The position numbers and the translations under genes were made by a program. The notes beneath the pieces are model-generated. The model did not search any database. It was not told the DNA's origin and saw nothing but the letters and a program-made list of their open reading frames with translations. Shown in pieces: positions 1 to 64,000 of a DNA stretch of 64,000 nt (positions are counted from its first letter, which is position 1; each line of letters starts with the position of its first letter). Location: the NCBI RefSeq assembly GCF_009734405.1, contig NZ_CP046453.1, forward strand, positions 310,001-374,000. The letters are read 5' to 3'. The stretch comes from Corynebacterium comes (lineage in GTDB: Bacteria > Actinomycetota > Actinomycetes > Mycobacteriales > Mycobacteriaceae).

Positions 1-1
1 G

Positions 2-1642
2 CAAACCGAGTTCTCCGCCACCGGCCGCACGATCACCTTCCCGGGTTTCCTGCGTGCCTACGTGGAGACGACCCTGAACGCGGAGGGCCGCGACGTCGCG
101 GACAACGCAGAGAAGCGCCTGCCGAACCTCTCGGTGGGCGACCAGCTCACCGCCACCCAGATCAGCGCTGACGGTCACTCCACCAACCCGCCGGCCCGCT
201 ACACCGAGGCCAGCCTGGTCAAGAAGATGGAGGAGCTCGGTATCGGGCGTCCCTCGACGTACGCGTCGATCATCAAGACCATCCAGGACCGGGGCTACGT
301 CGTCCCCCGTGGCAACGCCCTCGTGCCCAGCTGGGTCGCGTTCGCGGTGGTGGGCCTCCTGGAGAACAACTTCGGCCCGTTGGTCGACTACGACTTCACC
401 TCCTCCATGGAGGACGAACTGGATAACATCGCCGCAGGTGAAGAGGACCGCACGGAGTGGCTCACCGGCTTCTACTTCGGCGACGCCGAGGCGGACGACA
501 GCACCGCCGAGTCCATCGCCCGCCACGGCGGCCTGAAGGCGCTGGTGGGTAAGAACCTCGAGCACATCGACGCCCGGTCGGTGAACTCGCTGCATCTGTT
601 CGACGACGAGTCCGGTCGTCCCATCTTCGTCCGCGTGGGTCGTTACGGCCCCTACATCGAGCGCAAGGTGGGGGAGTCCGCGGAAGGCGAGCCGGAGTAC
701 CAGCGCGCCAACCTGCCGGAGACCACCACCCCGGACGAGTTGAACCTGGAGCTCACCGAGAAGCTCTTCGCCACCCCGCAGGGCGGACGTGAGCTGGGCA
801 CCAACCCGGCCAACGGCCGCGTCATCGTGGCCAAGGAGGGCCGCTACGGCCCGTACGTCACCGAGATCGTGCGCGAGGACGAGCGCGTCACCGCCGAGGC
901 CGCCGCCGAGGAGGTCGTGGCCAGGGAGCGTGCCGAGGAGGACGCCCAACGTGCCGCCGAGGGCAAGCGCGCCAAGAACTGGGAAACCAAGACCGCGGCC
1001 GCCCAGAAGGAGAAGCGGATCGCCGCCCTGGTGGAGGATAACCTCAAGCCGGGCACCGCCTCCCTCTTCAGCACGATGGAGCCTGCCTCCGTCACGCTCG
1101 AGGACGCCATCCGACTGCTCAGTCTCCCGCGTGAGGTGGGCGTCGACCCCGCCGACGGCGAGGTCATCACCGCCCAGAACGGCCGTTACGGGCCGTACCT
1201 GAAGAAGGGCACCGACTCCAGGTCCCTGACCAGCGAAGACCAGATCTTCAGCGTCACGCTGGATGAGGCTCGTCGTATCTACGCGGAGCCCAAACGCCGG
1301 GGACGGACCGCGGCGCAGCCGCCGTTGAAGACCCTCGGCGACAATGACGTCTCCGGCAAACCGATGACCGTGAAGGACGGCCGTTTCGGCCCTTACGTCA
1401 CCGACGGCACCACCAACGCCTCGCTGCGTAAGGGTGACAGTCCGGAGACCATCACGGACGCACGCGCCAACGAGCTGCTGTCCGAACGCCGCGCGAAGGA
1501 GGCCGCCGACGGCGGAGCGCCGGCAAAGAAGGCACCGGCGAAGAAAGCACCGGCGAAGAAGGCGCCCGCGAAGAAGACCACCCGGAAGGCACCCTCCCCG
1601 GGGACCAAGCGAGTGGTCAAGGCCGGCACACGGAAGAAATAG
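2..1642 (+). CDS. topA: DNA topoisomerase I, C-terminal part (5' end outside window)
   Basis: The frame is open from the window edge, so about 546 residues of the C-terminal half are present and the catalytic Toprim region lies upstream. Type IA topoisomerases relax negatively supercoiled DNA. The conserved RPSTYASII segment (about nt 251-277) belongs to the core. After it come four GR(Y/F)GPY repeats (near nt 643, 838, 1183 and 1378), the actinobacterial C-terminal repeats. The protein ends in a lysine/alanine tail with tandem APAKK units (about nt 1519-1578), as in other actinobacterial TopA proteins where it aids DNA binding. A methionine-like GTG inside the frame at 62 is not a real start. 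The gene ends just before a strong hairpin. Confidence 0.96.
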   Translation, partial: QTEFSATGRTITFPGFLRAYVETTLNAEGRDVADNAEKRLPNLSVGDQLTATQISADGHSTNPPARYTEASLVKKMEELGIGRPSTYASIIKTIQDRGYVVPRGNALVPSWVAFAVVGLLENNFGPLVDYDFTSSMEDELDNIAAGEEDRTEWLTGFYFGDAEADDSTAESIARHGGLKALVGKNLEHIDARSVNSLHLFDDESGRPIFVRVGRYGPYIERKVGESAEGEPEYQRANLPETTTPDELNLELTEKLFATPQGGRELGTNPANGRVIVAKEGRYGPYVTEIVREDERVTAEAAAEEVVARERAEEDAQRAAEGKRAKNWETKTAAAQKEKRIAALVEDNLKPGTASLFSTMEPASVTLEDAIRLLSLPREVGVDPADGEVITAQNGRYGPYLKKGTDSRSLTSEDQIFSVTLDEARRIYAEPKRRGRTAAQPPLKTLGDNDVSGKPMTVKDGRFGPYVTDGTTNASLRKGDSPETITDARANELLSERRAKEAADGGAPAKKAPAKKAPAKKAPAKKTTRKAPSPGTKRVVKAGTRKK

Positions 1643-1652
1643 GCTGCTTTCC

Positions 1653-1695
1653 GACGCCTCGGTGCCCCGCCGATCCGGCGGGGCACCGAGGCGTC
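1653..1695 (+). terminator. Terminator after topA
   Basis: A perfect 20-bp inverted repeat with a 3-nt loop starts 10 nt after the topA stop codon. There is no long T-run, which is common in high-GC actinobacteria. It separates topA from the next gene. Confidence 0.85.
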
Positions 1696-1744
1696 TCCGT
1701 CATAAAGTGCAGAAGTATTCCGCGCGCGACAGGTCATCAGTGAT

Positions 1745-1750
1745 TACCCT
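1745..1750 (+). promoter_or_regulatory. -10 box of the PucR-type gene
   Basis: TACCCT lies 8 nt before the ATG at 1759. No Shine-Dalgarno sequence is visible, so a leaderless transcript is likely. Confidence 0.5.
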
Positions 1751-1758
1751 GTCGAATC

Positions 1759-2967
1759 ATGGACAACCATCGCCTCCCCGGGCCGTCGGAAGCCAGCGGC
1801 CGGATGGCAGACGCCCGATGGCGCGAGCTGCTGCACCGACTCCACAACGGGGACGGTTCCATCGTCGCCACGACCGTCACCAAGTTGCGCGAGACCGTCC
1901 CCGGTTACGAGTCGGTGCCCAGTGAGGCGCTGGCGGCCTCGGCACGGCGCAACATCGAGCTGAGTATCCGCACCATCCTCAGCGGTGGGGACCCGTCCGC
2001 CGAGGACATCCCGGAGGCCGACGCCCTGGCGATCGAGCGCATGGGGCAGGGCGTTCCGCTGGGCAGCGTGCTCAGCGGGTTCCGGACCTCGATGATCGTG
2101 ATACTGCGCCGCCTCATCGAGCTGGCGCCGAACTTTGACATCCCGTCTGACCAGGTCCTGGAGTGCTCCACACTTCTGTGGTCGTTGAGCGACGCCTTCT
2201 CCTCCCGGGCCACGGCCGTCTACCGGGATCGCGAAATCGCCCGGGTCGTCGCGGATTCGGCGCGAAGACTGGAGTGGATCGGCAACGCGGTGTCGGAGGC
2301 GATGGAAACGTCGGAGCTGATGTGGGGTGCCGCCATGTACGACGTGCCCACCGACGTCCCGGTGCGCGCGCTGGCGGCTCCCACGTCCCCCGGTTCCGGG
2401 GCCGATGTGGAACTTCAGTTGCTCACCTGGGCGGATCGGGCGGGTGTGCGTATCCTCACCGCCGTCCGTTCCAGTGTGATCGTCGGCATCGTCGTCGGCG
2501 AGGTTGATACGGAGGCGGAAGGGCCCGAGATCGCCGTTGGTCTGGGGGAGCCTGAGCTGCTGGAGCGGCTGTCGCGTTCCTTCGCCACTGCTTCGTTGGC
2601 GGTACGTGCCGCCGATGACGTGGGGGAGGGGGGTCTGGTCAATCTGGAGAAGCTGTCCTGGCGCCTGGGCGTTCACACCAGCCCGGAGACGACCCATATG
2701 CTGCGGCGCCGCTACCTCGCACCGCTGGATGCGGCGGGAGCCTTCCGCGATGACCTGCTGGAATCGGTGCAGGCGTACCTGGACAACAGGATGAACATCC
2801 CGGCCGCGGCCAGGAGTATCCCTGTCCACGTGAACACGCTGCGCTACCGGCTCCGTCGCTTCATGGAGCTGACTGGTGCCGACCTGGGGGAAGTGGACAC
2901 CCTCATCGAGCTGTCGTGGGTTCTGGCCTCCGTGGCTAAGGCCGATTCTGGGCCACGCGGCAGGTGA
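1759..2967 (+). CDS. PucR/CdaR-type transcriptional regulator
   Basis: This 402-residue protein ends in the PucR-type helix-turn-helix: a segment with YLDNRMNIPAAA followed by HVNTLRYRLRR (about residues 345-375). That C-terminal HTH is diagnostic of the PucR/CdaR family, whose members usually respond to small metabolites and often control adjacent catabolic genes. The N-terminal 200 residues resemble the sensing region of the group but show no named ligand motif. It lies directly upstream of and in the same direction as a 3-hydroxybutyrate/acetoacetate utilisation cluster, so I infer it controls that cluster. The ligand and whether it activates or represses cannot be told from sequence. Confidence 0.85.
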   Translation: MDNHRLPGPSEASGRMADARWRELLHRLHNGDGSIVATTVTKLRETVPGYESVPSEALAASARRNIELSIRTILSGGDPSAEDIPEADALAIERMGQGVPLGSVLSGFRTSMIVILRRLIELAPNFDIPSDQVLECSTLLWSLSDAFSSRATAVYRDREIARVVADSARRLEWIGNAVSEAMETSELMWGAAMYDVPTDVPVRALAAPTSPGSGADVELQLLTWADRAGVRILTAVRSSVIVGIVVGEVDTEAEGPEIAVGLGEPELLERLSRSFATASLAVRAADDVGEGGLVNLEKLSWRLGVHTSPETTHMLRRRYLAPLDAAGAFRDDLLESVQAYLDNRMNIPAAARSIPVHVNTLRYRLRRFMELTGADLGEVDTLIELSWVLASVAKADSGPRGR

Positions 2968-2989
2968 TCCCACGCGCCGTTTGGTACGT

Positions 2990-3033
2990 GGCTACAAAAT
3001 TGACCTCCGAACATTGCACGTAGAAATGTAGCC
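2990..3033 (+). promoter_or_regulatory. Candidate promoter/operator of the ketone-body cluster
   Basis: Seven-base arms GGCTACA and TGTAGCC, 30 nt apart, flank a TTGACC -35-like element (3000-3005) and a TAGAAA hexamer (3021-3026, 15-nt spacer). A second -10-like TAGCCT overlaps the right arm (3029-3034). The placement between the regulator gene and the permease suits a regulated promoter. The assignment is by eye only. Confidence 0.35.
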
Positions 3034-3077
3034 TGGGTCACACCGAGGGTGCATGCTGGAGAGCGTCACCCGGTATC

Positions 3078-3115
3078 GGATGGTCCTGGCCCGCGCAGAG
3101 CGCGGAGGGTCATCC
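3078..3115 (+). promoter_or_regulatory. Leader hairpin before the permease gene
   Basis: An imperfect stem (10 bp with two wobbles, a 3-nt bulge, then 6 bp CCGCGC/GCGCGG) closes on a 3-nt loop about 45 nt before the permease start. It could be an attenuator, an mRNA-stabilising leader structure or a partial terminator. There is no T-run. Confidence 0.4.
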
Positions 3116-3160
3116 GGAGGCCGGAGGCCCCCATGTCCCTTCTCCTCCAAGGAGGCGCCA

Positions 3161-4576
3161 ATGATCCTCGGGATCATCGGAATCTTGCTCTCCCTCACGC
3201 TCCTGATCACCCTTGCCTACCGCGGGGTCCCGGTCCTCATCGCGGCTCCCATCGCCGCGGTCGTCGCGCTGGTGTTCTCGCGTGCCCCGATACTTGCGGC
3301 CTACACCGAGATCTTCATGCCGGCGATGGCGAATTTCGTCGGCAACTTCTTCCCGGTGTTCCTCACCGGCGCCATCTTCGGCGTCCTGATGACGGTCACC
3401 GGCTACGCCAAGTCGATCGCGGGCACGGTGACCTCGCTGGTCGGTGGTGGCGGCGCTATCGCGGCAACAGTGATCACCTCGGCGTTGATGACCTACGGCG
3501 GCATCAGCCTGTTCGTCGTCGCCTTCGTCATGTACCCGCTGGCCCGTGAACTGTTCCGGGTGGCGGACATCCCGCGCAGACTCATCCCGGCGACCATCGC
3601 GCTCGGCATCTTCACGTTCACCATGACCGCCCTGCCCGGAACCCCGCAGGTCCAGAACATCATCCCCGGACAATTCTTCGGCACCGGATCCTTTGCGGGC
3701 GCGGCACTCGGCCTGATCGGTTCCGCCGGCATCCTCGGATTCGGTTTGTTCTGGCTCGAGTTCCGACGCCGCCAGATGGCACGCAAGGGAGAAACCTTCT
3801 CCAGTTCGCACAGCGCGTCGGCCACTGAGGGCGCACCGGCAGCTGAGACGGCGACCACGGTCCGGACCCTCGAACCGTCGAACCGTTTCGTGCCCTTCCT
3901 GCCACTGATCACGGTGTTCGCGGTCAACTTCGCCTGCACCCTGTTCATTTTCCCCGCCATGGACTGGGGCTACCTGTCCGAGGAGAAGTACGGCGGCATT
4001 GCGCTCTCGTCCCGGGCCGCGCTGTGGGCCGTGCTCATCGGTATCGTCGCCGCGATCCTGCTCATCATCGTGATGAACTTCCAGCACCGCCAGCAGCTCC
4101 TCCGTGCCATCGGCGACGGTGCCAGGCAGTCCATGCTTCCCGTCTTCAGTACCGCATCCGAGGTCGGCTACGGCGCCGTTGTCGCCTCAGTGGCGGCGTT
4201 CGCGCTGGTGCGTGACTCCGTGTTCAACATGGGCGCCAATGCCGTGATCACCTCCGTGGTCACCGTCTCCATGACTGCCGGCCTGACCGGTTCCTCCTCC
4301 GGTGGCATGACCATCGCACTCAATGCGCTCGGAGAAGATCTCAAGGCCATGGCACAGGCCGACGGCACCAGCCTCGAAACCATGCACCGCCTCACGGCCA
4401 TGGCCGCCGGCGGACTCGACACCCTTCCCCACTCCGGTGCCGTGGTCACCCTGCTCATCGTCTGTGGATTGACGCACCGACAGTCCTACAAGGACGTCGC
4501 CATGATCACCATCGCCGGTCCTGTCACCGTCGTGGCGCTCCTCGTCGCCGCGGTCACCTTTACCGGCGCATTCTGA
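3161..4576 (+). CDS. GntP-family permease, probably for 3-hydroxybutyrate
   Basis: The 471-residue product is a polytopic inner-membrane protein with roughly 12 hydrophobic segments, starting MILGIIGILLSLTLLITLA. Composition and layout match the GntP family of gluconate and hydroxy-acid symporters. I chose ATG 3161 because AAGGAGG lies just upstream (3149-3155); the frame is open further upstream but without a signal. It is the first gene of a cluster that continues with a 3-hydroxybutyrate dehydrogenase, so D-3-hydroxybutyrate is the likely substrate. The family is clear from sequence; the substrate is inferred from neighbours. Confidence 0.82.
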   Translation: MILGIIGILLSLTLLITLAYRGVPVLIAAPIAAVVALVFSRAPILAAYTEIFMPAMANFVGNFFPVFLTGAIFGVLMTVTGYAKSIAGTVTSLVGGGGAIAATVITSALMTYGGISLFVVAFVMYPLARELFRVADIPRRLIPATIALGIFTFTMTALPGTPQVQNIIPGQFFGTGSFAGAALGLIGSAGILGFGLFWLEFRRRQMARKGETFSSSHSASATEGAPAAETATTVRTLEPSNRFVPFLPLITVFAVNFACTLFIFPAMDWGYLSEEKYGGIALSSRAALWAVLIGIVAAILLIIVMNFQHRQQLLRAIGDGARQSMLPVFSTASEVGYGAVVASVAAFALVRDSVFNMGANAVITSVVTVSMTAGLTGSSSGGMTIALNALGEDLKAMAQADGTSLETMHRLTAMAAGGLDTLPHSGAVVTLLIVCGLTHRQSYKDVAMITIAGPVTVVALLVAAVTFTGAF

Positions 4577-4600
4577 CCCCCCTCCACCTGAAAGGACATC

Positions 4601-5380
4601 ATGACTGATCTTGATACCCGTGCCCGCACCTCCGGAGCGTCGCTCAATGGACGTCGCGCCCTCATCACCGGTGGAGCTTCCGGCATCGGCGCTGCCTGTG
4701 CCCGCGCCTTCGCCGACGCCGGCGCCCACGTCATCGTCTGTGACATTGACGGGGACGCCGCGGAGGCACTCGCCGCCGACCTCGGAGGCGAGGCCTGGGC
4801 CGCGGACCTCAGTGACACCGCTGCCCTGGAAGACCTCGAACTCGACGTGGATATCCTCGTCAACAACGCCGGCATCCAGCGCATCGCCCCGATCCATGAA
4901 TTTGATCCGGAGGCCTGGCGCCTCATCAATCGCCTCATGGTCGAGGCCCCGTTCCTTCTGGTCCGGGCAGTCCTGCCCGGCATGTATGACCGGGGTTTCG
5001 GAAGGATCATCAACGTGTCGTCGATCCATGGACTTCGCGCCAGTGCCTTCAAGTCCGCTTACGTCTCCGCCAAACATGCGCTCGAAGGATTCTCCAAGGT
5101 CACGGCGTTGGAAGGGGCCCCCCACGGGGTCACCTCCAACTGTATTGAACCTGCCTACGTGCGCACCCCGCTCGTGGAGAAGCAGATTGCCGACCAGGCC
5201 CGCATCCACGGCATTGAGCCTGAGCAGGTGGTCCAGGAGATCATGCTGACGGAATCAGCGATCAAGCGACTCGTAGAACCGGAAGAGGTCGCCTCGCTGG
5301 CCACCTGGCTTGCCTCCGACCACTCCGGAATGGTCACCGGTGCCGCGTACACCATCGACGGTGGCTGGACCGCAAGCTGA
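4601..5380 (+). CDS. bdhA: 3-hydroxybutyrate dehydrogenase (SDR family)
   Basis: The 259-residue protein is a classical short-chain dehydrogenase: nucleotide-binding TGGASGIG (23-30), NNAG (88-91), catalytic Ser141, Tyr154 and Lys158 in SSIHG and YVSAK. The SSIHGLRAS stretch and the C-terminal GxAYTIDGGWT ending are typical of D-3-hydroxybutyrate dehydrogenases, which oxidise 3-hydroxybutyrate to acetoacetate with NAD+. AAAGGA precedes ATG 4601, 24 nt after the permease stop, so the two are probably cotranscribed. It feeds the CoA-transferase encoded next. Another SDR specificity is possible, but the neighbours support this one. Confidence 0.87.
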   Translation: MTDLDTRARTSGASLNGRRALITGGASGIGAACARAFADAGAHVIVCDIDGDAAEALAADLGGEAWAADLSDTAALEDLELDVDILVNNAGIQRIAPIHEFDPEAWRLINRLMVEAPFLLVRAVLPGMYDRGFGRIINVSSIHGLRASAFKSAYVSAKHALEGFSKVTALEGAPHGVTSNCIEPAYVRTPLVEKQIADQARIHGIEPEQVVQEIMLTESAIKRLVEPEEVASLATWLASDHSGMVTGAAYTIDGGWTAS

Positions 5381-5551
5381 CCTGCCCGGGCCTCCCGGCT
5401 TTACCCGCAGCTCCGAGAACGGCGCCCCACATGACGGGTTGTCGGAATCTACGAAGTACATGACGTTTCTACGGCAATGTCCGGCGCGGTTCCTGCGCCA
5501 GTGGCATTCCGGGCCGCACACAGGCCGCAACTATCCCGAGGAGGGATTCTT
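5381..5551 (+). other. 171-bp gap inside the cluster
   Basis: No gene is visible. The gap holds a short hairpin (GGCGC/GCGCC, 5483-5499) and the sequences TTGTCG and TACATG, which might form a secondary promoter for the CoA-transferase genes. The evidence is weak. Confidence 0.3.
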
Positions 5552-6271
5552 TTGTCGAAAGTTACGGACGACATCCGTGAAAACCTGATATCGACGCTTC
5601 GCGACGGCATGACACTCGCCGTGGGCGGGTTCGGAATCTGCGGAATACCCAGCACCCTGATCGAGATTGTGCGGGAATCCGGAGTGAAGAATCTGACCGT
5701 AGCCTCCAACAACCTCGCCATTGACGGTGTGGGCCTCGGACGTCTTCTGGAGGACGGTCAGATCTCCCGGGTGCTCGCCAGCTACATCGGTGAAAACAAG
5801 CTGTTCATGGAGCAGTACCTCAACGGTTCCGTGGATGTGGAGTTTGTCCCCCAGGGCACGCTCGCTGAACGCATGCGGGCAGGTGGTGCCGGCATTGCGG
5901 CGTTCTACACCCGCACGGGAGTAGGCACCGACATCGCGGAAGGTAAACCGACGGCCCAGTTCAACGGTGAGACCTACCTCCTGGAGAAGGCCATCGAAGC
6001 AGACATCGGGCTGGTACGTGCCCACACCGCTGACATCGACGGCAACCTCAGGTACCGCTTGGCCGCACGGAACTTCAACCCCGTTGCCGCAGAGTGCGGC
6101 AGGATCACCTTCGCCGAGGCTGAGCACATCGTGGACCGTGGTGCGCTGCATCCGGACGACATTCACACCCCGTGCGTCTACGTCCACCATCTGACCCGGT
6201 CGATGATTCCCACCGGGATCGAGAAGCTCGTCACCCGACCGCGCCCCATCCAGCCCCTGCAGGAGGCCTGA
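5552..6271 (+). CDS. scoA: 3-oxoacid CoA-transferase subunit A
   Basis: This is the alpha subunit of a family I CoA-transferase (239 residues), with the glycine-rich [13 protein letters not shown] segment and the [18 protein letters not shown] motif. The enzyme moves CoA from succinyl-CoA to a 3-oxoacid. I place the start at TTG 5552 because GAGGAGGG precedes it by a good distance; an ATG 25 codons upstream adds residues absent from typical family members. The sister branch acts on 3-oxoadipate (pcaI). With hydroxybutyrate dehydrogenase upstream and no other protocatechuate-pathway genes here, acetoacetate is the more likely substrate. Confidence 0.85.
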
Positions 6272-6275
6272 CACC

Positions 6276-6938
6276 ATGACCTGGACAAGAGATGAGATGG
6301 CGGCCATCGCCGCCAGCGAACTGGTCGACGGAGACTACGTCAACCTTGGCATCGGCATTCCCACGTTGATCGCCAACAATCTCCCGGCGGGAGTGAACGT
6401 GGTCTTCCAGAGTGAGAACGGAATCCTCGGAATGGGCCCCAACCCGTACCCGGGTGAGGAGGACCCGGACCTGATCAACGCCGGAAAGCAGACCGTCACC
6501 CTGGTCCCCGGGGCCGCCATCTTCGATTCGGCGACTTCTTTCGGCATGATCCGCTCCGGAAAAATGAAGGCCGCCTTCCTCGGCGCCATGGAAGTCTCCG
6601 CCACCGGTGACCTGGCGAACTGGCAGGTACCCGGCAAGCTTGTCAAGGGAATGGGCGGGGCCATGGATCTGGTGGCCGGAGCCCGCCGGGTGGTGGTTCT
6701 CACCGACCACACAGCCAAGGACGGATCCCCGAAGATCGTGGAGAACTGCTCACTCCCCCTGACCGGAGTGGGGGTGGTGGACAGGATCATCACCAATCTG
6801 GCGGTGTTCGACATCACCGACGGCCGTCTTATCCTGAGGCGGATCGCCGACGGTGTCACCGAGGATGAGATCCGCGAGAAGACCGGGACGACATTCGAGG
6901 TGTCGTTCGAGGAAGGAGTTCGCACATGCGGGGAGTGA
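6276..6938 (+). CDS. scoB: 3-oxoacid CoA-transferase subunit B
   Basis: The beta subunit (220 residues) follows subunit A after 4 nt. It contains the [10 protein letters not shown] motif; Glu47 of SENG is the family's catalytic glutamate that forms the CoA thioester. NLGIGIPT near the N-terminus and [10 protein letters not shown] further on are also conserved. With subunit A it should activate acetoacetate to acetoacetyl-CoA. Its last 13 nt overlap the thiolase gene, which indicates translational coupling. Confidence 0.88.
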
Positions 6939-8092
6939 AGGTGGCAGGTATCGGCGAAACCCCGATGGGCAGATTCCCGGGGCGCAGCCTCCATGACATG
7001 ATCCGCGAGGCCGGACATCAGGCTGTCCAGGAAGCCGGTATCGACCCGGCCGAGATTCAGGCGGCGTACGTCGGGAATTTCGCCGGTCAGCAGTTGACCG
7101 GCCAGGGCCATTGTGGGCCTCTGGTGACCGAGGCGCTCGGGCTCGAACACGTCCCGGCCCTCCGCGTGGAGGGGGCCTGTGCCTCCGGTGGCCTGGCTCT
7201 GCTGCAGGCGGTCCAGGCCATCCGCTACGGCATCCATGATGTTGTCCTCGTCGGCGGGGTCGAGAAGATGACCCACCAGTCGACCGCGATGGTCACAGAG
7301 GCGCTGACATCCGCGATGGACACCGAGCTTGAGGCGCAGACCGGTCTGACCTTTCCGGGGAGTTTCGCGATGATCGCCCACCGGTATTTCCACGAGTACC
7401 GCAATGTGCGCAGGGAGATGGCGCAGGTGGCGGTCAACTCCCACGACAACGCCCTCCTCAACGAACACGCCCAGCTACGTAAGAGGATTGACGTTGATAC
7501 GGTGCTGAATGCGCCCGCCATCGCCGATCCGCTCGGACTCTATGACTGCTCTCTGGTCACTGACGGTGCGGCGTTCCTGGTGCTCACCGCGGATGACATC
7601 CGCACGGGGACGGACCAGGACCTGCGCCGTGTCCGCATCACCGGTTCGGGCCACGGCGGTGATGCGCTGACCCTGCACGGCAAGAAGACCGTGACCAGCT
7701 TCGGAGCCACCCGCCAGGCGGCAGCCACCGCCTATGCGCAGGCAGGGAGAAGCGCGTCGAACATCGATCTGGCGGAAGTCCACGACTGCTTCACCATCAC
7801 GCAGATCATCAACACCGAGGATCTCGGCTTCTTCGAGGCAGGCCGAGGAGGGGATGCCGTCGCTGAGGGCCGGACCGCCCGCAACGGAGACATGCCCATC
7901 AACACATCGGGAGGTCTGAAGGCCAAGGGACATCCGGTGGGAGCGACCGGCATCAGCCAGGCTGTGGAGATCGTGACTCAGCTGCGTGGACTCGCCGGCG
8001 AACGCCAGGTGGGCAAGGCAGACGTCGGCATGACCCACAATCTCGGTGGAACAGCCGGAACCTGTGTCATCAACATCTTCGAGGGAGAATAA
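6926..8092 (+). CDS. Thiolase of the SCP-x/archaeal type (acetyl-CoA acetyltransferase)
   Basis: The 388-residue thiolase has the nucleophilic Cys85 in GACASGG, the HDCFTI histidine motif and GHPVGATG near the C-terminus. It lacks the typical degradative-thiolase ending with a second cysteine in CxGxG; instead it has GGTAGTC, as in SCP-x and archaeal acetyl-CoA acetyltransferases. Those enzymes usually work with a DUF35 OB-fold partner, and such a gene follows 3 nt downstream. The expected role is cleavage of acetoacetyl-CoA to two acetyl-CoA, completing the route begun by the dehydrogenase and CoA-transferase. Confidence 0.83.
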
Positions 8093-8095
8093 ACA

Positions 8096-8314
8096 GTGGC
8101 GTCGACCATCTACACTTACACCATCGTCCGTATTCCTCCCCGGGGTTTCGAGGGCGCGCCCTACTGCGTTGCCGTCGTCGACACCGACGGGCAGCTGGAG
8201 ACCGCCCGCGTATCGGGCTACGTCGACGGGCTGGCGGTCAACGTGGGGGATCCTCTGGACAGACTCGAGCAGCCCGACGAATTCGGCGCGCTGTACGCGT
8301 TTCAGCCTGAGTGA
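8096..8314 (+). CDS. Short DUF35-like OB-fold protein, thiolase partner
   Basis: The 72-residue product starts at GTG 8096, 3 nt after the thiolase stop. It has the beta-rich pattern of a DUF35 OB-fold (IVRIPPRGFEGAPYCVAVVD, then LETARVSGY and VNVGDPLD). DUF35 proteins accompany SCP-x/archaeal-type thiolases and commonly carry an N-terminal rubredoxin-like zinc ribbon of about 50 residues. Here that ribbon is missing: there is one cysteine and no CxxC pair. The gene appears intact and coupled to the thiolase, so I read it as a minimal partner subunit rather than a fragment. Confidence 0.72.
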   Translation: MASTIYTYTIVRIPPRGFEGAPYCVAVVDTDGQLETARVSGYVDGLAVNVGDPLDRLEQPDEFGALYAFQPE

Positions 8315-8418
8315 CGGCGGCGGTGCGCCGTCTCTTCTCCGCCGCATCCTCCTCCGGGTCGGTGCCCGAGGACGAAGACTGCTTCTCGACGCCGCCGGTG
8401 GCGGGGCCACCCGCTGAC

Positions 8419-8424
8419 TACTCT
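8419..8424 (+). promoter_or_regulatory. -10 box, leaderless start
   Basis: TACTCT lies 7 nt before ATG 8432, with no Shine-Dalgarno sequence. This fixes the start of the YhhN-like gene and shows that it is transcribed separately from the cluster upstream. Confidence 0.55.
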
Positions 8425-8431
8425 GGGGAAC

Positions 8432-9133
8432 ATGAACCAGATGGTCAAGCACACCCGGGACGGCGTCGACGCCCTGCTCGCCTCCGTCAATATCTCCCGC
8501 CAGGAACCCGAACGCCTCGCCTACCTGGGGCTCGGTGAACTCGTCGCCTGGTCGCAGGTGTTCCGTTGGCGCAAGGTGCGGAACACGGCGACACCGTTCC
8601 TCCACCCACTGCTCGCCGCCACCATTCTGCGTACCAACCGTGAACCGGTCCTGCTGGCCGGGATGGCCGGCGGGCTGATGGGCAACGTGGTGAAATTGAA
8701 GCGCCCCGACCAGACGCCGGTGCTGGGTATGTTCGGGATCGCGGCCAATCACGCCGCCTACTCTTCGGCGCTGATCGCCCATGGAGCCCGCCCCTCCACC
8801 GTCCGTGTGGGTCTGCGGACCGCCGCCTGGGTCACCGGTATCGGACTCGCCGTCTGGAAGAAGAAGCAGCTCATCGCTCCCGCGGTCGTTGCCGGTGTCT
8901 TCGTCTCCGCCACGTCCGCGCTCGCCGACGATCCCGCCCTCCGTGACGGCTCCACCCCGGCGAAGGGACTGGGCCATGCGGGCAACCTGCTGCTCGTCTC
9001 CGAGGGCATTGCCCTGCTGCGTGAGACGGTGCTCACCGGCGACACCCTCGGCCACCGGATCCTCGACGCCAAGATGACTGTCGCGGCGGTCATCGGGCAC
9101 GCTCTGATGGTGGATGGGTTGACCAGGCGCTGA
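8432..9133 (+). CDS. YhhN/TMEM86-like membrane protein (lysoplasmalogenase family)
   Basis: The 233-residue product has several membrane segments and the pattern KVRNTATPFLHPLLA followed by LLAGMAGGLMGNVVKL, which resembles the YhhN (TMEM86, lysoplasmalogenase-like) family seen across actinobacteria. Animal members hydrolyse lysoplasmalogens; bacterial function is unproven. The ATG at 8432 sits 7 nt after a -10 box. It ends 1 nt before the convergent end of the next gene. The family call is by general resemblance and is moderately secure. Confidence 0.6.
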   Translation: MNQMVKHTRDGVDALLASVNISRQEPERLAYLGLGELVAWSQVFRWRKVRNTATPFLHPLLAATILRTNREPVLLAGMAGGLMGNVVKLKRPDQTPVLGMFGIAANHAAYSSALIAHGARPSTVRVGLRTAAWVTGIGLAVWKKKQLIAPAVVAGVFVSATSALADDPALRDGSTPAKGLGHAGNLLLVSEGIALLRETVLTGDTLGHRILDAKMTVAAVIGHALMVDGLTRR

Positions 9134-9134
9134 C

Positions 9135-9692
9135 TCAGGCCGCAGACCGGATGCACGGTGGTGGGCCGAAGCTGATCATGTGTGCGATCAACCGTGGACG
9201 GAACTGCGTCGGGATAAGCGAGAAAGGGAGTCCGTATTCGCTGGTTGAGAGTTCCACGGCCATCGTGACGTCTTCGTGGGGAATGGTCGGTGGCCAGAAC
9301 GACCGGACCCTGCCGCCTCTCTCATGGACGGACGATGCGCCGTCGATGCGCCAATCATCCTTCACCTGGTCGACAAACTCGGCGGCGTGATGTGAACACA
9401 GCCGTTCGTAGACGAGGACCTCGGCCAGTATTCCTGGCCGCAGTCGGGCGACACCGGAGAGGTACCTGGCGCCGTCGCTTCCGGTGGCGGCATTGACCTC
9501 GTCGCCGGTGACCAGACCCAGGTCGAGGGCGCCGTCGATGAGCCTGTATGTGTCACCGGTGGCGCGAGCACGGAGCAGACGGGATCGGGGGTTGTTCTTG
9601 ACTGTCGAGGGTGCCAGCGGGCGGACGGTGATTGTCATTGTGGGCTGCTTCTTCGCCTGTGCCATGTCCACACATTCGCATGTCTGTTCCAT
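9135..9692 (-). CDS. Hypothetical protein
   Basis: I do not recognise this protein of up to 185 residues. Three in-frame ATGs (9692, 9665, 9638) are possible and none has a good ribosome site or -10 box, so the start is uncertain. It has a basic N-terminus (SRLLRARATG), a segment TYRLIDGALDLGLVTGDEV that could be a small helical domain, and a C-terminal part rich in aromatic and proline residues. No signal peptide or membrane segment is visible. It converges with the YhhN-like gene with 1 nt between stops. Confidence 0.5.
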   Translation of the reverse strand: MEQTCECVDMAQAKKQPTMTITVRPLAPSTVKNNPRSRLLRARATGDTYRLIDGALDLGLVTGDEVNAATGSDGARYLSGVARLRPGILAEVLVYERLCSHHAAEFVDQVKDDWRIDGASSVHERGGRVRSFWPPTIPHEDVTMAVELSTSEYGLPFSLIPTQFRPRLIAHMISFGPPPCIRSAA

Positions 9693-9838
9693 GGCGGGGA
9701 AGGCGTCCTGCTTCGGCCTGTGGATGAACCGCCTTCTGTATGAACGTGTCAACAAAAAACTGTGGAGAAAGACCCGACAGTCACACCCCCGTTGCCTCTC
9801 GACCTTGGGCAGGTGGGGGAGCATGCGGCGTCGAGAAG

Positions 9839-10507
9839 CTAGCGGTCGCGGAACCGTTCCAGGGGCGGACCGAGCACAGGCTGCACGCGCTTGACCGCGA
9901 AACCGATGAGAAGCGCGGCAGCGAAGGTGCCTTCCCGCACGCCCGCCAGCTCCCGGAGGAACACCAGTGCCAGGATCGCCGCCGAGAGGACCAGCAGAAC
10001 ATCGAAGGCGATCTTCACGTAGCCGAAGACGAAGAGTCTGCGCTGGCCGAAGGCCCGTGAGAGTTCGCTGCTGATGGCCATGACGATGGCTTCCCCCGCG
10101 AGCATGATGGTGTTCGCGGAGATCTGGAAGCTGATGCCCACGCCCAGCAGGGCCACACCCGCGAGCACCAGGACCCACTGCTGCCAGTAGGCGGAGTAGC
10201 TGACCCAGCTCGTGGCCCACAGGGCGATGTCGTTGAGCACGCCGAAGACGAGGAGGACAGGGACCTGCAGCAGCTGGATGAGCTTGAAGCGACGGCGCAG
10301 GATGAGGAACTGCAGCAGCACCAGGCCCGAGTTGACCAGGATGGATGCGCTGCCCAGCGTCAGTGGGCTGATGAGGCTCAGGACGTAGGGGAGCGAGGAG
10401 ATCGTGGTGGTACCCAGGTCGCTGCGCACGGACAGGGCGATGCCCAAGGACATGATGACCATGCCGATGAAGAGCAGGAGGACCCTGCGGGGGTGGAGGA
10501 GACTCAT
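9839..10507 (-). CDS. YczE/YitT-like integral membrane protein
   Basis: The 222-residue protein has about five membrane segments and begins MSLLHPRRVLLLFIGMVIMS. The pattern ALSVRSDLGTTTISSLPYVLS is typical of YczE/YyaS-type membrane proteins, whose function is mostly unknown. Its ATG (10507-10505) follows the stop of the adenylate cyclase gene after a single nucleotide, so the two are almost certainly cotranscribed and translationally coupled. Any link to cAMP signalling is inference from this coupling. Confidence 0.75.
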   Translation of the reverse strand: MSLLHPRRVLLLFIGMVIMSLGIALSVRSDLGTTTISSLPYVLSLISPLTLGSASILVNSGLVLLQFLILRRRFKLIQLLQVPVLLVFGVLNDIALWATSWVSYSAYWQQWVLVLAGVALLGVGISFQISANTIMLAGEAIVMAISSELSRAFGQRRLFVFGYVKIAFDVLLVLSAAILALVFLRELAGVREGTFAAALLIGFAVKRVQPVLGPPLERFRDR

Positions 10508-10508
10508 G

Positions 10509-12035
10509 TCAGGAACGGTCCGCCATCGTCGCACGGATCGGGCGGGCCAGCTGCGTCATTTCCCGACGCCCGCGCAGCTCCACCGACTTCATCACGGTCC
10601 AGCGCGCCTGCTCGGCCTCGTTGGCGCCCCGCAGGGTCGCCGCGTTGGTGAGCACCCGTCCCGGGGTGTCCTTGGCCAGGTCGGTCAGGCGGGCAGCGGA
10701 GTTCACGGCGTCCCCGATGACGGTGTACTCGAAACGGTCCGAGCCGCCGATGTGGCCGGCGACGACATGGCCCGCGGCGACGCCGATGCCGGCCTGCAGC
10801 GTCATTCCCTTGAGTTCCTGCCGGAGTTCGCGGGCGGCGGTGAGGGCGTGGGAGGTGGCGTCGGAAAGCGAGATGGGTGCACCGAACACGGCGAGCGCGG
10901 CGTCACCCTGGAACTTGTTGATGATGCCCTTGTTACGGTGCACCACGGTGACCACATGCTCGAAGAACTTGTTCAGCTCCTCGACGACCTCCTCCGGGGA
11001 GTGGTTCACCGCGAAGGTGGTCGAGCCGATGACGTCGACGAAGAGGACCGCGACCTTGCGGTCCTCACCGCCCAGTGTGGGGCGCTCCTCCAGGGCGCGC
11101 TTGGCCACCTCGATGCCGACATAACGGCCGAAGATGTCGCGCACCCGCTGGCGCTCCTTCAGACCGCGCATCATCTCGTTGAACCCGGCCTGCAGGACGC
11201 CGATCTCGGAACCGTCGTAGATGTCGACCTGCGCGTCGGTGTCGCCGCGCCGCACCCTGTTGATCGCCTCCTGCAGTTCCAGGATCGGGTCGACGACGCT
11301 CATGATGGCGAAGCTCGTCCCCACGAAACCGGTCACCAGGGCGGCCAGCGACAGGGCGACGACAGCCGGGATGATCTCCGCCGCGTTGTCGGTGAAGAAG
11401 CCCTGTCTCTGGCCGAGGATGATCAGCAGGGTGCCGATGAGCGGCAGCGCCGTGGTCATCACCCAGGTCATCCGCAGTCGCTGAGTGATCGGAGGCTCGA
11501 GCGTGGAGTCCTCGAAGCGGCGGGCCAGGGCGGAGGCCGCCACCGGTCGAACGAGGCGTTCCGCCAACAGATACGTGATCAGCACGACGACCATGCCGGC
11601 CAGCAGCGTCGCCAGCCCGATGACCAGCGACAGGCGCCCGCTTGACGCCGCCGCCACGACCATCGCGATGGCGATGCCGATCAGCCACACCACCGCGCAC
11701 ACCACCGCCTGATAGACGGGCAGGCGCATCACCAGGTTGCGGACCATGTTCGGGTCATGGTCCTCCGGGTGGCGCTGCCAGTCCAACACGGGCCGGAACA
11801 GGAACAACGTGGCCACCACGGCGACGATCACCGCGAATGCCAGATACGTCAGCCCGATGACCTCCAGGTGGGGAACCTCGGAGGTGAAGCTGCGCACCTC
11901 CGGCATCGGGATGAGGAAACGCACGAACAGCATGATCGCCAGCGCACCAATGACGTTGGCCACGAGCACCACGGCGGCATAGAGGGGCCACGACGTGCCC
12001 CACAGCCACTTGATTGCCCGCAACAGTCGTTTCAT
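10509..12035 (-). CDS. cyaB: Membrane-bound class III adenylate cyclase
   Basis: The 508-residue enzyme has six membrane segments in its first half, then a HAMP-like linker and a C-terminal class III cyclase domain. Metal-binding aspartates sit in FVDVIGST and in NKFQGDAALAVFG, and the transition-state Asn/Arg in VIGDAVNSAARL. It makes cAMP from ATP at the inner face of the membrane; in corynebacteria cAMP is the effector of the regulator GlxR, for which a candidate site lies before sdhC in this window. The start at 12035 is supported by a -10 box 8 nt upstream. The topA-cyaB neighbourhood matches C. glutamicum. Confidence 0.92.
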   Translation of the reverse strand: MKRLLRAIKWLWGTSWPLYAAVVLVANVIGALAIMLFVRFLIPMPEVRSFTSEVPHLEVIGLTYLAFAVIVAVVATLFLFRPVLDWQRHPEDHDPNMVRNLVMRLPVYQAVVCAVVWLIGIAIAMVVAAASSGRLSLVIGLATLLAGMVVVLITYLLAERLVRPVAASALARRFEDSTLEPPITQRLRMTWVMTTALPLIGTLLIILGQRQGFFTDNAAEIIPAVVALSLAALVTGFVGTSFAIMSVVDPILELQEAINRVRRGDTDAQVDIYDGSEIGVLQAGFNEMMRGLKERQRVRDIFGRYVGIEVAKRALEERPTLGGEDRKVAVLFVDVIGSTTFAVNHSPEEVVEELNKFFEHVVTVVHRNKGIINKFQGDAALAVFGAPISLSDATSHALTAARELRQELKGMTLQAGIGVAAGHVVAGHIGGSDRFEYTVIGDAVNSAARLTDLAKDTPGRVLTNAATLRGANEAEQARWTVMKSVELRGRREMTQLARPIRATMADRS

Positions 12036-12043
12036 GGTGTCTA

Positions 12044-12049
12044 ACTCTA
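12044..12049 (-). promoter_or_regulatory. -10 box of cyaB
   Basis: On the minus strand TAGAGT lies 8 nt before ATG 12035, indicating a leaderless mRNA. It is 45 bp from the divergent -10 box of holB. Confidence 0.5.
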
Positions 12050-12093
12050 ACCGCACCGCCCCTCCCGCGTGGGCATGGCTTGACCCCGGGGAA

Positions 12094-12099
12094 TAGGGT
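12094..12099 (+). promoter_or_regulatory. -10 box of holB
   Basis: TAGGGT lies exactly 7 nt before GTG 12107, so transcription probably starts at the start codon. Confidence 0.55.
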
Positions 12100-12106
12100 G
12101 GGTGGG

Positions 12107-13318
12107 GTGAACACCGTTGCCAGCCGTCTCGCCGACATTCCCGCCGTCCGCGACGTGGTGCTCGCTGCAGCCACCACCGCCCGCGCAAAGGTTCGGGGCG
12201 AGGTCACCGAACTCGGCAATGCCATGGCGCACGCCTGGATCATCACCGGCCCGCCAGGCTCGGGCCGCTCCGTCGCGGCCGTCGCCTTCGCCGCCGCCCT
12301 CCAGTGCTCCGACCCCGTGGAACTCGGTTGCGGTCGCTGCCGGAACTGCCTCGACGTGCTTGCCGACGCCCACACGGACGTCCTGCACATCGTCCCGAAG
12401 GGTCTGTCGATCAGCATTGATGAGATGCGCGAGATGCGGAAGGAGGCGGCCAAACTTCCCACGGTGGCGGGCTGGCGGATCATCATCATCGAAGATGCCG
12501 ACCGGCTCACCGGCCCGGCTGCCGATGCGATCCTCAAAGTCGTGGAAGAACCACCGGCGCACACCGTCATCATGATGTGTGCCCCCTCCATCGACCCGGA
12601 TGATTTTTCCCCGACCCTGCGCTCCCGGTGCCGGCACCTCTACGTCCCGTACCCCTCGGTGGAGCACATCGTCGATCTGCTGGTGGCGGAGACCGGAGCC
12701 ACGCCTGAGGACGCCCGCCTGGCCGCCGTTGCCTCCGGCCGGCACATCGGCCGGGCCCGCCACCTGGTCACCGACCCTGCTGCCCAGAAGCGCCGTGCCA
12801 CCATCCTCAACCTCGCCGAGCTGATCTTCCACCGGGACGAGGCTTTCAAGGCCTCCACCGCATTCCTGAAGTCCGTGGACAAGCAGGTCAAGGACCTGAG
12901 CGACGAACAGGATGCAGCAGAGTTGGAGAAGCTCGAACGCTCCCTGGGCAAGGGTGGCCGCGGCAAGGGAACCCAGAAGGCGATGGACGGTTCCGCCGGC
13001 GCCATCAGCGACCTGGAGAAGACCCAGAAGACGCGCCGCAACCGCCGCAAGCGTGACTTCCTCGACCTCGCACTCGTCGACCTGGCCTGCCTCTACCGCG
13101 ACGCCCTCATGCTCTCGGTGGGTGCCGATGTCCAGCTCACCCACCCGGACTTTGAGGGCCTCTCCAGCGACCTCGCCGAACGCGTCAGTGAGAGCGGACT
13201 CGTCGCCTGTCTGGATGCGGTGACCCAGGCCCGTGAACACATCAGCGTGAACGTCACACCGACCACCGCCATCGACGGCATGATCGGGCGTATCCGGCTG
13301 GCGTGCGGGGTTTCGTGA
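12107..13318 (+). CDS. holB: DNA polymerase III delta' subunit
   Basis: The 403-residue clamp-loader subunit has a Walker A-like GPPGSGRS (residues 46-53), a four-cysteine zinc module (CSDPVELGCGRCRNC), the Walker B-like IIIIEDADRLT, and sensor-type TLRSRCRHL. Together with delta and tau/gamma it loads the sliding clamp onto primed DNA. A charged insertion rich in Lys and Gly near residue 285 is of the kind seen in actinobacterial homologues. GTG 12107 is chosen because it follows a -10 box by 7 nt and gives a typical N-terminus. Confidence 0.9.
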   Translation: MNTVASRLADIPAVRDVVLAAATTARAKVRGEVTELGNAMAHAWIITGPPGSGRSVAAVAFAAALQCSDPVELGCGRCRNCLDVLADAHTDVLHIVPKGLSISIDEMREMRKEAAKLPTVAGWRIIIIEDADRLTGPAADAILKVVEEPPAHTVIMMCAPSIDPDDFSPTLRSRCRHLYVPYPSVEHIVDLLVAETGATPEDARLAAVASGRHIGRARHLVTDPAAQKRRATILNLAELIFHRDEAFKASTAFLKSVDKQVKDLSDEQDAAELEKLERSLGKGGRGKGTQKAMDGSAGAISDLEKTQKTRRNRRKRDFLDLALVDLACLYRDALMLSVGADVQLTHPDFEGLSSDLAERVSESGLVACLDAVTQAREHISVNVTPTTAIDGMIGRIRLACGVS

Positions 13319-13395
13319 CCCTTTCCCACCTGCGATTTTTTCGCCCACGTACCGTGCGCTAGAATGGCCCATCGGTACTGTTTGCGCAGCACCAC

Positions 13396-13471
13396 GCCGC
13401 CTTAGCTCAGTCGGTAGAGCGTCTCACTCGTAATGAGAAGGTCGCGAGTTCGATTCTCGCAGGCGGCTCCA
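13396..13471 (+). tRNA. tRNA-Thr (anticodon CGT)
   Basis: A full cloverleaf is visible: acceptor arms GCCGCCT/AGGCGGC, a D-arm beginning TAGCTCAG, an anticodon stem TCTCA/TGAGA enclosing CTCGTAA (anticodon CGT, reading ACG) and a T-arm GCGAG-TTCGATT-CTCGC. The discriminator T is followed by an encoded CCA. Confidence 0.97.
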
Positions 13472-13481
13472 CCATAAAACG

Positions 13482-13519
13482 GCCGGCCAGAAGAATTCAT
13501 TCTTCGGGCCGGCTTTTTT
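13482..13519 (+). terminator. Terminator after tRNA-Thr
   Basis: GCCGGCC pairs with GGCCGGC through an extended, AT-rich inner stem (GAAGAAT/ATTCTTC), and six T residues follow. It is a classical intrinsic terminator for the tRNA gene. Confidence 0.9.
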
Positions 13520-13540
13520 GATCCACGTGCCTGGTGGCAT

Positions 13541-13714
13541 GGATTGCACTCCCGCCAGGTCATGCTCAGTGACAACCTGAATCCGGATGAGGCCAAGGCC
13601 ACCTATGACCATGGCGTTCTCACCGTCCGAATTCCGGCCGCCGAGCAGTCCAAGGCCCGGAGGATCGAGATCGCCACGCCGAAGGATGACGCGCCCGAGG
13701 AGATTGAGGGCTGA
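13541..13714 (+). pseudogene. 3' remnant of a small heat-shock (Hsp20) gene
   Basis: A frame ending at TGA 13712-13714 encodes GLHSRQVMLSDNL, then TYDHGVLTVRIP and ARRIEI. This is the end of the alpha-crystallin domain: the beta-strand RQVxL, the YDHGVLTVxIP strand and the terminal IEI motif of Hsp20 proteins. Only about 57 of the usual 140-150 codons remain; the 5' part, including any start and promoter, is gone and the frame runs back into the tRNA terminator. A 50-codon stretch from ATG 13562 could be translated, but it would lack most of the domain. Followed by a hairpin terminator. Confidence 0.8.
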
Positions 13715-13741
13715 GGCGCCCTCCGCCGGGTTGATTCACCT

Positions 13742-13772
13742 CTGGGGTGGCCCTGATGAAGGGCCGCCCCAG
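13742..13772 (+). terminator. Terminator of the lost Hsp20 gene
   Basis: A 13-bp stem CTGGGGTGGCCCT/AGGGCCGCCCCAG with one wobble and a 5-nt loop lies 27 nt after the Hsp20 stop. It is probably the original terminator of that gene. Confidence 0.7.
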
Positions 13773-13816
13773 AATCCTGTCGGATTCGGCTGTGGCGACC
13801 AGTGTCGGTGGCGGAA

Positions 13817-13849
13817 CCGCCCCACCACGGGCCCCCTCAAGTGGGGCGG
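13817..13849 (+). terminator. Inverted repeat before the first SGNH hydrolase gene
   Basis: Nine-base arms CCGCCCCAC/GTGGGGCGG are separated by 15 nt. It may be a second terminator or a leader structure; a -10-like TATGAC follows at 13856-13861. Confidence 0.4.
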
Positions 13850-13901
13850 CCGTGGTATGACACTAAGTGAAACCCATTGACTTCCGTGTTAGGGATCACT
13901 C

Positions 13902-14759
13902 ATGCCGCTGTCGTTTCCTCATACCAGGATCGGTTATTTCGCCGCTCTCCTCGCATTGTTTCTCCTGCTGGCAGGTATCGTCTCCGCCCCCGCAGCGGAC
14001 GCGCAGCAGCGCAATCTGGTGGTCTTCGGGGACTCCGTGGTCGCCGATCCGCCTGTGGGTGAGTACCTGGCGAGGAAGGCTGAGCGAGGTTCCTCTGATT
14101 CCGCCGACGGCCGGTTCTGCCCGACCTCCGGGGGCAACTTCGGGGTGCGGGCCGCCGCGAAGCTCGGGCTGCCCGTCTCGGACTACTCCTGCTCAGGCAC
14201 CACGGCCACCGGCACAAGGTCGTTCTTCGGGGGAGAGGATTTCTCCATCCAGGTCAATCGTGCGCTTTCCGGCGGCGCCCTGACCCCGGCGACCTCCCGC
14301 ATTGTGGTCTCCCACGGCTTCAACGACACCTACAGCAACTCGATCCTCCCGGTCGCGCAGACCCGTGCCATCTTTCTTGAGGCGATGGTCCCGCAGATCG
14401 AGCGCATCCGGGCCGCCGCGCCGAACGCCCGCATCCAGGTCGTCGGTTATGCCACGATCTCCGACAGTGATCACATCTGCCTGTTCAACACCGGGGGTGG
14501 TCTGCGTGACCGGACCTACGTCCCGCAGGTCGGTCACTGGGAGCGGCTCGCCCAGGACATGCAGCGCGATCTGGCACATGCCACCGGCACTGAATTCCTG
14601 GACATGAAGCCCTCCACCGTGGGCCGTGGCATGTGCGCCGCAGACCACATGCGTAACTGGGCGGGCATCGTCGACGTCAACGCCGGCCCGAACAACCTTC
14701 CGTTCCACATGAACGCCCGCGGGCACGAGCATGTCGCGGAGGTCATCGCCCGGAGCTGA
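13902..14759 (+). CDS. Secreted SGNH/GDSL-family hydrolase, copy 1
   Basis: The 285-residue protein starts with a signal peptide (hydrophobic AALLALFLLLAGIV, cleavage probably near ADAQQ). The mature part has the SGNH blocks: nucleophile in VFGDS, a Gly in CSGTT, Asn in GFND and a final His in RGHEH. In place of the DxxH aspartate seen in the second copy it has alanine (NARGH), a form common in actinobacterial members that may use a Ser-His dyad. It is most likely an extracytoplasmic esterase or acyl hydrolase; the substrate is unknown. A close paralogue lies at 16640. Confidence 0.85.
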   Translation: MPLSFPHTRIGYFAALLALFLLLAGIVSAPAADAQQRNLVVFGDSVVADPPVGEYLARKAERGSSDSADGRFCPTSGGNFGVRAAAKLGLPVSDYSCSGTTATGTRSFFGGEDFSIQVNRALSGGALTPATSRIVVSHGFNDTYSNSILPVAQTRAIFLEAMVPQIERIRAAAPNARIQVVGYATISDSDHICLFNTGGGLRDRTYVPQVGHWERLAQDMQRDLAHATGTEFLDMKPSTVGRGMCAADHMRNWAGIVDVNAGPNNLPFHMNARGHEHVAEVIARS

Positions 14760-14777
14760 TCGCCCGCCGGGTCCGAC

Positions 14778-16421
14778 CTATCTCTCCGGCAGGAGCCGGG
14801 GGACGACCTTGCCGGTGGCGTTGCGGGGGAGCTCGTCGATGAAGTGGACGTCGCGGGGGATGGAGTGCTCGGCGAGGTTGTCGCGGATGTGGTTGCGGAC
14901 ATCGTCGGCGGTCAGCGCGGTCCCCGGGGCGGATTTCTCGCGGACGATCCAGGTCGCGATTCTGCGGAAGGTGATGTCGTCTTCGACTCCGGTGGAGTAG
15001 ACGTCGGCGATGCCTGGCATGGCGTCGAGAACTTCGTCGACGGAACGGGGGAAGACGTTTTCGCCGCCGACGATGATCATGTCGTCGATACGCCCGAGGA
15101 CGCGGAGATGACCGTCCTCGTCGAGGTAACCCAGATCGCCGATGCGGACGAGGTCACCGACCTTGTCCACGGGGATGTCCGGATTGGTGTAACCGGTCAA
15201 CGTGGTGGAGTTGCGGAGGTGGATCTGGCCGATGGTGCCGGTGGGGACCTGCTGTCCGTTCTCGTCCAGGATCTTCAGCTGCGTGCCGATGGCCACTTTG
15301 CCGGAGGTGCTGGGGTCCGCGGCGAGCTCCTCGGCGGACGCGACGGAGGCGAGGGTGAGTTCGGTGGAGCCGTAGACATTGCAGAGGATCGGGCCGAAGC
15401 GTTCGATGCTCTGCTCGACCAGGTGCGGGGTCAGCGCGTGGCCGGAGGAGACGATGAACTCGAGATGGGAGGTGTCGTACTTCTCGTTGTCCGGGACCTC
15501 CAGCATCTGCTTGAGGAAGACGGGCGAGGTGACCATCGCCTCGAGCTGGTGTTCGTCGATGTCGCGGAACACCTGCTCGGGGTCGAAGACACGGTGGGTG
15601 ACGATGGTGGCGCGCGCCGCCAGGGCGATGTTGATCGCACTCCAGCCCCAGGTGTGGAAGAGGGAGGCGTGCAGCTGGACGCGGATGTCCGCGCGCCAGG
15701 GGACCTTCTTCAGCATGCCGGCCAGCACGAGCGGCAGCTTGGGCTCCGGACGCATGACGCCCTTGGGGATCCCCGTCGTGCCCGAGGACATGAGCACGAT
15801 GGGCCCGTGCTTCGGCATCGTCGGCAGTGCCACGTTCTCGGTGATCCAGGGGCGGTCGACGATGTCGCGCAGGGTGATGTGGTCCTCATGTTCGCGGCTC
15901 TGGTGGCCGACGATGACGTGCACGTCCTGCTTTTCGACGACCGCGGGGTCCAGCCGGTCGAGGAATTCATCGTCTATGACCAGCACGTTGATGCCGTTCT
16001 CCTCGATGCAGCCGCTGAGCTGCTCGGGGGAGGATCCCACGTTCAGGAGGTAGATGCCGGTTCCGGCGTAACCCTTGGCCGCGAGGGGGTAGATGATCCC
16101 GCGGCCGTTGCGGGCGAGGACACCGAGACGGATGTCGTCGAGGTCCAGTCCGACGAGGTGGCGGGCCAGGGAGCGGGAGTTCTCACGGAGCTGGCGGTAG
16201 GTGAGTTCGCCGTCGTCGTCGATGAGCGCGATGCGGTGCGGGGTGGAGAGGTGGCCCTGTTCGACCTCGCGGGCGGTGGTGAACCAGTAACGGCCGAGCA
16301 CCCCTGCCTGGCCGAGCCCGCCGCCGAGGCCGAGGATGCCCGAGCGGAGGACCGCCGGGAAGAATTCCCCGAGGGCGCGGGCGGTGACCGCGGTGTCGCG
16401 GAGACGGGCTTCGAGGGACAC
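14778..16421 (-). CDS. AMP-dependent acyl-CoA synthetase/ligase
   Basis: The 547-residue enzyme of the ANL superfamily activates a carboxylate through an acyl-adenylate. Visible motifs are the P-loop SSGTTGIPKG, YGSTEL, the hinge region GDLGYLDEDGHLRVLGRIDDMI, and the catalytic lysine in NATGKVVPR at the C-terminus. GTG 16421 is chosen because GAAGGAG lies 8 nt upstream; an ATG further upstream lacks a signal. It faces the two SGNH hydrolase genes on the opposite strand. A fatty-acid substrate is likely, but chain length cannot be read from sequence. Confidence 0.87.
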   Translation of the reverse strand: MSLEARLRDTAVTARALGEFFPAVLRSGILGLGGGLGQAGVLGRYWFTTAREVEQGHLSTPHRIALIDDDGELTYRQLRENSRSLARHLVGLDLDDIRLGVLARNGRGIIYPLAAKGYAGTGIYLLNVGSSPEQLSGCIEENGINVLVIDDEFLDRLDPAVVEKQDVHVIVGHQSREHEDHITLRDIVDRPWITENVALPTMPKHGPIVLMSSGTTGIPKGVMRPEPKLPLVLAGMLKKVPWRADIRVQLHASLFHTWGWSAINIALAARATIVTHRVFDPEQVFRDIDEHQLEAMVTSPVFLKQMLEVPDNEKYDTSHLEFIVSSGHALTPHLVEQSIERFGPILCNVYGSTELTLASVASAEELAADPSTSGKVAIGTQLKILDENGQQVPTGTIGQIHLRNSTTLTGYTNPDIPVDKVGDLVRIGDLGYLDEDGHLRVLGRIDDMIIVGGENVFPRSVDEVLDAMPGIADVYSTGVEDDITFRRIATWIVREKSAPGTALTADDVRNHIRDNLAEHSIPRDVHFIDELPRNATGKVVPRLLPER

Positions 16422-16639
16422 GATGGCGGGCTCCTTCAGGTCGGGTGTCCACAACCATAGTTTCTCGGAGCTAATTATCACCACTCCACGGTGATGCCTT
16501 TCATACTGCCAACCGCTAAAGTGTTCCGTGACCATTCCGTAACCTGCCGGCGTGGCTGAAGTGGCTGCAGTGACAAACCCGCCGCCATGCTGAACACTGG
16601 CTGATACGCAGTCGTTAACAAGGACCGTAAGGACCCCAC

Positions 16640-17515
16640 ATGCTCAACCTCCCGTTCGCCCCCCGCCGCCTCCTGGCGGCACTTGTCTCGTCGCTGATGC
16701 TCGCAGGCCTCGTCGTTGCCGCACCGGCCTCGGAGGCACAGCAGCGCAACCTGGTGGTCTTCGGCGACTCGATCATCGCTGACACCCCCACGCCGGAGTA
16801 CCTGGTCAACCGCTTGGGCATGGCGAGCTCCAACTCCTCACTGAGCTCCCTCGGCTCTTCGGCAAGCTCCGGCAGCAGCTTCCAGGGGTGCCCGACCTCG
16901 GACAACAACTACGGCATCCGTGCGGCACACAAGCTGGGCGTGCCCGCCTGGGACTACTCCTGCGCCGGCACCACGTCCATCTCGCCCGGCCCGCAGTTCT
17001 CCACCCAGGTGGACAAGGCCCTGGCCGCCGGTGCGCTGACCCCCGCCACCGCGCGTGTCGTGGTCACCACCGGTTTCAACGACACCTACAACAACGACAG
17101 CCAGGGCGACCAGCAGATCCGCGCCCGCTTCGTTGACGCCATGCGTCCGCAGATCCAGCGCATCCGCAACGCCGCCCCGAACGCGCGTGTCCAGATCGTG
17201 GGTTATGCCACCGTCACCGAGAACGACCATGCCTGCCTGGTCCACCTCGGCGCCAACATCCGCGACCGGACCTACGTTCCCCAGGTCGGTCGCTGGGAGC
17301 GACTCTCCCAGGACATGCAGCGCGATCTGGCGCATGCCACCGGCACCGAGTTCCTGGACATGAAGCCCTCGACCCGCGACCGCGGCATGTGTGCCGCCGA
17401 CCACATGCGTAACTGGTCGGGACTCATCGATTTCCACGCAGGCCCCGGCAACATGCCGATCCACATGACCGATCGTGGTCATGAGCACGTCGCCAGCGTG
17501 ATCGCCGGATCCTAG
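16640..17515 (+). CDS. Secreted SGNH/GDSL-family hydrolase, copy 2
   Basis: The 291-residue paralogue of copy 1 has the same plan: signal peptide with cleavage near SEAQQ, VFGDS, a Gly in [11 protein letters not shown] and a C-terminal RGHEH. It keeps the full DxxH (TDRGH). Several stretches are identical to copy 1 ([39 protein letters not shown]), so the pair arose by duplication. A serine-rich insertion follows the first block. The AAGGA at 16629-16633 suits ATG 16640. It is probably an envelope-located esterase. Confidence 0.86.
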
Positions 17516-17549
17516 GCTTCACCCAGGGTCTTCCCACGTCTGGAATGGG

Positions 17550-17555
17550 TACGCT
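17550..17555 (+). promoter_or_regulatory. -10 box of the formaldehyde dehydrogenase gene
   Basis: TACGCT lies 42 nt before GTG 17598, leaving a short leader that carries GAGGAG as ribosome site. Confidence 0.4.
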
Positions 17556-17597
17556 CGGGACCACCGAGACAACCACCAACGTGAGGAGACCACTCAA

Positions 17598-18691
17598 GTG
17601 AGTACCACCGTCACCGGCATCATCGCCCGCAGCAAGGGAGCGCCGGTCGAGCAGACCGAGATCGTCATTCCGGATCCGGGCCCCAACGACGTCATCGTCA
17701 CGGTCCAGTCCACCGGTGTGTGCCACACCGACCTGGCCTACCGCGACGGCGACATCAACGATGAGTTCCCGTTCCTGCTGGGCCACGAGTCAGCCGGCGT
17801 CGTCGAGCAGATCGGCGAGGCCGTCACCCACGTCGAGGTCGGCGACTTCGTCGTCCTCAACTGGCGTGCGGTGTGCGGCGAGTGCCGCGCCTGCAAGAAG
17901 GGTGACACGAAGAACTGCTTCAACACCCACAATGCGTCCAAGAAGATGACGCTCACCGACGGCACGGAGCTGACCCCGGCCCTGGGGATCGGCTCCTTCG
18001 CCGAGAAGACCCTCGTCCACGAGGGCCAGTGCACGAAGGTCAACCCCGAAGCGGACCCGGCCGCCGTCGGCCTGCTGGGCTGCGGCATCATGGCCGGCCT
18101 CGGCGCCGCCGTGAACACCGGGGACATCCAGCTCGGCGAGTCCGTGGCCGTCTTCGGCCTCGGCGGCGTGGGCATGGCGGCGGTCGCCGGCGCCCGGCTG
18201 GCCGGTGCAGCGACGATCATCGCCGTCGACCTGGACGAGCGCAAGACCGAGCAGGCCAGGGAGTTCGGTGCGACGCACACCATCGTGTCCAAGGGCGTGG
18301 ACGAGGACGGGGTCATCGAGGCGGTCCGCGAGCTGACCGGTGGTTTCGGCACCGACGTCACCATCGACGCCGTGGGCATCATGCCCACCTGGCGTCAGGC
18401 CTTCTACTCCCGTGATCACGCCGGCCGCATGGTGATGGTGGGCGTGCCCAACCTGACCTCGCGTATCGACATCCCCGCCATCGATTTCTACGGTCGCGGC
18501 GGTTCCCTGAAGCCTGCCTGGTACGGCGACTGCCTGCCGGAGCGTGATTTCCCGGCCTACACCCAGCTCTTCGCCAACGGTCAGTTCCCGCTGGACAAGT
18601 TCGTCTCCGAGCGCATCGGCCTCGGTGAGGTCGAGGAGGCCTTCGCCACCATGAAGCGCGGCGACGTCCTGCGATCGGTGGTGGTCCTCTG

Positions 18692-18692
<1 letters not shown>
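17598..18692 (+). CDS. adhE: S-(hydroxymethyl)mycothiol dehydrogenase
   Basis: This 364-residue zinc-dependent dehydrogenase of the class III type has GVCHTD and GHESAG (catalytic zinc), four clustered cysteines [15 protein letters not shown] (structural zinc) and the Rossmann motif GLGGVG. It closely resembles the mycothiol-dependent formaldehyde dehydrogenase of C. glutamicum (adhE), which oxidises S-hydroxymethylmycothiol to the S-formyl form with NAD+. Start GTG 17598 has GAGGAG upstream. Its stop overlaps the next ATG by 1 nt, so the hydrolase downstream belongs to the same pathway and operon. Confidence 0.9.
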
Positions 18693-20322
<1,630 letters not shown>

Positions 20323-20405
20323 TCGCGGTATTTGCCCCGGGGGCACTGTGTTTTCCCAGCTCAGCTGTGAGTGGTGTGGTCGATTGGGGCTAAAGGGCGC
20401 GCGGG

Positions 20406-20780
20406 CTATCGCCCGGCGCGGTCTCCCTCGGCGTCGGAAAGCACAGGGAGCACCGGACTCTGCAGGGCGACGGCGCGTGCGAGGCGGGCGTAGCGCAGCT
20501 CCTGCTCGCGGAAGCGGATCCACGTGGACATCGTGGTGAACAGGAACGCGACCACCAGGACGTAGAGCAGCAGGTCAGTGCCACGGTCGACGCCGAGCCA
20601 GTTGGCCAGGACGGTCAGATCGTCGGGACGCAGGACGGCCCACACGGCGGCGACGATGAAGAGCACGAAACCGAGCTTCACCCCGGCCTTGGCCCGTGCC
20701 TTACGGCGGTTGGTCAGGAAGTAGAACGCGAGCACCAGGGTGGCGGCGAGCAGCAGTAACTGCACGAGGGTTGCGATCAT
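20406..20780 (-). CDS. DUF2304 membrane protein
   Basis: The 124-residue protein has three membrane segments (MIATLVQLLLLAATLVLAFY, then a second near residue 37 and a third around residue 70) and ends in a charged cytoplasmic tail with RFREQELRYARLARAVA, which is typical of DUF2304 proteins. These small proteins are usually encoded beside a GT2 glycosyltransferase, as here: the ATG follows the stop of that gene by 2 nt. A role as membrane partner of the transferase is inferred. Confidence 0.82.
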   Translation of the reverse strand: MIATLVQLLLLAATLVLAFYFLTNRRKARAKAGVKLGFVLFIVAAVWAVLRPDDLTVLANWLGVDRGTDLLLYVLVVAFLFTTMSTWIRFREQELRYARLARAVALQSPVLPVLSDAEGDRAGR

Positions 20781-20782
20781 GG

Positions 20783-21493
20783 TCAGAGCCTCCTGGCCAG
20801 AAGTCCGTCGGCGAGGATGTTCACGCCGTTGATGAGCGACTGGCCCTTGCTCATCGAGTATTCGGTGTAGAGGATGTCCACCGGCTCCTCCGAAACACGC
20901 CAACCGTTGTCGGCGATCATGCCGACGATCTCGGAGGCGTGCGACATGCCGTTCATGCGGATGTTCATCGCGTCGGCGACCTTCCTGTTGAAGACACGCA
21001 GACCGTTGTGGGCGTCGGACAGCCCCAGCTTCCGGGTGGTGGGGGAGAGCAGCACCACGGTCCTGAGCACGAGGCGCTTGATCAGGGGAACCTGGTCGTC
21101 TGCGGCGCGCGGGCGACCGAAGCGGGTGCCCACGATGATGTCCACGGGCTCCTCGCGGAGGCGGCCGAGCATACGGATGACGTCCTTGACCTGGTGCTGG
21201 CCGTCTGCGTCGAAGGTGACGAAGTACTTCGCGCCGGGCTGACTGCGGGCGTACTCCACGCCGGTCTGGATACTGGCGCCCTGGCCGAGGTTCACCGGGT
21301 GATTGACCAGGTGGGCGCCGCCGGCGTGGATGCGGGCTGCGGAGTCGTCGGCCGAACCGTCGTTGACGGCCACGATGTTGGGGAAGGTCTTCCTGGCGTT
21401 CTCGATGACGTCCTGGATGACCGTCGCCTCGTTGTAGCAGGGGATGACCAGCCAGGTGTCCCGGAAATCGGTGTTGTCCATGATGGTCCACAT
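20783..21493 (-). CDS. GT2 glycosyltransferase (polyprenyl-phosphate sugar synthase-like)
   Basis: The 236-residue GT-A enzyme has the nucleotide-binding VIPCYNE, the acidic VNDGS and the metal-binding TFDADGQH. The layout matches dolichyl/polyprenyl-phosphate hexose synthases, which place a sugar on a lipid carrier at the membrane. Two starts are possible, GTG-free ATGs at 21493 and 21481; the second gives the shorter, more usual N-terminus MDNTDF. It lies between another GT2 gene and a DUF2304 gene in one apparent operon. Confidence 0.83.
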   Translation of the reverse strand: MWTIMDNTDFRDTWLVIPCYNEATVIQDVIENARKTFPNIVAVNDGSADDSAARIHAGGAHLVNHPVNLGQGASIQTGVEYARSQPGAKYFVTFDADGQHQVKDVIRMLGRLREEPVDIIVGTRFGRPRAADDQVPLIKRLVLRTVVLLSPTTRKLGLSDAHNGLRVFNRKVADAMNIRMNGMSHASEIVGMIADNGWRVSEEPVDILYTEYSMSKGQSLINGVNILADGLLARRL

Positions 21494-21510
21494 GGTATCC
21501 CGACAGGGAC

Positions 21511-22326
21511 CTATCGGTGGAACAACCTGCCGTAGGCGACGGCGAGGAGGCCCGTCGGCAGCAGGCGGTAGGCCGTCCGCACCGCAAGGTTCGCCCAGGA
21601 ACGGGGGCGGGAGACCAGCCCGTAGGAGACGAGGTTGCGCTGCATCTGCCGTTCGGCGGTGAACATGCCCTTGCCCGTCCTGCGCTGGAACTGGGCCGGG
21701 GAAGTGCGGAAATACGTCAATGGCTCGGGCAGGTTGTGGAAGCGGGCGCCGGTGGACAGCAGCCGTGCGTAGAGGTCATAGTCCTCCATATGGTGGACGT
21801 CGCGGTAACCCCCGGCCTTCTCCACGGCGGCGACCCTCATCATCACCGAGGGGTTGTTCACGGGTGAGTTGATGCGCGCGTAACGGGCGATCTCGTCATG
21901 GGTCTGTGGCAGGGAGCGCACGGCGACGATCTCGGCCGGGTCGTCGTGGAACTCGGCGAGAGACGTGCCGAGCACGTCGGTGTCGGGGTGCCGCGTGAAC
22001 CAGTCGAGCTGGGTGGCGAAGCGCTCGGGGAAGGCGATGTCGTCAGCGTCGAGGCGTGCGACGAGTTCCGTGGACACGTTCGCCATGCCGGCCGCCGACG
22101 CCCGCCCGGAGCCGACGTTGCGGGCCAGCACCACGGTCCGTGCCTCGGGGTGTGTGGAGACGAAGCCGTCGATCACCTGGCGCAGCTGCGCACCCACGGG
22201 ACCATCTTCGACGATGACGACCTCATCGGCGGGGCGGGTCTGGCGGGCCAGGGACTCGAGGGCCTGAGTCAGTTCGGCGGCGTCAATACGGTGGTAGACG
22301 GTCACCAGCGCGGTGAGATTCAACAT
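21511..22326 (-). CDS. GT2 glycosyltransferase
   Basis: This 271-residue family 2 glycosyltransferase has LVTVYHR at the N-terminus, VIVEDGP, and the metal-binding DADDIAF. The MEDYDLYARLL segment is the usual acceptor/catalytic ED motif of the family. It has no membrane segment. It sits just after rmlA, so rhamnosyl transfer or another envelope glycan step is plausible; the donor sugar cannot be read. A -10 box overlaps the rmlA stop codon, so it can be expressed from its own start. Confidence 0.85.
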   Translation of the reverse strand: MLNLTALVTVYHRIDAAELTQALESLARQTRPADEVVIVEDGPVGAQLRQVIDGFVSTHPEARTVVLARNVGSGRASAAGMANVSTELVARLDADDIAFPERFATQLDWFTRHPDTDVLGTSLAEFHDDPAEIVAVRSLPQTHDEIARYARINSPVNNPSVMMRVAAVEKAGGYRDVHHMEDYDLYARLLSTGARFHNLPEPLTYFRTSPAQFQRRTGKGMFTAERQMQRNLVSYGLVSRPRSWANLAVRTAYRLLPTGLLAVAYGRLFHR

Positions 22327-22334
22327 GTTCCCGT

Positions 22335-22340
22335 ACCCTA
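22335..22340 (-). promoter_or_regulatory. -10 box overlapping the rmlA stop codon
   Basis: On the minus strand TAGGGT, whose first three bases are the rmlA stop TAG, lies 8 nt before ATG 22326. This indicates a leaderless start for the GT2 gene. Confidence 0.45.
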
Positions 22341-23204
22341 CCGGTCCCGCGCGACATTGAGCAGGTACTCACCGTAGCCGGACTTCAGCAGCGGCTGCGC
22401 CAGGGCCTCGAGTGCGGCGGCGTTGATGAAGCCCTGGTGGTAGGCGGAGACCTCCGGGCTGCCGATGACCTGGCCGGTACGCTTCTGGATCACCTCGACA
22501 TAGGACGCGGCCTCGCTCATCGAGTCGAAGGTGCCGGTGTCCAGCCAGACGTCGCCACGCTGCAGTCGCTGGACATGCAGCTCGCCGAGTGAGAGGTAGG
22601 CCTCGTTGACACTGGTGATCTCCAGCTCCCCGCGCGCGCTGGGCCGGATGCCCCGGGCGATGTCCACCACGCGGTTGTCGTAGAAGTACAGACCGACCAC
22701 TGCGTAGTTCGACTTCGGTGCGGCAGGCTTCTCCTCGATCGAGACGGCCTGGCCGAGGTCATCGAATTCGACGACGCCGTAGCGCTCCGGATCGGAGACC
22801 TCGTAGGCGAACACGACGCCGCCCTGCGGGTTGCGGCAGTCGGCCAGGGAGGTGGAGAACTGGTGCCCCTCGAAGATGTTGTCGCCCAGGACGAGGGCGA
22901 CGTCGTCGTCACCGATGAAGTCCTCGCCGATGAGGAAGGCCTGCGCCAGCCCGTCAGGGGAGGGCTGTTCGGCGTAGTCGATCATCAGGCCCCACTGGGA
23001 GCCGTCGCCGAGGAGACGTCGGAAAGCTCCGGCGTCCTCCGGGGTGGTGATCACCAGGATCTCGCGGATCCCCGCCTGGATCAGCGTCGACAGCGGGTAG
23101 TAGATCATGGGCTTGTCGTAGATCGGCATCAGCTGCTTACTGATGCCCTGCGTGATCGGATACAGCCGGGTCCCGGAACCGCCGGCGAGGATGATGCCCT
23201 TCAT
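22338..23204 (-). CDS. rmlA: Glucose-1-phosphate thymidylyltransferase
   Basis: The 288-residue enzyme starts [18 protein letters not shown], the nucleotidyltransferase signature, followed by [17 protein letters not shown]. It joins glucose-1-phosphate and dTTP to dTDP-glucose, the first step to dTDP-rhamnose, which forms the linker between peptidoglycan and arabinogalactan. Its ATG overlaps the end of rmlCD by 4 nt. Length and motifs are those of complete RmlA proteins. Confidence 0.95.
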
Positions 23205-24540
23205 AGAACGTATAGTGCCAGCCCGACGCGCCAGTTCTGCGGCACGAAACCGGTCGCCTCGATCTTGTCGGTGCTCAGCGTGCTTCTCGACGGCCGCGGC
23301 GCGTGCGCCTTCCCCGCGAAGTACTGCTCGCTGCTCACCGGGTGCACCATGTCCGGATCGCGGTGCAGGCCGGTGTACACGGCCATGGCGAGCTCGTCGA
23401 AACCCACCTCGTCGCCGCCACCGGTGAGGTGGTAGATGCCGTACTCCGGTCGGGTGCGCAGCAGATGCACGATGCCCCTGGCCAGGTCCCCGGAGAAGGT
23501 GGGGCGACCCTTCTGGTCATGGACCACCTGCGGCTGGATGTCACGTTCTGCCAGGTCACGCATGGTGTCCACGAAGTTCTTCCCGTCGCCCACGACCCAG
23601 CTGGTGCGCACGATGTAGTGCCTCGGTGCCGTCGCTGCGGCCGCCTCGCCCGCGGCCTTCGAAGCCCCGTACACGCTGAGCGGACCCACCGGATCGTCCT
23701 CGGTGTAGGGGCGGCCGGCGGTGCCGTCGAAGACGTAGTCCGTGGACAGCTGCACCAGGGTGAGGTTGTTTTCCGCGGCGATCCGGGCGAGCTTCGCCGG
23801 ACCCTGGGCGTTGACGGCCCAGGCCGGGGCACGGTCCTCCTCTGCGGCATCGACGGCGGTGTAGGCGGCGGCATTGATGATCGCCGAGTACTGGCGCCAC
23901 GGGCGCTCGGGTGGGTCAGTGATGTCGAACTCATCCCGGTCGACGAACTCCGCCTCCGGCAGGACCTTCCGCAGCGCTCTGCCGACCTGGCCTTCCGCCC
24001 CGGTGACGAGGATGCGGCGCGGGGGGACGGACGGGGCGTCGAGAAGCAGCGGATGGGTACGGTCCTTCTCTGAGACCTCGGTGGGCTCCAGCGGCCAGTC
24101 AATGAGCCCGAGCGAGACATTGACGTAGGCGGCGTCGGGCGACCAGTGGTCGTTGACCAGGTAGAGGTAGGTTGTGGCGTCCTCGAGCGACTGATAGCCG
24201 TTGGCCACCCCGCGCGGCACGAACACCGCCACGTCCCGGGCGATCTCGACGCTCACCGTCCGGCCGTGCGTGGGGGAACCTTCCCGCAGGTCACACCACC
24301 CGCCCTGGACACGGCCGGTACCCACCGTCACCAGCTTGTCCCAGGGTTCCGCATGCAGTCCCCGTGTCGTGCCGGCCTTCGCGTTGAAGGCCACGTTCGA
24401 CTGCACCGGACGGAAATCCGGCAGGCCGAGCGCGGTCATCGTCTCGCGCTGCCACGACTCCCGGAACCAGCCGCGGTTGTCGGCGTGGACGTCGAGATGA
24501 AGCACCATCAGGCCCTCAATGTCGGTGTTCTCAATGTGCA

Positions 24541-24541
<1 letters not shown>
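23201..24541 (-). CDS. rmlCD: Fused dTDP-4-dehydrorhamnose 3,5-epimerase and reductase
   Basis: The 446-residue protein joins two steps of dTDP-rhamnose synthesis. Residues 1-160 are an RmlC-type cupin with the catalytic histidine in TRGLHAE (His63). From about residue 180 comes an RmlD-type SDR ([24 protein letters not shown]). The same fusion is known from C. glutamicum. ATG 24541 is preceded by AGAGAGG and overlaps the rmlB stop in TAATG, while its own end overlaps rmlA, so the three genes form one coupled operon. Confidence 0.93.
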
Positions 24542-25556
<1,015 letters not shown>

Positions 25557-25606
25557 CGTCGGGGCTGCGGGAACCTTCGCGCCCGCAGGTGGGTCCAACA
25601 GTGGTG

Positions 25607-26668
25607 ATGACTACCCTGCCCACCCCTCTGTCCGAACTCACCGCCCGCTGGGCCGCCCACAACACGATGCTTCCCGACGACCCCCGCCTCCTGACCGCCA
25701 TCCTGCAGAAATACGCACACGCCTCGCCCGGGCATGTCGTGCCGATCGGGGCCCTCCGGCCGGAGAACCTCGCCCGATACGACGCCCAGTTCCACCCCCG
25801 CGGTATCGCCTACCCGGTGGGCGCCGCGCAGCGCGGGATCGCCCACCACCGGGAACGTCCCGGTTCACTGATGGCGGAATGGTCGGCTCTGGCACTGCTC
25901 GGACTCGATGAGTTCTCTTCCGGCGCCGACACGACGATTCTGTGCTCCTCCGACATGCAACTGGCCGCCGACGCGCTGAAAGCCACCGTGCGGCGCCGCA
26001 AGAAGCACCACAAGGCCCGGATACTGCAGGTGGCGGGGACGGTCGTCGCGACCACCGACCACATGCAGACGCTGGCCTCCTGCCTGAGATCGCTGGGCAA
26101 CAGGGAACACGCCTGGGACACGATCGCGTCCCTGGCGCTCGACCAGCAAACCGTGATGTCCGTCCAGCTCATCGACCGTTTCTGCAACGTCTTCGGGTAC
26201 AGGCACGAAGAGATCCGGACAGGGCTGGCCGGCCTGTACTCGGCCCGAAGGCTGGAGAAGCTGCTGGCCTTGAGCTGCCCGGGTGCGGAATCCAGGCCTG
26301 AGACCATCCTCCGGTTGCTGGCGGAGGAAGCGGTGGGTGATCTGGCCTGGGTCAACTTCGAATCTCAGGTCCCCGTGTACACGGACGGCACTATCGGGGA
26401 GCCCGGGGTGATCCGGAAGGAGAGGACCCTGCTCACGGTGTTCGATCAGGCCGACCGGAGGCTGAAGGTGGGGCTGATGCACGACGGCGAACATCACCTC
26501 CAGCGGAGTCAGCGGGACAAGGACGCCGAGATCACCGCAGACCTGACTGCCCTGGGCTGGGGGATGCTGCGGACCTCTGCGGGGATGCTCCGACGGACCG
26601 CCGACACGAAAAGGCGGGTGCGTCAGGCGGTCCTGAGTGCTGCGGGGAAAGGGGAGGCGCCGAAGTGA
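25607..26668 (+). CDS. Hypothetical protein with DUF559/Vsr-like C-terminus
   Basis: The 353-residue protein has no signal peptide or membrane segment. Its C-terminal 60 residues (about 290-345) contain HDGEHHLQRSQRDKDAEI and LGWGMLRTSAG. These resemble the (Y)DGxHH...R...D and LGWxVxRxTA motifs of DUF559-type proteins related to very-short-patch-repair endonucleases, often annotated in actinobacteria with AbiEi-like N-termini. The N-terminal 280 residues are helical and unrecognised. ATG 25607 follows two in-frame GTGs; none has a clear ribosome site. It is divergent from rmlB. A defence or repair role would be speculative. Confidence 0.6.
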   Translation: MTTLPTPLSELTARWAAHNTMLPDDPRLLTAILQKYAHASPGHVVPIGALRPENLARYDAQFHPRGIAYPVGAAQRGIAHHRERPGSLMAEWSALALLGLDEFSSGADTTILCSSDMQLAADALKATVRRRKKHHKARILQVAGTVVATTDHMQTLASCLRSLGNREHAWDTIASLALDQQTVMSVQLIDRFCNVFGYRHEEIRTGLAGLYSARRLEKLLALSCPGAESRPETILRLLAEEAVGDLAWVNFESQVPVYTDGTIGEPGVIRKERTLLTVFDQADRRLKVGLMHDGEHHLQRSQRDKDAEITADLTALGWGMLRTSAGMLRRTADTKRRVRQAVLSAAGKGEAPK

Positions 26669-26761
26669 CTGTATCGGTGATACGTCATGTCAGATTGTGC
26701 GGAGGATCGGAAAGACGACCATGGCAGGGAGGCCCCTTTGTCCGTGGCCTGGGCCTATAAA

Positions 26762-26779
26762 AATACGCGCACTCGTATT
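26762..26779 (-). terminator. Weak terminator of the flippase operon
   Basis: On the minus strand AATACG/CGTATT with a 6-nt loop is followed by TTTATA. The stem overlaps the stop codon. It is short and AT-rich, so confidence is low. Confidence 0.3.
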
Positions 26780-28025
26780 ATGTGACATTTTCCGAGGGCT
26801 CGTCTTTTCGGTCCGCAGTACCAGCCGCAGAAGCCCCCCGCAGCGCCACCGCATGCACGAGACCACCGGCCATCGGGCCCACGACCAGCGCGGTGCACAC
26901 GCCGGCCTCCAGGGACAGGGGAGCCAGCCACAGGATGCCGAAGGCCACCCCTGATGCGACGATCCAGCCGGCGACGTAGGCGCGGTGCAGCTCGGAGGCG
27001 AGCGTGGCAGCGCCGGTGACCATGAGGGATCCCGTGCAGGCGGAGGCGAATGTCAGGACCGCGAGGATCAGGCCGGGCACCTGGAGTCCGTCCTTGAAGA
27101 AGTTCTCCAGAATCCACGGGCCGATGAGCCAGGCCAGTGCCCCGCCGACCACGCCCAGGCCGAGGACCGCGCCGATCGGGGCCGCCAGGGAGCTGTACAG
27201 GTTCGCGCGATGCTCCACAAAGCGCACGATCAGCGCGGACTGGAATCGCTGCAGGGGCACCAGGATCGGTGCGCGCGTCAGGGTGACGGCGTTGATGATG
27301 CCAGCCACGGTCGCCACCGTGCCTGCATCCGGGGTGGAGGTCGTCTGCACGAACACCGGGAAGCCGGTGATCAGGGCTGCGGACGCGCCGGTGGCGAGCA
27401 TCGCGGAGCCGACGCGTCGGGTGAGCACGGACCGGGAGACGTCGACAAGCGTGCGTACCCGGGTCTTCTGCGACACTAGCAACACGAACAACCAGCTCAG
27501 GGCGCCGACGACGGTGATCAGCAGGAAGGCGGGCATACCCCAGCCCAGCTGCCAGGCGAGCATCGCCAGCAGCAGGCGCACGCCGGAGTCGAGGGCGACC
27601 AGTCCGGCGTACTGGCGCCAGAGGCCCATTCCGGAGAGCACGCCGGAGAGGACGGCCTGGAAGGCGTAGGTGAACAGGCCGAAGGCGAGGAACGTGGCCG
27701 CGACCGAGGTCGGGGCGTTTCCGCGCAGGAGCAGCGGCATCCAGAAGAAGCCGATGACCAGTGCCGCAACCAGCACAATGGAGCCGATCGTGGCGGCCAG
27801 GCGCCAGGGGCGACCCGTGCCGGTGCGGCCGGTGTCGCGGGCGGAGGAGACGCCGCGGGTGGTTTCCTGCATGATGCCGTCGAGGAAACCGGTGGCGGCG
27901 AAGAAGAGGCCCCAGTAGGCCTGGAAGGCCGCGAACTCGTCGTTACCCAGGGCCCACGAGGCCACGTAGATGACGACGAAGCCTGACAGTGCCGCGAAAA
28001 CGGTCGCCAGGCTCAGGGCTCTCAT
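26778..28025 (-). CDS. Flippase-like polytopic membrane protein (MOP/Wzx type)
   Basis: The 415-residue protein has about 12 hydrophobic segments arranged as in polysaccharide flippases of the MOP exporter superfamily, starting MRALSLATVFAALSGFVVIY, with short charged loops and a polar tail rich in Asp/Glu/Lys. It would move a lipid-linked glycan across the membrane. ATG 28025 overlaps the peptidase stop in ATGA, so it is coupled to the peptidase gene. The superfamily is inferred from topology and composition, and the substrate is unknown. Confidence 0.65.
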   Translation of the reverse strand: MRALSLATVFAALSGFVVIYVASWALGNDEFAAFQAYWGLFFAATGFLDGIMQETTRGVSSARDTGRTGTGRPWRLAATIGSIVLVAALVIGFFWMPLLLRGNAPTSVAATFLAFGLFTYAFQAVLSGVLSGMGLWRQYAGLVALDSGVRLLLAMLAWQLGWGMPAFLLITVVGALSWLFVLLVSQKTRVRTLVDVSRSVLTRRVGSAMLATGASAALITGFPVFVQTTSTPDAGTVATVAGIINAVTLTRAPILVPLQRFQSALIVRFVEHRANLYSSLAAPIGAVLGLGVVGGALAWLIGPWILENFFKDGLQVPGLILAVLTFASACTGSLMVTGAATLASELHRAYVAGWIVASGVAFGILWLAPLSLEAGVCTALVVGPMAGGLVHAVALRGASAAGTADRKDEPSENVT

Positions 28026-29425
28026 CCGCGGGGTTCCGGGAACCGGGGGAGTTCGGGCTGGTGGAGCCACGCGCGCCAGAGATCCTTGACCTCTTGCTCG
28101 GGGATCTCCAGCGTCGCGGCCTCCAGGAGGACCTCGCGTTTGAGGTCGACCGGCTCGACGACGGAATGGGCACCGGCGGCGACGTAGCGGCGGAGCATGC
28201 GGAAGAAGGGGGCGTCGCCGAGCAGGACGCGCAGGGCGTGGACGGTCAGGGCACCGCGCTTGTACACGCGGTCGTCGAACATGTCGCGGGGGCCCGGGTC
28301 GGAGATGATGAGGTCCTGCGGCTCCGCGGCGAGCTCGTCGTAGTGTTCACGGGCGGAATCGTCGGCGGGGCGGCCGGCGGAGTGCTCGAACCACAGCCAC
28401 TCGGAGTAGCAGGCGAAGCCTTCGTTGAGCCAGATGTCGTTCCACTGCGCCAGGCCGAGGGAGTTGCCGAACCACTGGTGGGACAGCTCGTGGGCGATGA
28501 GGCGCTCCCAGGTGCGGTCGCCCTGGATGTGGTTGGAGCCGAACACGGACAGGCCCTGGGCCTCCAGCGGGATCTCCAGCTCGTCCTCGGTGACGATGAC
28601 GGAGTAGGAGTTGAAGGGGTACGGGCCGAACAGCTCGGTGTAGAGGGCGAGCATGCGGGCCTGGTCCGCGAATTCCTCGCGGGCTGATTCCCTCAGCTCG
28701 GCCGGGACCCAGGCGCGGACGGGAATGTCGCCGGGTGCAGAGAGTCCGAGCTGGATGTATTCGCCGATCTGGACGGTGGCCAGGTAGGAGGCCATGGGGT
28801 GGCCGACCCGGTAGTGCCAGGTGGTGCACGAGCCCGCGGTCTTCTTCGACACCAGGCTGCCGTTGACGGCGACGACGTGGGGGTTGTCGGTGGTGACGAC
28901 GATCTCGTAGAGCGCCTTCTCGTCGGGGGTGTCGTCGCAGGGGAACCAGCTGGGTGCGCCGATGGGCTGTGAGGCGACCAGTGCACCGTTCTCCAGTTCC
29001 TCCCACCCGATGTCGCCCCACGGGGAGCGGATCGGGCGGGGGGTGCCGGCGTAGCGGATGGCCAGGGAGAACTCGGAATCCACCGGGATCTCCTGGGCGA
29101 AGGTGATGCGCAGCTTGCCGCCCGACTGACGGAAGCGGGCGACTTTCACTGTGTGTCCTGCGCTGCCTTGGGCGGTGATGCGGGTGACGCGCATGCTGGG
29201 GGCGAGATCCAGCGTCATGGAGGCGAGGGGCTTCCAGTTGTCCAGGTGCAGCGTCGCGATGCCGCTGAGGTTGTTCGGACCGACCCGGTAGTTGATGTCC
29301 AGGTGGTAGGAGCGGACGTGGAAGCCGAGGTTGAAGTCGATTCCGGTGTAGTCGTCACGCGTGCCGGGAATGGGGGTGGAGCGCAGCCTTCTGTTGTTCA
29401 TGGTGTGGAAGATGTTACCGAGCAC
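28022..29425 (-). CDS. M1-family metallopeptidase
   Basis: This 467-residue zinc aminopeptidase-like protein has HELSHQWFG (HExxH) and, 19 residues on, NEGFA with the third zinc ligand Glu. The GAPSWFPCDD segment lies before the active site. At 467 residues it is a short M1 member without the long C-terminal helical domain of PepN. A GTG at 29425 directly abuts the upstream stop; ATG 29401 is an alternative start. It has no signal peptide, so it is probably cytoplasmic, and it is coupled to a prolyl oligopeptidase gene. Confidence 0.88.
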   Translation of the reverse strand: MLGNIFHTMNNRRLRSTPIPGTRDDYTGIDFNLGFHVRSYHLDINYRVGPNNLSGIATLHLDNWKPLASMTLDLAPSMRVTRITAQGSAGHTVKVARFRQSGGKLRITFAQEIPVDSEFSLAIRYAGTPRPIRSPWGDIGWEELENGALVASQPIGAPSWFPCDDTPDEKALYEIVVTTDNPHVVAVNGSLVSKKTAGSCTTWHYRVGHPMASYLATVQIGEYIQLGLSAPGDIPVRAWVPAELRESAREEFADQARMLALYTELFGPYPFNSYSVIVTEDELEIPLEAQGLSVFGSNHIQGDRTWERLIAHELSHQWFGNSLGLAQWNDIWLNEGFACYSEWLWFEHSAGRPADDSAREHYDELAAEPQDLIISDPGPRDMFDDRVYKRGALTVHALRVLLGDAPFFRMLRRYVAAGAHSVVEPVDLKREVLLEAATLEIPEQEVKDLWRAWLHQPELPRFPEPRG

Positions 29426-31429
29426 CTATCCGACGTGCTTGTTCAGCCACTCGAAGATGAGCGCCTCCACCCGTGCCACCTGTTTGTTGTCGGCCGCGCC
29501 GGCGTGGCCGCCCTCGGTGTTCTCGAAGTAGTCGACCGGCTGTCCGGCCTCGCGCAGCGCGTGGGCGAACAGGCGCGCGTGCGCCGGGTGGACGCGGTCG
29601 TCACGGGTCGAGGTGGTCACCAGCGCGGGCGGGTAGTCGCTTGTCGACGCCACGTTGTGCAGCGGCGACCACGTCTCGATCGCCGCCCGCTCCTCCGGAT
29701 TCCCCGGGTCACCGTACTCGGCCATCCAGGACGCACCTGCCGACCAGGTGTGGTAGCGCAGCATGTCGGTCAGGGGCACCTGGATGACGGCCGCACCGAA
29801 GCATTCCGGGTACTGCGTGAGTGCCCCGGAGGTGAGCAGCCCGCCGTTGGAGCCGCCGCGGATGGCGATCTGCTCCCGCCTGGCGTAGCCCCGCGTCACC
29901 AGGTCCTCCAGGACGGCCCGGTGGTCCTCCCAGACCTTGTGCCGGTTGGTCTTGACCACCTGGGTGTGCCAGGTCGGCCCGAACTCGCCGCCGCCGCGGA
30001 GGTTGGGCTGGACGAAGTATCGGCCGGCCTCGAGCCAGCCGATGCCACGCACCGCGGAGTATCCGGGGGTGAGGGACACCTCGAAGCCGCCGTAACCGCC
30101 GACCAGGGTCGGGCGCGGACCGAGGGAGAAGTTGCCGGTGATGAAGTAGGGGAGTCGGGTGCCGTCGGCGGAGGTCACCCAGTGCTGGCGGGTTTCCAGA
30201 CCGGCCGCGTCGAAAAGCGCGGGGGAGCGGCGGACGAGCTCCGGGGTCACACCGTCGGACAGGTCCAGGCGGTAGAGCGTCGTCGGTTCGGTGAAGGAGG
30301 AGGTGGTCAGCCACACCTCATCGCCGTCGAGTGGGCTGGTGGCCACGACGGAGGCGGTGACCAGCGTCGGCAGCTCCAGGTCCCGACTTTCCGTGGTGGG
30401 CTCGTCGAGGGGGTGGATGATCAGGCGGGTGGCGACGTCATCGAGCAGCGTCAGCACCAGCCAGTTCCGGGTGAACGCCGTGGCCTGCATCGACACGTGT
30501 TCGGTCGGGGTGAACACCGGCCGGATGTCGCGCTCGCCTGCGAGGAATCGTGCCAGTTCGATCACGCCCAGGCCGCCGGCGGGGATGCCGGCGTACTCCT
30601 CACGCGGGGCGACGAAGAGCCACTGACGGTGGATGGTCGTCTGGCAGTCCTCCGGCAACTCGAGGACCTGGAGCGGGGCGTCCGGGTCGAGCGGGGCCAC
30701 GCACTGGCGGGTGCGGTAGAAGTCGAGCGCGCGGGAGACGATGATCCGCCCGTACCCGGGGGTGGTGTCCGCCCACGCGCCCACGGCGACGTCCTCGCGG
30801 TGGCCGGAGGTGTACACGGGGGCGTCGAGAAGCTCTGTGCCGCGGCGCCACACGCGCACCTGCGCGGGGTAACCCGAGGCGGTCAGGGATCCCTCGCCGG
30901 TGTCGGTGCCCACGAGCAGGGTGTCCAGGTCGATCCAGCTGACGTCGGTCTTGGCTTCGGGCAGCTCGAAGGGGTGGTCGTCCACGAAACCGCCCGCCAC
31001 CAGGTCGAACTCGCGGACCACGGTGGCGTCGGCGCCGCCCCGGGACAGGCGTAGGAGCGCGCGGTCAGCATCCGGGGTGCGCACATGGGCTCCCTTCCAC
31101 ACCCAGTTCTCCTCCTCTTCTGCGGCGAGCCTGTCGACGTCGACGAGCACCTCCCACTCCGGCGAATCGGAGAGGTAGGACGGCAGCGTGGTGCGGCGCC
31201 ACAGGCCGCGGACATGCTGGGCGTCACGCCAGAAGTTGTAGAGCCATTCGCCGCGCCGGGTGACGAAGGGGATGCGGTCATCCACGTCCAACGCGGCCAG
31301 GATCCGATCGCGCAGCTCAGGGTTGGCTGATGCGTTCTCTGTGGTGGTCGACCATTCCTCGGCCCAGGTCAAGGCTTCGGGGGAGTCGATGATTTCGAGG
31401 GCCTGGAGGAGCTCGGAAGAGTCGGTCAT
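29426..31429 (-). CDS. Prolyl oligopeptidase family serine peptidase (S9A)
   Basis: The 667-residue protein has a long beta-propeller-like N-terminal part and a C-terminal alpha/beta-hydrolase domain. The nucleophile is in GGSNGGLL, the aspartate in TRDDRVHPAH and the histidine in EGGHAGA, the S9 triad order. It cleaves short peptides after proline. ATG 31429 is supported by a -10 box 7 nt upstream. It heads an operon with the M1 peptidase and a flippase-like gene; the two peptidases suggest peptide recycling. Confidence 0.9.
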   Translation of the reverse strand: MTDSSELLQALEIIDSPEALTWAEEWSTTTENASANPELRDRILAALDVDDRIPFVTRRGEWLYNFWRDAQHVRGLWRRTTLPSYLSDSPEWEVLVDVDRLAAEEEENWVWKGAHVRTPDADRALLRLSRGGADATVVREFDLVAGGFVDDHPFELPEAKTDVSWIDLDTLLVGTDTGEGSLTASGYPAQVRVWRRGTELLDAPVYTSGHREDVAVGAWADTTPGYGRIIVSRALDFYRTRQCVAPLDPDAPLQVLELPEDCQTTIHRQWLFVAPREEYAGIPAGGLGVIELARFLAGERDIRPVFTPTEHVSMQATAFTRNWLVLTLLDDVATRLIIHPLDEPTTESRDLELPTLVTASVVATSPLDGDEVWLTTSSFTEPTTLYRLDLSDGVTPELVRRSPALFDAAGLETRQHWVTSADGTRLPYFITGNFSLGPRPTLVGGYGGFEVSLTPGYSAVRGIGWLEAGRYFVQPNLRGGGEFGPTWHTQVVKTNRHKVWEDHRAVLEDLVTRGYARREQIAIRGGSNGGLLTSGALTQYPECFGAAVIQVPLTDMLRYHTWSAGASWMAEYGDPGNPEERAAIETWSPLHNVASTSDYPPALVTTSTRDDRVHPAHARLFAHALREAGQPVDYFENTEGGHAGAADNKQVARVEALIFEWLNKHVG

Positions 31430-31436
31430 GGCATCC

Positions 31437-31442
31437 AGGCTA
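31437..31442 (-). promoter_or_regulatory. -10 box of the prolyl oligopeptidase gene
   Basis: TAGCCT on the minus strand lies 7 nt before ATG 31429, with no ribosome site; probably leaderless. Confidence 0.5.
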
Positions 31443-31467
31443 CGTGCGGGGCACGGGGGAAAGACGA

Positions 31468-31499
31468 AGGCACCGCCCACCGGGTGGTGGGCGGTGCCT
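31468..31499 (-). terminator. Terminator of the mycolyltransferase gene
   Basis: Fourteen-base perfect arms with a GGGT loop lie 15 nt after the mycolyltransferase stop. It insulates that gene from the peptidase operon transcribed in the same direction. Confidence 0.85.
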
Positions 31500-31514
31500 G
31501 TCAGCGGCCTGCGA

Positions 31515-32600
31515 CTAGACGTTCAGTGCGCGGGCGAAGGTCGGCCAGGACTTCTCCAGATCGTCGATCCAGTAGTTCCAGGAGTGGGTACCGGTCGGAC
31601 GCAGGTTCCAGTCGGCCGGGATGCCCAGTTTATCGAGCTTGGCCTTCAGGTTGTGAGTGCAGATGTTGGTCGTGGCCTCGATGATGCCGCCCTCGACGAT
31701 GAGGGTGCCGGCACCGGCGGAGGCTGCGTTCGGGTCGTAGCCCTGATCGATGTAGTAGCCCGGCATGTCCCACTCGCCGGCGAGGCCGGTGGCGTTGGAG
31801 ATGTAGAGCTCGGTGCCACGCAGGCCCTCGGCGTTGATGAGGGCGTCGTTGGCGACGTTGTGCGGGCTGCCCATCGGGCCGAGCATCTGGGCGGCGGTGA
31901 CGCCGGCACGGTCGACGGTCAGCTGGGCGGTGGTGTAGCCCAGCGGGCTGGCGGTCTCGGCGCAACCGGAGAAGGAACCGGCGACGTCGAAGAAGCCCTG
32001 CTCAGCCTTCTCCGCCAGGAGCAGGGATGAGGTGGCGGACATGGAGTAGCCGCCGATGCCACGCTTGCCGTTGGCATTCATGAAGTACTCGATGTCCTGG
32101 GGCAGCTCGTGGAGCAGGAAGGTCTCCCACAGCTGCTTGCCCTCGAGGTAGCCGTTACCCGGCTCCGGGGACTCGTCCGCCCAGTTCATGTAGTACGAGA
32201 ACGCGCCCTCCATGGGGATGACGACGTTGACGTTCTTGTCCTCGTAGAAATCCACGATCGGAGCGGAGGTGATCCAGTCCAGGTTCTGCTCTGCGCCGCC
32301 GGCGCCGTTCAGCATGTAGATGGTCGGGCGGGACTCGTTGAAAGTGCCGTCCGGGGTGATGATGGCGACGGGGATGTTACGTTCCATCGAGTCGGACCAT
32401 GCATCCACATGGAGAACGCGATCGTTGTCCGCGGTCTCCTGGCGCCAATCGCGGGAGTCCTCGGTGATCGTGGACTTGTCGCGGACGACGATATCCGGGG
32501 TCGGCTTGCCCACTGATGCGTCGGACACCGGAGCTGCGAGAACAGATGCGCCTATGGTGAGGGCCGCGATCGGTGCGGAAATCTTGCGGAGGAACTTCAT
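31515..32600 (-). CDS. cmt: Trehalose corynomycolyl transferase (antigen 85 family)
   Basis: The 361-residue secreted protein has a signal peptide (MKFLRKISAPIAALTIGASV, cleavage near VSDAS). The alpha/beta-hydrolase nucleophile is in GGYSMSATSS and the catalytic histidine in GTHSWNYW, as in corynebacterial mycolyltransferases. Such enzymes move corynomycolate between trehalose monomycolate, trehalose dimycolate and arabinogalactan outside the membrane; one member also acylates small porins. AAGGAAG precedes ATG 32600. Several cmt paralogues are usual in one genome, and I cannot assign the number. Confidence 0.93.
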   Translation of the reverse strand: MKFLRKISAPIAALTIGASVLAAPVSDASVGKPTPDIVVRDKSTITEDSRDWRQETADNDRVLHVDAWSDSMERNIPVAIITPDGTFNESRPTIYMLNGAGGAEQNLDWITSAPIVDFYEDKNVNVVIPMEGAFSYYMNWADESPEPGNGYLEGKQLWETFLLHELPQDIEYFMNANGKRGIGGYSMSATSSLLLAEKAEQGFFDVAGSFSGCAETASPLGYTTAQLTVDRAGVTAAQMLGPMGSPHNVANDALINAEGLRGTELYISNATGLAGEWDMPGYYIDQGYDPNAASAGAGTLIVEGGIIEATTNICTHNLKAKLDKLGIPADWNLRPTGTHSWNYWIDDLEKSWPTFARALNV

Positions 32601-32928
32601 GGAGTAGCTTCCTTGTGTCGTGTTTCTACCGAGTACGGTTTCTGTCTTGGCTCTACGACGCACGCCAGCAGGAAGCTGTGTGCGTTCACAGGGGTACATC
32701 GTAGTGACTGTCCCGTATGTTAACGGCCCACCCCCGAAAGTGCAGAGGTGCGGGGGTGATTTCCGTGATGGTGGCGATATTCAAGTTACAGAAGTTATGG
32801 ATGGTGAGCAAGGGTTAGCTGTGTCATAATGCTGGGAGATCGTTCTCGGTGGCCCCTGTAACGCTTGGCCGGGAATCGGCGCTAATAACTACTGGAAGCC
32901 TGCAGAAAACCACAGAAAGAAGTCACTC
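32601..32928. promoter_or_regulatory. 328-bp intergenic control region between cmt and a small gene
   Basis: No longer gene is visible. It must hold the divergent promoters. Visible elements are a TTAACA/TACGAT pair for cmt on the minus strand with a short spacer, an inverted repeat CACCCCCG/CGGGGGTG (32729-32758), a direct repeat GTTACAGAAGTTAT (about 32785-32798) and a CATAAT -10-like box (32825-32830) on the plus strand. None can be assigned to a named regulator. Confidence 0.4.
32825..32830 (+). promoter_or_regulatory. -10-like box of the 36-aa peptide gene
   Basis: CATAAT lies about 100 nt before ATG 32929, so this would give a leader of about 90 nt. Confidence 0.4.
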
Positions 32929-33039
32929 ATGACCCCCTTCGAGCAGATCATCGTCGCCATCTTCACCTTCATCGGCCCGGGAGTCCACGGGATGTCCTCC
33001 GCCTCCTCCCAGGCGGCACTGGCACTCGGCCTGTTCTAG
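32929..33039 (+). CDS. 36-residue hydrophobic peptide, candidate envelope protein
   Basis: A short frame encodes a hydrophobic N-terminal half (MTPFEQIIVAIFTFIGPG), a serine cluster (SSASS) and an alanine/leucine end (LALGLF). AGAAAGAAG lies upstream as a ribosome site, the frame uses high-GC codons, and a strong intrinsic terminator follows 16 nt after the stop, so the gene looks like a complete monocistronic unit. There is no signal peptide, as in the small corynebacterial pore proteins PorA and PorH, which are O-mycoloylated on serine. I do not recognise the sequence. Its place beside a mycolyltransferase suggests, but does not prove, an outer-membrane peptide. Confidence 0.65.
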   Translation: MTPFEQIIVAIFTFIGPGVHGMSSASSQAALALGLF

Positions 33040-33055
33040 TCGCCAACTTCTTCTC

Positions 33056-33096
33056 GACGCCTCGGCCACACGGCCGGGGCGTCTTCTCGTTTTTTG
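33056..33096 (+). terminator. Strong terminator after the 36-aa peptide gene
   Basis: A 12-bp stem GACGCCTCGGCC/GGCCGGGGCGTC with an ACAC loop is followed by TTCTCG and a run of seven T. Confidence 0.92.
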
Positions 33097-33132
33097 GGGG
33101 CACTCACCGGTGACACGGGTGTGCCGGTCACC

Positions 33133-33138
33133 TATCCT
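33133..33138 (+). promoter_or_regulatory. -10 box of lpd
   Basis: TATCCT lies 7 nt before GTG 33146, indicating a leaderless mRNA and setting the lpd start. Confidence 0.55.
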
Positions 33139-33145
33139 GGGAGAC

Positions 33146-34555
33146 GTGACTGAACATTATGACGTTGTAGTACTCGGTGCGGGTCCCGGCGGCTACGTCG
33201 CCGCCATCCGTGCAGCCCAGCTCGGCAAGAAAGTTGCCGTCGTCGAGAAGCAGTACTGGGGCGGAGTCTGCCTCAACGTTGGCTGCATCCCCTCGAAGGC
33301 GCTGATCAAGAATGCCGAGGTCGCCCACACCTTCACCCATGAGAAGAAGACGTTCGGCATCAAGGGCGAGGTCTCCTTCAACTACGAGGACGCCCACAAG
33401 CGTTCGCGTCAGGTGTCGGACAAGATCGTCGGTGGCGTCCATTACCTGATGAAGAAGAACAGCATCACCGAGGTCGACGGCTTCGGCGCCTTCAAGGACG
33501 CCAACACCATTGAGGTCACCGAGGGCAAGGACGCCGGCAAGGTGCTCACCTTCGATGACTGCATCATCGCCACCGGTTCCATCGTCAACAACCTCCGCGG
33601 CGTCGAGTTCTCCGAGAACGTCGTCTCCTACGAGGAACAGATCCTCAACCCGGTCGCCCCGGAGAAGATGGTCATCGTCGGCGCGGGCGCCATCGGCATG
33701 GAGTTCGCCTACGTGCTCGGCAATTACGGCGTCGACGTGACGGTCATCGAGTTCATGGACCGCGTCCTGCCGAACGAGGACGCCGAGGTCTCCAAGGTCA
33801 TCGCCAAGGCCTACAAGAAGATGGGCGTCAAGCTCCTCCCGGGCCACGCCACCACCGCCGTGCGTGACAACGGCGACTCCGTCGAGGTCGACTACCAGAA
33901 GAAGGGCTCGGACAAGACGGAGACCCTCACCGTCGACCGGGTCCTCGTCTCCGTCGGATTCCGCCCCCGGGTCGAGGGCTTCGGCCTGGAGAACACCGGC
34001 GTCGAGCTCACCGACCGGGGCGCCATCGCCATCGACGACTTCATGCGCACCAATGTCCCGCACCTCTACGCCATCGGTGACGTCACCGCGAAGCTCCAGC
34101 TCGCGCACGTGGCCGAGGCCATGGGCATCGTCGCCGCCGAGACCATCGCCGGCGCCGAGACCCAGGCCCTGGGCGACTACATGATGCTGCCGCGCGCCAC
34201 CTTCTGCAACCCGCAGGTCGCCTCCTTCGGCTACACCGAGGAGCAGGCCAAGGAGAAGTGGCCGGACCGCGAGATCAAGGTCTCATCCTTCCCGTTCTCC
34301 GCGAACGGCAAGGCAACCGGCCTGGCAGAGACCGAGGGCTTCGCCAAGATCGTCGCCGACGCCGAGTTCGGCGAGCTGCTGGGTGGACACCTCGTCGGCG
34401 CCAACGCCTCTGAACTGCTGAACGAGCTGGTTCTGGCGCAGAACTACGACCTCACCACCGAGGAGATCAGCCGCAGCGTCCATATCCACCCGACGCTCTC
34501 GGAGGCCGTCAAGGAAGCCGCCCACGGCATCAGCGGACACATGATCAACTTCTAA
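33146..34555 (+). CDS. lpd: Dihydrolipoamide dehydrogenase (E3)
   Basis: The 469-residue flavoprotein has the FAD motif GAGPGGYVAA, the redox disulfide in GGVCLNVGCIPSKAL, an NAD-binding GAGAIGMEFA and the C-terminal HIHPTLSEA with the active-site His/Glu. It is the E3 component of the pyruvate and 2-oxoglutarate dehydrogenase complexes. GTG 33146 gives the length known for C. glutamicum Lpd (469 residues). It is monocistronic, bounded by terminators on both sides. Confidence 0.96.
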   Translation: MTEHYDVVVLGAGPGGYVAAIRAAQLGKKVAVVEKQYWGGVCLNVGCIPSKALIKNAEVAHTFTHEKKTFGIKGEVSFNYEDAHKRSRQVSDKIVGGVHYLMKKNSITEVDGFGAFKDANTIEVTEGKDAGKVLTFDDCIIATGSIVNNLRGVEFSENVVSYEEQILNPVAPEKMVIVGAGAIGMEFAYVLGNYGVDVTVIEFMDRVLPNEDAEVSKVIAKAYKKMGVKLLPGHATTAVRDNGDSVEVDYQKKGSDKTETLTVDRVLVSVGFRPRVEGFGLENTGVELTDRGAIAIDDFMRTNVPHLYAIGDVTAKLQLAHVAEAMGIVAAETIAGAETQALGDYMMLPRATFCNPQVASFGYTEEQAKEKWPDREIKVSSFPFSANGKATGLAETEGFAKIVADAEFGELLGGHLVGANASELLNELVLAQNYDLTTEEISRSVHIHPTLSEAVKEAAHGISGHMINF

Positions 34556-34578
34556 GGGGGCACCTCGCTCCCACGAAC

Positions 34579-34610
34579 AAGGGGTCTCCCACCGGAGGCC
34601 CCTTCTTCCT
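34579..34610 (+). terminator. Terminator after lpd
   Basis: An 11-bp stem AAGGGGTCTCC/GGAGGCCCCTT with a CACC loop is followed by CTTCCTTTT. It lies 24 nt after the lpd stop. Confidence 0.88.
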
Positions 34611-34634
34611 TTTCTCAAGGAGGCACCGGCTCAG

Positions 34635-35729
34635 ATGAACAAGATCGGAATCCTCGCGGACGAGGGGCAACCCTCCCGTGACGTCACCCGCATCGTCCAG
34701 GACCTGCTGGACGAACCCCGCCGCAACACCGTTGACGACAGCACCAGCGTTCTCACAGGTACCTGGCCCGGCGTGGGGGAGGTGGAGGTTCGCGTCGCCA
34801 CTGTCCCCATGAGCCCAGACGGAGACGTCATGCTCTCCGAGCATGCCCGCACCATCCTGGACACCCACGGCTGGGAGCGCTTCATCTACGTCACCGACCT
34901 GCCGCTCACCGCCTGGGAACGTCCGGTGGTCAGCCAGCGGGCGCGTGGCGCCGCCGCCGTGCTCATCTCCCTGCCCGCCCTCGGCGCCTTCGGCACCACC
35001 CGCCGTCTGCGGCGCGAACTGGTCAGCCTCATCGAGGACGACCGCGCCTTGACGGGAGTGCGGCGTGGGGGGCCTGACCTGGCGGAAGGGGCTGAATCGG
35101 ATGATTCCGCAGACGTCGAGACGCGGGTCCTCGACCACCGGGGACGCTCCCTGCGCCTGATCCTGGGGATGATCCGCGGCAATCAGCCCGGCCGACTGCT
35201 GCCGGTGCTGTCCAGTTCGCTGGCGGCGATGGTCGCCACCGGCGGTTTCGGCATCTTCTACGGATCGATCTGGAAACTGGCGGAGGAGATGTCTTTCCCC
35301 CGGCTGGTGCTCATCAGCACGTTCGCCGTCATCTCCTTCACCGCGTGGCTGATCATCCACAACCGGCTCTGGCAGCGTTCCCACACGCAGGAGACCCGGT
35401 GGCGGGAACGCATCGACAATCTCGCCACCATAGGCACGATCGGCATGACTGGTCTGATCCTCTACCTGCTGGTCCTCGCCGTGTTGTTCGTGTCCTCTGC
35501 GGTGGTCATCCCGGTGGGTTACCTCGAGGCGGAACTGGAACGCCAGGTCGGTCTGCCCACCTACATGTCCATCGCCGCCCTCAGCGCATCCCTTGGCGCG
35601 ATGGCGGGTGCGCTGGGATCCAATTTCGACCGTGACGTGGAGATCCGCTCCGCGACCTACAACCTGCGTGAATACGAGCGCAGGCTGCAGAGCGGCCACT
35701 ACACGGACAAGGCCCGGCGGGAGGGCTAG
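34635..35729 (+). CDS. Conserved membrane protein of unknown function
   Basis: The 364-residue protein has a soluble N-terminal half (about 170 residues, with [13 protein letters not shown] and a hydrophilic linker) followed by four membrane segments (near residues 200, 230, 278 and 310). CAAGGAGG lies upstream of ATG 34635. I do not recognise a functional domain. Its position between lpd and ramB is shared by corynebacteria as far as I recall. The stop codon overlaps the convergent ramB stop by 3 bases. Confidence 0.75.
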
Positions 35730-37156
35730 TTGTACGGCGCGACCGAGGAGCGGTGGGCGTCGATGGTGATCTCCTCGTGGATCGGCGGGAAAGCGCGCTG
35801 GGCGCAGTTTTCCCGCGGGCACAGGCGGCAGCCCGCGCCGATCGGGGTGGCCACGGACAGGTCGTCCAGGTTGAGCCCCTCGGCGTAGACGGTGCGGTCG
35901 GCGTGGCGGGCCTCGCAACCCAGGCCGATGGCGAAGAGCTTGCCGGTGTCACCGAAACGGCCACGGTGGTGACGCACCGTGCGTGCCATCCACAGGTAAT
36001 TCCGGCCGTCCGGCATCTGCGCCAGCTGACGCAGGATCGTGCCCGGGTTGGTGAACGTCTCGTAGATGTTCCACAGCGGGCAGGTTCCACCGGAGTTGGC
36101 CAGATGGAAACCGGTCGCTGACTGCCGCTTGGACATGTTGCCGGCGCGGTCGACGCGGACGAACGTGAAGGGGATGCCCCGCAGGTTCGGACGCTGCAGG
36201 GTGGACAACCGGCTGGACACGGTCTCATAACCCACGCCGAAGACCTGGCAGAGGAAGTCGATGTCGTAACCGGATCGCTCGGCCTCCGAGTGGATGCTCT
36301 TGTAGGGCAGCAGTACCGCGGCGGCGAAGTAGCTGGCGATACCCCTGCGAGCCAGGTTCGCGGATGCCTCGGAGGTGAAGGCGTCCTCGGCGACCAGCGC
36401 CTCGATGTCCTCGCCAGACTCCAGGTAGGCCAGTTCCATGCCCATGCGGAACGCGCGCTGGCCGGTGTGGAGTCTGCTGGCCAGCTGCAGGTGACCGGTG
36501 TCGCGGTTGAGGCTGTGCAGGGTGCCGTTGAGGTCCGGGGACGTGGTGATCTCGATCCCGTGGTGCCGGCGCAGTCGCTCGGCGATGGCGTCCTCGGTGC
36601 CGCGGATGGAGAATCTCTCCACGCCGAGCTCCTCGGAAATGGCTTCGGCGGAGGTGTCGAGCTTGTCCAGGTAGTTCTGGCGGGAGTAGAAGAAGTCCCG
36701 GACCTCATCGTGCGGCATGGACAGGGCCTGTGTGCCGGGGGTGGAGTTGATCGGGCCGGGCAGGCGCCGGGTGTCTGTGGCGATGGACAGCTTGTCGCGT
36801 ACATTCCGGTAGCGACGGTGCATGTCCACCATCGTGCGGGCGATGGCCGGGTGGTTGTACACCAGCTCGGACAGTTCCTGCAGCTCGACGGGGTTGGGGC
36901 ACAGTTCCTTGTCCAGGACGACATCCTGGATCTCGGCGAGGAGGCGGGAGTCGTCATCGCGCGAGAAGAAGGTCGCGTCGACGCCGAAGGCCTCTGTGAT
37001 GCGCAGTAGAACGGGGACGGTCAGTGGCCGGACGTCGTGCTCGATCTGGTTGACGTAGCTGGCGGACAGGCCGAGTGTGGCCGCGAGCGATGCCTGGCTC
37101 AGATCTCGTTCGCGGCGTAGTTGACGCAGTCGCGAACCTACATAGGTCTTTCCCAT
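35726..37156 (-). CDS. ramB: Transcriptional regulator of acetate metabolism
   Basis: The 476-residue protein has an XRE-type HTH at the N-terminus ([19 protein letters not shown], then [14 protein letters not shown]) and the long C-terminal ImmA/short-chain-fatty-acyl-regulator region of RamB, including a late cysteine cluster (CRLCPRENC). RamB represses acetate and glyoxylate-cycle genes in C. glutamicum during growth on sugar and also affects sdhCAB-type genes and itself. ATG 37156 is preferred because a TACTAT box ends 7 nt upstream; the in-frame ATG 37165 lies inside that box. Confidence 0.93.
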
Positions 37157-37163
37157 GTCCGAC

Positions 37164-37169
37164 ATAGTA
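37164..37169 (-). promoter_or_regulatory. -10 box of ramB
   Basis: TACTAT on the minus strand lies 7 nt before ATG 37156; it decides the start and implies a leaderless mRNA. Confidence 0.55.
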
Positions 37170-37200
37170 GCGTGACCGCGCTCACGCCCACACATCGTTT

Positions 37201-37212
37201 GCGAACTTTGTG
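37201..37212. promoter_or_regulatory. RamB-like site
   Basis: GCGAACTTTGTG resembles the reported RamB motif built on GAACTTTGCAA. It lies 45 bp upstream of ramB, so it could mediate autoregulation. Confidence 0.4.
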
Positions 37213-37323
37213 TTGAGAAAGTTAAACAACGAGTGAATGTTGCGGCGGAAATCCTGCCCGGGGGCGAAAGCAACCGAAAGTTTGATACCTATCGGGGTGG
37301 GCTGGAGCGGTCCCGGCCGAGGC

Positions 37324-37339
37324 GGTGAGGAATGTCACA
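37324..37339. promoter_or_regulatory. Candidate GlxR (cAMP receptor) site
   Basis: GGTGAGGAATGTCACA matches TGTGA-N6-TCACA with one mismatch. It lies about 228 bp before sdhC; GlxR is known to control sdhCAB in C. glutamicum. Confidence 0.5.
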
Positions 37340-37427
37340 GTATCCTGCGGAACCCCTCCGGAGGGCTGGTTTGTCGGCCGGTCCGGACGGAAGGGCGTGG
37401 CAGGCAGTGGTTTACCCCGTTTTCCTG

Positions 37428-37464
37428 GCCGGCACATAAGGCAAGGCTTGCCTCATGTGCCGGC
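37428..37464. promoter_or_regulatory. 37-bp palindrome with a DtxR-like core
   Basis: The 18-bp arms are perfect apart from one mismatch, around a single central G (37446), so no RNA loop is left. The inner 19 bp TAAGGCAAGGCTTGCCTCA resemble the DtxR iron-box layout (TWAGGTWAGSCTWACCTWA). It lies about 100 bp before sdhC. A protein-binding site is more likely than a terminator, since no T-run follows on either strand. Confidence 0.5.
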
Positions 37465-37539
37465 TGTGGTGGATGAGGTCACGGGGGCAGTGTGCCTGGC
37501 CGGGTCCCCCGAAAGTGGTCCCCACCGAGAGTCTGACCG

Positions 37540-37545
37540 TAAAGT
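37540..37545 (+). promoter_or_regulatory. -10-like box of sdhCAB
   Basis: TAAAGT lies 21 nt before ATG 37567, leaving a leader that carries GGAGGTG. The -35 element is unclear. Confidence 0.4.
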
Positions 37546-37566
37546 ATGAGCGACACTGGAGGTGCC

Positions 37567-38322
37567 ATGACTGTTAAAAACGCAGACCGTGACGCAATCG
37601 CTCACGGCGTAATCACTGAGAAGCCGCTGCGCGAGCGGCCGTCCTACCCGACCTGGGCCATCAAGCTGGTAATGGCCATCACCGGCCTGATCTTCGGACT
37701 GTATGTCCTGGTTCACATGGTCGGTAACCTGAAGATCTACATGCCCGACCACAACGGCGTCGCCGCCATCAACGAGTACGGAGAGTTCCTCCGCACCGTG
37801 GGTGCGCCGATCTTCCCGCGTGAATCCATCGTCTGGATCCTGCGAATCGTTCTCCTGGTCGCCCTGGTCCTGCACATCCACGGCGCTTTCACCCTGAGCG
37901 GTCGTTCCCGCGTTTCCCGCGGCAAGTTCAGCCGGACCGACCTGGTCGGTGGCCTCAACTCCTTCTCCAGCCGCACGATGCTGATCACCGGCATCATTCT
38001 GCTGCTGTTCGTGATCTTCCACCTTCTTGACCTGACCATGGGTGTCTCTCCGGCAGCCACGGATTCCTTCACTCACGGAGAGATCTACGCGAACATGATC
38101 GCCAGCTTCTCCCGCTGGTGGGTCGCCATCTTCTACATCCTCGCGATGGTGGTGCTGTTCCTGCACCTCTCCCACGGTATCTGGCTCGCGGTGTCCGATC
38201 TGGGCATCACCGGCAAGCGCTGGCGCAAGATTCTCCTCGTCGTCGCCTACCTGGTGCCGGCGATCGTAATGATCGGCAACATTGTGATGCCGCTGTCCAT
38301 CGCACTGGGCTGGCTCAGCTAG
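37567..38322 (+). CDS. sdhC: Succinate dehydrogenase membrane subunit
   Basis: The 251-residue membrane anchor has five hydrophobic segments and conserved histidines within or next to them (LVHMVGN, LHIHGAF, FHLLDLTM, LHLSHGIW) that suit the di-heme cytochrome b of the sdhCAB-type complex. It passes electrons from succinate oxidation to menaquinone. ATG 37567 is chosen over 37546 because GGAGGTGCC precedes it and the N-terminus MTVKNADRDAIAHG matches C. glutamicum SdhC. It is the first gene of sdhCAB. Confidence 0.95.
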   Translation: MTVKNADRDAIAHGVITEKPLRERPSYPTWAIKLVMAITGLIFGLYVLVHMVGNLKIYMPDHNGVAAINEYGEFLRTVGAPIFPRESIVWILRIVLLVALVLHIHGAFTLSGRSRVSRGKFSRTDLVGGLNSFSSRTMLITGIILLLFVIFHLLDLTMGVSPAATDSFTHGEIYANMIASFSRWWVAIFYILAMVVLFLHLSHGIWLAVSDLGITGKRWRKILLVVAYLVPAIVMIGNIVMPLSIALGWLS

Positions 38323-38348
38323 GTCCTGAAGGGAAGTTTGAGAAAAAT

Positions 38349-40357
<2,009 letters not shown>

Positions 40358-40358
<1 letters not shown>

Positions 40359-41107
40359 TGAAGCTGACACTTGAGATCTGGCGGCAGGCCGGACCGACCC
40401 AGGAGGGCGCCTTCGAGACCGTCGTGGTCCCGGACGCCGTGCCGCAGATGTCGATCCTGGAGCTGCTCGACCATGTGAACAATGGCCTGATCGAGCAGAA
40501 CAAGGAACCCTACATGTTCGCCTCGGACTGCCGTGAAGGCATCTGTGGCACCTGTGGCCTGATGGTCAACGGCCGCCCGCACGGTCCGGGCCAGAACACC
40601 CCGGCCTGCCAGCAGCGTCTGGTCGGTTTCAGTGAGGGCGACGTCGTCAAGTTGGAGCCGCTGCGCTCCGCTGCGTTCCCGGTCATCAAGGACATGGTCG
40701 TCGACCGTTCCTCCCTGGACCGCGTGATGCAGAAGGGTGGCTACATCTCCATCCACGCCGGCACCGCCCCGGATGCCGACACCCTGCACATGAACCATGA
40801 GGCTGCCGAGCTCGCCCTCGACCACGCCGCCTGCATCGGCTGTGGCGCCTGCGTCGCCGCCTGCCCGAACGGTGCTGCGCACCTGTTCACCGGTGCGAAG
40901 CTGGTCCACCTCTCCCTCATGCCCCTGGGCAAGGAGGAGCGCGGAAAGCGTGCCCGTCACATGGTTGACGAGCTCGAGACCAACTTCGGTCACTGCTCCC
41001 TCTTCGGTGAGTGCGCCGACGTCTGTCCGGCGGGCATCCCGCTGACGGCCGTCGCCGCTGTCACCAAGGAGCGCGCGCGTGCCGCCTTCCGCGGCAAGGA
41101 CGACTAA
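40358..41107 (+). CDS. sdhB: Succinate dehydrogenase iron-sulfur subunit
   Basis: The 249-residue subunit carries ligands for three Fe-S centres: CREGICGTCG plus a later CQQR for the [2Fe-2S] centre, CIGCGACVAACP and CSLFGECADVCP for the other two. It joins SdhA to the membrane subunit. It overlaps sdhA by 1 nt and so is translationally coupled. Confidence 0.95.
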
Positions 41108-41146
41108 GCTCGGTATTAACCGAGTATCGAGAGACGAAAGCGAGTA

Positions 41147-41530
41147 ATGGCTATGGCTTCCTCCAACTATGCGGTCGCGGATCAGGCTTCCGAGTCCTTC
41201 CCGGATTACGCACCCAAGCTGCACGATTCCTACATCGAGGGATATGAGCCCAACTCCCTGGGCGCACCGCACTCCTCCCTGGAGCGCTCCTCCACGTGGA
41301 TCGGCATGGGTCTGCTGCTCACCTCCCTGGCGGGCATCGGCATCATGATCTGGATCGCCGCCACTGTTATGTTCGGCCAGGGCGTGGGCCCCTCCGGGTA
41401 CGACACCACCCTGTACTTCATCATCGGCGTGGTCATCGCCGTGGTGCTGGGTGCGGCCGGTTTCGGCCTCATCTACCACGGTCGCCGTTACTACCGTGAG
41501 TACCGGGCGCTCACCGGCCGTCACAACTAG
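41147..41530 (+). CDS. Small membrane protein downstream of sdhB
   Basis: The 127-residue protein has a polar N-terminus of about 45 residues, two membrane segments (IGMGLLLTSLAGIGIMIWIA and one near residue 92) and a basic end (YHGRRYYREYRALTGRHN). A GAAAGCGAG ribosome site precedes ATG 41147; a second ATG two codons on is possible. It lies 39 nt after sdhB and before a terminator, so it is probably the last gene of the sdh operon. Function unknown; a role in complex II assembly is only inferred. Confidence 0.8.
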   Translation: MAMASSNYAVADQASESFPDYAPKLHDSYIEGYEPNSLGAPHSSLERSSTWIGMGLLLTSLAGIGIMIWIAATVMFGQGVGPSGYDTTLYFIIGVVIAVVLGAAGFGLIYHGRRYYREYRALTGRHN

Positions 41531-41558
41531 TCTGCGCAGCTGACGTCTTTCGGCCCCG

Positions 41559-41603
41559 GCTCCGTCCCCTCCTGCCTCGTGCGGGCAGGGGACGGAGCTT
41601 TTT
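41559..41603 (+). terminator. Terminator of the sdh operon
   Basis: A stem GCTCCGTCCCCT/AGGGGACGGAGC with an upper GC-rich extension is followed directly by five T. Confidence 0.9.
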
Positions 41604-41605
41604 CG

Positions 41606-41611
41606 TACTCT
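41606..41611 (+). promoter_or_regulatory. -10 box of the 29-aa peptide gene
   Basis: TACTCT begins 3 nt after the sdh terminator T-run and ends 7 nt before GTG 41619. Confidence 0.5.
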
Positions 41612-41618
41612 GGGAGAT

Positions 41619-41708
41619 GTGCGCCGAAACCTCATCATTGTCCTGATCACGTTGATCACGCTGCTCACCTCGATAAGTCTGGTGCAGTACGCCCTGGAAC
41701 TTCTGTGA
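41619..41708 (+). CDS. 29-residue single-span membrane peptide
   Basis: A GTG-started frame encodes two arginines (positions 2-3), then one uninterrupted hydrophobic stretch (NLIIVLITLITLLTSISLV) and a short end QYALELL. The positive N-terminus followed by a 19-residue span suits a small membrane peptide. The frame sits exactly 7 nt after a TANNNT box, as for other leaderless genes here, and stops 18-27 nt before the DUF445 gene, so the two may be expressed together. I know no family for it. Confidence 0.5.
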   Translation: MRRNLIIVLITLITLLTSISLVQYALELL

Positions 41709-41725
41709 CCGGCGAAGAGACCATA

Positions 41726-43051
41726 ATGGGGCCCATGGGTAAACACAGCCAGACCGCGCTTGTCGACGCCCGCCCCGTCCCCGGGCCCAGCCCCGACGTT
41801 GAGGCCGGGCGTCGCCGCGCGCTCCGCCGCCATAAGGCGTTCGTCACCGGGCTACTGGTCGTTGCGGCGATCATCTTCCTCGCGTGCAGCTGGTGGCAGT
41901 CGCAGCCGGGCGGGGCCCCGACGTGGGTCGGTTACGTCCGGGCCGCCGCAGAGGCGGGGATGATCGGTGGACTGGCGGACTGGTTCGCCGTGACCGCACT
42001 CTTCCGGCACCCCCTGCGGATCCCCATCCCGCACACTGCGATCATCCCGAAGAAGAAGGACCAGCTGGGGCAGGCTCTCTCGGGATTCGTGGGGGAGAAC
42101 TTCCTCAACGCCGAGCTGATCACGGAGAAGGTCCGGACCGCCAACATCCCGGAACGCCTGGGTGCCTGGCTTTCGCAGCAGAAGAACGCGGAGAAGGTTT
42201 CCAGGGAGGTCGGCCGTCTCACGGCCAACGCTGTCCGGGCGCTGGACCCGAAGGACGCGGAGGCGCTGATCCAGTCGCAGCTGATCGACAAACTCTCGGA
42301 GCCGCAGTGGGGGCCACCGGCAGGTCGGATTCTGACGGGCCTCATCGAGGACGGGCGTACCGAACCTGTGATCCAGGAGCTGGTGATCTGGGCGCACCGC
42401 AAGGTGCAGGGCATGGAGAGCACCGTTGTCGAGCTGATCGACGAACGCATGCCCACCTGGGCCCCGCAGTTCGCCAAGGAACTGGTGGGCGCTCGCGTCT
42501 ACAAGGAACTGGTGGGGTTCACGGCGGCCGTCGCAAATGATCCCTCACACGAGGCACGCAACGCCATCCGCCGATTCCTCCACGAACTCGCGGATGATCT
42601 GCAGAATGACCCGACGATGATCGCGCGCGTCGAGGGCATCAAGCACGACTTCATGGGCTCCACCCCCGTGCGGGGTGCGGCGGCGGCGATCTGGTCGAAT
42701 GCCTCGGCCTCGCTCATTGACGCCGCCACCGACGAGACCTCCCTGCTGCGCACGAAGATCACCGAGCTGTGCCTGACCTGGGGCAGCAACATCCAGACCG
42801 ACCCCGAGCTGCGTGCCAGCCTGGAACGCCGGATCACCAGCGGTGCGGCTTTCCTCGCCGACAACTACGCGGGTGAAGTCACGGCGATCATCTCCGAGAC
42901 GGTCGAACGGTGGGATGCTTCGGAGGCCAGTGACAAGATCGAGCTGATGGTGGGCAAGGATCTGCAGTTCATCCGCCTCAACGGCACGATTGTCGGTGCG
43001 CTTGCAGGACTTCTTATTTACACTGTGAATCACCTGCTCTTCGGAGCGTGA
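41726..43051 (+). CDS. DUF445 family membrane-associated protein
   Basis: The 441-residue protein (432 if ATG 41735 is used) begins with a hydrophobic segment (LLVVAAIIFLACSWW), followed by AAAEAGMIGGLADWFAVTALF and RHPLRIPIPHTAIIP, the DUF445 signature. A long helical region and a C-terminal membrane segment (GTIVGALAGLLIYTV) complete the usual layout. Function unknown. For 41726 a GAAGAG site precedes; for 41735 a CATAAT lies 7 nt upstream, so the start is undecided. Confidence 0.86.
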   Translation: MGPMGKHSQTALVDARPVPGPSPDVEAGRRRALRRHKAFVTGLLVVAAIIFLACSWWQSQPGGAPTWVGYVRAAAEAGMIGGLADWFAVTALFRHPLRIPIPHTAIIPKKKDQLGQALSGFVGENFLNAELITEKVRTANIPERLGAWLSQQKNAEKVSREVGRLTANAVRALDPKDAEALIQSQLIDKLSEPQWGPPAGRILTGLIEDGRTEPVIQELVIWAHRKVQGMESTVVELIDERMPTWAPQFAKELVGARVYKELVGFTAAVANDPSHEARNAIRRFLHELADDLQNDPTMIARVEGIKHDFMGSTPVRGAAAAIWSNASASLIDAATDETSLLRTKITELCLTWGSNIQTDPELRASLERRITSGAAFLADNYAGEVTAIISETVERWDASEASDKIELMVGKDLQFIRLNGTIVGALAGLLIYTVNHLLFGA

Positions 43052-43077
43052 CCCCTTGAATTCAGGAGTGAACGACA

Positions 43078-43785
43078 ATGACCACCCCGAATGACAACAC
43101 CACCCCGACCCCCGAGCAGAACAAATCTCTGCTGGATAATCTGAGGGAGCCGTTCCAGGCATGGGTGGCCGCGGGCTCCCGTGTGGGCGACCTGGTCGCC
43201 GATTTCGCCGGCCGGTTCCGGGAGGACCGTGAGAAGGCCGACCTGAGCTCCGGCGCCCACGCGAAGCCCAGCCCGGTCGAAGACGAGGAGTCCACCGCGA
43301 GCCGCTTCCGGGCTGCGGCCCAGGAGGCCCGCTCCGGGTTGTCTGCGGCGAAGAGCACCGAGGATTACAAGGCGGTGTCCGTCACCTTCGCGGGCCATGC
43401 GGAAGAGATCATCCGGGATCTGGCCGGTTCGGTGCGACGCGCGGCCGACCAGACGAAGGACTCATCCTCGGCCGAGGAAGCGAAGGGCGCCTTCAACCGG
43501 GCGGTCGCCTCGGTGAGGGAAACCTTCGAGGAGACGATCGAGCAGGCCCGTACCCGCCGCGCCGACGCAGGGGATGAACAGCGCGAGCAGTCCTTCATCG
43601 ACGAGCTCCGCGGCCGCCTCGACGACCTCATCAGCCGGGCAGGTTCGCTGGCGGGGCATGACGAGAAGGAGCGTTCCACGCCGACCGCACCCTCGACCAA
43701 CGGTGAGGGCGAGGTGCCGCATATGATTGACGGCGAGGTCATCAGTACCACCGAGGTACCCACCGACACCCAGAAGGACAGCTAG
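43078..43785 (+). CDS. Corynebacterial hypothetical protein, helical and charged
   Basis: The 235-residue soluble protein is rich in Ala, Glu, Arg and Asp. It has a helical middle (about residues 70-200) with repeated coiled-coil-like patterns such as FNRAVASVRETFEETIEQ and an acidic end. CAGGAG precedes ATG 43078, 26 nt after the DUF445 gene. I recall similar proteins only from corynebacteria, with no assigned function. It probably belongs to the DUF445 operon. Confidence 0.75.
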   Translation: MTTPNDNTTPTPEQNKSLLDNLREPFQAWVAAGSRVGDLVADFAGRFREDREKADLSSGAHAKPSPVEDEESTASRFRAAAQEARSGLSAAKSTEDYKAVSVTFAGHAEEIIRDLAGSVRRAADQTKDSSSAEEAKGAFNRAVASVRETFEETIEQARTRRADAGDEQREQSFIDELRGRLDDLISRAGSLAGHDEKERSTPTAPSTNGEGEVPHMIDGEVISTTEVPTDTQKDS

Positions 43786-43794
43786 AACTCCGTC

Positions 43795-44082
43795 ATGACT
43801 CTGATCGCCAGCTACATGCTCTTCGAACAGCTGCTGTTCGCCCTGATCGCCATCACCGGAGTGGTCGGCGCGTTTCTCGCACTGACCACACGCGATGACG
43901 CCTACCAGGCGGGAGACCGCCAGACGAAATGGATCTGGGTGGCCATCCTGATCGGTTCGGCCTTCGTCGTGGTCACGCGGGTGCCCTTCCTCTCCTGGGC
44001 CGGCATGGTCGCCATCGGCGTGTACTGGTTCGATGTGCGACCGCACCTGAAGTCGATCATCAACGGAAACTACAGCTGGTAG
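43795..44082 (+). CDS. DUF2516 membrane protein
   Basis: The 95-residue protein has two to three membrane segments and the pattern FALTTRDDAYxAGDRQTKWIW-like (here ALTTRDDAYQAGDRQTKWIW), followed by VYWFDVRPHL, which is the DUF2516 signature in actinobacteria. Start ATG 43795 lies 9 nt after the preceding stop. Function unknown; the gene lies before deoC in corynebacteria, and a DeoC-like gene follows here. Confidence 0.85.
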   Translation: MTLIASYMLFEQLLFALIAITGVVGAFLALTTRDDAYQAGDRQTKWIWVAILIGSAFVVVTRVPFLSWAGMVAIGVYWFDVRPHLKSIINGNYSW

Positions 44083-44087
44083 CTTCC

Positions 44088-44708
44088 ATGACCTCGGATC
44101 TGGCGTGGCTCAAGGGCCACGCCTTTCTCATGTGCGTGGGACCCGGGACCACACCCGGTGACGTCCCTGCGGCGGTGGCCGGCGCGCGCGACGCCGGGCT
44201 GGGTGGGATCGTGTTGTCGCCCTCCCACCTGGAGCTGGCCGGGGACACCGGCGGCCTCACGGTGGCCGTGGTGGTGGGTTTCCCCACCGGCCGCCACCAC
44301 AGCCTGGTGAAGGCGGCTGAGGCGCGGTTGGCGGTGCAGCAGGGGGCCGCGGAGGTGTGGCTGACCCCGGATCCGGGGGTGGCGGAGATGAACACACTTC
44401 TGGCCGAGTTCGTGGCCGTCCGGGAGGCGGTGCCGCACCCGGTCACGCTCGCCGTCATTCTGGAGACTCCCGCCCGCACACCCGCCGACGTCGCGGCGGT
44501 GGCGGAGGCCGCGCGGCTGGCCGGGGTCGACCGCCTCGTCACCGCGACGGGCTGGCTGGGGGAGGCGCCAGGGGCGTCAGCAAGCATGCCGCTGCCGCTG
44601 ACGGTGACCGGGGTGCGGGACCTCGACGGGGTGATCGCTGCGCTGGATTCCGGCGCGGACCGCGTCGGCGTCAGCTCTGTGTCTGCCGTGGGTCAGCCAC
44701 CTCGCTGA
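44088..44708 (+). CDS. DeoC-fold protein lacking the aldolase catalytic residues
   Basis: The 206-residue protein aligns along its length with deoxyribose-phosphate aldolase: GGIVLSPSHLEL (VCVNP strand), VVVGFPTG, VKAAEARLAVQQGAAEV, LAVILETPA, a TATGW loop and VTGVRDLDGVIAALDSGADRVGVSS. However, the Schiff-base lysine of KTSTGF is valine (LVTATGW), the aspartate of EIDMVIN is tryptophan (EVWLTPD), the second lysine before SGGIRD is absent (PLTVTGVRD) and the N-terminal DHTLL is gone. It is probably a non-aldolase or pseudoenzyme in the position where corynebacteria carry deoC. Its end overlaps the LmeA-like gene by 38 bp. Confidence 0.8.
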   Translation: MTSDLAWLKGHAFLMCVGPGTTPGDVPAAVAGARDAGLGGIVLSPSHLELAGDTGGLTVAVVVGFPTGRHHSLVKAAEARLAVQQGAAEVWLTPDPGVAEMNTLLAEFVAVREAVPHPVTLAVILETPARTPADVAAVAEAARLAGVDRLVTATGWLGEAPGASASMPLPLTVTGVRDLDGVIAALDSGADRVGVSSVSAVGQPPR

Positions 44709-45444
44709 GGGCGACGTTCTCGCCGCTCAGCCTGAGACGGGCCCCGCCGTCGATCACCTCGAACTCGTCGATGGTGAACTCGCCCGCCTGCTCCTTGACG
44801 CCTTCCTGAAGTCCCGCGGTGATGAGTCCGGTGACCTGGCCGGGGAGGTCGAAGCCGAGGAAAGAACCGCCGGAGGCCTCGAAGGTGAGCTGCCCGTCGA
44901 CCGGCGTGGGCCGGAGGTTGAGGACGGCGACACCGCTGTTGAACTCGATGTCCAGCGTGCCCTCGGCGGGGTTGGCGGTGACATCGGAAACCCCGATGAG
45001 GCCGCCGCCCCCGCCGGCCTCCATCGACTGCTGGATCGTGGCGAGCAGGAACTCCTCGGGCACTTCCGCGACGGTGATCATCCGGGCAGCGACGGGGTTG
45101 TCCCGGTCGGAGATGTCCAGATCGTTGAGGAAGACGTGGGCTCCGGGCTGGCCGAGAATCTCCTGGCCGGTGATCTGCAGGGTGGACGGGGTGGTGACCT
45201 CCACCTCCGGGACAACGCCGCGCACCGCGGACAGGATCAACGGCGTGGCTCCGAAGGAGATGGTGGGGTCCTCCGTCATGGTCACCCCGTCCTCCGCAGC
45301 CTGAGCCTCGAAGCTGGAGCGTAGCTCGTTGCCGATGAACCAGCGCAGGCCGAACTCCGCGACGAGCAGCACGATGAGCAGGGCCACGAGCAGGCCGACG
45401 ATGAACTTCCAGATGGTCGAGGAGGCAGAGCGCGCAGATGACAT
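44671..45444 (-). CDS. LmeA-like lipid-binding protein (DUF2993)
   Basis: The 257-residue protein has one N-terminal membrane anchor (IWKFIVGLLVALLIVLLVAE) and an extracytoplasmic domain with the DUF2993 pattern: TPLILSAVRGVVPEVEVTT, LNDLDISDRDNP and a FLGFDLPGQVTGLI segment. DUF2993 includes mycobacterial LmeA, which binds phospholipids and supports lipomannan maturation. It lies downstream of a methyltransferase gene on the same strand and converges with the DeoC-like gene with a 38-bp overlap. Confidence 0.84.
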   Translation of the reverse strand: MSSARSASSTIWKFIVGLLVALLIVLLVAEFGLRWFIGNELRSSFEAQAAEDGVTMTEDPTISFGATPLILSAVRGVVPEVEVTTPSTLQITGQEILGQPGAHVFLNDLDISDRDNPVAARMITVAEVPEEFLLATIQQSMEAGGGGGLIGVSDVTANPAEGTLDIEFNSGVAVLNLRPTPVDGQLTFEASGGSFLGFDLPGQVTGLITAGLQEGVKEQAGEFTIDEFEVIDGGARLRLSGENVALSEVADPRQTQS

Positions 45445-45464
45445 GCCGCCCAGTGTTCCGTAGA

Positions 45465-46277
45465 TCAGGCGCCCGGGGCAACCGCATCCCAGGGGACTGT
45501 CAGGATGTTGTCACGCAGATTCCGGCGGACGGGTTCGATGGGCCAGCCTTCGTCGAGGAGTTGTTGACGGGCGTTGCGCCAGCGCACCCGCGGGCCGTAG
45601 GGCTCCCATCCGGCGGCCCGGTTCCAGGCGTCGTCGGCGGCGCTGAGCAGGGCGTGGATGCGTTCGCCGGGGGTGTTGCGGTGGATGAGGACCTTCGGCA
45701 GACGCTCGGCCAGGTCGGAGGGGGCGGCCACATCGAAGGGGTCCCAGGCCAGGGTGAGGGAGACCGGGCCGTGCTCGTCGAGAAGCAGCCACGCGGCGCG
45801 CCGGCCGATCTCGTCGCAGGTGCCCTCGATGAACAGACCGCCGGGGGCGAGCCTGCGCAGCACCGACTCCCAGGCCTGCTCGACCTGGCCCACGTCATAC
45901 TGGCGCAGCACATTGAAGGCACGCACCAGCTGGGGGCGGTACCCGGCGAGCTCGAAGCCCCCGAGTTCGAAGCGCACGCCACCCTGGGGTGGGAGGACCC
46001 GCTCCGGGTCGATCTCCAGGCCCACGACCTCGATGTCGGGGCGCACGGTTCGCAGACGGGCGGCCCATTCCACGGTGGTGGTGTGGGAGGCGCCGTAGCC
46101 GACGTCGACAGCGAGGGGGGAGGGGGCGCCGAGAAGCAGCTCCCTGACGCGCGGATGATGCACCGCCCACCGGTCGGAGCGGCGCAGCCGGTTGTATCCG
46201 GTCGTGCCGCGGGTGATGACGCCGAAAGGCCGACCCCGTCCTTCCTCTGCGTGGAGGTTGTGTGCGTGATCGGCCAT
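45465..46277 (-). CDS. Class I SAM-dependent methyltransferase
   Basis: The 270-residue protein has the SAM-binding motif AVDVGYGASHTTT (motif I), an acidic GLEIDPERV (motif II) and LAPGGLFIEGTCDE (post-motif III). There is no signal peptide. The substrate is not recognisable. It lies 31 nt after the DUF2505 gene and 20 nt before the LmeA-like gene, so the three are probably cotranscribed. Confidence 0.8.
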   Translation of the reverse strand: MADHAHNLHAEEGRGRPFGVITRGTTGYNRLRRSDRWAVHHPRVRELLLGAPSPLAVDVGYGASHTTTVEWAARLRTVRPDIEVVGLEIDPERVLPPQGGVRFELGGFELAGYRPQLVRAFNVLRQYDVGQVEQAWESVLRRLAPGGLFIEGTCDEIGRRAAWLLLDEHGPVSLTLAWDPFDVAAPSDLAERLPKVLIHRNTPGERIHALLSAADDAWNRAAGWEPYGPRVRWRNARQQLLDEGWPIEPVRRNLRDNILTVPWDAVAPGA

Positions 46278-46308
46278 GAGGATGATGCAGTGGGAACCGG
46301 GAACGCGG

Positions 46309-46812
46309 TTAAGCGTTCTCGGAGATCCAGCGCTCGGTCAGTTCGCCTTCGGTCCTGAACAGGTCGCCCAGGGCGTCGGCGACCTTCGGCTCGATGGCCG
46401 GGCCCATGAACGGGATGTTCACGGAGACGTCGTTGATGTACGCGAGGGTGGTGGTGGAGTCGTCGCCGGAGATGTTGATCTCACCCTGGAAGTCGACCGG
46501 GGTGCCCTTCACATCGGCGGCGTAGGAGATGTGGGCGGCGTTGTCGGTCAGCGGACCGACGGTGACCGTGCGCTTGACCTTCAGCGCCTGGGAGATCATG
46601 GCGCGGACGGCCTCGGGGAGGATGTCCAGCGGCAGGACCTCGAAGAGGGTGACCACTGCGCCACCCTCGGTGGACTCGAAGGAGTTGACCTCGCCCGGTT
46701 CCGGGGAGAGGTGGTGTGCGATGAACGCCCAGTAGTCGGCGTTGGTCAGCGCGGCGTGGACTTTCTCGGCCGGCTGGTTGATGGTTACGGTGTTCTCACT
46801 GCGGGATGCCAT
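46309..46812 (-). CDS. DUF2505 protein
   Basis: The 167-residue protein matches the DUF2505 (START/SRPBCC-like) layout: an initial NTVTINQPAEKVHAALTNADYW, central KVKRTVTVGPL and a C-terminal amphipathic helix LGDLFRTEGELTERWI. The fold is a ligand-binding cavity; no ligand is known. ATG 46812 is set by a -10 box 7 nt upstream. It is divergent from murB with 24 bp between the start codons. Confidence 0.86.
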   Translation of the reverse strand: MASRSENTVTINQPAEKVHAALTNADYWAFIAHHLSPEPGEVNSFESTEGGAVVTLFEVLPLDILPEAVRAMISQALKVKRTVTVGPLTDNAAHISYAADVKGTPVDFQGEINISGDDSTTTLAYINDVSVNIPFMGPAIEPKVADALGDLFRTEGELTERWISENA

Positions 46813-46819
46813 GTTCTAC

Positions 46820-46825
46820 AGACTA
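46820..46825 (-). promoter_or_regulatory. -10 box of the DUF2505 gene
   Basis: TAGTCT on the minus strand lies 7 nt before ATG 46812 and overlaps the opposite -10 box of murB by 2 bp. Confidence 0.55.
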
Positions 46826-46829
46826 CCGT
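46824..46829 (+). promoter_or_regulatory. -10 box of murB
   Basis: TACCGT lies 7 nt before GTG 46837, so both divergent genes are probably leaderless. Confidence 0.55.
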
Positions 46830-46836
46830 TGAGTCC

Positions 46837-47967
46837 GTGACCGATTCATCTCTGACCCCGGACATTCGTACGCGTCTCGCGCAGATCGCGGATGTGACCC
46901 TCGATGAGCGCACGACGTTCGCCGAGCTGACCACCCTTCACCTGGGTGGACGCCCCCGACTCACCGTCCGGTGCGGCTCCACCTCCGCGGTCGCTGAGGT
47001 GGTGATGCTTCTCGACGCCGCCGGCATCCCCCTTCTCGTCGTCGGCGGCGGATCCAACCTCGTGGTCGCCGAAGGGGACCTCGATCTGGTGGCCGTCATA
47101 CTGGAGAACGACACGCTGGAGCTTGATCCGGCGAGCGGCCTGGTCCGCGCCGGTGCCGGTGCCGTCTGGGACGACGTCGTGGCGGCCACGGTGGAGGCGG
47201 GCCTGGGTGGCATCGAGTGCCTGTCCGGCATCCCCGGTTCGACCGGTGCCACCCCGGTGCAGAACGTCGGCGCCTACGGCGCGGAAATCGCGGACGTGCT
47301 CACCCGGGTGCTGCTGCTGGAGCGGGCCACCGGCGAGGTGTCGTGGGTGCCGGCCGCCGATCTGGAGCTGGCGTACCGCTACTCCAACCTCAAGTTCACC
47401 GGCCGGGGCGTCGTGTTGGCGATCGAGCTGCAGCTCAACCCGGACGGGCTCTCCGCGCCCCTGCGTTTCGGTGAGCTGGCCCGCCGCCTGGGTGCGACTG
47501 ATTCCGGCGGGCGACGCCCGGTGACGCAGGTCCGTGACACGGTCCTGGACCTGCGCCGCGGCAAGGGGATGGTGCTGGCGGAGGGCGACCACGACACCTG
47601 GTCGGCCGGTTCCTTCTTCACCAACCCTGTGGTCGACGTGGCCGTGGCCGACAGCGTTCAGGCGACCGTGCGCGCGGCCCGCGGTGACGAGGACGCCGAC
47701 CGTATGCCGCGCTTCCCCGCCGGGGAGGGGACGGTCAAGCTCTCGGCCGCGTGGCTGATCGACCGTGCCGGCTTCGCCAAGGGACATCCGGGCGAGGATG
47801 CACCGGCGCGCCTGTCCACCAGGCACACCCTCGCGCTGACCAACCGCGGCTCGGCGAGCACCTCCGATCTGGTCGCCCTGGCCAGGGAGGTCCGCGACGG
47901 GGTGCGCGGGCGCTTCGGCGTGACCCTGGTGCCCGAGCCGGTGTGGATCGGCGTGTCCATCGACTGA
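46837..47967 (+). CDS. murB: UDP-N-acetylenolpyruvoylglucosamine reductase
   Basis: The 376-residue FAD enzyme has the VVGGGSNLVVAEGD dinucleotide motif, the SGIPGSTGATPVQNVGAYGAE segment (given here in part), YRYSNLK and the catalytic SAGSFFTNP serine region. It reduces the enolpyruvyl ether of UDP-GlcNAc to make UDP-MurNAc for peptidoglycan. GTG 46837 follows a -10 box by 7 nt; earlier in-frame codons would read into the DUF2505 gene on the other strand. Confidence 0.93.
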   Translation: MTDSSLTPDIRTRLAQIADVTLDERTTFAELTTLHLGGRPRLTVRCGSTSAVAEVVMLLDAAGIPLLVVGGGSNLVVAEGDLDLVAVILENDTLELDPASGLVRAGAGAVWDDVVAATVEAGLGGIECLSGIPGSTGATPVQNVGAYGAEIADVLTRVLLLERATGEVSWVPAADLELAYRYSNLKFTGRGVVLAIELQLNPDGLSAPLRFGELARRLGATDSGGRRPVTQVRDTVLDLRRGKGMVLAEGDHDTWSAGSFFTNPVVDVAVADSVQATVRAARGDEDADRMPRFPAGEGTVKLSAAWLIDRAGFAKGHPGEDAPARLSTRHTLALTNRGSASTSDLVALAREVRDGVRGRFGVTLVPEPVWIGVSID

Positions 47968-47986
47968 TCTGGCCTGGGACGACACA

Positions 47987-48026
47987 TGACACCGTCCACC
48001 CCCTTATCTGGAGGTGGACGGTGTCA
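47987..48026. terminator. Bidirectional terminator between murB and fas
   Basis: Perfect 14-bp arms TGACACCGTCCACC/GGTGGACGGTGTCA enclose a 12-nt loop between the convergent genes. Confidence 0.85.
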
Positions 48027-48063
48027 CTTCACGTCAGGCAGCCGGCCCGAGCTGATCCGGGGC

Positions 48064-51000
48064 TCAGGCCCGCGGGTACACCCCGTCCTCGCCCAGACGG
48101 ACATCCTCGCTCAGCAGCAGGTTGATCTCCGCCTCGTGAGCGCCCTGCTCCGGGAAGCGGCGTCCCTCGATCTGGGTGAACAGCGGGGCGCGGCCGATCA
48201 TGCCGGCCTGCATGCGGGCGGCGCCGTCACGCAGCCGCCCGGTGGCGCGCCCGCGCCATGCCTCCACGTCCAGACCTGCGTTGGCCACGGCGGCCTCGAA
48301 GGTCGACGGGTGGGCGTAGACCACCAGGGCACCCACGTGGCCGAAGCCGAGTGAGGTCAGCGCGGCAGCCTTCACCGTGCCCTCGCCCAGATCCAGCGGT
48401 TCGCGCAGCCAGACCAGGTTCTTCGCCTTCGGCGCGATGAGCGGGTCGACGCAGTCCAGGGAGGCGTTCTGCGGGAGCCTGCCGGTGCGCAGGACGTCCA
48501 TCAGACCGCCGGTCTGGAAGAGCGCGGCGCCTGCCTTGGAGTGGCCGGTGAGCGTCTTCTGGGAGATGACGTACATCGGCTTGTCCGGGTTACGCCCGAT
48601 GGCCGGCCACAGCAGGGAATGCAGCTCCGACTCGTTCGGGTCGTTGGCGTTGGTCGAGGTGTCGTGCTTGCTCAGCACGGACACGTCGTCCGGGCTCAGG
48701 CCCAGCGACTTCAGCGAACGCGCGAGCTTCGACTTCTCCCGGCCGCGACCTGCGCCGAGCACACCCAGGCCGGGAGCCGGGATGGAGGTGTGGGCGCCGT
48801 CGCCGTAGGAGGCGGCGTGTGCGACCACGGCGTGGACCGGCAGGCCCATCTCCGCGGCGACGGAGCCGCGGACCAGCAGCACGGTGCCGCCGCCCTCGGC
48901 CTCGAGGAAGCCGCCGCGGCGACGATCGTTCGCACGCGAGATGAAGCGCTCGTCGATGCCCTTGTCGGTCATCGTCTTCGTCTCGGCGGTGGCGTTCATG
49001 TCGCCGAAGCCGGCCAGGGACTCGACCTGGACGTCGTCGATGCCGCCGGCGATGACGAAGTCGGCCTTGCCCAGCCTGATCTTGTCCACGCCCTCCTCGA
49101 TGGAGACTGCCGCGGTGGCGCAGGCGCCGATCGGGTGGATCATCGAGCCGTAGCCGCCGAGCAGCGACTGCATGGTGTGGGCGGCGACGACGTTGGGCAG
49201 GGACTCCTGCAGGATGTCGCTCGGGCGCTCCTCACCCAGGAAACGGCTGACGAAGACCTTGTGCAGGGACTCCATGCCGCCGATGCCGGTGCCCTGCGTG
49301 GTGCCCACGTCCAGCGGGTGGACGTGCTGCAGCAGCTCGGTCGGGGAGAATCCGGCGTTGATGAAGGCGTCGACGGCGGTGACCAGGTTCCAGGTGGCGA
49401 TGCGGTCCAGCGAGTCGATCATGTGGTCCGGGATGCCCCACCTGGCGGGGTCGAAGTCATCGGGCATCTGGCCGGTGACGGTGCGCGACAGGGTAGCCTT
49501 GCGCGGCACGTGGGCGGTGGCACCCTGCCTGCGGGTGATCACCCATTCACCGTCGACCTCGGCGATGAGGGTCTTGTCCGGGTCGGCGTCGTGGATGTCG
49601 CGGGCCTCTGCCTCGGTGGCGACGGTGAAGGTGATGTCGCGGTCGAGGAAGACCTGGGTCAGGTCGATGGAACCCTGGTCGACCAGGTGGTACTTGTCGG
49701 TCAGGGTGCGCACGCCGGAGCGGGCGACGACCTCGTCACGGAAACGGTCGTAGATGTCCTCCTCGGCGACTTCCTTGCCGTCGGCGTCGTACCAGGCCGG
49801 GTTCGGGTCCTCGGACCATTCGACCAGGCCCGTCATCCAGGCCAGTTCGAGCACGCCGGCGGCGGTCAGATCGACGGTGCCGTCGCGCTGGATGCCGTAC
49901 TCGGCCTCGAAGCGGGTGCGGCCGGAGCCCCAGGAGGAGACCTCACCGACGCCGGCGATGACGACCATGTCGTCCAGTTCCGCGGTGACCTCGCCGATCT
50001 CGACGCCGCCGACCTGGGTCGGGTTGTCGAGGTTGGGCAGCGCCGGGATGGTCACTGCCGTCTCTGCCGCCTCGTCCGGAGTCGTGGTGGCGGCGTCCGC
50101 GCGGGCCTGCGCAGCCAGCTCGGAGATGGACACGGCGGAGGATCCCAGGCCACCGGTGAGGTCGGCCTCGACCGGGGCCTCGGCGGCCCTGGCCCGGGTG
50201 TCGTGTGACGCCAGTGTCATGAGCTCGGAGGAGATCTCCTCCGGGGTCCAGACATGGATGCCCGCGGCTTCAGCGGCCGGGATGAGGGCGTCGTTGCCAC
50301 CCATCAGGTGGGTGCCGGAGACCCAGCCGATCCTGGCCTGCGCCAGGGTGACGCCTGCGGGCCAGCCGGCCTCGGAGGACCACTTGGCCAGGATGGCGTC
50401 GAGGGCACTCTTGACCTCGGCGTAGGCGCCGTCGCCGCCGAACATGCCGCGGTTCGGGGAACCCGGCAGAACGACGTGGGCGCGGACGTCCACTGCCTTC
50501 TGCGCCAGCCCGGACAGGCCGGCGATGGTGCGTTCGACGGACCAGAGCAGCAGTCGGGTCTGGTTCTCGGCGGCAGGGCCGACGTCGGCGAGCGAACCGG
50601 AGACACCCGGTGCCGCGAAGGGGAAGGCCAGCGTCGGGGTCATGGCCGGCTTGATGATCTTCACCTCGTTGCCTACGGACTCCTTCTGCTCACTCCCGAT
50701 CCAGTCGATCAGGGCGTCGATGTCGCGGTAGGACGACAGGTTCGCGGGGACCAGCCACAGGGCAGCGCCCATGGCGGCGTGCTCGGCGTAGAGCCGGCGC
50801 GCGAATTCCTTGCGTGCCTGGGAGATACGGGAGGCGGTCATGATGACCGTGGCGCCGCCCTCCAGCAGGCGCTCGACCAGCGCGGTGGCGATCGAACCCG
50901 GCGCGGCACCGGTGACCAGTGCGACGTCGCCGGCGTATTCGCCTTCGAGCTTGTCGACGGCCGCCTCGGCGATCCGGTGCATCAGCGCCGGGTCTGTGGC

Positions 51001-54000
51001 GCCGTTTCCGGCATACCACCTGGCCTGGGCTGCGACGACGTCGCCGGTGCCGGTGAAGCGGTCCACGGGCAGGTCCTTGTGGCCCAGGGCGACGCGGGCG
51101 AGGTCCTCGCGGGCCAGAGCCCAGCGGTCGTCGAAAAGCACGGCCCTGGCGGCGTCGAAGGTCGGGGTGACCAGGTCGACCCAGCCGGTGCCCAGCTCAG
51201 CCTCGACGGCCTCGAGCACGGTCGTGTCGGCCGGTTCGGCTTCTGCGGTGACCGGGGTCAGCCCCAGCTGGTCGAGGACGGTGCGGGCGGCCGTGGCCAG
51301 GACACCGTCCGGGCCCGTGACGGTGTCGGCGTAGGCGGTCAGGGCCGCGGAATCGACGACCCCGCCGCCGCCTGCGCCGCCACCGGCGTTCAGGGAGACG
51401 GAGATGCCGTGGCGGGCCGCGACGGCCTGGACGGCGGCGTCGATGAGGGCGTCGACGTCGGACCTGGAGGAGGCGGAGGTCGGGACGGTGGCGAGCGTTC
51501 CGCCGCGGACCGAGTCCTCCTCGCGGGAGCCGAGCAGGATCTCGGCCTCGACGTGGCCGACCCAGGATGCGGGCAGGCCCCAGGTTCCGGTGACGCGCTC
51601 GCCGACGTGGGCGGGCTTGTGGCCGGATGCGCCGGTCAGGAGGCGGAGCCGTGCGGTGACGGCCTCGCCCAGGACGGAACCGAAGGGGGAGTAGCCGGGG
51701 GCGGCGGTCTTCACCCGCTCACGCAGGACGGCCACGTCGGCCTCGGAGGCGCCGTCGATGGCCGGCACGCCGATCTCGGCGGACATGTCCATCAGCAGCT
51801 GGTTGCGGCGCGAGGAAACGCCGTTGGTCAGCTCCTCGACGGTGTCGGTGTCGTTGATCTGGTCCAGGCGGATCTTGTTCTGGAAGGCGAAGAGCACCAT
51901 GATCGCCTCGGCCGCGGTGAACGCGAGAGCCGGGGCGTCAGAGCCCGAGCCGCCGGACGGTGCGGTGGTGGCGGCCGGAGCCGGAGCAGCCTCGGCTGCA
52001 GCGGGGGAAGGGGCGGCGGCGGGAGCCTCATCGACCTCTTCCTCGATGACCGGGGCGGCCTGGACGTCGGCGAGCATGACCTGGTCCTGATCGCGCTCGA
52101 CGTTGAACACCGGCAGTTCGGTGCCCGCGACGGCCATGGAACGCAGGGCGAGGTTGGTCAGGGTCGGGGAGGCTGCGAGTCCGACCTCGATGATCTGATC
52201 CACTTCGCCGAAGAGCAGCTCCTGGGTCTCGATCCAGCGGACCGGGGAGGCGAACTGCCAGCTCAGCAGCTCGATGAGGAGGGTGCGGGCCAGTTCGTTC
52301 TCGCTGGCGAAGTCGGCGACGGACCGTCCGGCCAGACGCTCGGAGGGGGCCTCCTGGCGGATCGACTCGAGGAAGTCATCGGTCAGTTCGAAGGGGCGGG
52401 CCACCAGGTTGGGCACGTAGCGGCCGACCAGAGCGGTGAGATCCAGCTCGGCGGGGAGCAGCTCGTCGAGTTTCTGGGCGAAGGTCGGCACTCCCGGGCG
52501 CAGCACGGAGGAGTGGAAGGGGACGTCGATGCCCGGGACGGTGACGAAGGCGCGGTCGCGGACGGCGTCGGCTCGTGCCTTGAGTGCGGCCAGTCCGGCT
52601 CTCGTGCCGGCGATGGAGTACTGCTGGCCCTCGATGTTGTAGTTGACGATCTGCAGGAACTCGCCGGTTTCCTGCGCGATCTGTGCGATGTAGTCCTCGA
52701 CCCGGTCGGCGGGGACGCCGATCATGTTCGGGCGCAGCGCGCCCATGCCGTAGTTGGAGCGGCCCTGCTCGTCGCGCTCGACGAGGGTGCCCATGGCTGA
52801 GCCGCGGGAGTAGACGACGTCGATGACGGACTCGAGGTCGAAGATGTTGCCCAGCGACGCGAGCGCGGTGTACTCGCCGAGGGAGTGGCCGGCGTACATC
52901 GAGTTCGCGGCCAGGGCGTCCGCCTCACGCAGGCGGGCGGTCTGTGCGTAGGCGACGACGGCGAGGGCGACCTGGGTGAACTGCGTGAGGTGCAGCACGC
53001 CCGCCGGGTGGATGAACTTCCGGCCGCGGACGGTCACTTCGGTCGGGTTCTCGTCGATGATCCGGCGGATGGAGAAGCCGAGGGCGTCGCGGGTGTGCTT
53101 CTCGGCGCGGTTCCAGATCTCGCGGGCCGCCGCGGAGGCGCCCCGGTCGCCCTCACCCATGCCGACGGCCTGGATGCCCTGGCCCGGGTAGACGTAGGCG
53201 GTCTTCGGCTGGGCCATCAGGGCCTGGCCGACGGAGACCACCTCGCCGTCGATGCGGCAGGTGACCTCGAAGGCGTTGTGGATGCCCTTGCGGCCTACGC
53301 GCTCGACGGTGATCTCCACCTCGTCGTCGAGCTGGACCATGCCGTACATGGAGTAGGTCCAGCCCACCACGGTGCCGTGCCGGCCGGCCAGGTGCTGGGC
53401 CGTGGCCGACAGCCACATGCCGTGGACCAGCGGAGCCTTGAGGTTGACCAGCTGCGCAGAGTTGGTGGACGTGTGGATCGGGTTGTAGTCGCCCGAGACC
53501 AGCGCGAACGGGGTCATGTCGGAAGGCGCTGTGACCACGGCCCGCTCGATGAAGGAGCGCGGGGTCGTCTCGACCTTGGTCGCGGACTTGCCGCCACCCC
53601 ACTCGGGGGCGGGGGTCGGGATGTCGGTGCCCCGGGCGCGGCCGCGGATGGCGAAGCGCTGCATCTGGGTGGCCACGAGTTCGCCTGCCGAGAACAGCTC
53701 CAGCTCGACGGTGACGATGCGCCCGGAGGAGGACTCGGAGATGTCGGTGCACCTGGAGGTGACGTCGATGGTGCGGCCGTCGGCAAGCTCTTCCAGCGGC
53801 ACGCGCACGTCGACGACGTGGTTGAGGTGCACTGCGTTGAGCAGGCCCTCGATGACGGGGTAGCCGTCGGCGAGTCTGCCGGAGCCGAGTGCCGTGTAGA
53901 TCGCGGGCCAGCACGGGCCGACCAGCACGTCCGGGGTGCCGGGGGTGACGGCACCCAGTGCGGCACCGGTGACGGAGGTGTGGGCCGGGAGCAGCGACGG

Positions 54001-57000
54001 GTCAAAGGTGAAGGAGTACCGGGCCACGCCGAAGGGCGCGTCCGCAGATTCCGAGCCCTCGATGATCTCGGGCATGGCGTCGATGTGGTCGCCGGTCTCG
54101 GAGATCGAGCCGACGCCGGCCAGGCCCTCGAGGAGTGCGAAGACGGACCTGGGCAGACGCTCGTCGGAGACGACCGGGGAGGCACCGGTGGCGACGGATT
54201 CCGGCAGGTCCAGTGGGATGGTGACCTCGCGGACGTAGAACGGCCGCTGCTCCTCCGGCAACTCGTCCCAGTAGGAGTCGGCGTTGATTCGGATCGACCA
54301 CAGTCCGGCCTCGTCCTGGATGAGGTCGTAGGCGTCCCGGTCCATGTCGTGGGCGGGGTTGGCCATGAGGTGCCCGTGCCACACGATCGTCGGGGCGGCC
54401 TTGATGTATTCCGCCGCGTCACGTGCGTCGGCCAGGCGGGAGAACTGCTCATCCGGGAGCGCGCCGGCGTTGAGCAACGCCTGGGTGGCGCAGTCCTCGA
54501 AGCGGCCGAGCAGGTCGGCGATCGGCTCGTTCTTCCGGGTGATTCCGGCGACGGCCACCGGACCCGGGATGATGCGGACCTGGTCGGCGTTGTAGCGCTC
54601 GTCCTGGGCCTGCCACAGGGTGTCCTTGCCGAACCAGACCGGCAGGTCGCCGTCCAGCGCGGGGACCCACGGCATCGGCTTGACGTGCTTGCGGTTGAGG
54701 TTGATCCACCAGGCGGCGTCCCGCGGGGACACCAGCAGCTCGTGCGCCTGCGGGTAGGCGGCCAGGAGCCGGGCGGCGGCGGTCGGGGCATCCCCGACGG
54801 ACCCGATCCCGGGGAAGAGCGTCCCGATCTTCCCGTGGTCGGCGTGGTTGAGGCGCGCCTCGACGCGGTGCAGGAGATCGAAGAAGCGGTCGTCCCAGGT
54901 GGGGTCGACGAAGGGGTGGGCCAGCTCGACGAAACGGTTGACCCATTCGGCGTAGGTCATCGTCTCCACGTCGCCGAAGTAGGGCTTCGAGGTCCTGCCC
55001 AGCACCTCGATGATCTCTTCCCGACGCCCCTCGTACTCCTCGAAGTCCAGCGAGGTGATGAAACGGGAGGCGGCGGCGAAGGAGTTGTCCAGCTCGTGGA
55101 TGTCGGCCAGCAGGTGGGACTGCGAGGAGGCGGTGCCGTGGTTGCCGCTGCCCCGGGAGACCCAGCCGTCGTTCTCGTCCGGGCGCACGCCTCTGGTGTT
55201 GACCAGGAGTTCCTTGACCGAGTCGGTGGCGGAGGCCTCCCTGGTGGCCATGGCGACGGTGCCGATGAACACGGCGTCGACCGGCATGGCCGGGAGGGCG
55301 TACTTCCGGGACCAGGCGCCGGTGATGTACTCCGCGGCGCGCTCGGGCGAGTGGATGCCGCCACCGACGGCCAGCAGCACGTTGGGGTGCCTGCGGGTTT
55401 CTGCGTAGGTCTGCATGAGCATGTCGTCGAGGTCGGTCCAGGAATGGTGCCCGCCTGCGTGGCCGTCCTCGATCTGCATGAGGATGTGGGAGTCCGGGTT
55501 GGCGGCGGCGATCTGCAGGGTGTCCCTGATCTGCTTCGTCGTTCCCGGTTTGAGGGCGATGTAGGGGAAGCCGTCGGCGTGCAGCTGCGCGAGGAGTTCG
55601 GTGGCCTCCTCGACCTCCGGGATGCCGGCGGAGATGGTCACGCCGTTGAAGGGGGCGCCGGCGGCACGTGCCTTCGGCACGATGCGGGTCTGGCCGAACT
55701 GCAGGTTCCACAGGAAGCGGTCGAAGAACATGGTGTTGAACTGTGCGGTGCGGCCCGGTTCGAGCAGTTCGACGAGGCCGTCGTTGTGGTGGGCGAAAAC
55801 CTCGTCGGAGTACATGCCGCCGCCGGCCAGCTCGGTCCAGTAGCCGGCGTTGGCGGCCGCGGCGACGATGCCGGCGTCGGCGGTGGTCGGGGTCATGCCG
55901 CCGAGCATGATCGGCGACAGGCCGGTGACCGCGGAGAAGCGGGTCTGGGTGTAGGTCCTGCCGTCGGGCAGGCGGACCAGACGCGGTGCGAACTCGGCCC
56001 AGTCACGTTCGTCCGGGAGTTCCGAACCCGGGGTGGCCAGCCGGTCGCGCTCCACGGTGGTGGCGGCCGGAATCAGCGCGATCCCGCTGCCCGCCAGCAG
56101 GGGGGCGGTCAGTCGCGCCAGTCCGCCGTCGAGGCACAGCACGTGCTTCGTCTCGTCGGCGGTGAGCTGGGCGACCTGGGCGGGCCAATTGTGGGGGTCC
56201 ACCAGGATGGCGCAGGCCAGTTCGCGGACGGAATACTCGCCGAGGTCGATGTTGCAGCGCTGGGCCCACTCCACTGCCAGGTCGGCGGCCTCGCGCATGT
56301 CCGGGTGGTGGAAGGGGGCGGCGACGGGAAGTTCATCGAAGGCGGCGGTGATCTCGCGGCCGCCGAATTCGCGGAGTTCGAGTCGGTCGTTGTGCGCCTG
56401 CACGGCCCGCGCGATGGAGGCCTGTGCGGCGGCGAGCTCCTCGGGGGAGCCGGAGAGGACGTGGTGGCGGGGGCCGTTGATCACGGCCAGGCAGGCGGCG
56501 CCGGCGTGCTTCTCGACGACCGCCCGTTCCACCCCGCGTACCGAGAGCATGCGCGAGCGCGGATCGCCGGAGCCGACGACCCGGCTCAGTGCGGTGCCGA
56601 GCAGTACGGCGAAGGCCAGGGCCTGCTCCGGGTGACGGGCGGCCACGACCCCCAGGGAACCCTGGGAGTGGCCGAGCAGCGTGCTCTCATCGAGGTTGAT
56701 GCCCAGGTCGCGCAGGTGGTCCAGTGCGGCGATCTGTCCGAGGACGATGCCCGGCACCGACACGGCGGGGAGGGCGTCAATGGTCCCGGTCCCGGCGGTG
56801 GCGTCGGGGGAGAGCAGGTCTGCGAGTCTTTCGAGGGAACCTGGAACGGTGGAGGAGATCTCCCGTGCGACCGGGCCGGTGGTCGTCCGTGCGGCCTGGA
56901 GCAGCTGGTTGAGCCGGTCGCCCGTGTGGTGGGCGGTGGCGGCGTCCACCAGGGCGGACTGCCAGGGAGAGCCCTGTCCGGAGAAGATCAGGGCGGGGCG

Positions 57001-57030
57001 GTCCAGGGAGAGGAGTGGGATGAGGGGCAT
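48064..57030 (-). CDS. fas: Type I fatty acid synthase (single chain)
   Basis: The 2,988-residue multienzyme makes long-chain acyl-CoA for membrane lipids and corynomycolate. Domain order from the N-terminus: acetyltransferase (GHSQG, nt about 56,667), FMN enoyl reductase (MLGGMTPTTADAGI), dehydratase, malonyl/palmitoyltransferase (GHSLGEY, about 52,880), ACP (VSSRRNQL, about 51,800), ketoreductase (TGAAPGSIA, about 50,910) and ketosynthase (GACATAA, about 49,118, with KHDTSTNANDP and KTLTGHSKAGAA). No phosphopantetheinyl transferase domain is present, as in other bacterial FAS-I. ATG 57030 has AAGGAT upstream; GTG 57054 is the longer alternative. Whether it is the FasA or FasB type cannot be decided. 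Confidence 0.96.
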   Translation of the reverse strand: MPLIPLLSLDRPALIFSGQGSPWQSALVDAATAHHTGDRLNQLLQAARTTTGPVAREISSTVPGSLERLADLLSPDATAGTGTIDALPAVSVPGIVLGQIAALDHLRDLGINLDESTLLGHSQGSLGVVAARHPEQALAFAVLLGTALSRVVGSGDPRSRMLSVRGVERAVVEKHAGAACLAVINGPRHHVLSGSPEELAAAQASIARAVQAHNDRLELREFGGREITAAFDELPVAAPFHHPDMREAADLAVEWAQRCNIDLGEYSVRELACAILVDPHNWPAQVAQLTADETKHVLCLDGGLARLTAPLLAGSGIALIPAATTVERDRLATPGSELPDERDWAEFAPRLVRLPDGRTYTQTRFSAVTGLSPIMLGGMTPTTADAGIVAAAANAGYWTELAGGGMYSDEVFAHHNDGLVELLEPGRTAQFNTMFFDRFLWNLQFGQTRIVPKARAAGAPFNGVTISAGIPEVEEATELLAQLHADGFPYIALKPGTTKQIRDTLQIAAANPDSHILMQIEDGHAGGHHSWTDLDDMLMQTYAETRRHPNVLLAVGGGIHSPERAAEYITGAWSRKYALPAMPVDAVFIGTVAMATREASATDSVKELLVNTRGVRPDENDGWVSRGSGNHGTASSQSHLLADIHELDNSFAAASRFITSLDFEEYEGRREEIIEVLGRTSKPYFGDVETMTYAEWVNRFVELAHPFVDPTWDDRFFDLLHRVEARLNHADHGKIGTLFPGIGSVGDAPTAAARLLAAYPQAHELLVSPRDAAWWINLNRKHVKPMPWVPALDGDLPVWFGKDTLWQAQDERYNADQVRIIPGPVAVAGITRKNEPIADLLGRFEDCATQALLNAGALPDEQFSRLADARDAAEYIKAAPTIVWHGHLMANPAHDMDRDAYDLIQDEAGLWSIRINADSYWDELPEEQRPFYVREVTIPLDLPESVATGASPVVSDERLPRSVFALLEGLAGVGSISETGDHIDAMPEIIEGSESADAPFGVARYSFTFDPSLLPAHTSVTGAALGAVTPGTPDVLVGPCWPAIYTALGSGRLADGYPVIEGLLNAVHLNHVVDVRVPLEELADGRTIDVTSRCTDISESSSGRIVTVELELFSAGELVATQMQRFAIRGRARGTDIPTPAPEWGGGKSATKVETTPRSFIERAVVTAPSDMTPFALVSGDYNPIHTSTNSAQLVNLKAPLVHGMWLSATAQHLAGRHGTVVGWTYSMYGMVQLDDEVEITVERVGRKGIHNAFEVTCRIDGEVVSVGQALMAQPKTAYVYPGQGIQAVGMGEGDRGASAAAREIWNRAEKHTRDALGFSIRRIIDENPTEVTVRGRKFIHPAGVLHLTQFTQVALAVVAYAQTARLREADALAANSMYAGHSLGEYTALASLGNIFDLESVIDVVYSRGSAMGTLVERDEQGRSNYGMGALRPNMIGVPADRVEDYIAQIAQETGEFLQIVNYNIEGQQYSIAGTRAGLAALKARADAVRDRAFVTVPGIDVPFHSSVLRPGVPTFAQKLDELLPAELDLTALVGRYVPNLVARPFELTDDFLESIRQEAPSERLAGRSVADFASENELARTLLIELLSWQFASPVRWIETQELLFGEVDQIIEVGLAASPTLTNLALRSMAVAGTELPVFNVERDQDQVMLADVQAAPVIEEEVDEAPAAAPSPAAAEAAPAPAATTAPSGGSGSDAPALAFTAAEAIMVLFAFQNKIRLDQINDTDTVEELTNGVSSRRNQLLMDMSAEIGVPAIDGASEADVAVLRERVKTAAPGYSPFGSVLGEAVTARLRLLTGASGHKPAHVGERVTGTWGLPASWVGHVEAEILLGSREEDSVRGGTLATVPTSASSRSDVDALIDAAVQAVAARHGISVSLNAGGGAGGGGVVDSAALTAYADTVTGPDGVLATAARTVLDQLGLTPVTAEAEPADTTVLEAVEAELGTGWVDLVTPTFDAARAVLFDDRWALAREDLARVALGHKDLPVDRFTGTGDVVAAQARWYAGNGATDPALMHRIAEAAVDKLEGEYAGDVALVTGAAPGSIATALVERLLEGGATVIMTASRISQARKEFARRLYAEHAAMGAALWLVPANLSSYRDIDALIDWIGSEQKESVGNEVKIIKPAMTPTLAFPFAAPGVSGSLADVGPAAENQTRLLLWSVERTIAGLSGLAQKAVDVRAHVVLPGSPNRGMFGGDGAYAEVKSALDAILAKWSSEAGWPAGVTLAQARIGWVSGTHLMGGNDALIPAAEAAGIHVWTPEEISSELMTLASHDTRARAAEAPVEADLTGGLGSSAVSISELAAQARADAATTTPDEAAETAVTIPALPNLDNPTQVGGVEIGEVTAELDDMVVIAGVGEVSSWGSGRTRFEAEYGIQRDGTVDLTAAGVLELAWMTGLVEWSEDPNPAWYDADGKEVAEEDIYDRFRDEVVARSGVRTLTDKYHLVDQGSIDLTQVFLDRDITFTVATEAEARDIHDADPDKTLIAEVDGEWVITRRQGATAHVPRKATLSRTVTGQMPDDFDPARWGIPDHMIDSLDRIATWNLVTAVDAFINAGFSPTELLQHVHPLDVGTTQGTGIGGMESLHKVFVSRFLGEERPSDILQESLPNVVAAHTMQSLLGGYGSMIHPIGACATAAVSIEEGVDKIRLGKADFVIAGGIDDVQVESLAGFGDMNATAETKTMTDKGIDERFISRANDRRRGGFLEAEGGGTVLLVRGSVAAEMGLPVHAVVAHAASYGDGAHTSIPAPGLGVLGAGRGREKSKLARSLKSLGLSPDDVSVLSKHDTSTNANDPNESELHSLLWPAIGRNPDKPMYVISQKTLTGHSKAGAALFQTGGLMDVLRTGRLPQNASLDCVDPLIAPKAKNLVWLREPLDLGEGTVKAAALTSLGFGHVGALVVYAHPSTFEAAVANAGLDVEAWRGRATGRLRDGAARMQAGMIGRAPLFTQIEGRRFPEQGAHEAEINLLLSEDVRLGEDGVYPRA

Positions 57031-57062
57031 GCAGGCATCCTTCAGAAGAGGCACTCATTTAC

Positions 57063-57095
57063 GGTTACGTTATCGTAACCTACGCCTACGTAACC
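57063..57095. promoter_or_regulatory. Operator-like repeats upstream of fas
   Basis: An inverted repeat GGTTACG-TTAT-CGTAACC (57063-57080) is followed by a third CGTAACC copy (57089-57095). It overlaps a TACGAT -10-like box on the minus strand. Position and symmetry suit a repressor site such as that of the TetR-type FasR known for fas genes in C. glutamicum. Confidence 0.55.
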
Positions 57096-57137
57096 GAAAT
57101 GTCGAGAACGCGGATGCGCCGAAAGCTCCGGAAGCGC

Positions 57138-57169
57138 AGGAAGGACCGGCCAGATGGCCGGTCCTTCCT
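57138..57169 (-). terminator. Terminator of the CsoR/CstR operon
   Basis: Perfect 15-bp arms separated by 2 nt lie 21 nt after the regulator stop, between that operon and the fas promoter region. Confidence 0.82.
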
Positions 57170-57189
57170 GGGGATTTAGCTTGGTGCCG

Positions 57190-57450
57190 CTAGGCGAGGG
57201 AAAGGAACATCTTTTCCAGTTTCTTCTCGTCGTAGGCTTCCGGGGACTCGTCGGTGAAGCACTTCTTCATGCCGGTCGCCACGACGAGGTATCCGGCGCG
57301 GTCGATGGCCTTGGCAACGGCGGCCAGCTGGGTGACCGCCTCTTCGCACTCGTGGCCCTCTTCGAGCATGCGGATGACGGCATTGAGCTGACCTGCTGCT
57401 CGCTTGAGCCGGGTGGTGGCGGGCTTGGCTTCCTCAGGGGTGAGCTTCAT
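57190..57450 (-). CDS. CsoR/RcnR-family regulator, CstR-like
   Basis: The 86-residue all-helical repressor has the DUF156 pattern (RLKRAAGQLNAVIRMLEE). Cys35 and Cys64 sit 29 residues apart, as in CsoR and CstR. The copper-binding histidine four residues before the second cysteine is glycine here (TGMKKC), which argues against copper sensing and for a persulfide/sulfur sensor of CstR type. ATG 57450 has AAAGGA upstream; an upstream in-frame ATG lacks a signal. It lies last in an operon with a CoA-disulfide reductase-rhodanese fusion, which supports a sulfur role. Confidence 0.82.
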   Translation of the reverse strand: MKLTPEEAKPATTRLKRAAGQLNAVIRMLEEGHECEEAVTQLAAVAKAIDRAGYLVVATGMKKCFTDESPEAYDEKKLEKMFLSLA

Positions 57451-57490
57451 GCCGGTCCTTTCCTCGAAAGTGAATACTGCTGCAGTCACT

Positions 57491-59104
57491 CTAACCCCGA
57501 GTCGCCTGAGCGTGTTCCCAGGTCATGAAACCGCCGTCCAGGTTGGCGGCCTCGATCCCGAGATTGTCCAGGAGGCTGGCGGCCACGTGGCCACGCAGTC
57601 CCACGCGGCAGAAGACCAGTGACTTCGCGTCCCTGAGTTCCTCGGCGCGACCGCGCAGATCGTCGACCGGGATATTGACCGAGCCGGGGATCGTGTCGGC
57701 GGCGAACTCGCCCGGGGTGCGGACGTCGACGAGCTTCCAGCCTGCCGCCACCGCATCCTCGAGCTCGTGCCACTGGACGGTCCGCTCACCGTTGACCATG
57801 TTGTCGTTGACGTACCCGAGGAAGTTCACCGGGTCCTTCGCGGAACCGAACTGCGGTGCGTAGGCCAGCTCCAGGTCCGCCAGGTCCGTGGCGGTCAGTC
57901 CGCCGCGCATGGCGGTGGCGATGACGTCGATCCGCTTGTCGACGCCCGCCTCGCCTACCGCCTGAGCGCCCAGGATGGCGTCGGTGTCCGCGTCCACCAT
58001 GAGCTTGAGGTGCAGGGTCTCGGCGCCCGGGTAGTAGCCGGCGTGGTCGACGGGGTGCACGTGGATGACACGGAGGTTCCGGCCGGCGGCACGTGCGTGC
58101 CGCTCGTTCCAGCCCACGGAGCCGGCGGCCATACCGAACAGTCCGACGATCGCGGTGCCCAGGGTCGAGGTGCGGCGGGTGTCCCGGCCGGTGATGATGT
58201 CCGCCACGAGGCGACCGTGACGGTTCGCGGTCTGTGCCAGCGGGACGAGGGTGTCTTCCCCGGAGACGGCGTCCGCCTTCTCGGCGGCGTCGCCCACGGC
58301 GAAGATCACGGGATCGGAGGTGCGCTGCTGGTCGTCGACCTTGATACCGCCGCGCTCACCGACAGCCAGTCCCGCCTTCGCGGCCAGCTCGCTGTTCGGG
58401 CGCACGCCGATCGAGGCGATGACGAGGTCGGCGGGGATGACGCGGCCGTCGGAAAGCGAGAGGCTGTCCGGGCCGATGTCGGTGGTGTCGCCGTTGGTGA
58501 TGATCCGCACTCCGTTATCCACGAGGTGCCCCTCGACGATCGCCGCCATCTCCTCATCCATCGGCGTCAGGATCTGCGGGGCCCGCTCGATGACGGTGAC
58601 CTCCAGATCCCGGTGGCGCATGTTCTCGGCCAGTTCGAGGCCGATGAAACCGCCGCCGATGATGGCGACTGACGTCACGTCCTCGCTCAGTGCCGCAATG
58701 ACCGTGTCCACGTCCTCGACTGTCCGCAGGTGCAGCGCCCGCTCGATGCCCGGGATCGGCGGGATGACCGGGGATGCGCCGGGGGAGAGCACCAGATGGT
58801 CGTAGCCGATGGCGTCGCCGGTGTCCGTGGTGACGATCCTGTTCTCCCTGTCGATGTCGACGGCGCGGGTATTCACGCGGACATCCAGGTTGAAGCGTGC
58901 GGCGAGGGACTCCGGGGTCTGCAGCAGCAGCGACTGACGGTCCGGAATGACGCCGGAGACGTGGTACGGCAGGCCGCAGTTGGCGAAGGAGACGTAGCCG
59001 GAGGCCTCGAGGACGATGATCTCCATCTCCTCGTCGCGGCGGCGTAGTCGGGCTGCGGTGGACATGCCGCCGGCGACGCCGCCGACGATGACAGTGGTGG
59101 TCAT
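57491..59104 (-). CDS. CoA-disulfide reductase-rhodanese fusion (persulfide reductase-like)
   Basis: Residues 1-440 are a flavin-dependent pyridine-nucleotide disulfide reductase with VIVGGVAGGMSTAARLRRR, a single active cysteine Cys43 in SFANCGLPYH, and a second dinucleotide motif IIGGGFIGLELAEN. Residues 450-537 form a rhodanese domain with its cysteine in LVFCRVGLRG. This fusion is found in CoA-disulfide reductases that act as NAD(P)H-dependent persulfide or polysulfide reductases. It lies between the Cys-rich 56-aa gene and a CstR-like regulator gene. Confidence 0.87.
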   Translation of the reverse strand: MTTTVIVGGVAGGMSTAARLRRRDEEMEIIVLEASGYVSFANCGLPYHVSGVIPDRQSLLLQTPESLAARFNLDVRVNTRAVDIDRENRIVTTDTGDAIGYDHLVLSPGASPVIPPIPGIERALHLRTVEDVDTVIAALSEDVTSVAIIGGGFIGLELAENMRHRDLEVTVIERAPQILTPMDEEMAAIVEGHLVDNGVRIITNGDTTDIGPDSLSLSDGRVIPADLVIASIGVRPNSELAAKAGLAVGERGGIKVDDQQRTSDPVIFAVGDAAEKADAVSGEDTLVPLAQTANRHGRLVADIITGRDTRRTSTLGTAIVGLFGMAAGSVGWNERHARAAGRNLRVIHVHPVDHAGYYPGAETLHLKLMVDADTDAILGAQAVGEAGVDKRIDVIATAMRGGLTATDLADLELAYAPQFGSAKDPVNFLGYVNDNMVNGERTVQWHELEDAVAAGWKLVDVRTPGEFAADTIPGSVNIPVDDLRGRAEELRDAKSLVFCRVGLRGHVAASLLDNLGIEAANLDGGFMTWEHAQATRG

Positions 59105-59120
59105 TGTGGTTACTGAATTC

Positions 59121-59291
59121 CTAACGGTTGAAGAGGCCGGAGAACAGACCCGGCTTCGAGGCGGTGGCTGCGGATTTGTCGCAGGTGCACCACTGGTTGG
59201 CGGGGACGCTGGACTTGACCTGGTCGACGTGCTGGCCGCAGCCGGCCCAGGTGGTCTTGTTGCAGGTGGGGCACTTGACGGGGTAGCACAT
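59121..59291 (-). CDS. 56-residue cysteine-rich protein
   Basis: The frame encodes CYPVKCPTCNKTTWAGCG near the N-terminus, GQHVDQV, then QWCTC, and a Ser/Gly/Phe-rich end. Six cysteines in CxxxxCxxC...C...CxC suggest a zinc ribbon or a thiol carrier. AAGGAG lies 7 nt before ATG 59291. Similar small proteins occur widely without a name that I can give. It is the first gene after the operator and 16 nt before the persulfide reductase-like gene, so it probably acts in the same sulfur pathway. Confidence 0.7.
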   Translation of the reverse strand: MCYPVKCPTCNKTTWAGCGQHVDQVKSSVPANQWCTCDKSAATASKPGLFSGLFNR

Positions 59292-59328
59292 GGGTTTCTC
59301 CTTGAGGGGAACTGGGGGTCTCTGCGGA

Positions 59329-59334
59329 ATAATA
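59329..59334 (-). promoter_or_regulatory. -10 box of the sulfur operon
   Basis: TATTAT on the minus strand directly abuts the operator, so a bound repressor would block it. Confidence 0.5.
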
Positions 59335-59349
59335 TACCCCCAGGGGTAT
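59334..59349. promoter_or_regulatory. CsoR/CstR-type operator
   Basis: The perfect palindrome ATACCCC-CA-GGGGTAT is the G/C-tract form bound by CsoR-family repressors. It lies 43 bp before the start of the 56-aa gene and overlaps the -10 region. Confidence 0.75.
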
Positions 59350-59408
59350 GCCCTCGTGCAAGTCCCTCGTGTGGATGGTGGAGAAATTCCTGCTCAGGGC
59401 AGGGCCGA

Positions 59409-61115
59409 CTAACGCTGGGTCAGACGCAGGAGATCCTGCTGCACCTCACGGCGACGGATCTTGCCCATCTGATCGCGGGCGAGCTCCTCGAAGTGGTAGA
59501 ACGTGCGCGGCACCTTGTACCGGGTCAGTCGCTCGCGGGCGAAGTCCTTCAGACCCTCGGGGTCCAGGGCGGCCCCCTCACGCAGGGTCACACAGGCGAC
59601 GACGTCCTCGGATCCGTCCTCCCGCGGGAGGCCGACCACCGCAAGGTCGACGATGTCAGGATGGTCCCGCATGGCGTCCTCGACCTCCGCCGGATACACG
59701 TTGAAACCACCCGTGATGATGACCTCCTTGATGCGCGCCACCAGGCGGATGAAGCCATCCTCCTCCATCACGCCGATGTCACCGGTGCGGTACCAGTCGC
59801 CGTGGAAGCTCTTCGCGGTCGCCTCCGGCTGGTTGAGGTAGCCGGGGAACACCTGCGGGCCACGGACGAGGATCTCGCCCTCGGTGCCGTCCGGCTGGGT
59901 CAGGTCGAGATCATCCGGGTTGGCGATGCGTACCTCGGTGTCCGGGAACGGGATTCCCACGTATCCCGGGCGACGCTTCCCGGTCATCGGGTTACCCACG
60001 ATGACCGGCGAGGTCTCGGTCAGGCCGTAGCCCTCGACCAGGCGGCCGCCGGTGGCGCGTTCCCACCTCTCCACCGTGGACACCGGCAGCGTGGCGGCAC
60101 CGCAGAAGGCGTTGCGGATGCCGGAGATGTCGATGTTGTCCTTCTCGGCGGCCTCGACGATCTTCTCGTAGAGGGTGGGCACACCCGGCAACCAGGTGGG
60201 GGTGTGCTTCTTGATCACGTCCATGATCAACGGGATCCGGGGCGCCGGAAGCAGCACCATCTCGCCGCCGATGTACACCGACAGGGTGCCGACCATCGTC
60301 AGGCCGTAGGCGTGGAACATCGGCAGGGCGGCGAGCATCCTTTCGTCCTGCTCACCGAGTCCCGGCACCCAGCTCTTGCCCTGGATCATGTTGGCGAAGA
60401 GGTTGCCGTGGGTCAGCTGCGCCCCCTTCGGGGCGCCGGTGGTGCCGGATGTGTAGAGGATAAGCGCGATGGAGTCCTTCGTCACCGACGGCTCGGAGAT
60501 GATGTCCCCACCTTCGCCGCCGATGGCGGCACCGATGAGCGCCTCCCACGGCACGGTGTTGGGGGCGGGGGAGGACAGGGCGTCGCGCTGCTCCCTGACT
60601 CTCTTGATCGGCAGCTGCAGGGCGAGCTGCTTGACCTTCGGCATGGCCGCGATCATGTTGACCGAGATGATGGTCTCCAGGGAGGTGGAGCTGCGCAGCT
60701 TCTCCAGGGTGGCGGCCGCCTTGTCCCAGACAATCGCCACCCGGGCCCCGTGGTCGGAGAAAGGGCCGGCCAACTCGTGTGCGGTGTAGAGGGGGTTGTG
60801 CTCCACCACGGTCGCGCCCAGCTTGAGCACCGCGTAGAAGGCGGCGATGTGCTGCGGGCAGTTCGGCAGGATGATGGCGACCTTGTCGCCGGGACGCACG
60901 CCGAACGCGCGCAGGCCGGCGGCGGCGCGGCGGACCTGCCGGTCCAGCTCGGCGTAGGTCTGCGAACGGCCGAAGAACCAGGTGGCCGACTTCTCGGCGT
61001 TGATGGCCAGGTTGTTGTCGTAGACGTCGAGAAGCGTCGTGTCGTCGTAATCGAGGGAATGGGGGGTCCACTCCGGGTAGTGCTGCAGCCATGCCTTGGT
61101 CTCGAATGCCGACAT
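59409..61115 (-). CDS. fadD: Long-chain fatty-acid-CoA ligase
   Basis: The 568-residue ANL enzyme has YTSGTTGAPKGA (P-loop), GYGLTETSP, WYRTGDIG, the hinge KEVIITGGFNVYPAEVE and the C-terminal catalytic lysine in QMGKIRRRE. It activates long-chain fatty acids to acyl-CoA. ATG 61115 is preceded by GGAAGG, and a TATACT box lies 36 nt upstream. It is divergent from mshA. It differs from the synthetase at 14778 and is closer to classical FadD proteins. Confidence 0.92.
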   Translation of the reverse strand: MSAFETKAWLQHYPEWTPHSLDYDDTTLLDVYDNNLAINAEKSATWFFGRSQTYAELDRQVRRAAAGLRAFGVRPGDKVAIILPNCPQHIAAFYAVLKLGATVVEHNPLYTAHELAGPFSDHGARVAIVWDKAAATLEKLRSSTSLETIISVNMIAAMPKVKQLALQLPIKRVREQRDALSSPAPNTVPWEALIGAAIGGEGGDIISEPSVTKDSIALILYTSGTTGAPKGAQLTHGNLFANMIQGKSWVPGLGEQDERMLAALPMFHAYGLTMVGTLSVYIGGEMVLLPAPRIPLIMDVIKKHTPTWLPGVPTLYEKIVEAAEKDNIDISGIRNAFCGAATLPVSTVERWERATGGRLVEGYGLTETSPVIVGNPMTGKRRPGYVGIPFPDTEVRIANPDDLDLTQPDGTEGEILVRGPQVFPGYLNQPEATAKSFHGDWYRTGDIGVMEEDGFIRLVARIKEVIITGGFNVYPAEVEDAMRDHPDIVDLAVVGLPREDGSEDVVACVTLREGAALDPEGLKDFARERLTRYKVPRTFYHFEELARDQMGKIRRREVQQDLLRLTQR

Positions 61116-61151
61116 CAGTGCGCCTTCCAGTCAGGTTTCGTGGTGGGGCCC

Positions 61152-61157
61152 AGTATA
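61152..61157 (-). promoter_or_regulatory. -10 box of fadD
   Basis: TATACT on the minus strand gives a leader of about 30 nt with GGAAGG as ribosome site. Confidence 0.5.
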
Positions 61158-61171
61158 ACGACGTAGCCACC

Positions 61172-61177
61172 TACTAT
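61172..61177 (+). promoter_or_regulatory. -10 box of mshA
   Basis: TACTAT lies 7 nt before ATG 61185, so the mRNA is probably leaderless. Confidence 0.55.
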
Positions 61178-61184
61178 TGGACGC

Positions 61185-62459
61185 ATGCGCGTTGCGATGA
61201 TCTCCATGCACACCTCCCCGCTGCAGCAGCCGGGATCCGGCGATGCCGGTGGCATGAACGTCTACGTCCTCAACACCGCACGCCAGCTGGCCAGACAGGG
61301 GGTGGAGGTGGACATCTTCACCCGGGCAACCAGACCGAGCCAGGGGGAGGTGGTGGAGGTCGAGCCGGGTCTGCGTGTGATTAACGTCGTCGCCGGCCCC
61401 TACGACGGTCTGGAGAAGGAGGCCCTGCCCACGCAGCTGGCGGCATTCGCCGGCGGCGTCGTCCAGTTCCACCGCTGCAACGACGTGGACTACGACCTCA
61501 TCCACTCCCACTACTGGCTGTCGGGCCAGGTGGGGTGGCTGCTGCGGGACCTCTGGGAGGTGCCGCTCGTGCACACGGCGCATACGCTGGCAGCGGTGAA
61601 GAACGCCCACCGCAGCGCCGACGATTCACCGGAGTCGGAGGCGCGGCGCATCTGCGAGCAGCAGCTGGTGGACAACGCGGACTTCCTGGTGGTGAACACG
61701 CATGAGGAGACCAAGGACCTGGTCGACCACTACGACGCGGACCCGGACCGCATCGTCGTGGTCTCCCCGGGCACCGACATCGACCTGTTCACCCCCGGCA
61801 CGGACCGCAACACCGAGCGCTCCCGCCGACTGCTGGGAATCCCGCTGGATGCGGAGCTGGTGGCCTTCGTGGGTAGGCTCCAGCAGTTCAAGGGGCCGCA
61901 GGTGCTCATCCGCGCGACCGCCGAGCTGGTTCGACGCGATCCCGGCCGCAAGCTGCGGGTGATCATCTGCGGCGGCGCATCGGGGGCGGCGGCCACCGAG
62001 CGGCAGTACATGCAACTGGCACACGAGCTGGGTGTCTCGCGCCGGGTCCGGTTCCTGGACCCCCGTCCGCCAGAGGAACTGGTGACGATCTACCAGGCGG
62101 CCGACATCGTCGCCGTCCCCAGCTACAACGAGTCCTTCGGCCTGGTCGCGATGGAGGCGCAGGCCTGCGGTACCCCGGTCATCGCGGCACGTGTCGGCGG
62201 CCTGCCGGTCGCGGTGTCCGAGGGGGAGACCGGCCTGCTCGTCGACGGCCACGACACCAATGACTGGGCCGACGCGATAGAGCAGCTCCTCGACGACGAC
62301 GACACCCGTCTGCGGATGGCCGGCGAGGCAGTCGCCCACGCGGCGAACTTTTCCTGGTCCGCCTCGGCCTCCCAGCTGGCGTCGGTGTATTCCGAGGCGC
62401 TGAGTGTGGAAGTGGAGGAGTGCCCGCCCCGCAGGGAGCGTGCGGGTGGGCGACACTGA
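61185..62459 (+). CDS. mshA: D-inositol-3-phosphate glycosyltransferase
   Basis: The 424-residue GT4 enzyme starts [20 protein letters not shown] with GGMNVYV, the sugar-phosphate binding segment of MshA, followed by [19 protein letters not shown] and the GT4 signature [20 protein letters not shown]. It adds N-acetylglucosamine to inositol-3-phosphate, the first step of mycothiol synthesis. The mshA-gpmA-histidine kinase order matches C. glutamicum. Mycothiol is used by the formaldehyde dehydrogenase at 17598. Confidence 0.95.
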
Positions 62460-62511
62460 GCCGCGTGGGTGGTCGGCCGGGGGATTCCCGGCATCACCGG
62501 TGCGGACGTGG

Positions 62512-62517
62512 CATATT
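62512..62517 (+). promoter_or_regulatory. -10-like box of gpmA
   Basis: CATATT lies 6 nt before ATG 62524. The first base departs from TANNNT, so the call is weaker than for neighbouring genes. Confidence 0.4.
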
Positions 62518-62523
62518 GGATAC

Positions 62524-63270
62524 ATGACAAACGGAAAGCTCATTCTCCTCCGCCACGGGCAGAGCCAGTGGAACAAGTCCAACCAGTTCACCGGCTGGGT
62601 GGACGTGGACCTCACCGAACAGGGCGAGGCTGAGGCCGCCCGCGGTGGCCAGATGCTCAAGGAGGCCGGCCTTCTGCCGGACGTCCTGTACACCTCACTG
62701 CTGCGTCGTGCCATCCGCACCGCGAACATCGCGCTCGACGCCGCTGACCGCCACTGGATCCCCGTGATCCGCGACTGGCGCCTCAACGAGCGTCACTATG
62801 GTGCGCTGCAGGGCCTGAACAAGGCCGAGACCAAGGACAAGTACGGCGACGAGCAGTTCATGGCGTGGCGTCGTTCCTACGACACCCCGCCGCCGGAGCT
62901 GGCTGATGACGCCGAGTACTCCCAGTCCGACGACGTGCGTTACGCCGGCCTCGAGTCCATTCCGCGCACCGAGTGCCTGCTCGACGTGGTTAACCGTCTC
63001 ATGCCGTACTTCGAGGAGGAGATCATGCCGCGCGTCAAGAACGGCGAGACCGTCCTGGTCGCTGCGCACGGCAACTCCCTGCGTGCCCTCGTCAAGCACC
63101 TCGACAACATCTCGGACGAGGACATCGCCGCGCTGAACATCCCGACCGGCATCCCGCTGGTCTACGAGATCACCGCTGACGGCACCGTGGTCAACCCGGG
63201 CGGCACCTACCTTGATCCTGAGGCTGCCGCCGCCGGTGCCGCCGCCGTCGCGGCCCAGGGCGGCAAGTAG
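62524..63270 (+). CDS. gpmA: 2,3-bisphosphoglycerate-dependent phosphoglycerate mutase
   Basis: The 248-residue enzyme has the phosphohistidine motif [33 protein letters not shown] and the second catalytic histidine in [11 protein letters not shown]. It interconverts 3- and 2-phosphoglycerate in glycolysis. ATG 62524 gives the usual N-terminus [12 protein letters not shown]. It is followed 10 nt later by the kinase gene, whose -10 box overlaps the gpmA stop codon. Confidence 0.96.
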
Positions 63271-63273
63271 CCT
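63268..63273 (+). promoter_or_regulatory. -10 box overlapping the gpmA stop codon
   Basis: TAGCCT starts with the gpmA stop TAG and ends 7 nt before GTG 63281, giving the kinase gene its own leaderless start. Confidence 0.5.
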
Positions 63274-63280
63274 GTAGCGC

Positions 63281-64000
63281 GTGTCCACTGTCCTCGCGTT
63301 TCTGTTGGGCGTCGCCGTCGCCGGCGTCGCCCTTCCGACGTTGAACTGGGCGCGGAAGCGGATCATCCGCCACCGCTCCTCGGCGACGCTCGAGGACAAC
63401 CAGGTCACCACCGTCGGCCAGGTCCTGCACCTGGCGATTCAGGGTTCTCCCACGGGTATCACCGTCCTCGACCAGAGCGGGGAAGTGATTCTGTCGAATG
63501 CCCGCGCCCACGAGATGGCGCTGGTCCACGACCGTTCCGTCAACCAGGAGGTGCGGAAGGTCGCGGCCGAGGTGTTCGTCGACAAGGAGTCCCGCTCCCT
63601 GGAGCTGTCCATGCCCAAGCGACGGACCGGCAACCGGGTGTCGTCGGTACGCGCGCTGATCAAACCCCTCACGCTCGTCGACGACCGCTTCGTCATCGTC
63701 TACGGCACGGACGAGAGTGAGAACGTGCGTATGGAGTCCGCCCGCCGTGACTTCGTGGCCAACGTCTCCCATGAGCTGAAAACCCCGGTCGGCGGCATGG
63801 CCCTGCTGGCGGAGGCGCTCATGGAGTCGGTGGACGACCCCGAGCATGTCCAGTATTTCGGCCAGCGCCTCCACAAGGAGGCCCATCGCATGGCCGACAT
63901 GATCAACGAGCTCATCTCCCTGTCGAAGCTGCAGGGTGCGGAACCACTCCCCGAGATGGAACCCGTCTCCGTTGACGAGATCATCGCGGAAGCCTTCACC
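63281..64000 (+). CDS. senX3: Sensor histidine kinase, SenX3-like (3' end outside window)
   Basis: The first 240 residues are present. A hydrophobic N-terminal segment (VLAFLLGVAVAGVALPTL) anchors the protein, followed by a PAS-like region (GITVLDQSGEVILSNARA) and the dimerisation/phosphoacceptor helix with the H-box FVANVSHELKTPVGG. The layout matches SenX3 of mycobacteria and the kinase encoded after gpmA in C. glutamicum, part of a phosphate-responsive two-component system. The ATP-binding domain lies beyond the window. Confidence 0.85.
   Translation, partial: MSTVLAFLLGVAVAGVALPTLNWARKRIIRHRSSATLEDNQVTTVGQVLHLAIQGSPTGITVLDQSGEVILSNARAHEMALVHDRSVNQEVRKVAAEVFVDKESRSLELSMPKRRTGNRVSSVRALIKPLTLVDDRFVIVYGTDESENVRMESARRDFVANVSHELKTPVGGMALLAEALMESVDDPEHVQYFGQRLHKEAHRMADMINELISLSKLQGAEPLPEMEPVSVDEIIAEAFT

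Follow-up and report, generated by a model that had tools for sequence, protein, structure and literature searches.

A conserved 36-residue peptide gene beside a Cmt1-type mycolyltransferase gene in Corynebacterium: a putative small mycomembrane protein under probable sigma-D control

A 36-residue protein gene between a mycolyltransferase gene and lpd

The window, by which we mean the whole 64,000-nucleotide stretch that was analyzed, comes from a genome of 2.89 Mb and contains a 36-codon frame flanked by a divergently transcribed mycolyltransferase gene on one side and lpd on the other. The features of this locus are:

31515..32600, minus strand: mycolyltransferase gene, divergent from the peptide gene, start ATG; nearest Cmt1/MytC (PDB 4h18/8qhf Cmt1, E about 1e-105)
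32698..32724, minus strand: sigma-D-like cmt1 promoter, GTTAACA, 16 nt, CGAT (alignment; one deviating base in locus L008)
32820..32830, plus strand: TGTGTCATAAT, largely conserved and 5' of the following sigma-D-like site, with TCATAA invariant in the alignment
32858..32883, plus strand: sigma-D-like peptide promoter, GTAACG, 16 nt, CGCT (alignment; GTAAC invariant in the window and nine relatives)
32914..32922, plus strand: purine-rich, ribosome-site-like AGAAAGAAG
32929..33039, plus strand: 36-residue peptide gene, stop included (translation, tblastn, profile search, pN/pS)
33056..33095, plus strand: intrinsic terminator, a 12-pair hairpin at 33056-33083 and a T run at 33090-33095 (sequence, folding)
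33146..34555, plus strand: lpd, dihydrolipoyl dehydrogenase, start GTG (TIGR01350, 578.8 bits; cutoff 408.8)

The next-best match of the divergent enzyme, PS1 at 6e-29, fell far below C. glutamicum Cmt1. The frame at 32929-33039 on the plus strand translates to MTPFEQIIVAIFTFIGPGVHGMSSASSQAALALGLF*, and the two flanking signals that an earlier, sequence-only reading of this DNA had described were both found, with sequences similar to the ribosome-site-like stretch occurring at the same place in relatives. The terminator hairpin begins 16 nt past the peptide stop and is followed, six bases beyond it, by six T residues; a 47-base segment including it has a folding energy of -27 kcal/mol compared with a shuffle mean of -10.85 (z -7.0). 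When the best hairpin preceding a T-rich tail was taken from other family members, the median was -20 kcal/mol compared with -7 for shuffled sequences, with 71 of 100 reaching -10, but because the shuffle was crude and 42 of 100 shuffled means also reached -8, we gave this survey no weight.

The sequence-only reading had proposed a tblastn search across Corynebacterium, and this search found the frame conserved as a protein: the 36 residues matched 131 of 201 genomes at E<=1, a threshold at which the weakest matches include chance hits, and the best match outside the window's own genome reached E 1.3e-13. A 27-member profile matched 194 of 242 Corynebacterium genomes at E<=0.1, and a 59-member profile matched 201 of the 242 at E<=0.05, one of these matches (genome G069) being noise. 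With the larger profile, 196 of the 201 positive genomes had one match and five had two. Inspection of 24 genomes with weak or middling hits placed 23 of the best hits in the expected slot beside lpd, the exception being that in G069; 22 of these 23 also adjoined a cmt gene, and in the remaining one the locus begins at that point. Among 41 genomes without a match, lpd was found in 39, and a profile scan of 30 of those loci returned four strongly diverged candidates at the expected place (L207, L208, L212 and L223) and one more that is doubtful (L206, E 0.5), while inspection of open reading frames in 21 of the 30 revealed no further convincing peptide. In a family-level survey of 301 genomes, 30 of them recognized as Corynebacterium, the others gave only eight weak fragments (E 0.006-0.095), and neither cmt nor lpd adjoined the four of these eight loci that were checked.

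Across 36 independent close pairs, 951 synonymous sites carried 286.5 differences and 2829 non-synonymous sites carried 259.5, giving a pN/pS of 0.30 in frame compared with 1.08 and 2.59 in the shifted frames. These pairs supersede our first dN/dS estimate (median 0.63), which was taken over 2471 pairs, many of them saturated. The frame is thus under purifying selection. Since both the tblastn matches across the genus and the in-frame pN/pS exceed what chance would give, it is practically certain that the frame at 32929-33039 is a genuine protein gene, as had been claimed from the sequence.

Gene finders easily overlook a frame of this kind, and the peptides of some relatives are annotated as "hypothetical protein". 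In a protein database, 79 clusters matched at E<=0.01, and no Pfam domain had been precomputed for any of them; the window peptide had no match in Pfam or NCBIfam, and 59 family members gave only single weak matches there (E 0.06 or worse). The gene was not described in the accessible text of the literature searched, which was mostly open-access (including PMC7533341 and PMC5508688), and the accessible parts of PMC3890552 and PMC12113857 likewise contain nothing on the peptide. Small size, hydrophobicity and the lack of a signal sequence would also suit an amphipathic peptide that is secreted and targets other cells, similar to bacteriocins or modulins, or a type I toxin. However, the gene is mostly single copy per genome across the genus and lies beside cmt, no Rfam antitoxin RNA family was detected in the window, and the one PDB match of the peptide, to Clavanin-A, was at chance level (E 0.76); we regard such a function as highly improbable.

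Neighboring genes across the genus

For 119 distinct peptides, the nearest recognized upstream feature was a divergent cmt gene in 109, so the divergent mycolyltransferase that the sequence-only reading had pointed to in the window is the common arrangement. A prolyl oligopeptidase-like gene took this place in two cases, and in eight no feature was recognized within the locus, six of these being C. glutamicum-like sequences, one of which is a second copy. Within the C. glutamicum group, four genomes (G212, G187, G145 and G205) have their best or nearest Cmt1-type gene at a distance of 17-27 kb from the peptide gene. Downstream, the next feature was lpd in 90 of the 119 and a cmt gene in convergent orientation in 24; one peptide gene was followed by a cmt on the same strand, and four by no recognized feature. 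These counts indicate that the tie between the peptide and cmt is tighter than that between the peptide and lpd. Nevertheless, lpd, ramB and a peptidase-like gene also remain close by in many loci; because the neighborhood is often conserved as a whole, gene order alone is weak proof of function, and the pairing with cmt1 could partly reflect plain conservation of gene order.

We also compared the presence of the peptide with the class of Cmt1 homologue in each genome, using cut-offs chosen post hoc (E<1e-130, 1e-130 to 1e-70 and >1e-70 for the enzyme; E<1e-6 for a strong peptide match). In raw counts that ignore kinship, 177 of the 182 genomes that have a Cmt1-type enzyme gave a strong peptide match (one more had a weak match), as did 7 of 44 genomes of the intermediate class (15 more weak) and none of 16 genomes without a Cmt1-type enzyme, where the one weak match was a noise hit. 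Five genomes therefore have a Cmt1-type enzyme without a strong peptide match, and one of them has a weak match in the slot (L179).

Several loci depart from the common arrangement. At the 24 loci with a convergent cmt downstream (L016, L024, L026, L033 and L042 among others), two mycolyltransferase genes flank the peptide gene. In L195-L198 (genomes G087, G007, G192 and G106), a good Cmt1-type enzyme gene lies beside lpd with no peptide in the short gap, where the peptide has apparently been lost or taken a form beyond recognition. In L163 and L164 (G156 and G191) there is no cmt in the slot, the peptide gene adjoins the prolyl oligopeptidase-like gene, and cmt matches lie elsewhere; in G156, an SRPBCC-like frame, assigned by eye, stands between the peptide gene and lpd. 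The genome G145 carries a second peptide copy at L161:4652-4762, distant from both cmt1 and lpd, whose neighbors, judged by eye, we take to be a typA-type GTPase gene and a gene for a secreted protein.

Published and putative sigma-D promoters at the locus

The sigma-D consensus has been given as GTAAC(A/G) and GAT (PMC6338062). On the peptide side, the window has a -35 element that agrees with it, but its -10 is GCT rather than GAT; relatives carry GTAAC(A/G), 16 bases (counted by eye) and CG(C/T)T, and their GCT or GTT can be compared with the GTT of the C. glutamicum promoter P2lpd. On the cmt1 side, the motif fits the consensus except for one base of the -35, and C. glutamicum cmt1 is known to be under sigma-D (PMC6338062). 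The pattern GTAACR-N15-17-CGHT was found in 37 of 100 distinct upstream regions compared with 0.5% of mononucleotide shuffles, and is far from universal. The conserved TGTGTCATAAT further upstream is possibly the extended -10 of a second, housekeeping promoter.

One of the genomes, G212, we take to be C. glutamicum, its PorA being 100% identical to the C. glutamicum sequence. The ProtX sequence recovered from this genome (mass 3874.3) has its serine positions and mass as published, which supports this identity. The homologue of the peptide, MPIHEQIIFFINEILGYGLHAGSSAFSNLSHSIGLF, is encoded there at L152:8919-9029, directly 5' of lpd, with cmt1 about 24 kb off.

In C. glutamicum, 11 directly sigma-D-dependent genes have been listed, including cmt1 and lpd (PMC6338062). 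The promoter P2lpd, located 360 nt 5' of lpd, was active with sigma-D in a reporter and rose on phenol; it has a GTT -10 and was termed a natural sigma-D/sigma-H hybrid, while in C. glutamicum R lpd was not sigma-D-dependent (PMC6338062). It was published as an lpd promoter from which "a potential small RNA" might also start, and no coding frame is mentioned in the accessible text of that paper (PMC6338062). The P2lpd sequence printed in Table 1 of PMC11588781, a 50-mer, maps once in the 13-kb L152, at 8784-8833. When the start site is taken as the last base of this 50-mer, as in published -49 to +1 stretches, it lies 86 nt before the peptide ATG and 360 nt before lpd, matching the distance reported in PMC6338062; the -35 is CTAACG, one base off GTAACR. 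A sigma-D start 86 nt before the ATG means that this promoter most likely drives the peptide gene, and the simplest reading is that P2lpd belongs to the peptide gene in C. glutamicum, with read-through into lpd being possible. The sequence-only reading had asked for a transcript at this locus, and for C. glutamicum a start just 5' of the peptide had already been published. Membership of the peptide gene in the sigma-D envelope response is accordingly well supported in C. glutamicum; in the window, it is suggested by the promoter motif.

If the start site is that of the peptide gene, then sigma-D control of lpd need not be real, which would address the oddity of a central-metabolism gene lying within an envelope-stress regulon, and the "potential small RNA" becomes a protein. 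The converse possibility, that the locus produces a non-coding small RNA or an lpd leader in which the frame is incidental, can draw on that published proposal, on the strong terminator after the frame in the window and on the frequency with which lpd lies downstream (90/119). Nevertheless, pN/pS is low in the coding frame only, no internal stop occurs among the matches listed, a convergent cmt is next downstream in 24 of 119 cases, and in the whole window Rfam at gathering thresholds gave just a tRNA, elsewhere, as its sole match. Given the pN/pS values and the downstream neighbor counts, neither a small RNA nor a leader of lpd can account for the locus by itself, and we consider an incidental frame extremely improbable; the non-coding RNA that the sequence-only reading had itself raised is likewise contradicted by 0.30 in frame against 1.08 and 2.59 in the shifted frames. 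A leader peptide for lpd is also rejected, since lpd is not the next gene in those 24 cases and a strong terminator precedes it in the window.

Separately, a published screen of C. glutamicum transposon mutants with changed envelope antigens recovered insertions both in the promoter region of mytC and in lpd (cg0441) (PMC7775120).

The peptide helix and its putative mycoloylation

AlphaFold2 predicted one helix spanning residues 3-32, with a mean pLDDT of 97.4 and a pTM of 0.53, and its predicted hydrophobic moment is moderate. This prediction agrees with the hydrophobic helix of the sequence-only reading, as does inspection of the sequence with the absence of a signal sequence: the peptide has no Lys or Arg and no cleavage site. 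In 91 distinct 36-codon sequences, a set that excludes 23 divergent slot peptides (L170-L192), the best kept residues are Gly16 (91), Ser27 (90), His20 (89), Asn12 (86), Ser23 (84), Ser24 (83) and Gly34 (83), with Asn12 being absent from the window peptide. Gly16, His20, Ser23 and Ser27 share one helix face at 100 degrees per residue, and the conservation moment tested against permutations gave p 0.001 (81 distinct peptides, effective number about 15). The serine cluster pointed out by the sequence-only reading is kept in most of the genus but is missing or moved in 19 of the 23 divergent slot peptides: by eye, Ser-Ser stands in the family position in 4, in the N-terminal half in 5, and is absent from 14. 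In divergent members the N-terminal half is still recognizable even though the serine pair has often gone.

Most mapped O-mycoloylation sites are serines neighbored by Ser, Gly and Ala; the sites lie in flexible surroundings and follow no strict consensus (PMC11066868); serine-serine signatures have also been mentioned (PMC11175481). Based on these published Ser/Gly/Ala sites and on the modified Ser15 of PorA, which was invariant among 10 aligned homologues, Ser27 and Ser23 are the best candidate sites in the peptide. PorA and PorH, at 45 and 57 residues compared with 36, are similarly predicted to be helical and have no identifiable signal sequence (PMC12632848). Cmt1/MytC is required for mycoloylation of PorA, PorH and ProtX (PMC5310785, PMC11066868), and the peptide gene is paired with a cmt1-type gene. 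In addition, porH and cmt1 belong to the sigma-D regulon (PMC11175481), just as the peptide gene has a sigma-D start in C. glutamicum. ProtX (Cg2875) has 38 residues and no classical signal sequence, and it carries a terminal Ser-Ser and is mycoloylated at Ser37 in a MytC-dependent manner (PMC5310785), whereas the serine pair of the peptide is mid-sequence. Unlike PorA and PorH, the peptide has a double serine pair and a conserved His, and the PorA gene is sited elsewhere in the genome. One C. glutamicum PorA query matched only 30 of 242 genomes at E<=0.01 and had no match in the window's genome (G000) at this threshold, which a diverged PorA could escape.

Homology of the peptide to PorA, PorH or ProtX was rejected, since hhalign of the family gave a probability of 2.4 for PorA and 0.5 for ProtX, and profile scores were no better than those of many shuffles (ProtX 95/500, PorA 64/500, PorH 98/500). 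PorA and PorH are not homologous to ProtX either (PMC5310785). Taken together, the peptide is like these proteins in size, helix, lack of a signal, regulation (for porH) and partner enzyme, and is non-homologous to them.

Our preferred reading, with a probability of roughly 0.6, is that the peptide is a sigma-D-controlled, helical small mycomembrane protein and a putative Cmt1 substrate. A new small mycomembrane protein is what the sequence-only reading had suggested, and much of its basis has held: the gene is real, the pairing with cmt is widespread, the enzyme is nearest Cmt1, and published sigma-D data fit. Against it stand the absence of the serine cluster from some lineages and the lack of homology to PorA, PorH or ProtX. 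Envelope stress would lead sigma-D to switch on the divergent pair of cmt1 and the peptide gene, and the peptide, having no classical signal, would share the route that PorA, PorH and ProtX take across the inner membrane and fold as one moderately amphipathic helix of about 30 residues. Cmt1 would then mycoloylate at least one serine of the GSSxSS stretch, with Ser27 and Ser23 the likeliest targets, and the mycoloylated peptide would insert in the mycomembrane. There, the conserved face formed by Gly16, His20, Ser23, Ser27 and Gly34 may pack on other copies of the peptide or on different small helical proteins, and a pore or a structural element would result. The AlphaFold2 helix, set against the flexible surroundings of known sites, counts against lipidation, yet PorA and PorH are predicted to be helical too; the accessible text of the O-mycoloylome paper does not name the peptide.

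A bolder version, which we put forward tentatively and think rather unlikely as a whole, is that the peptide is a dedicated partner of Cmt1, expressed from the divergent sigma-D promoter region that the two genes share and both a stress-induced substrate and a carrier uniting Cmt1 with the signal-less porins. In the mycomembrane, its Gly/His/Ser face would form a helical pore or anchor that is specific to stress and separate from PorA/PorH. If true, the peptide would be a small mycomembrane protein of wide conservation that accompanies its own lipidating enzyme.

The peptide could instead help Cmt1 without being its substrate: by binding the enzyme or the porins that the enzyme modifies, it would serve as an adaptor, an activator or a chaperone for export. 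The pairing with cmt is consistent with such a helper, and so is the finding that none of the 16 genomes lacking a Cmt1-type enzyme gave a strong match, as is the loss of the serine pair from many divergent members whose N-terminal half is recognizable. The missing consensus for mycoloylation has been said to raise the possibility of adaptor proteins (PMC11066868), and there is a precedent in Cgl2215, a small envelope protein reported to bind MytA, another mycoloyltransferase, and to enhance its activity (PMC10441969), although the partner gene of the peptide is of the Cmt1 type. However, Ser23, Ser24 and Ser27 are among the best kept residues in most of the genus, and a helix that merely binds would need none of them. 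A Cmt1-type enzyme is encoded in four genomes that gave no peptide match whatsoever, and within the C. glutamicum group there are four genomes in which 17-27 kb separate the two genes. We therefore see the helper function as possible but improbable.

A helical peptide of the inner membrane or periplasm that is never lipidated, serving as a stress stabilizer or pore, would fit the predicted helix with its moderate hydrophobic moment, the sigma-D start site in C. glutamicum and the missing serine pair of many divergent members. This option is unlikely in our view, as a protein mycoloyltransferase gene adjoins 109 of 119 distinct peptides and the serines are conserved in most of the genus.

The small mycomembrane protein that we favor would bear on how signal-less peptides reach the mycomembrane and on how Cmt1 chooses its substrates. 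The peptide, encoded once in most genomes that have it, occurs in roughly five out of six Corynebacterium genomes; paired with cmt1, it could be a simpler model than PorA/PorH.

A 44-residue form of the peptide, with the N-terminal extension MEKIAAFFS or MDKIAAFFS, is encoded in C. silvaticum (L098:5467-5601) and in L170 and L171; the C. silvaticum variant carries GSAGLS.
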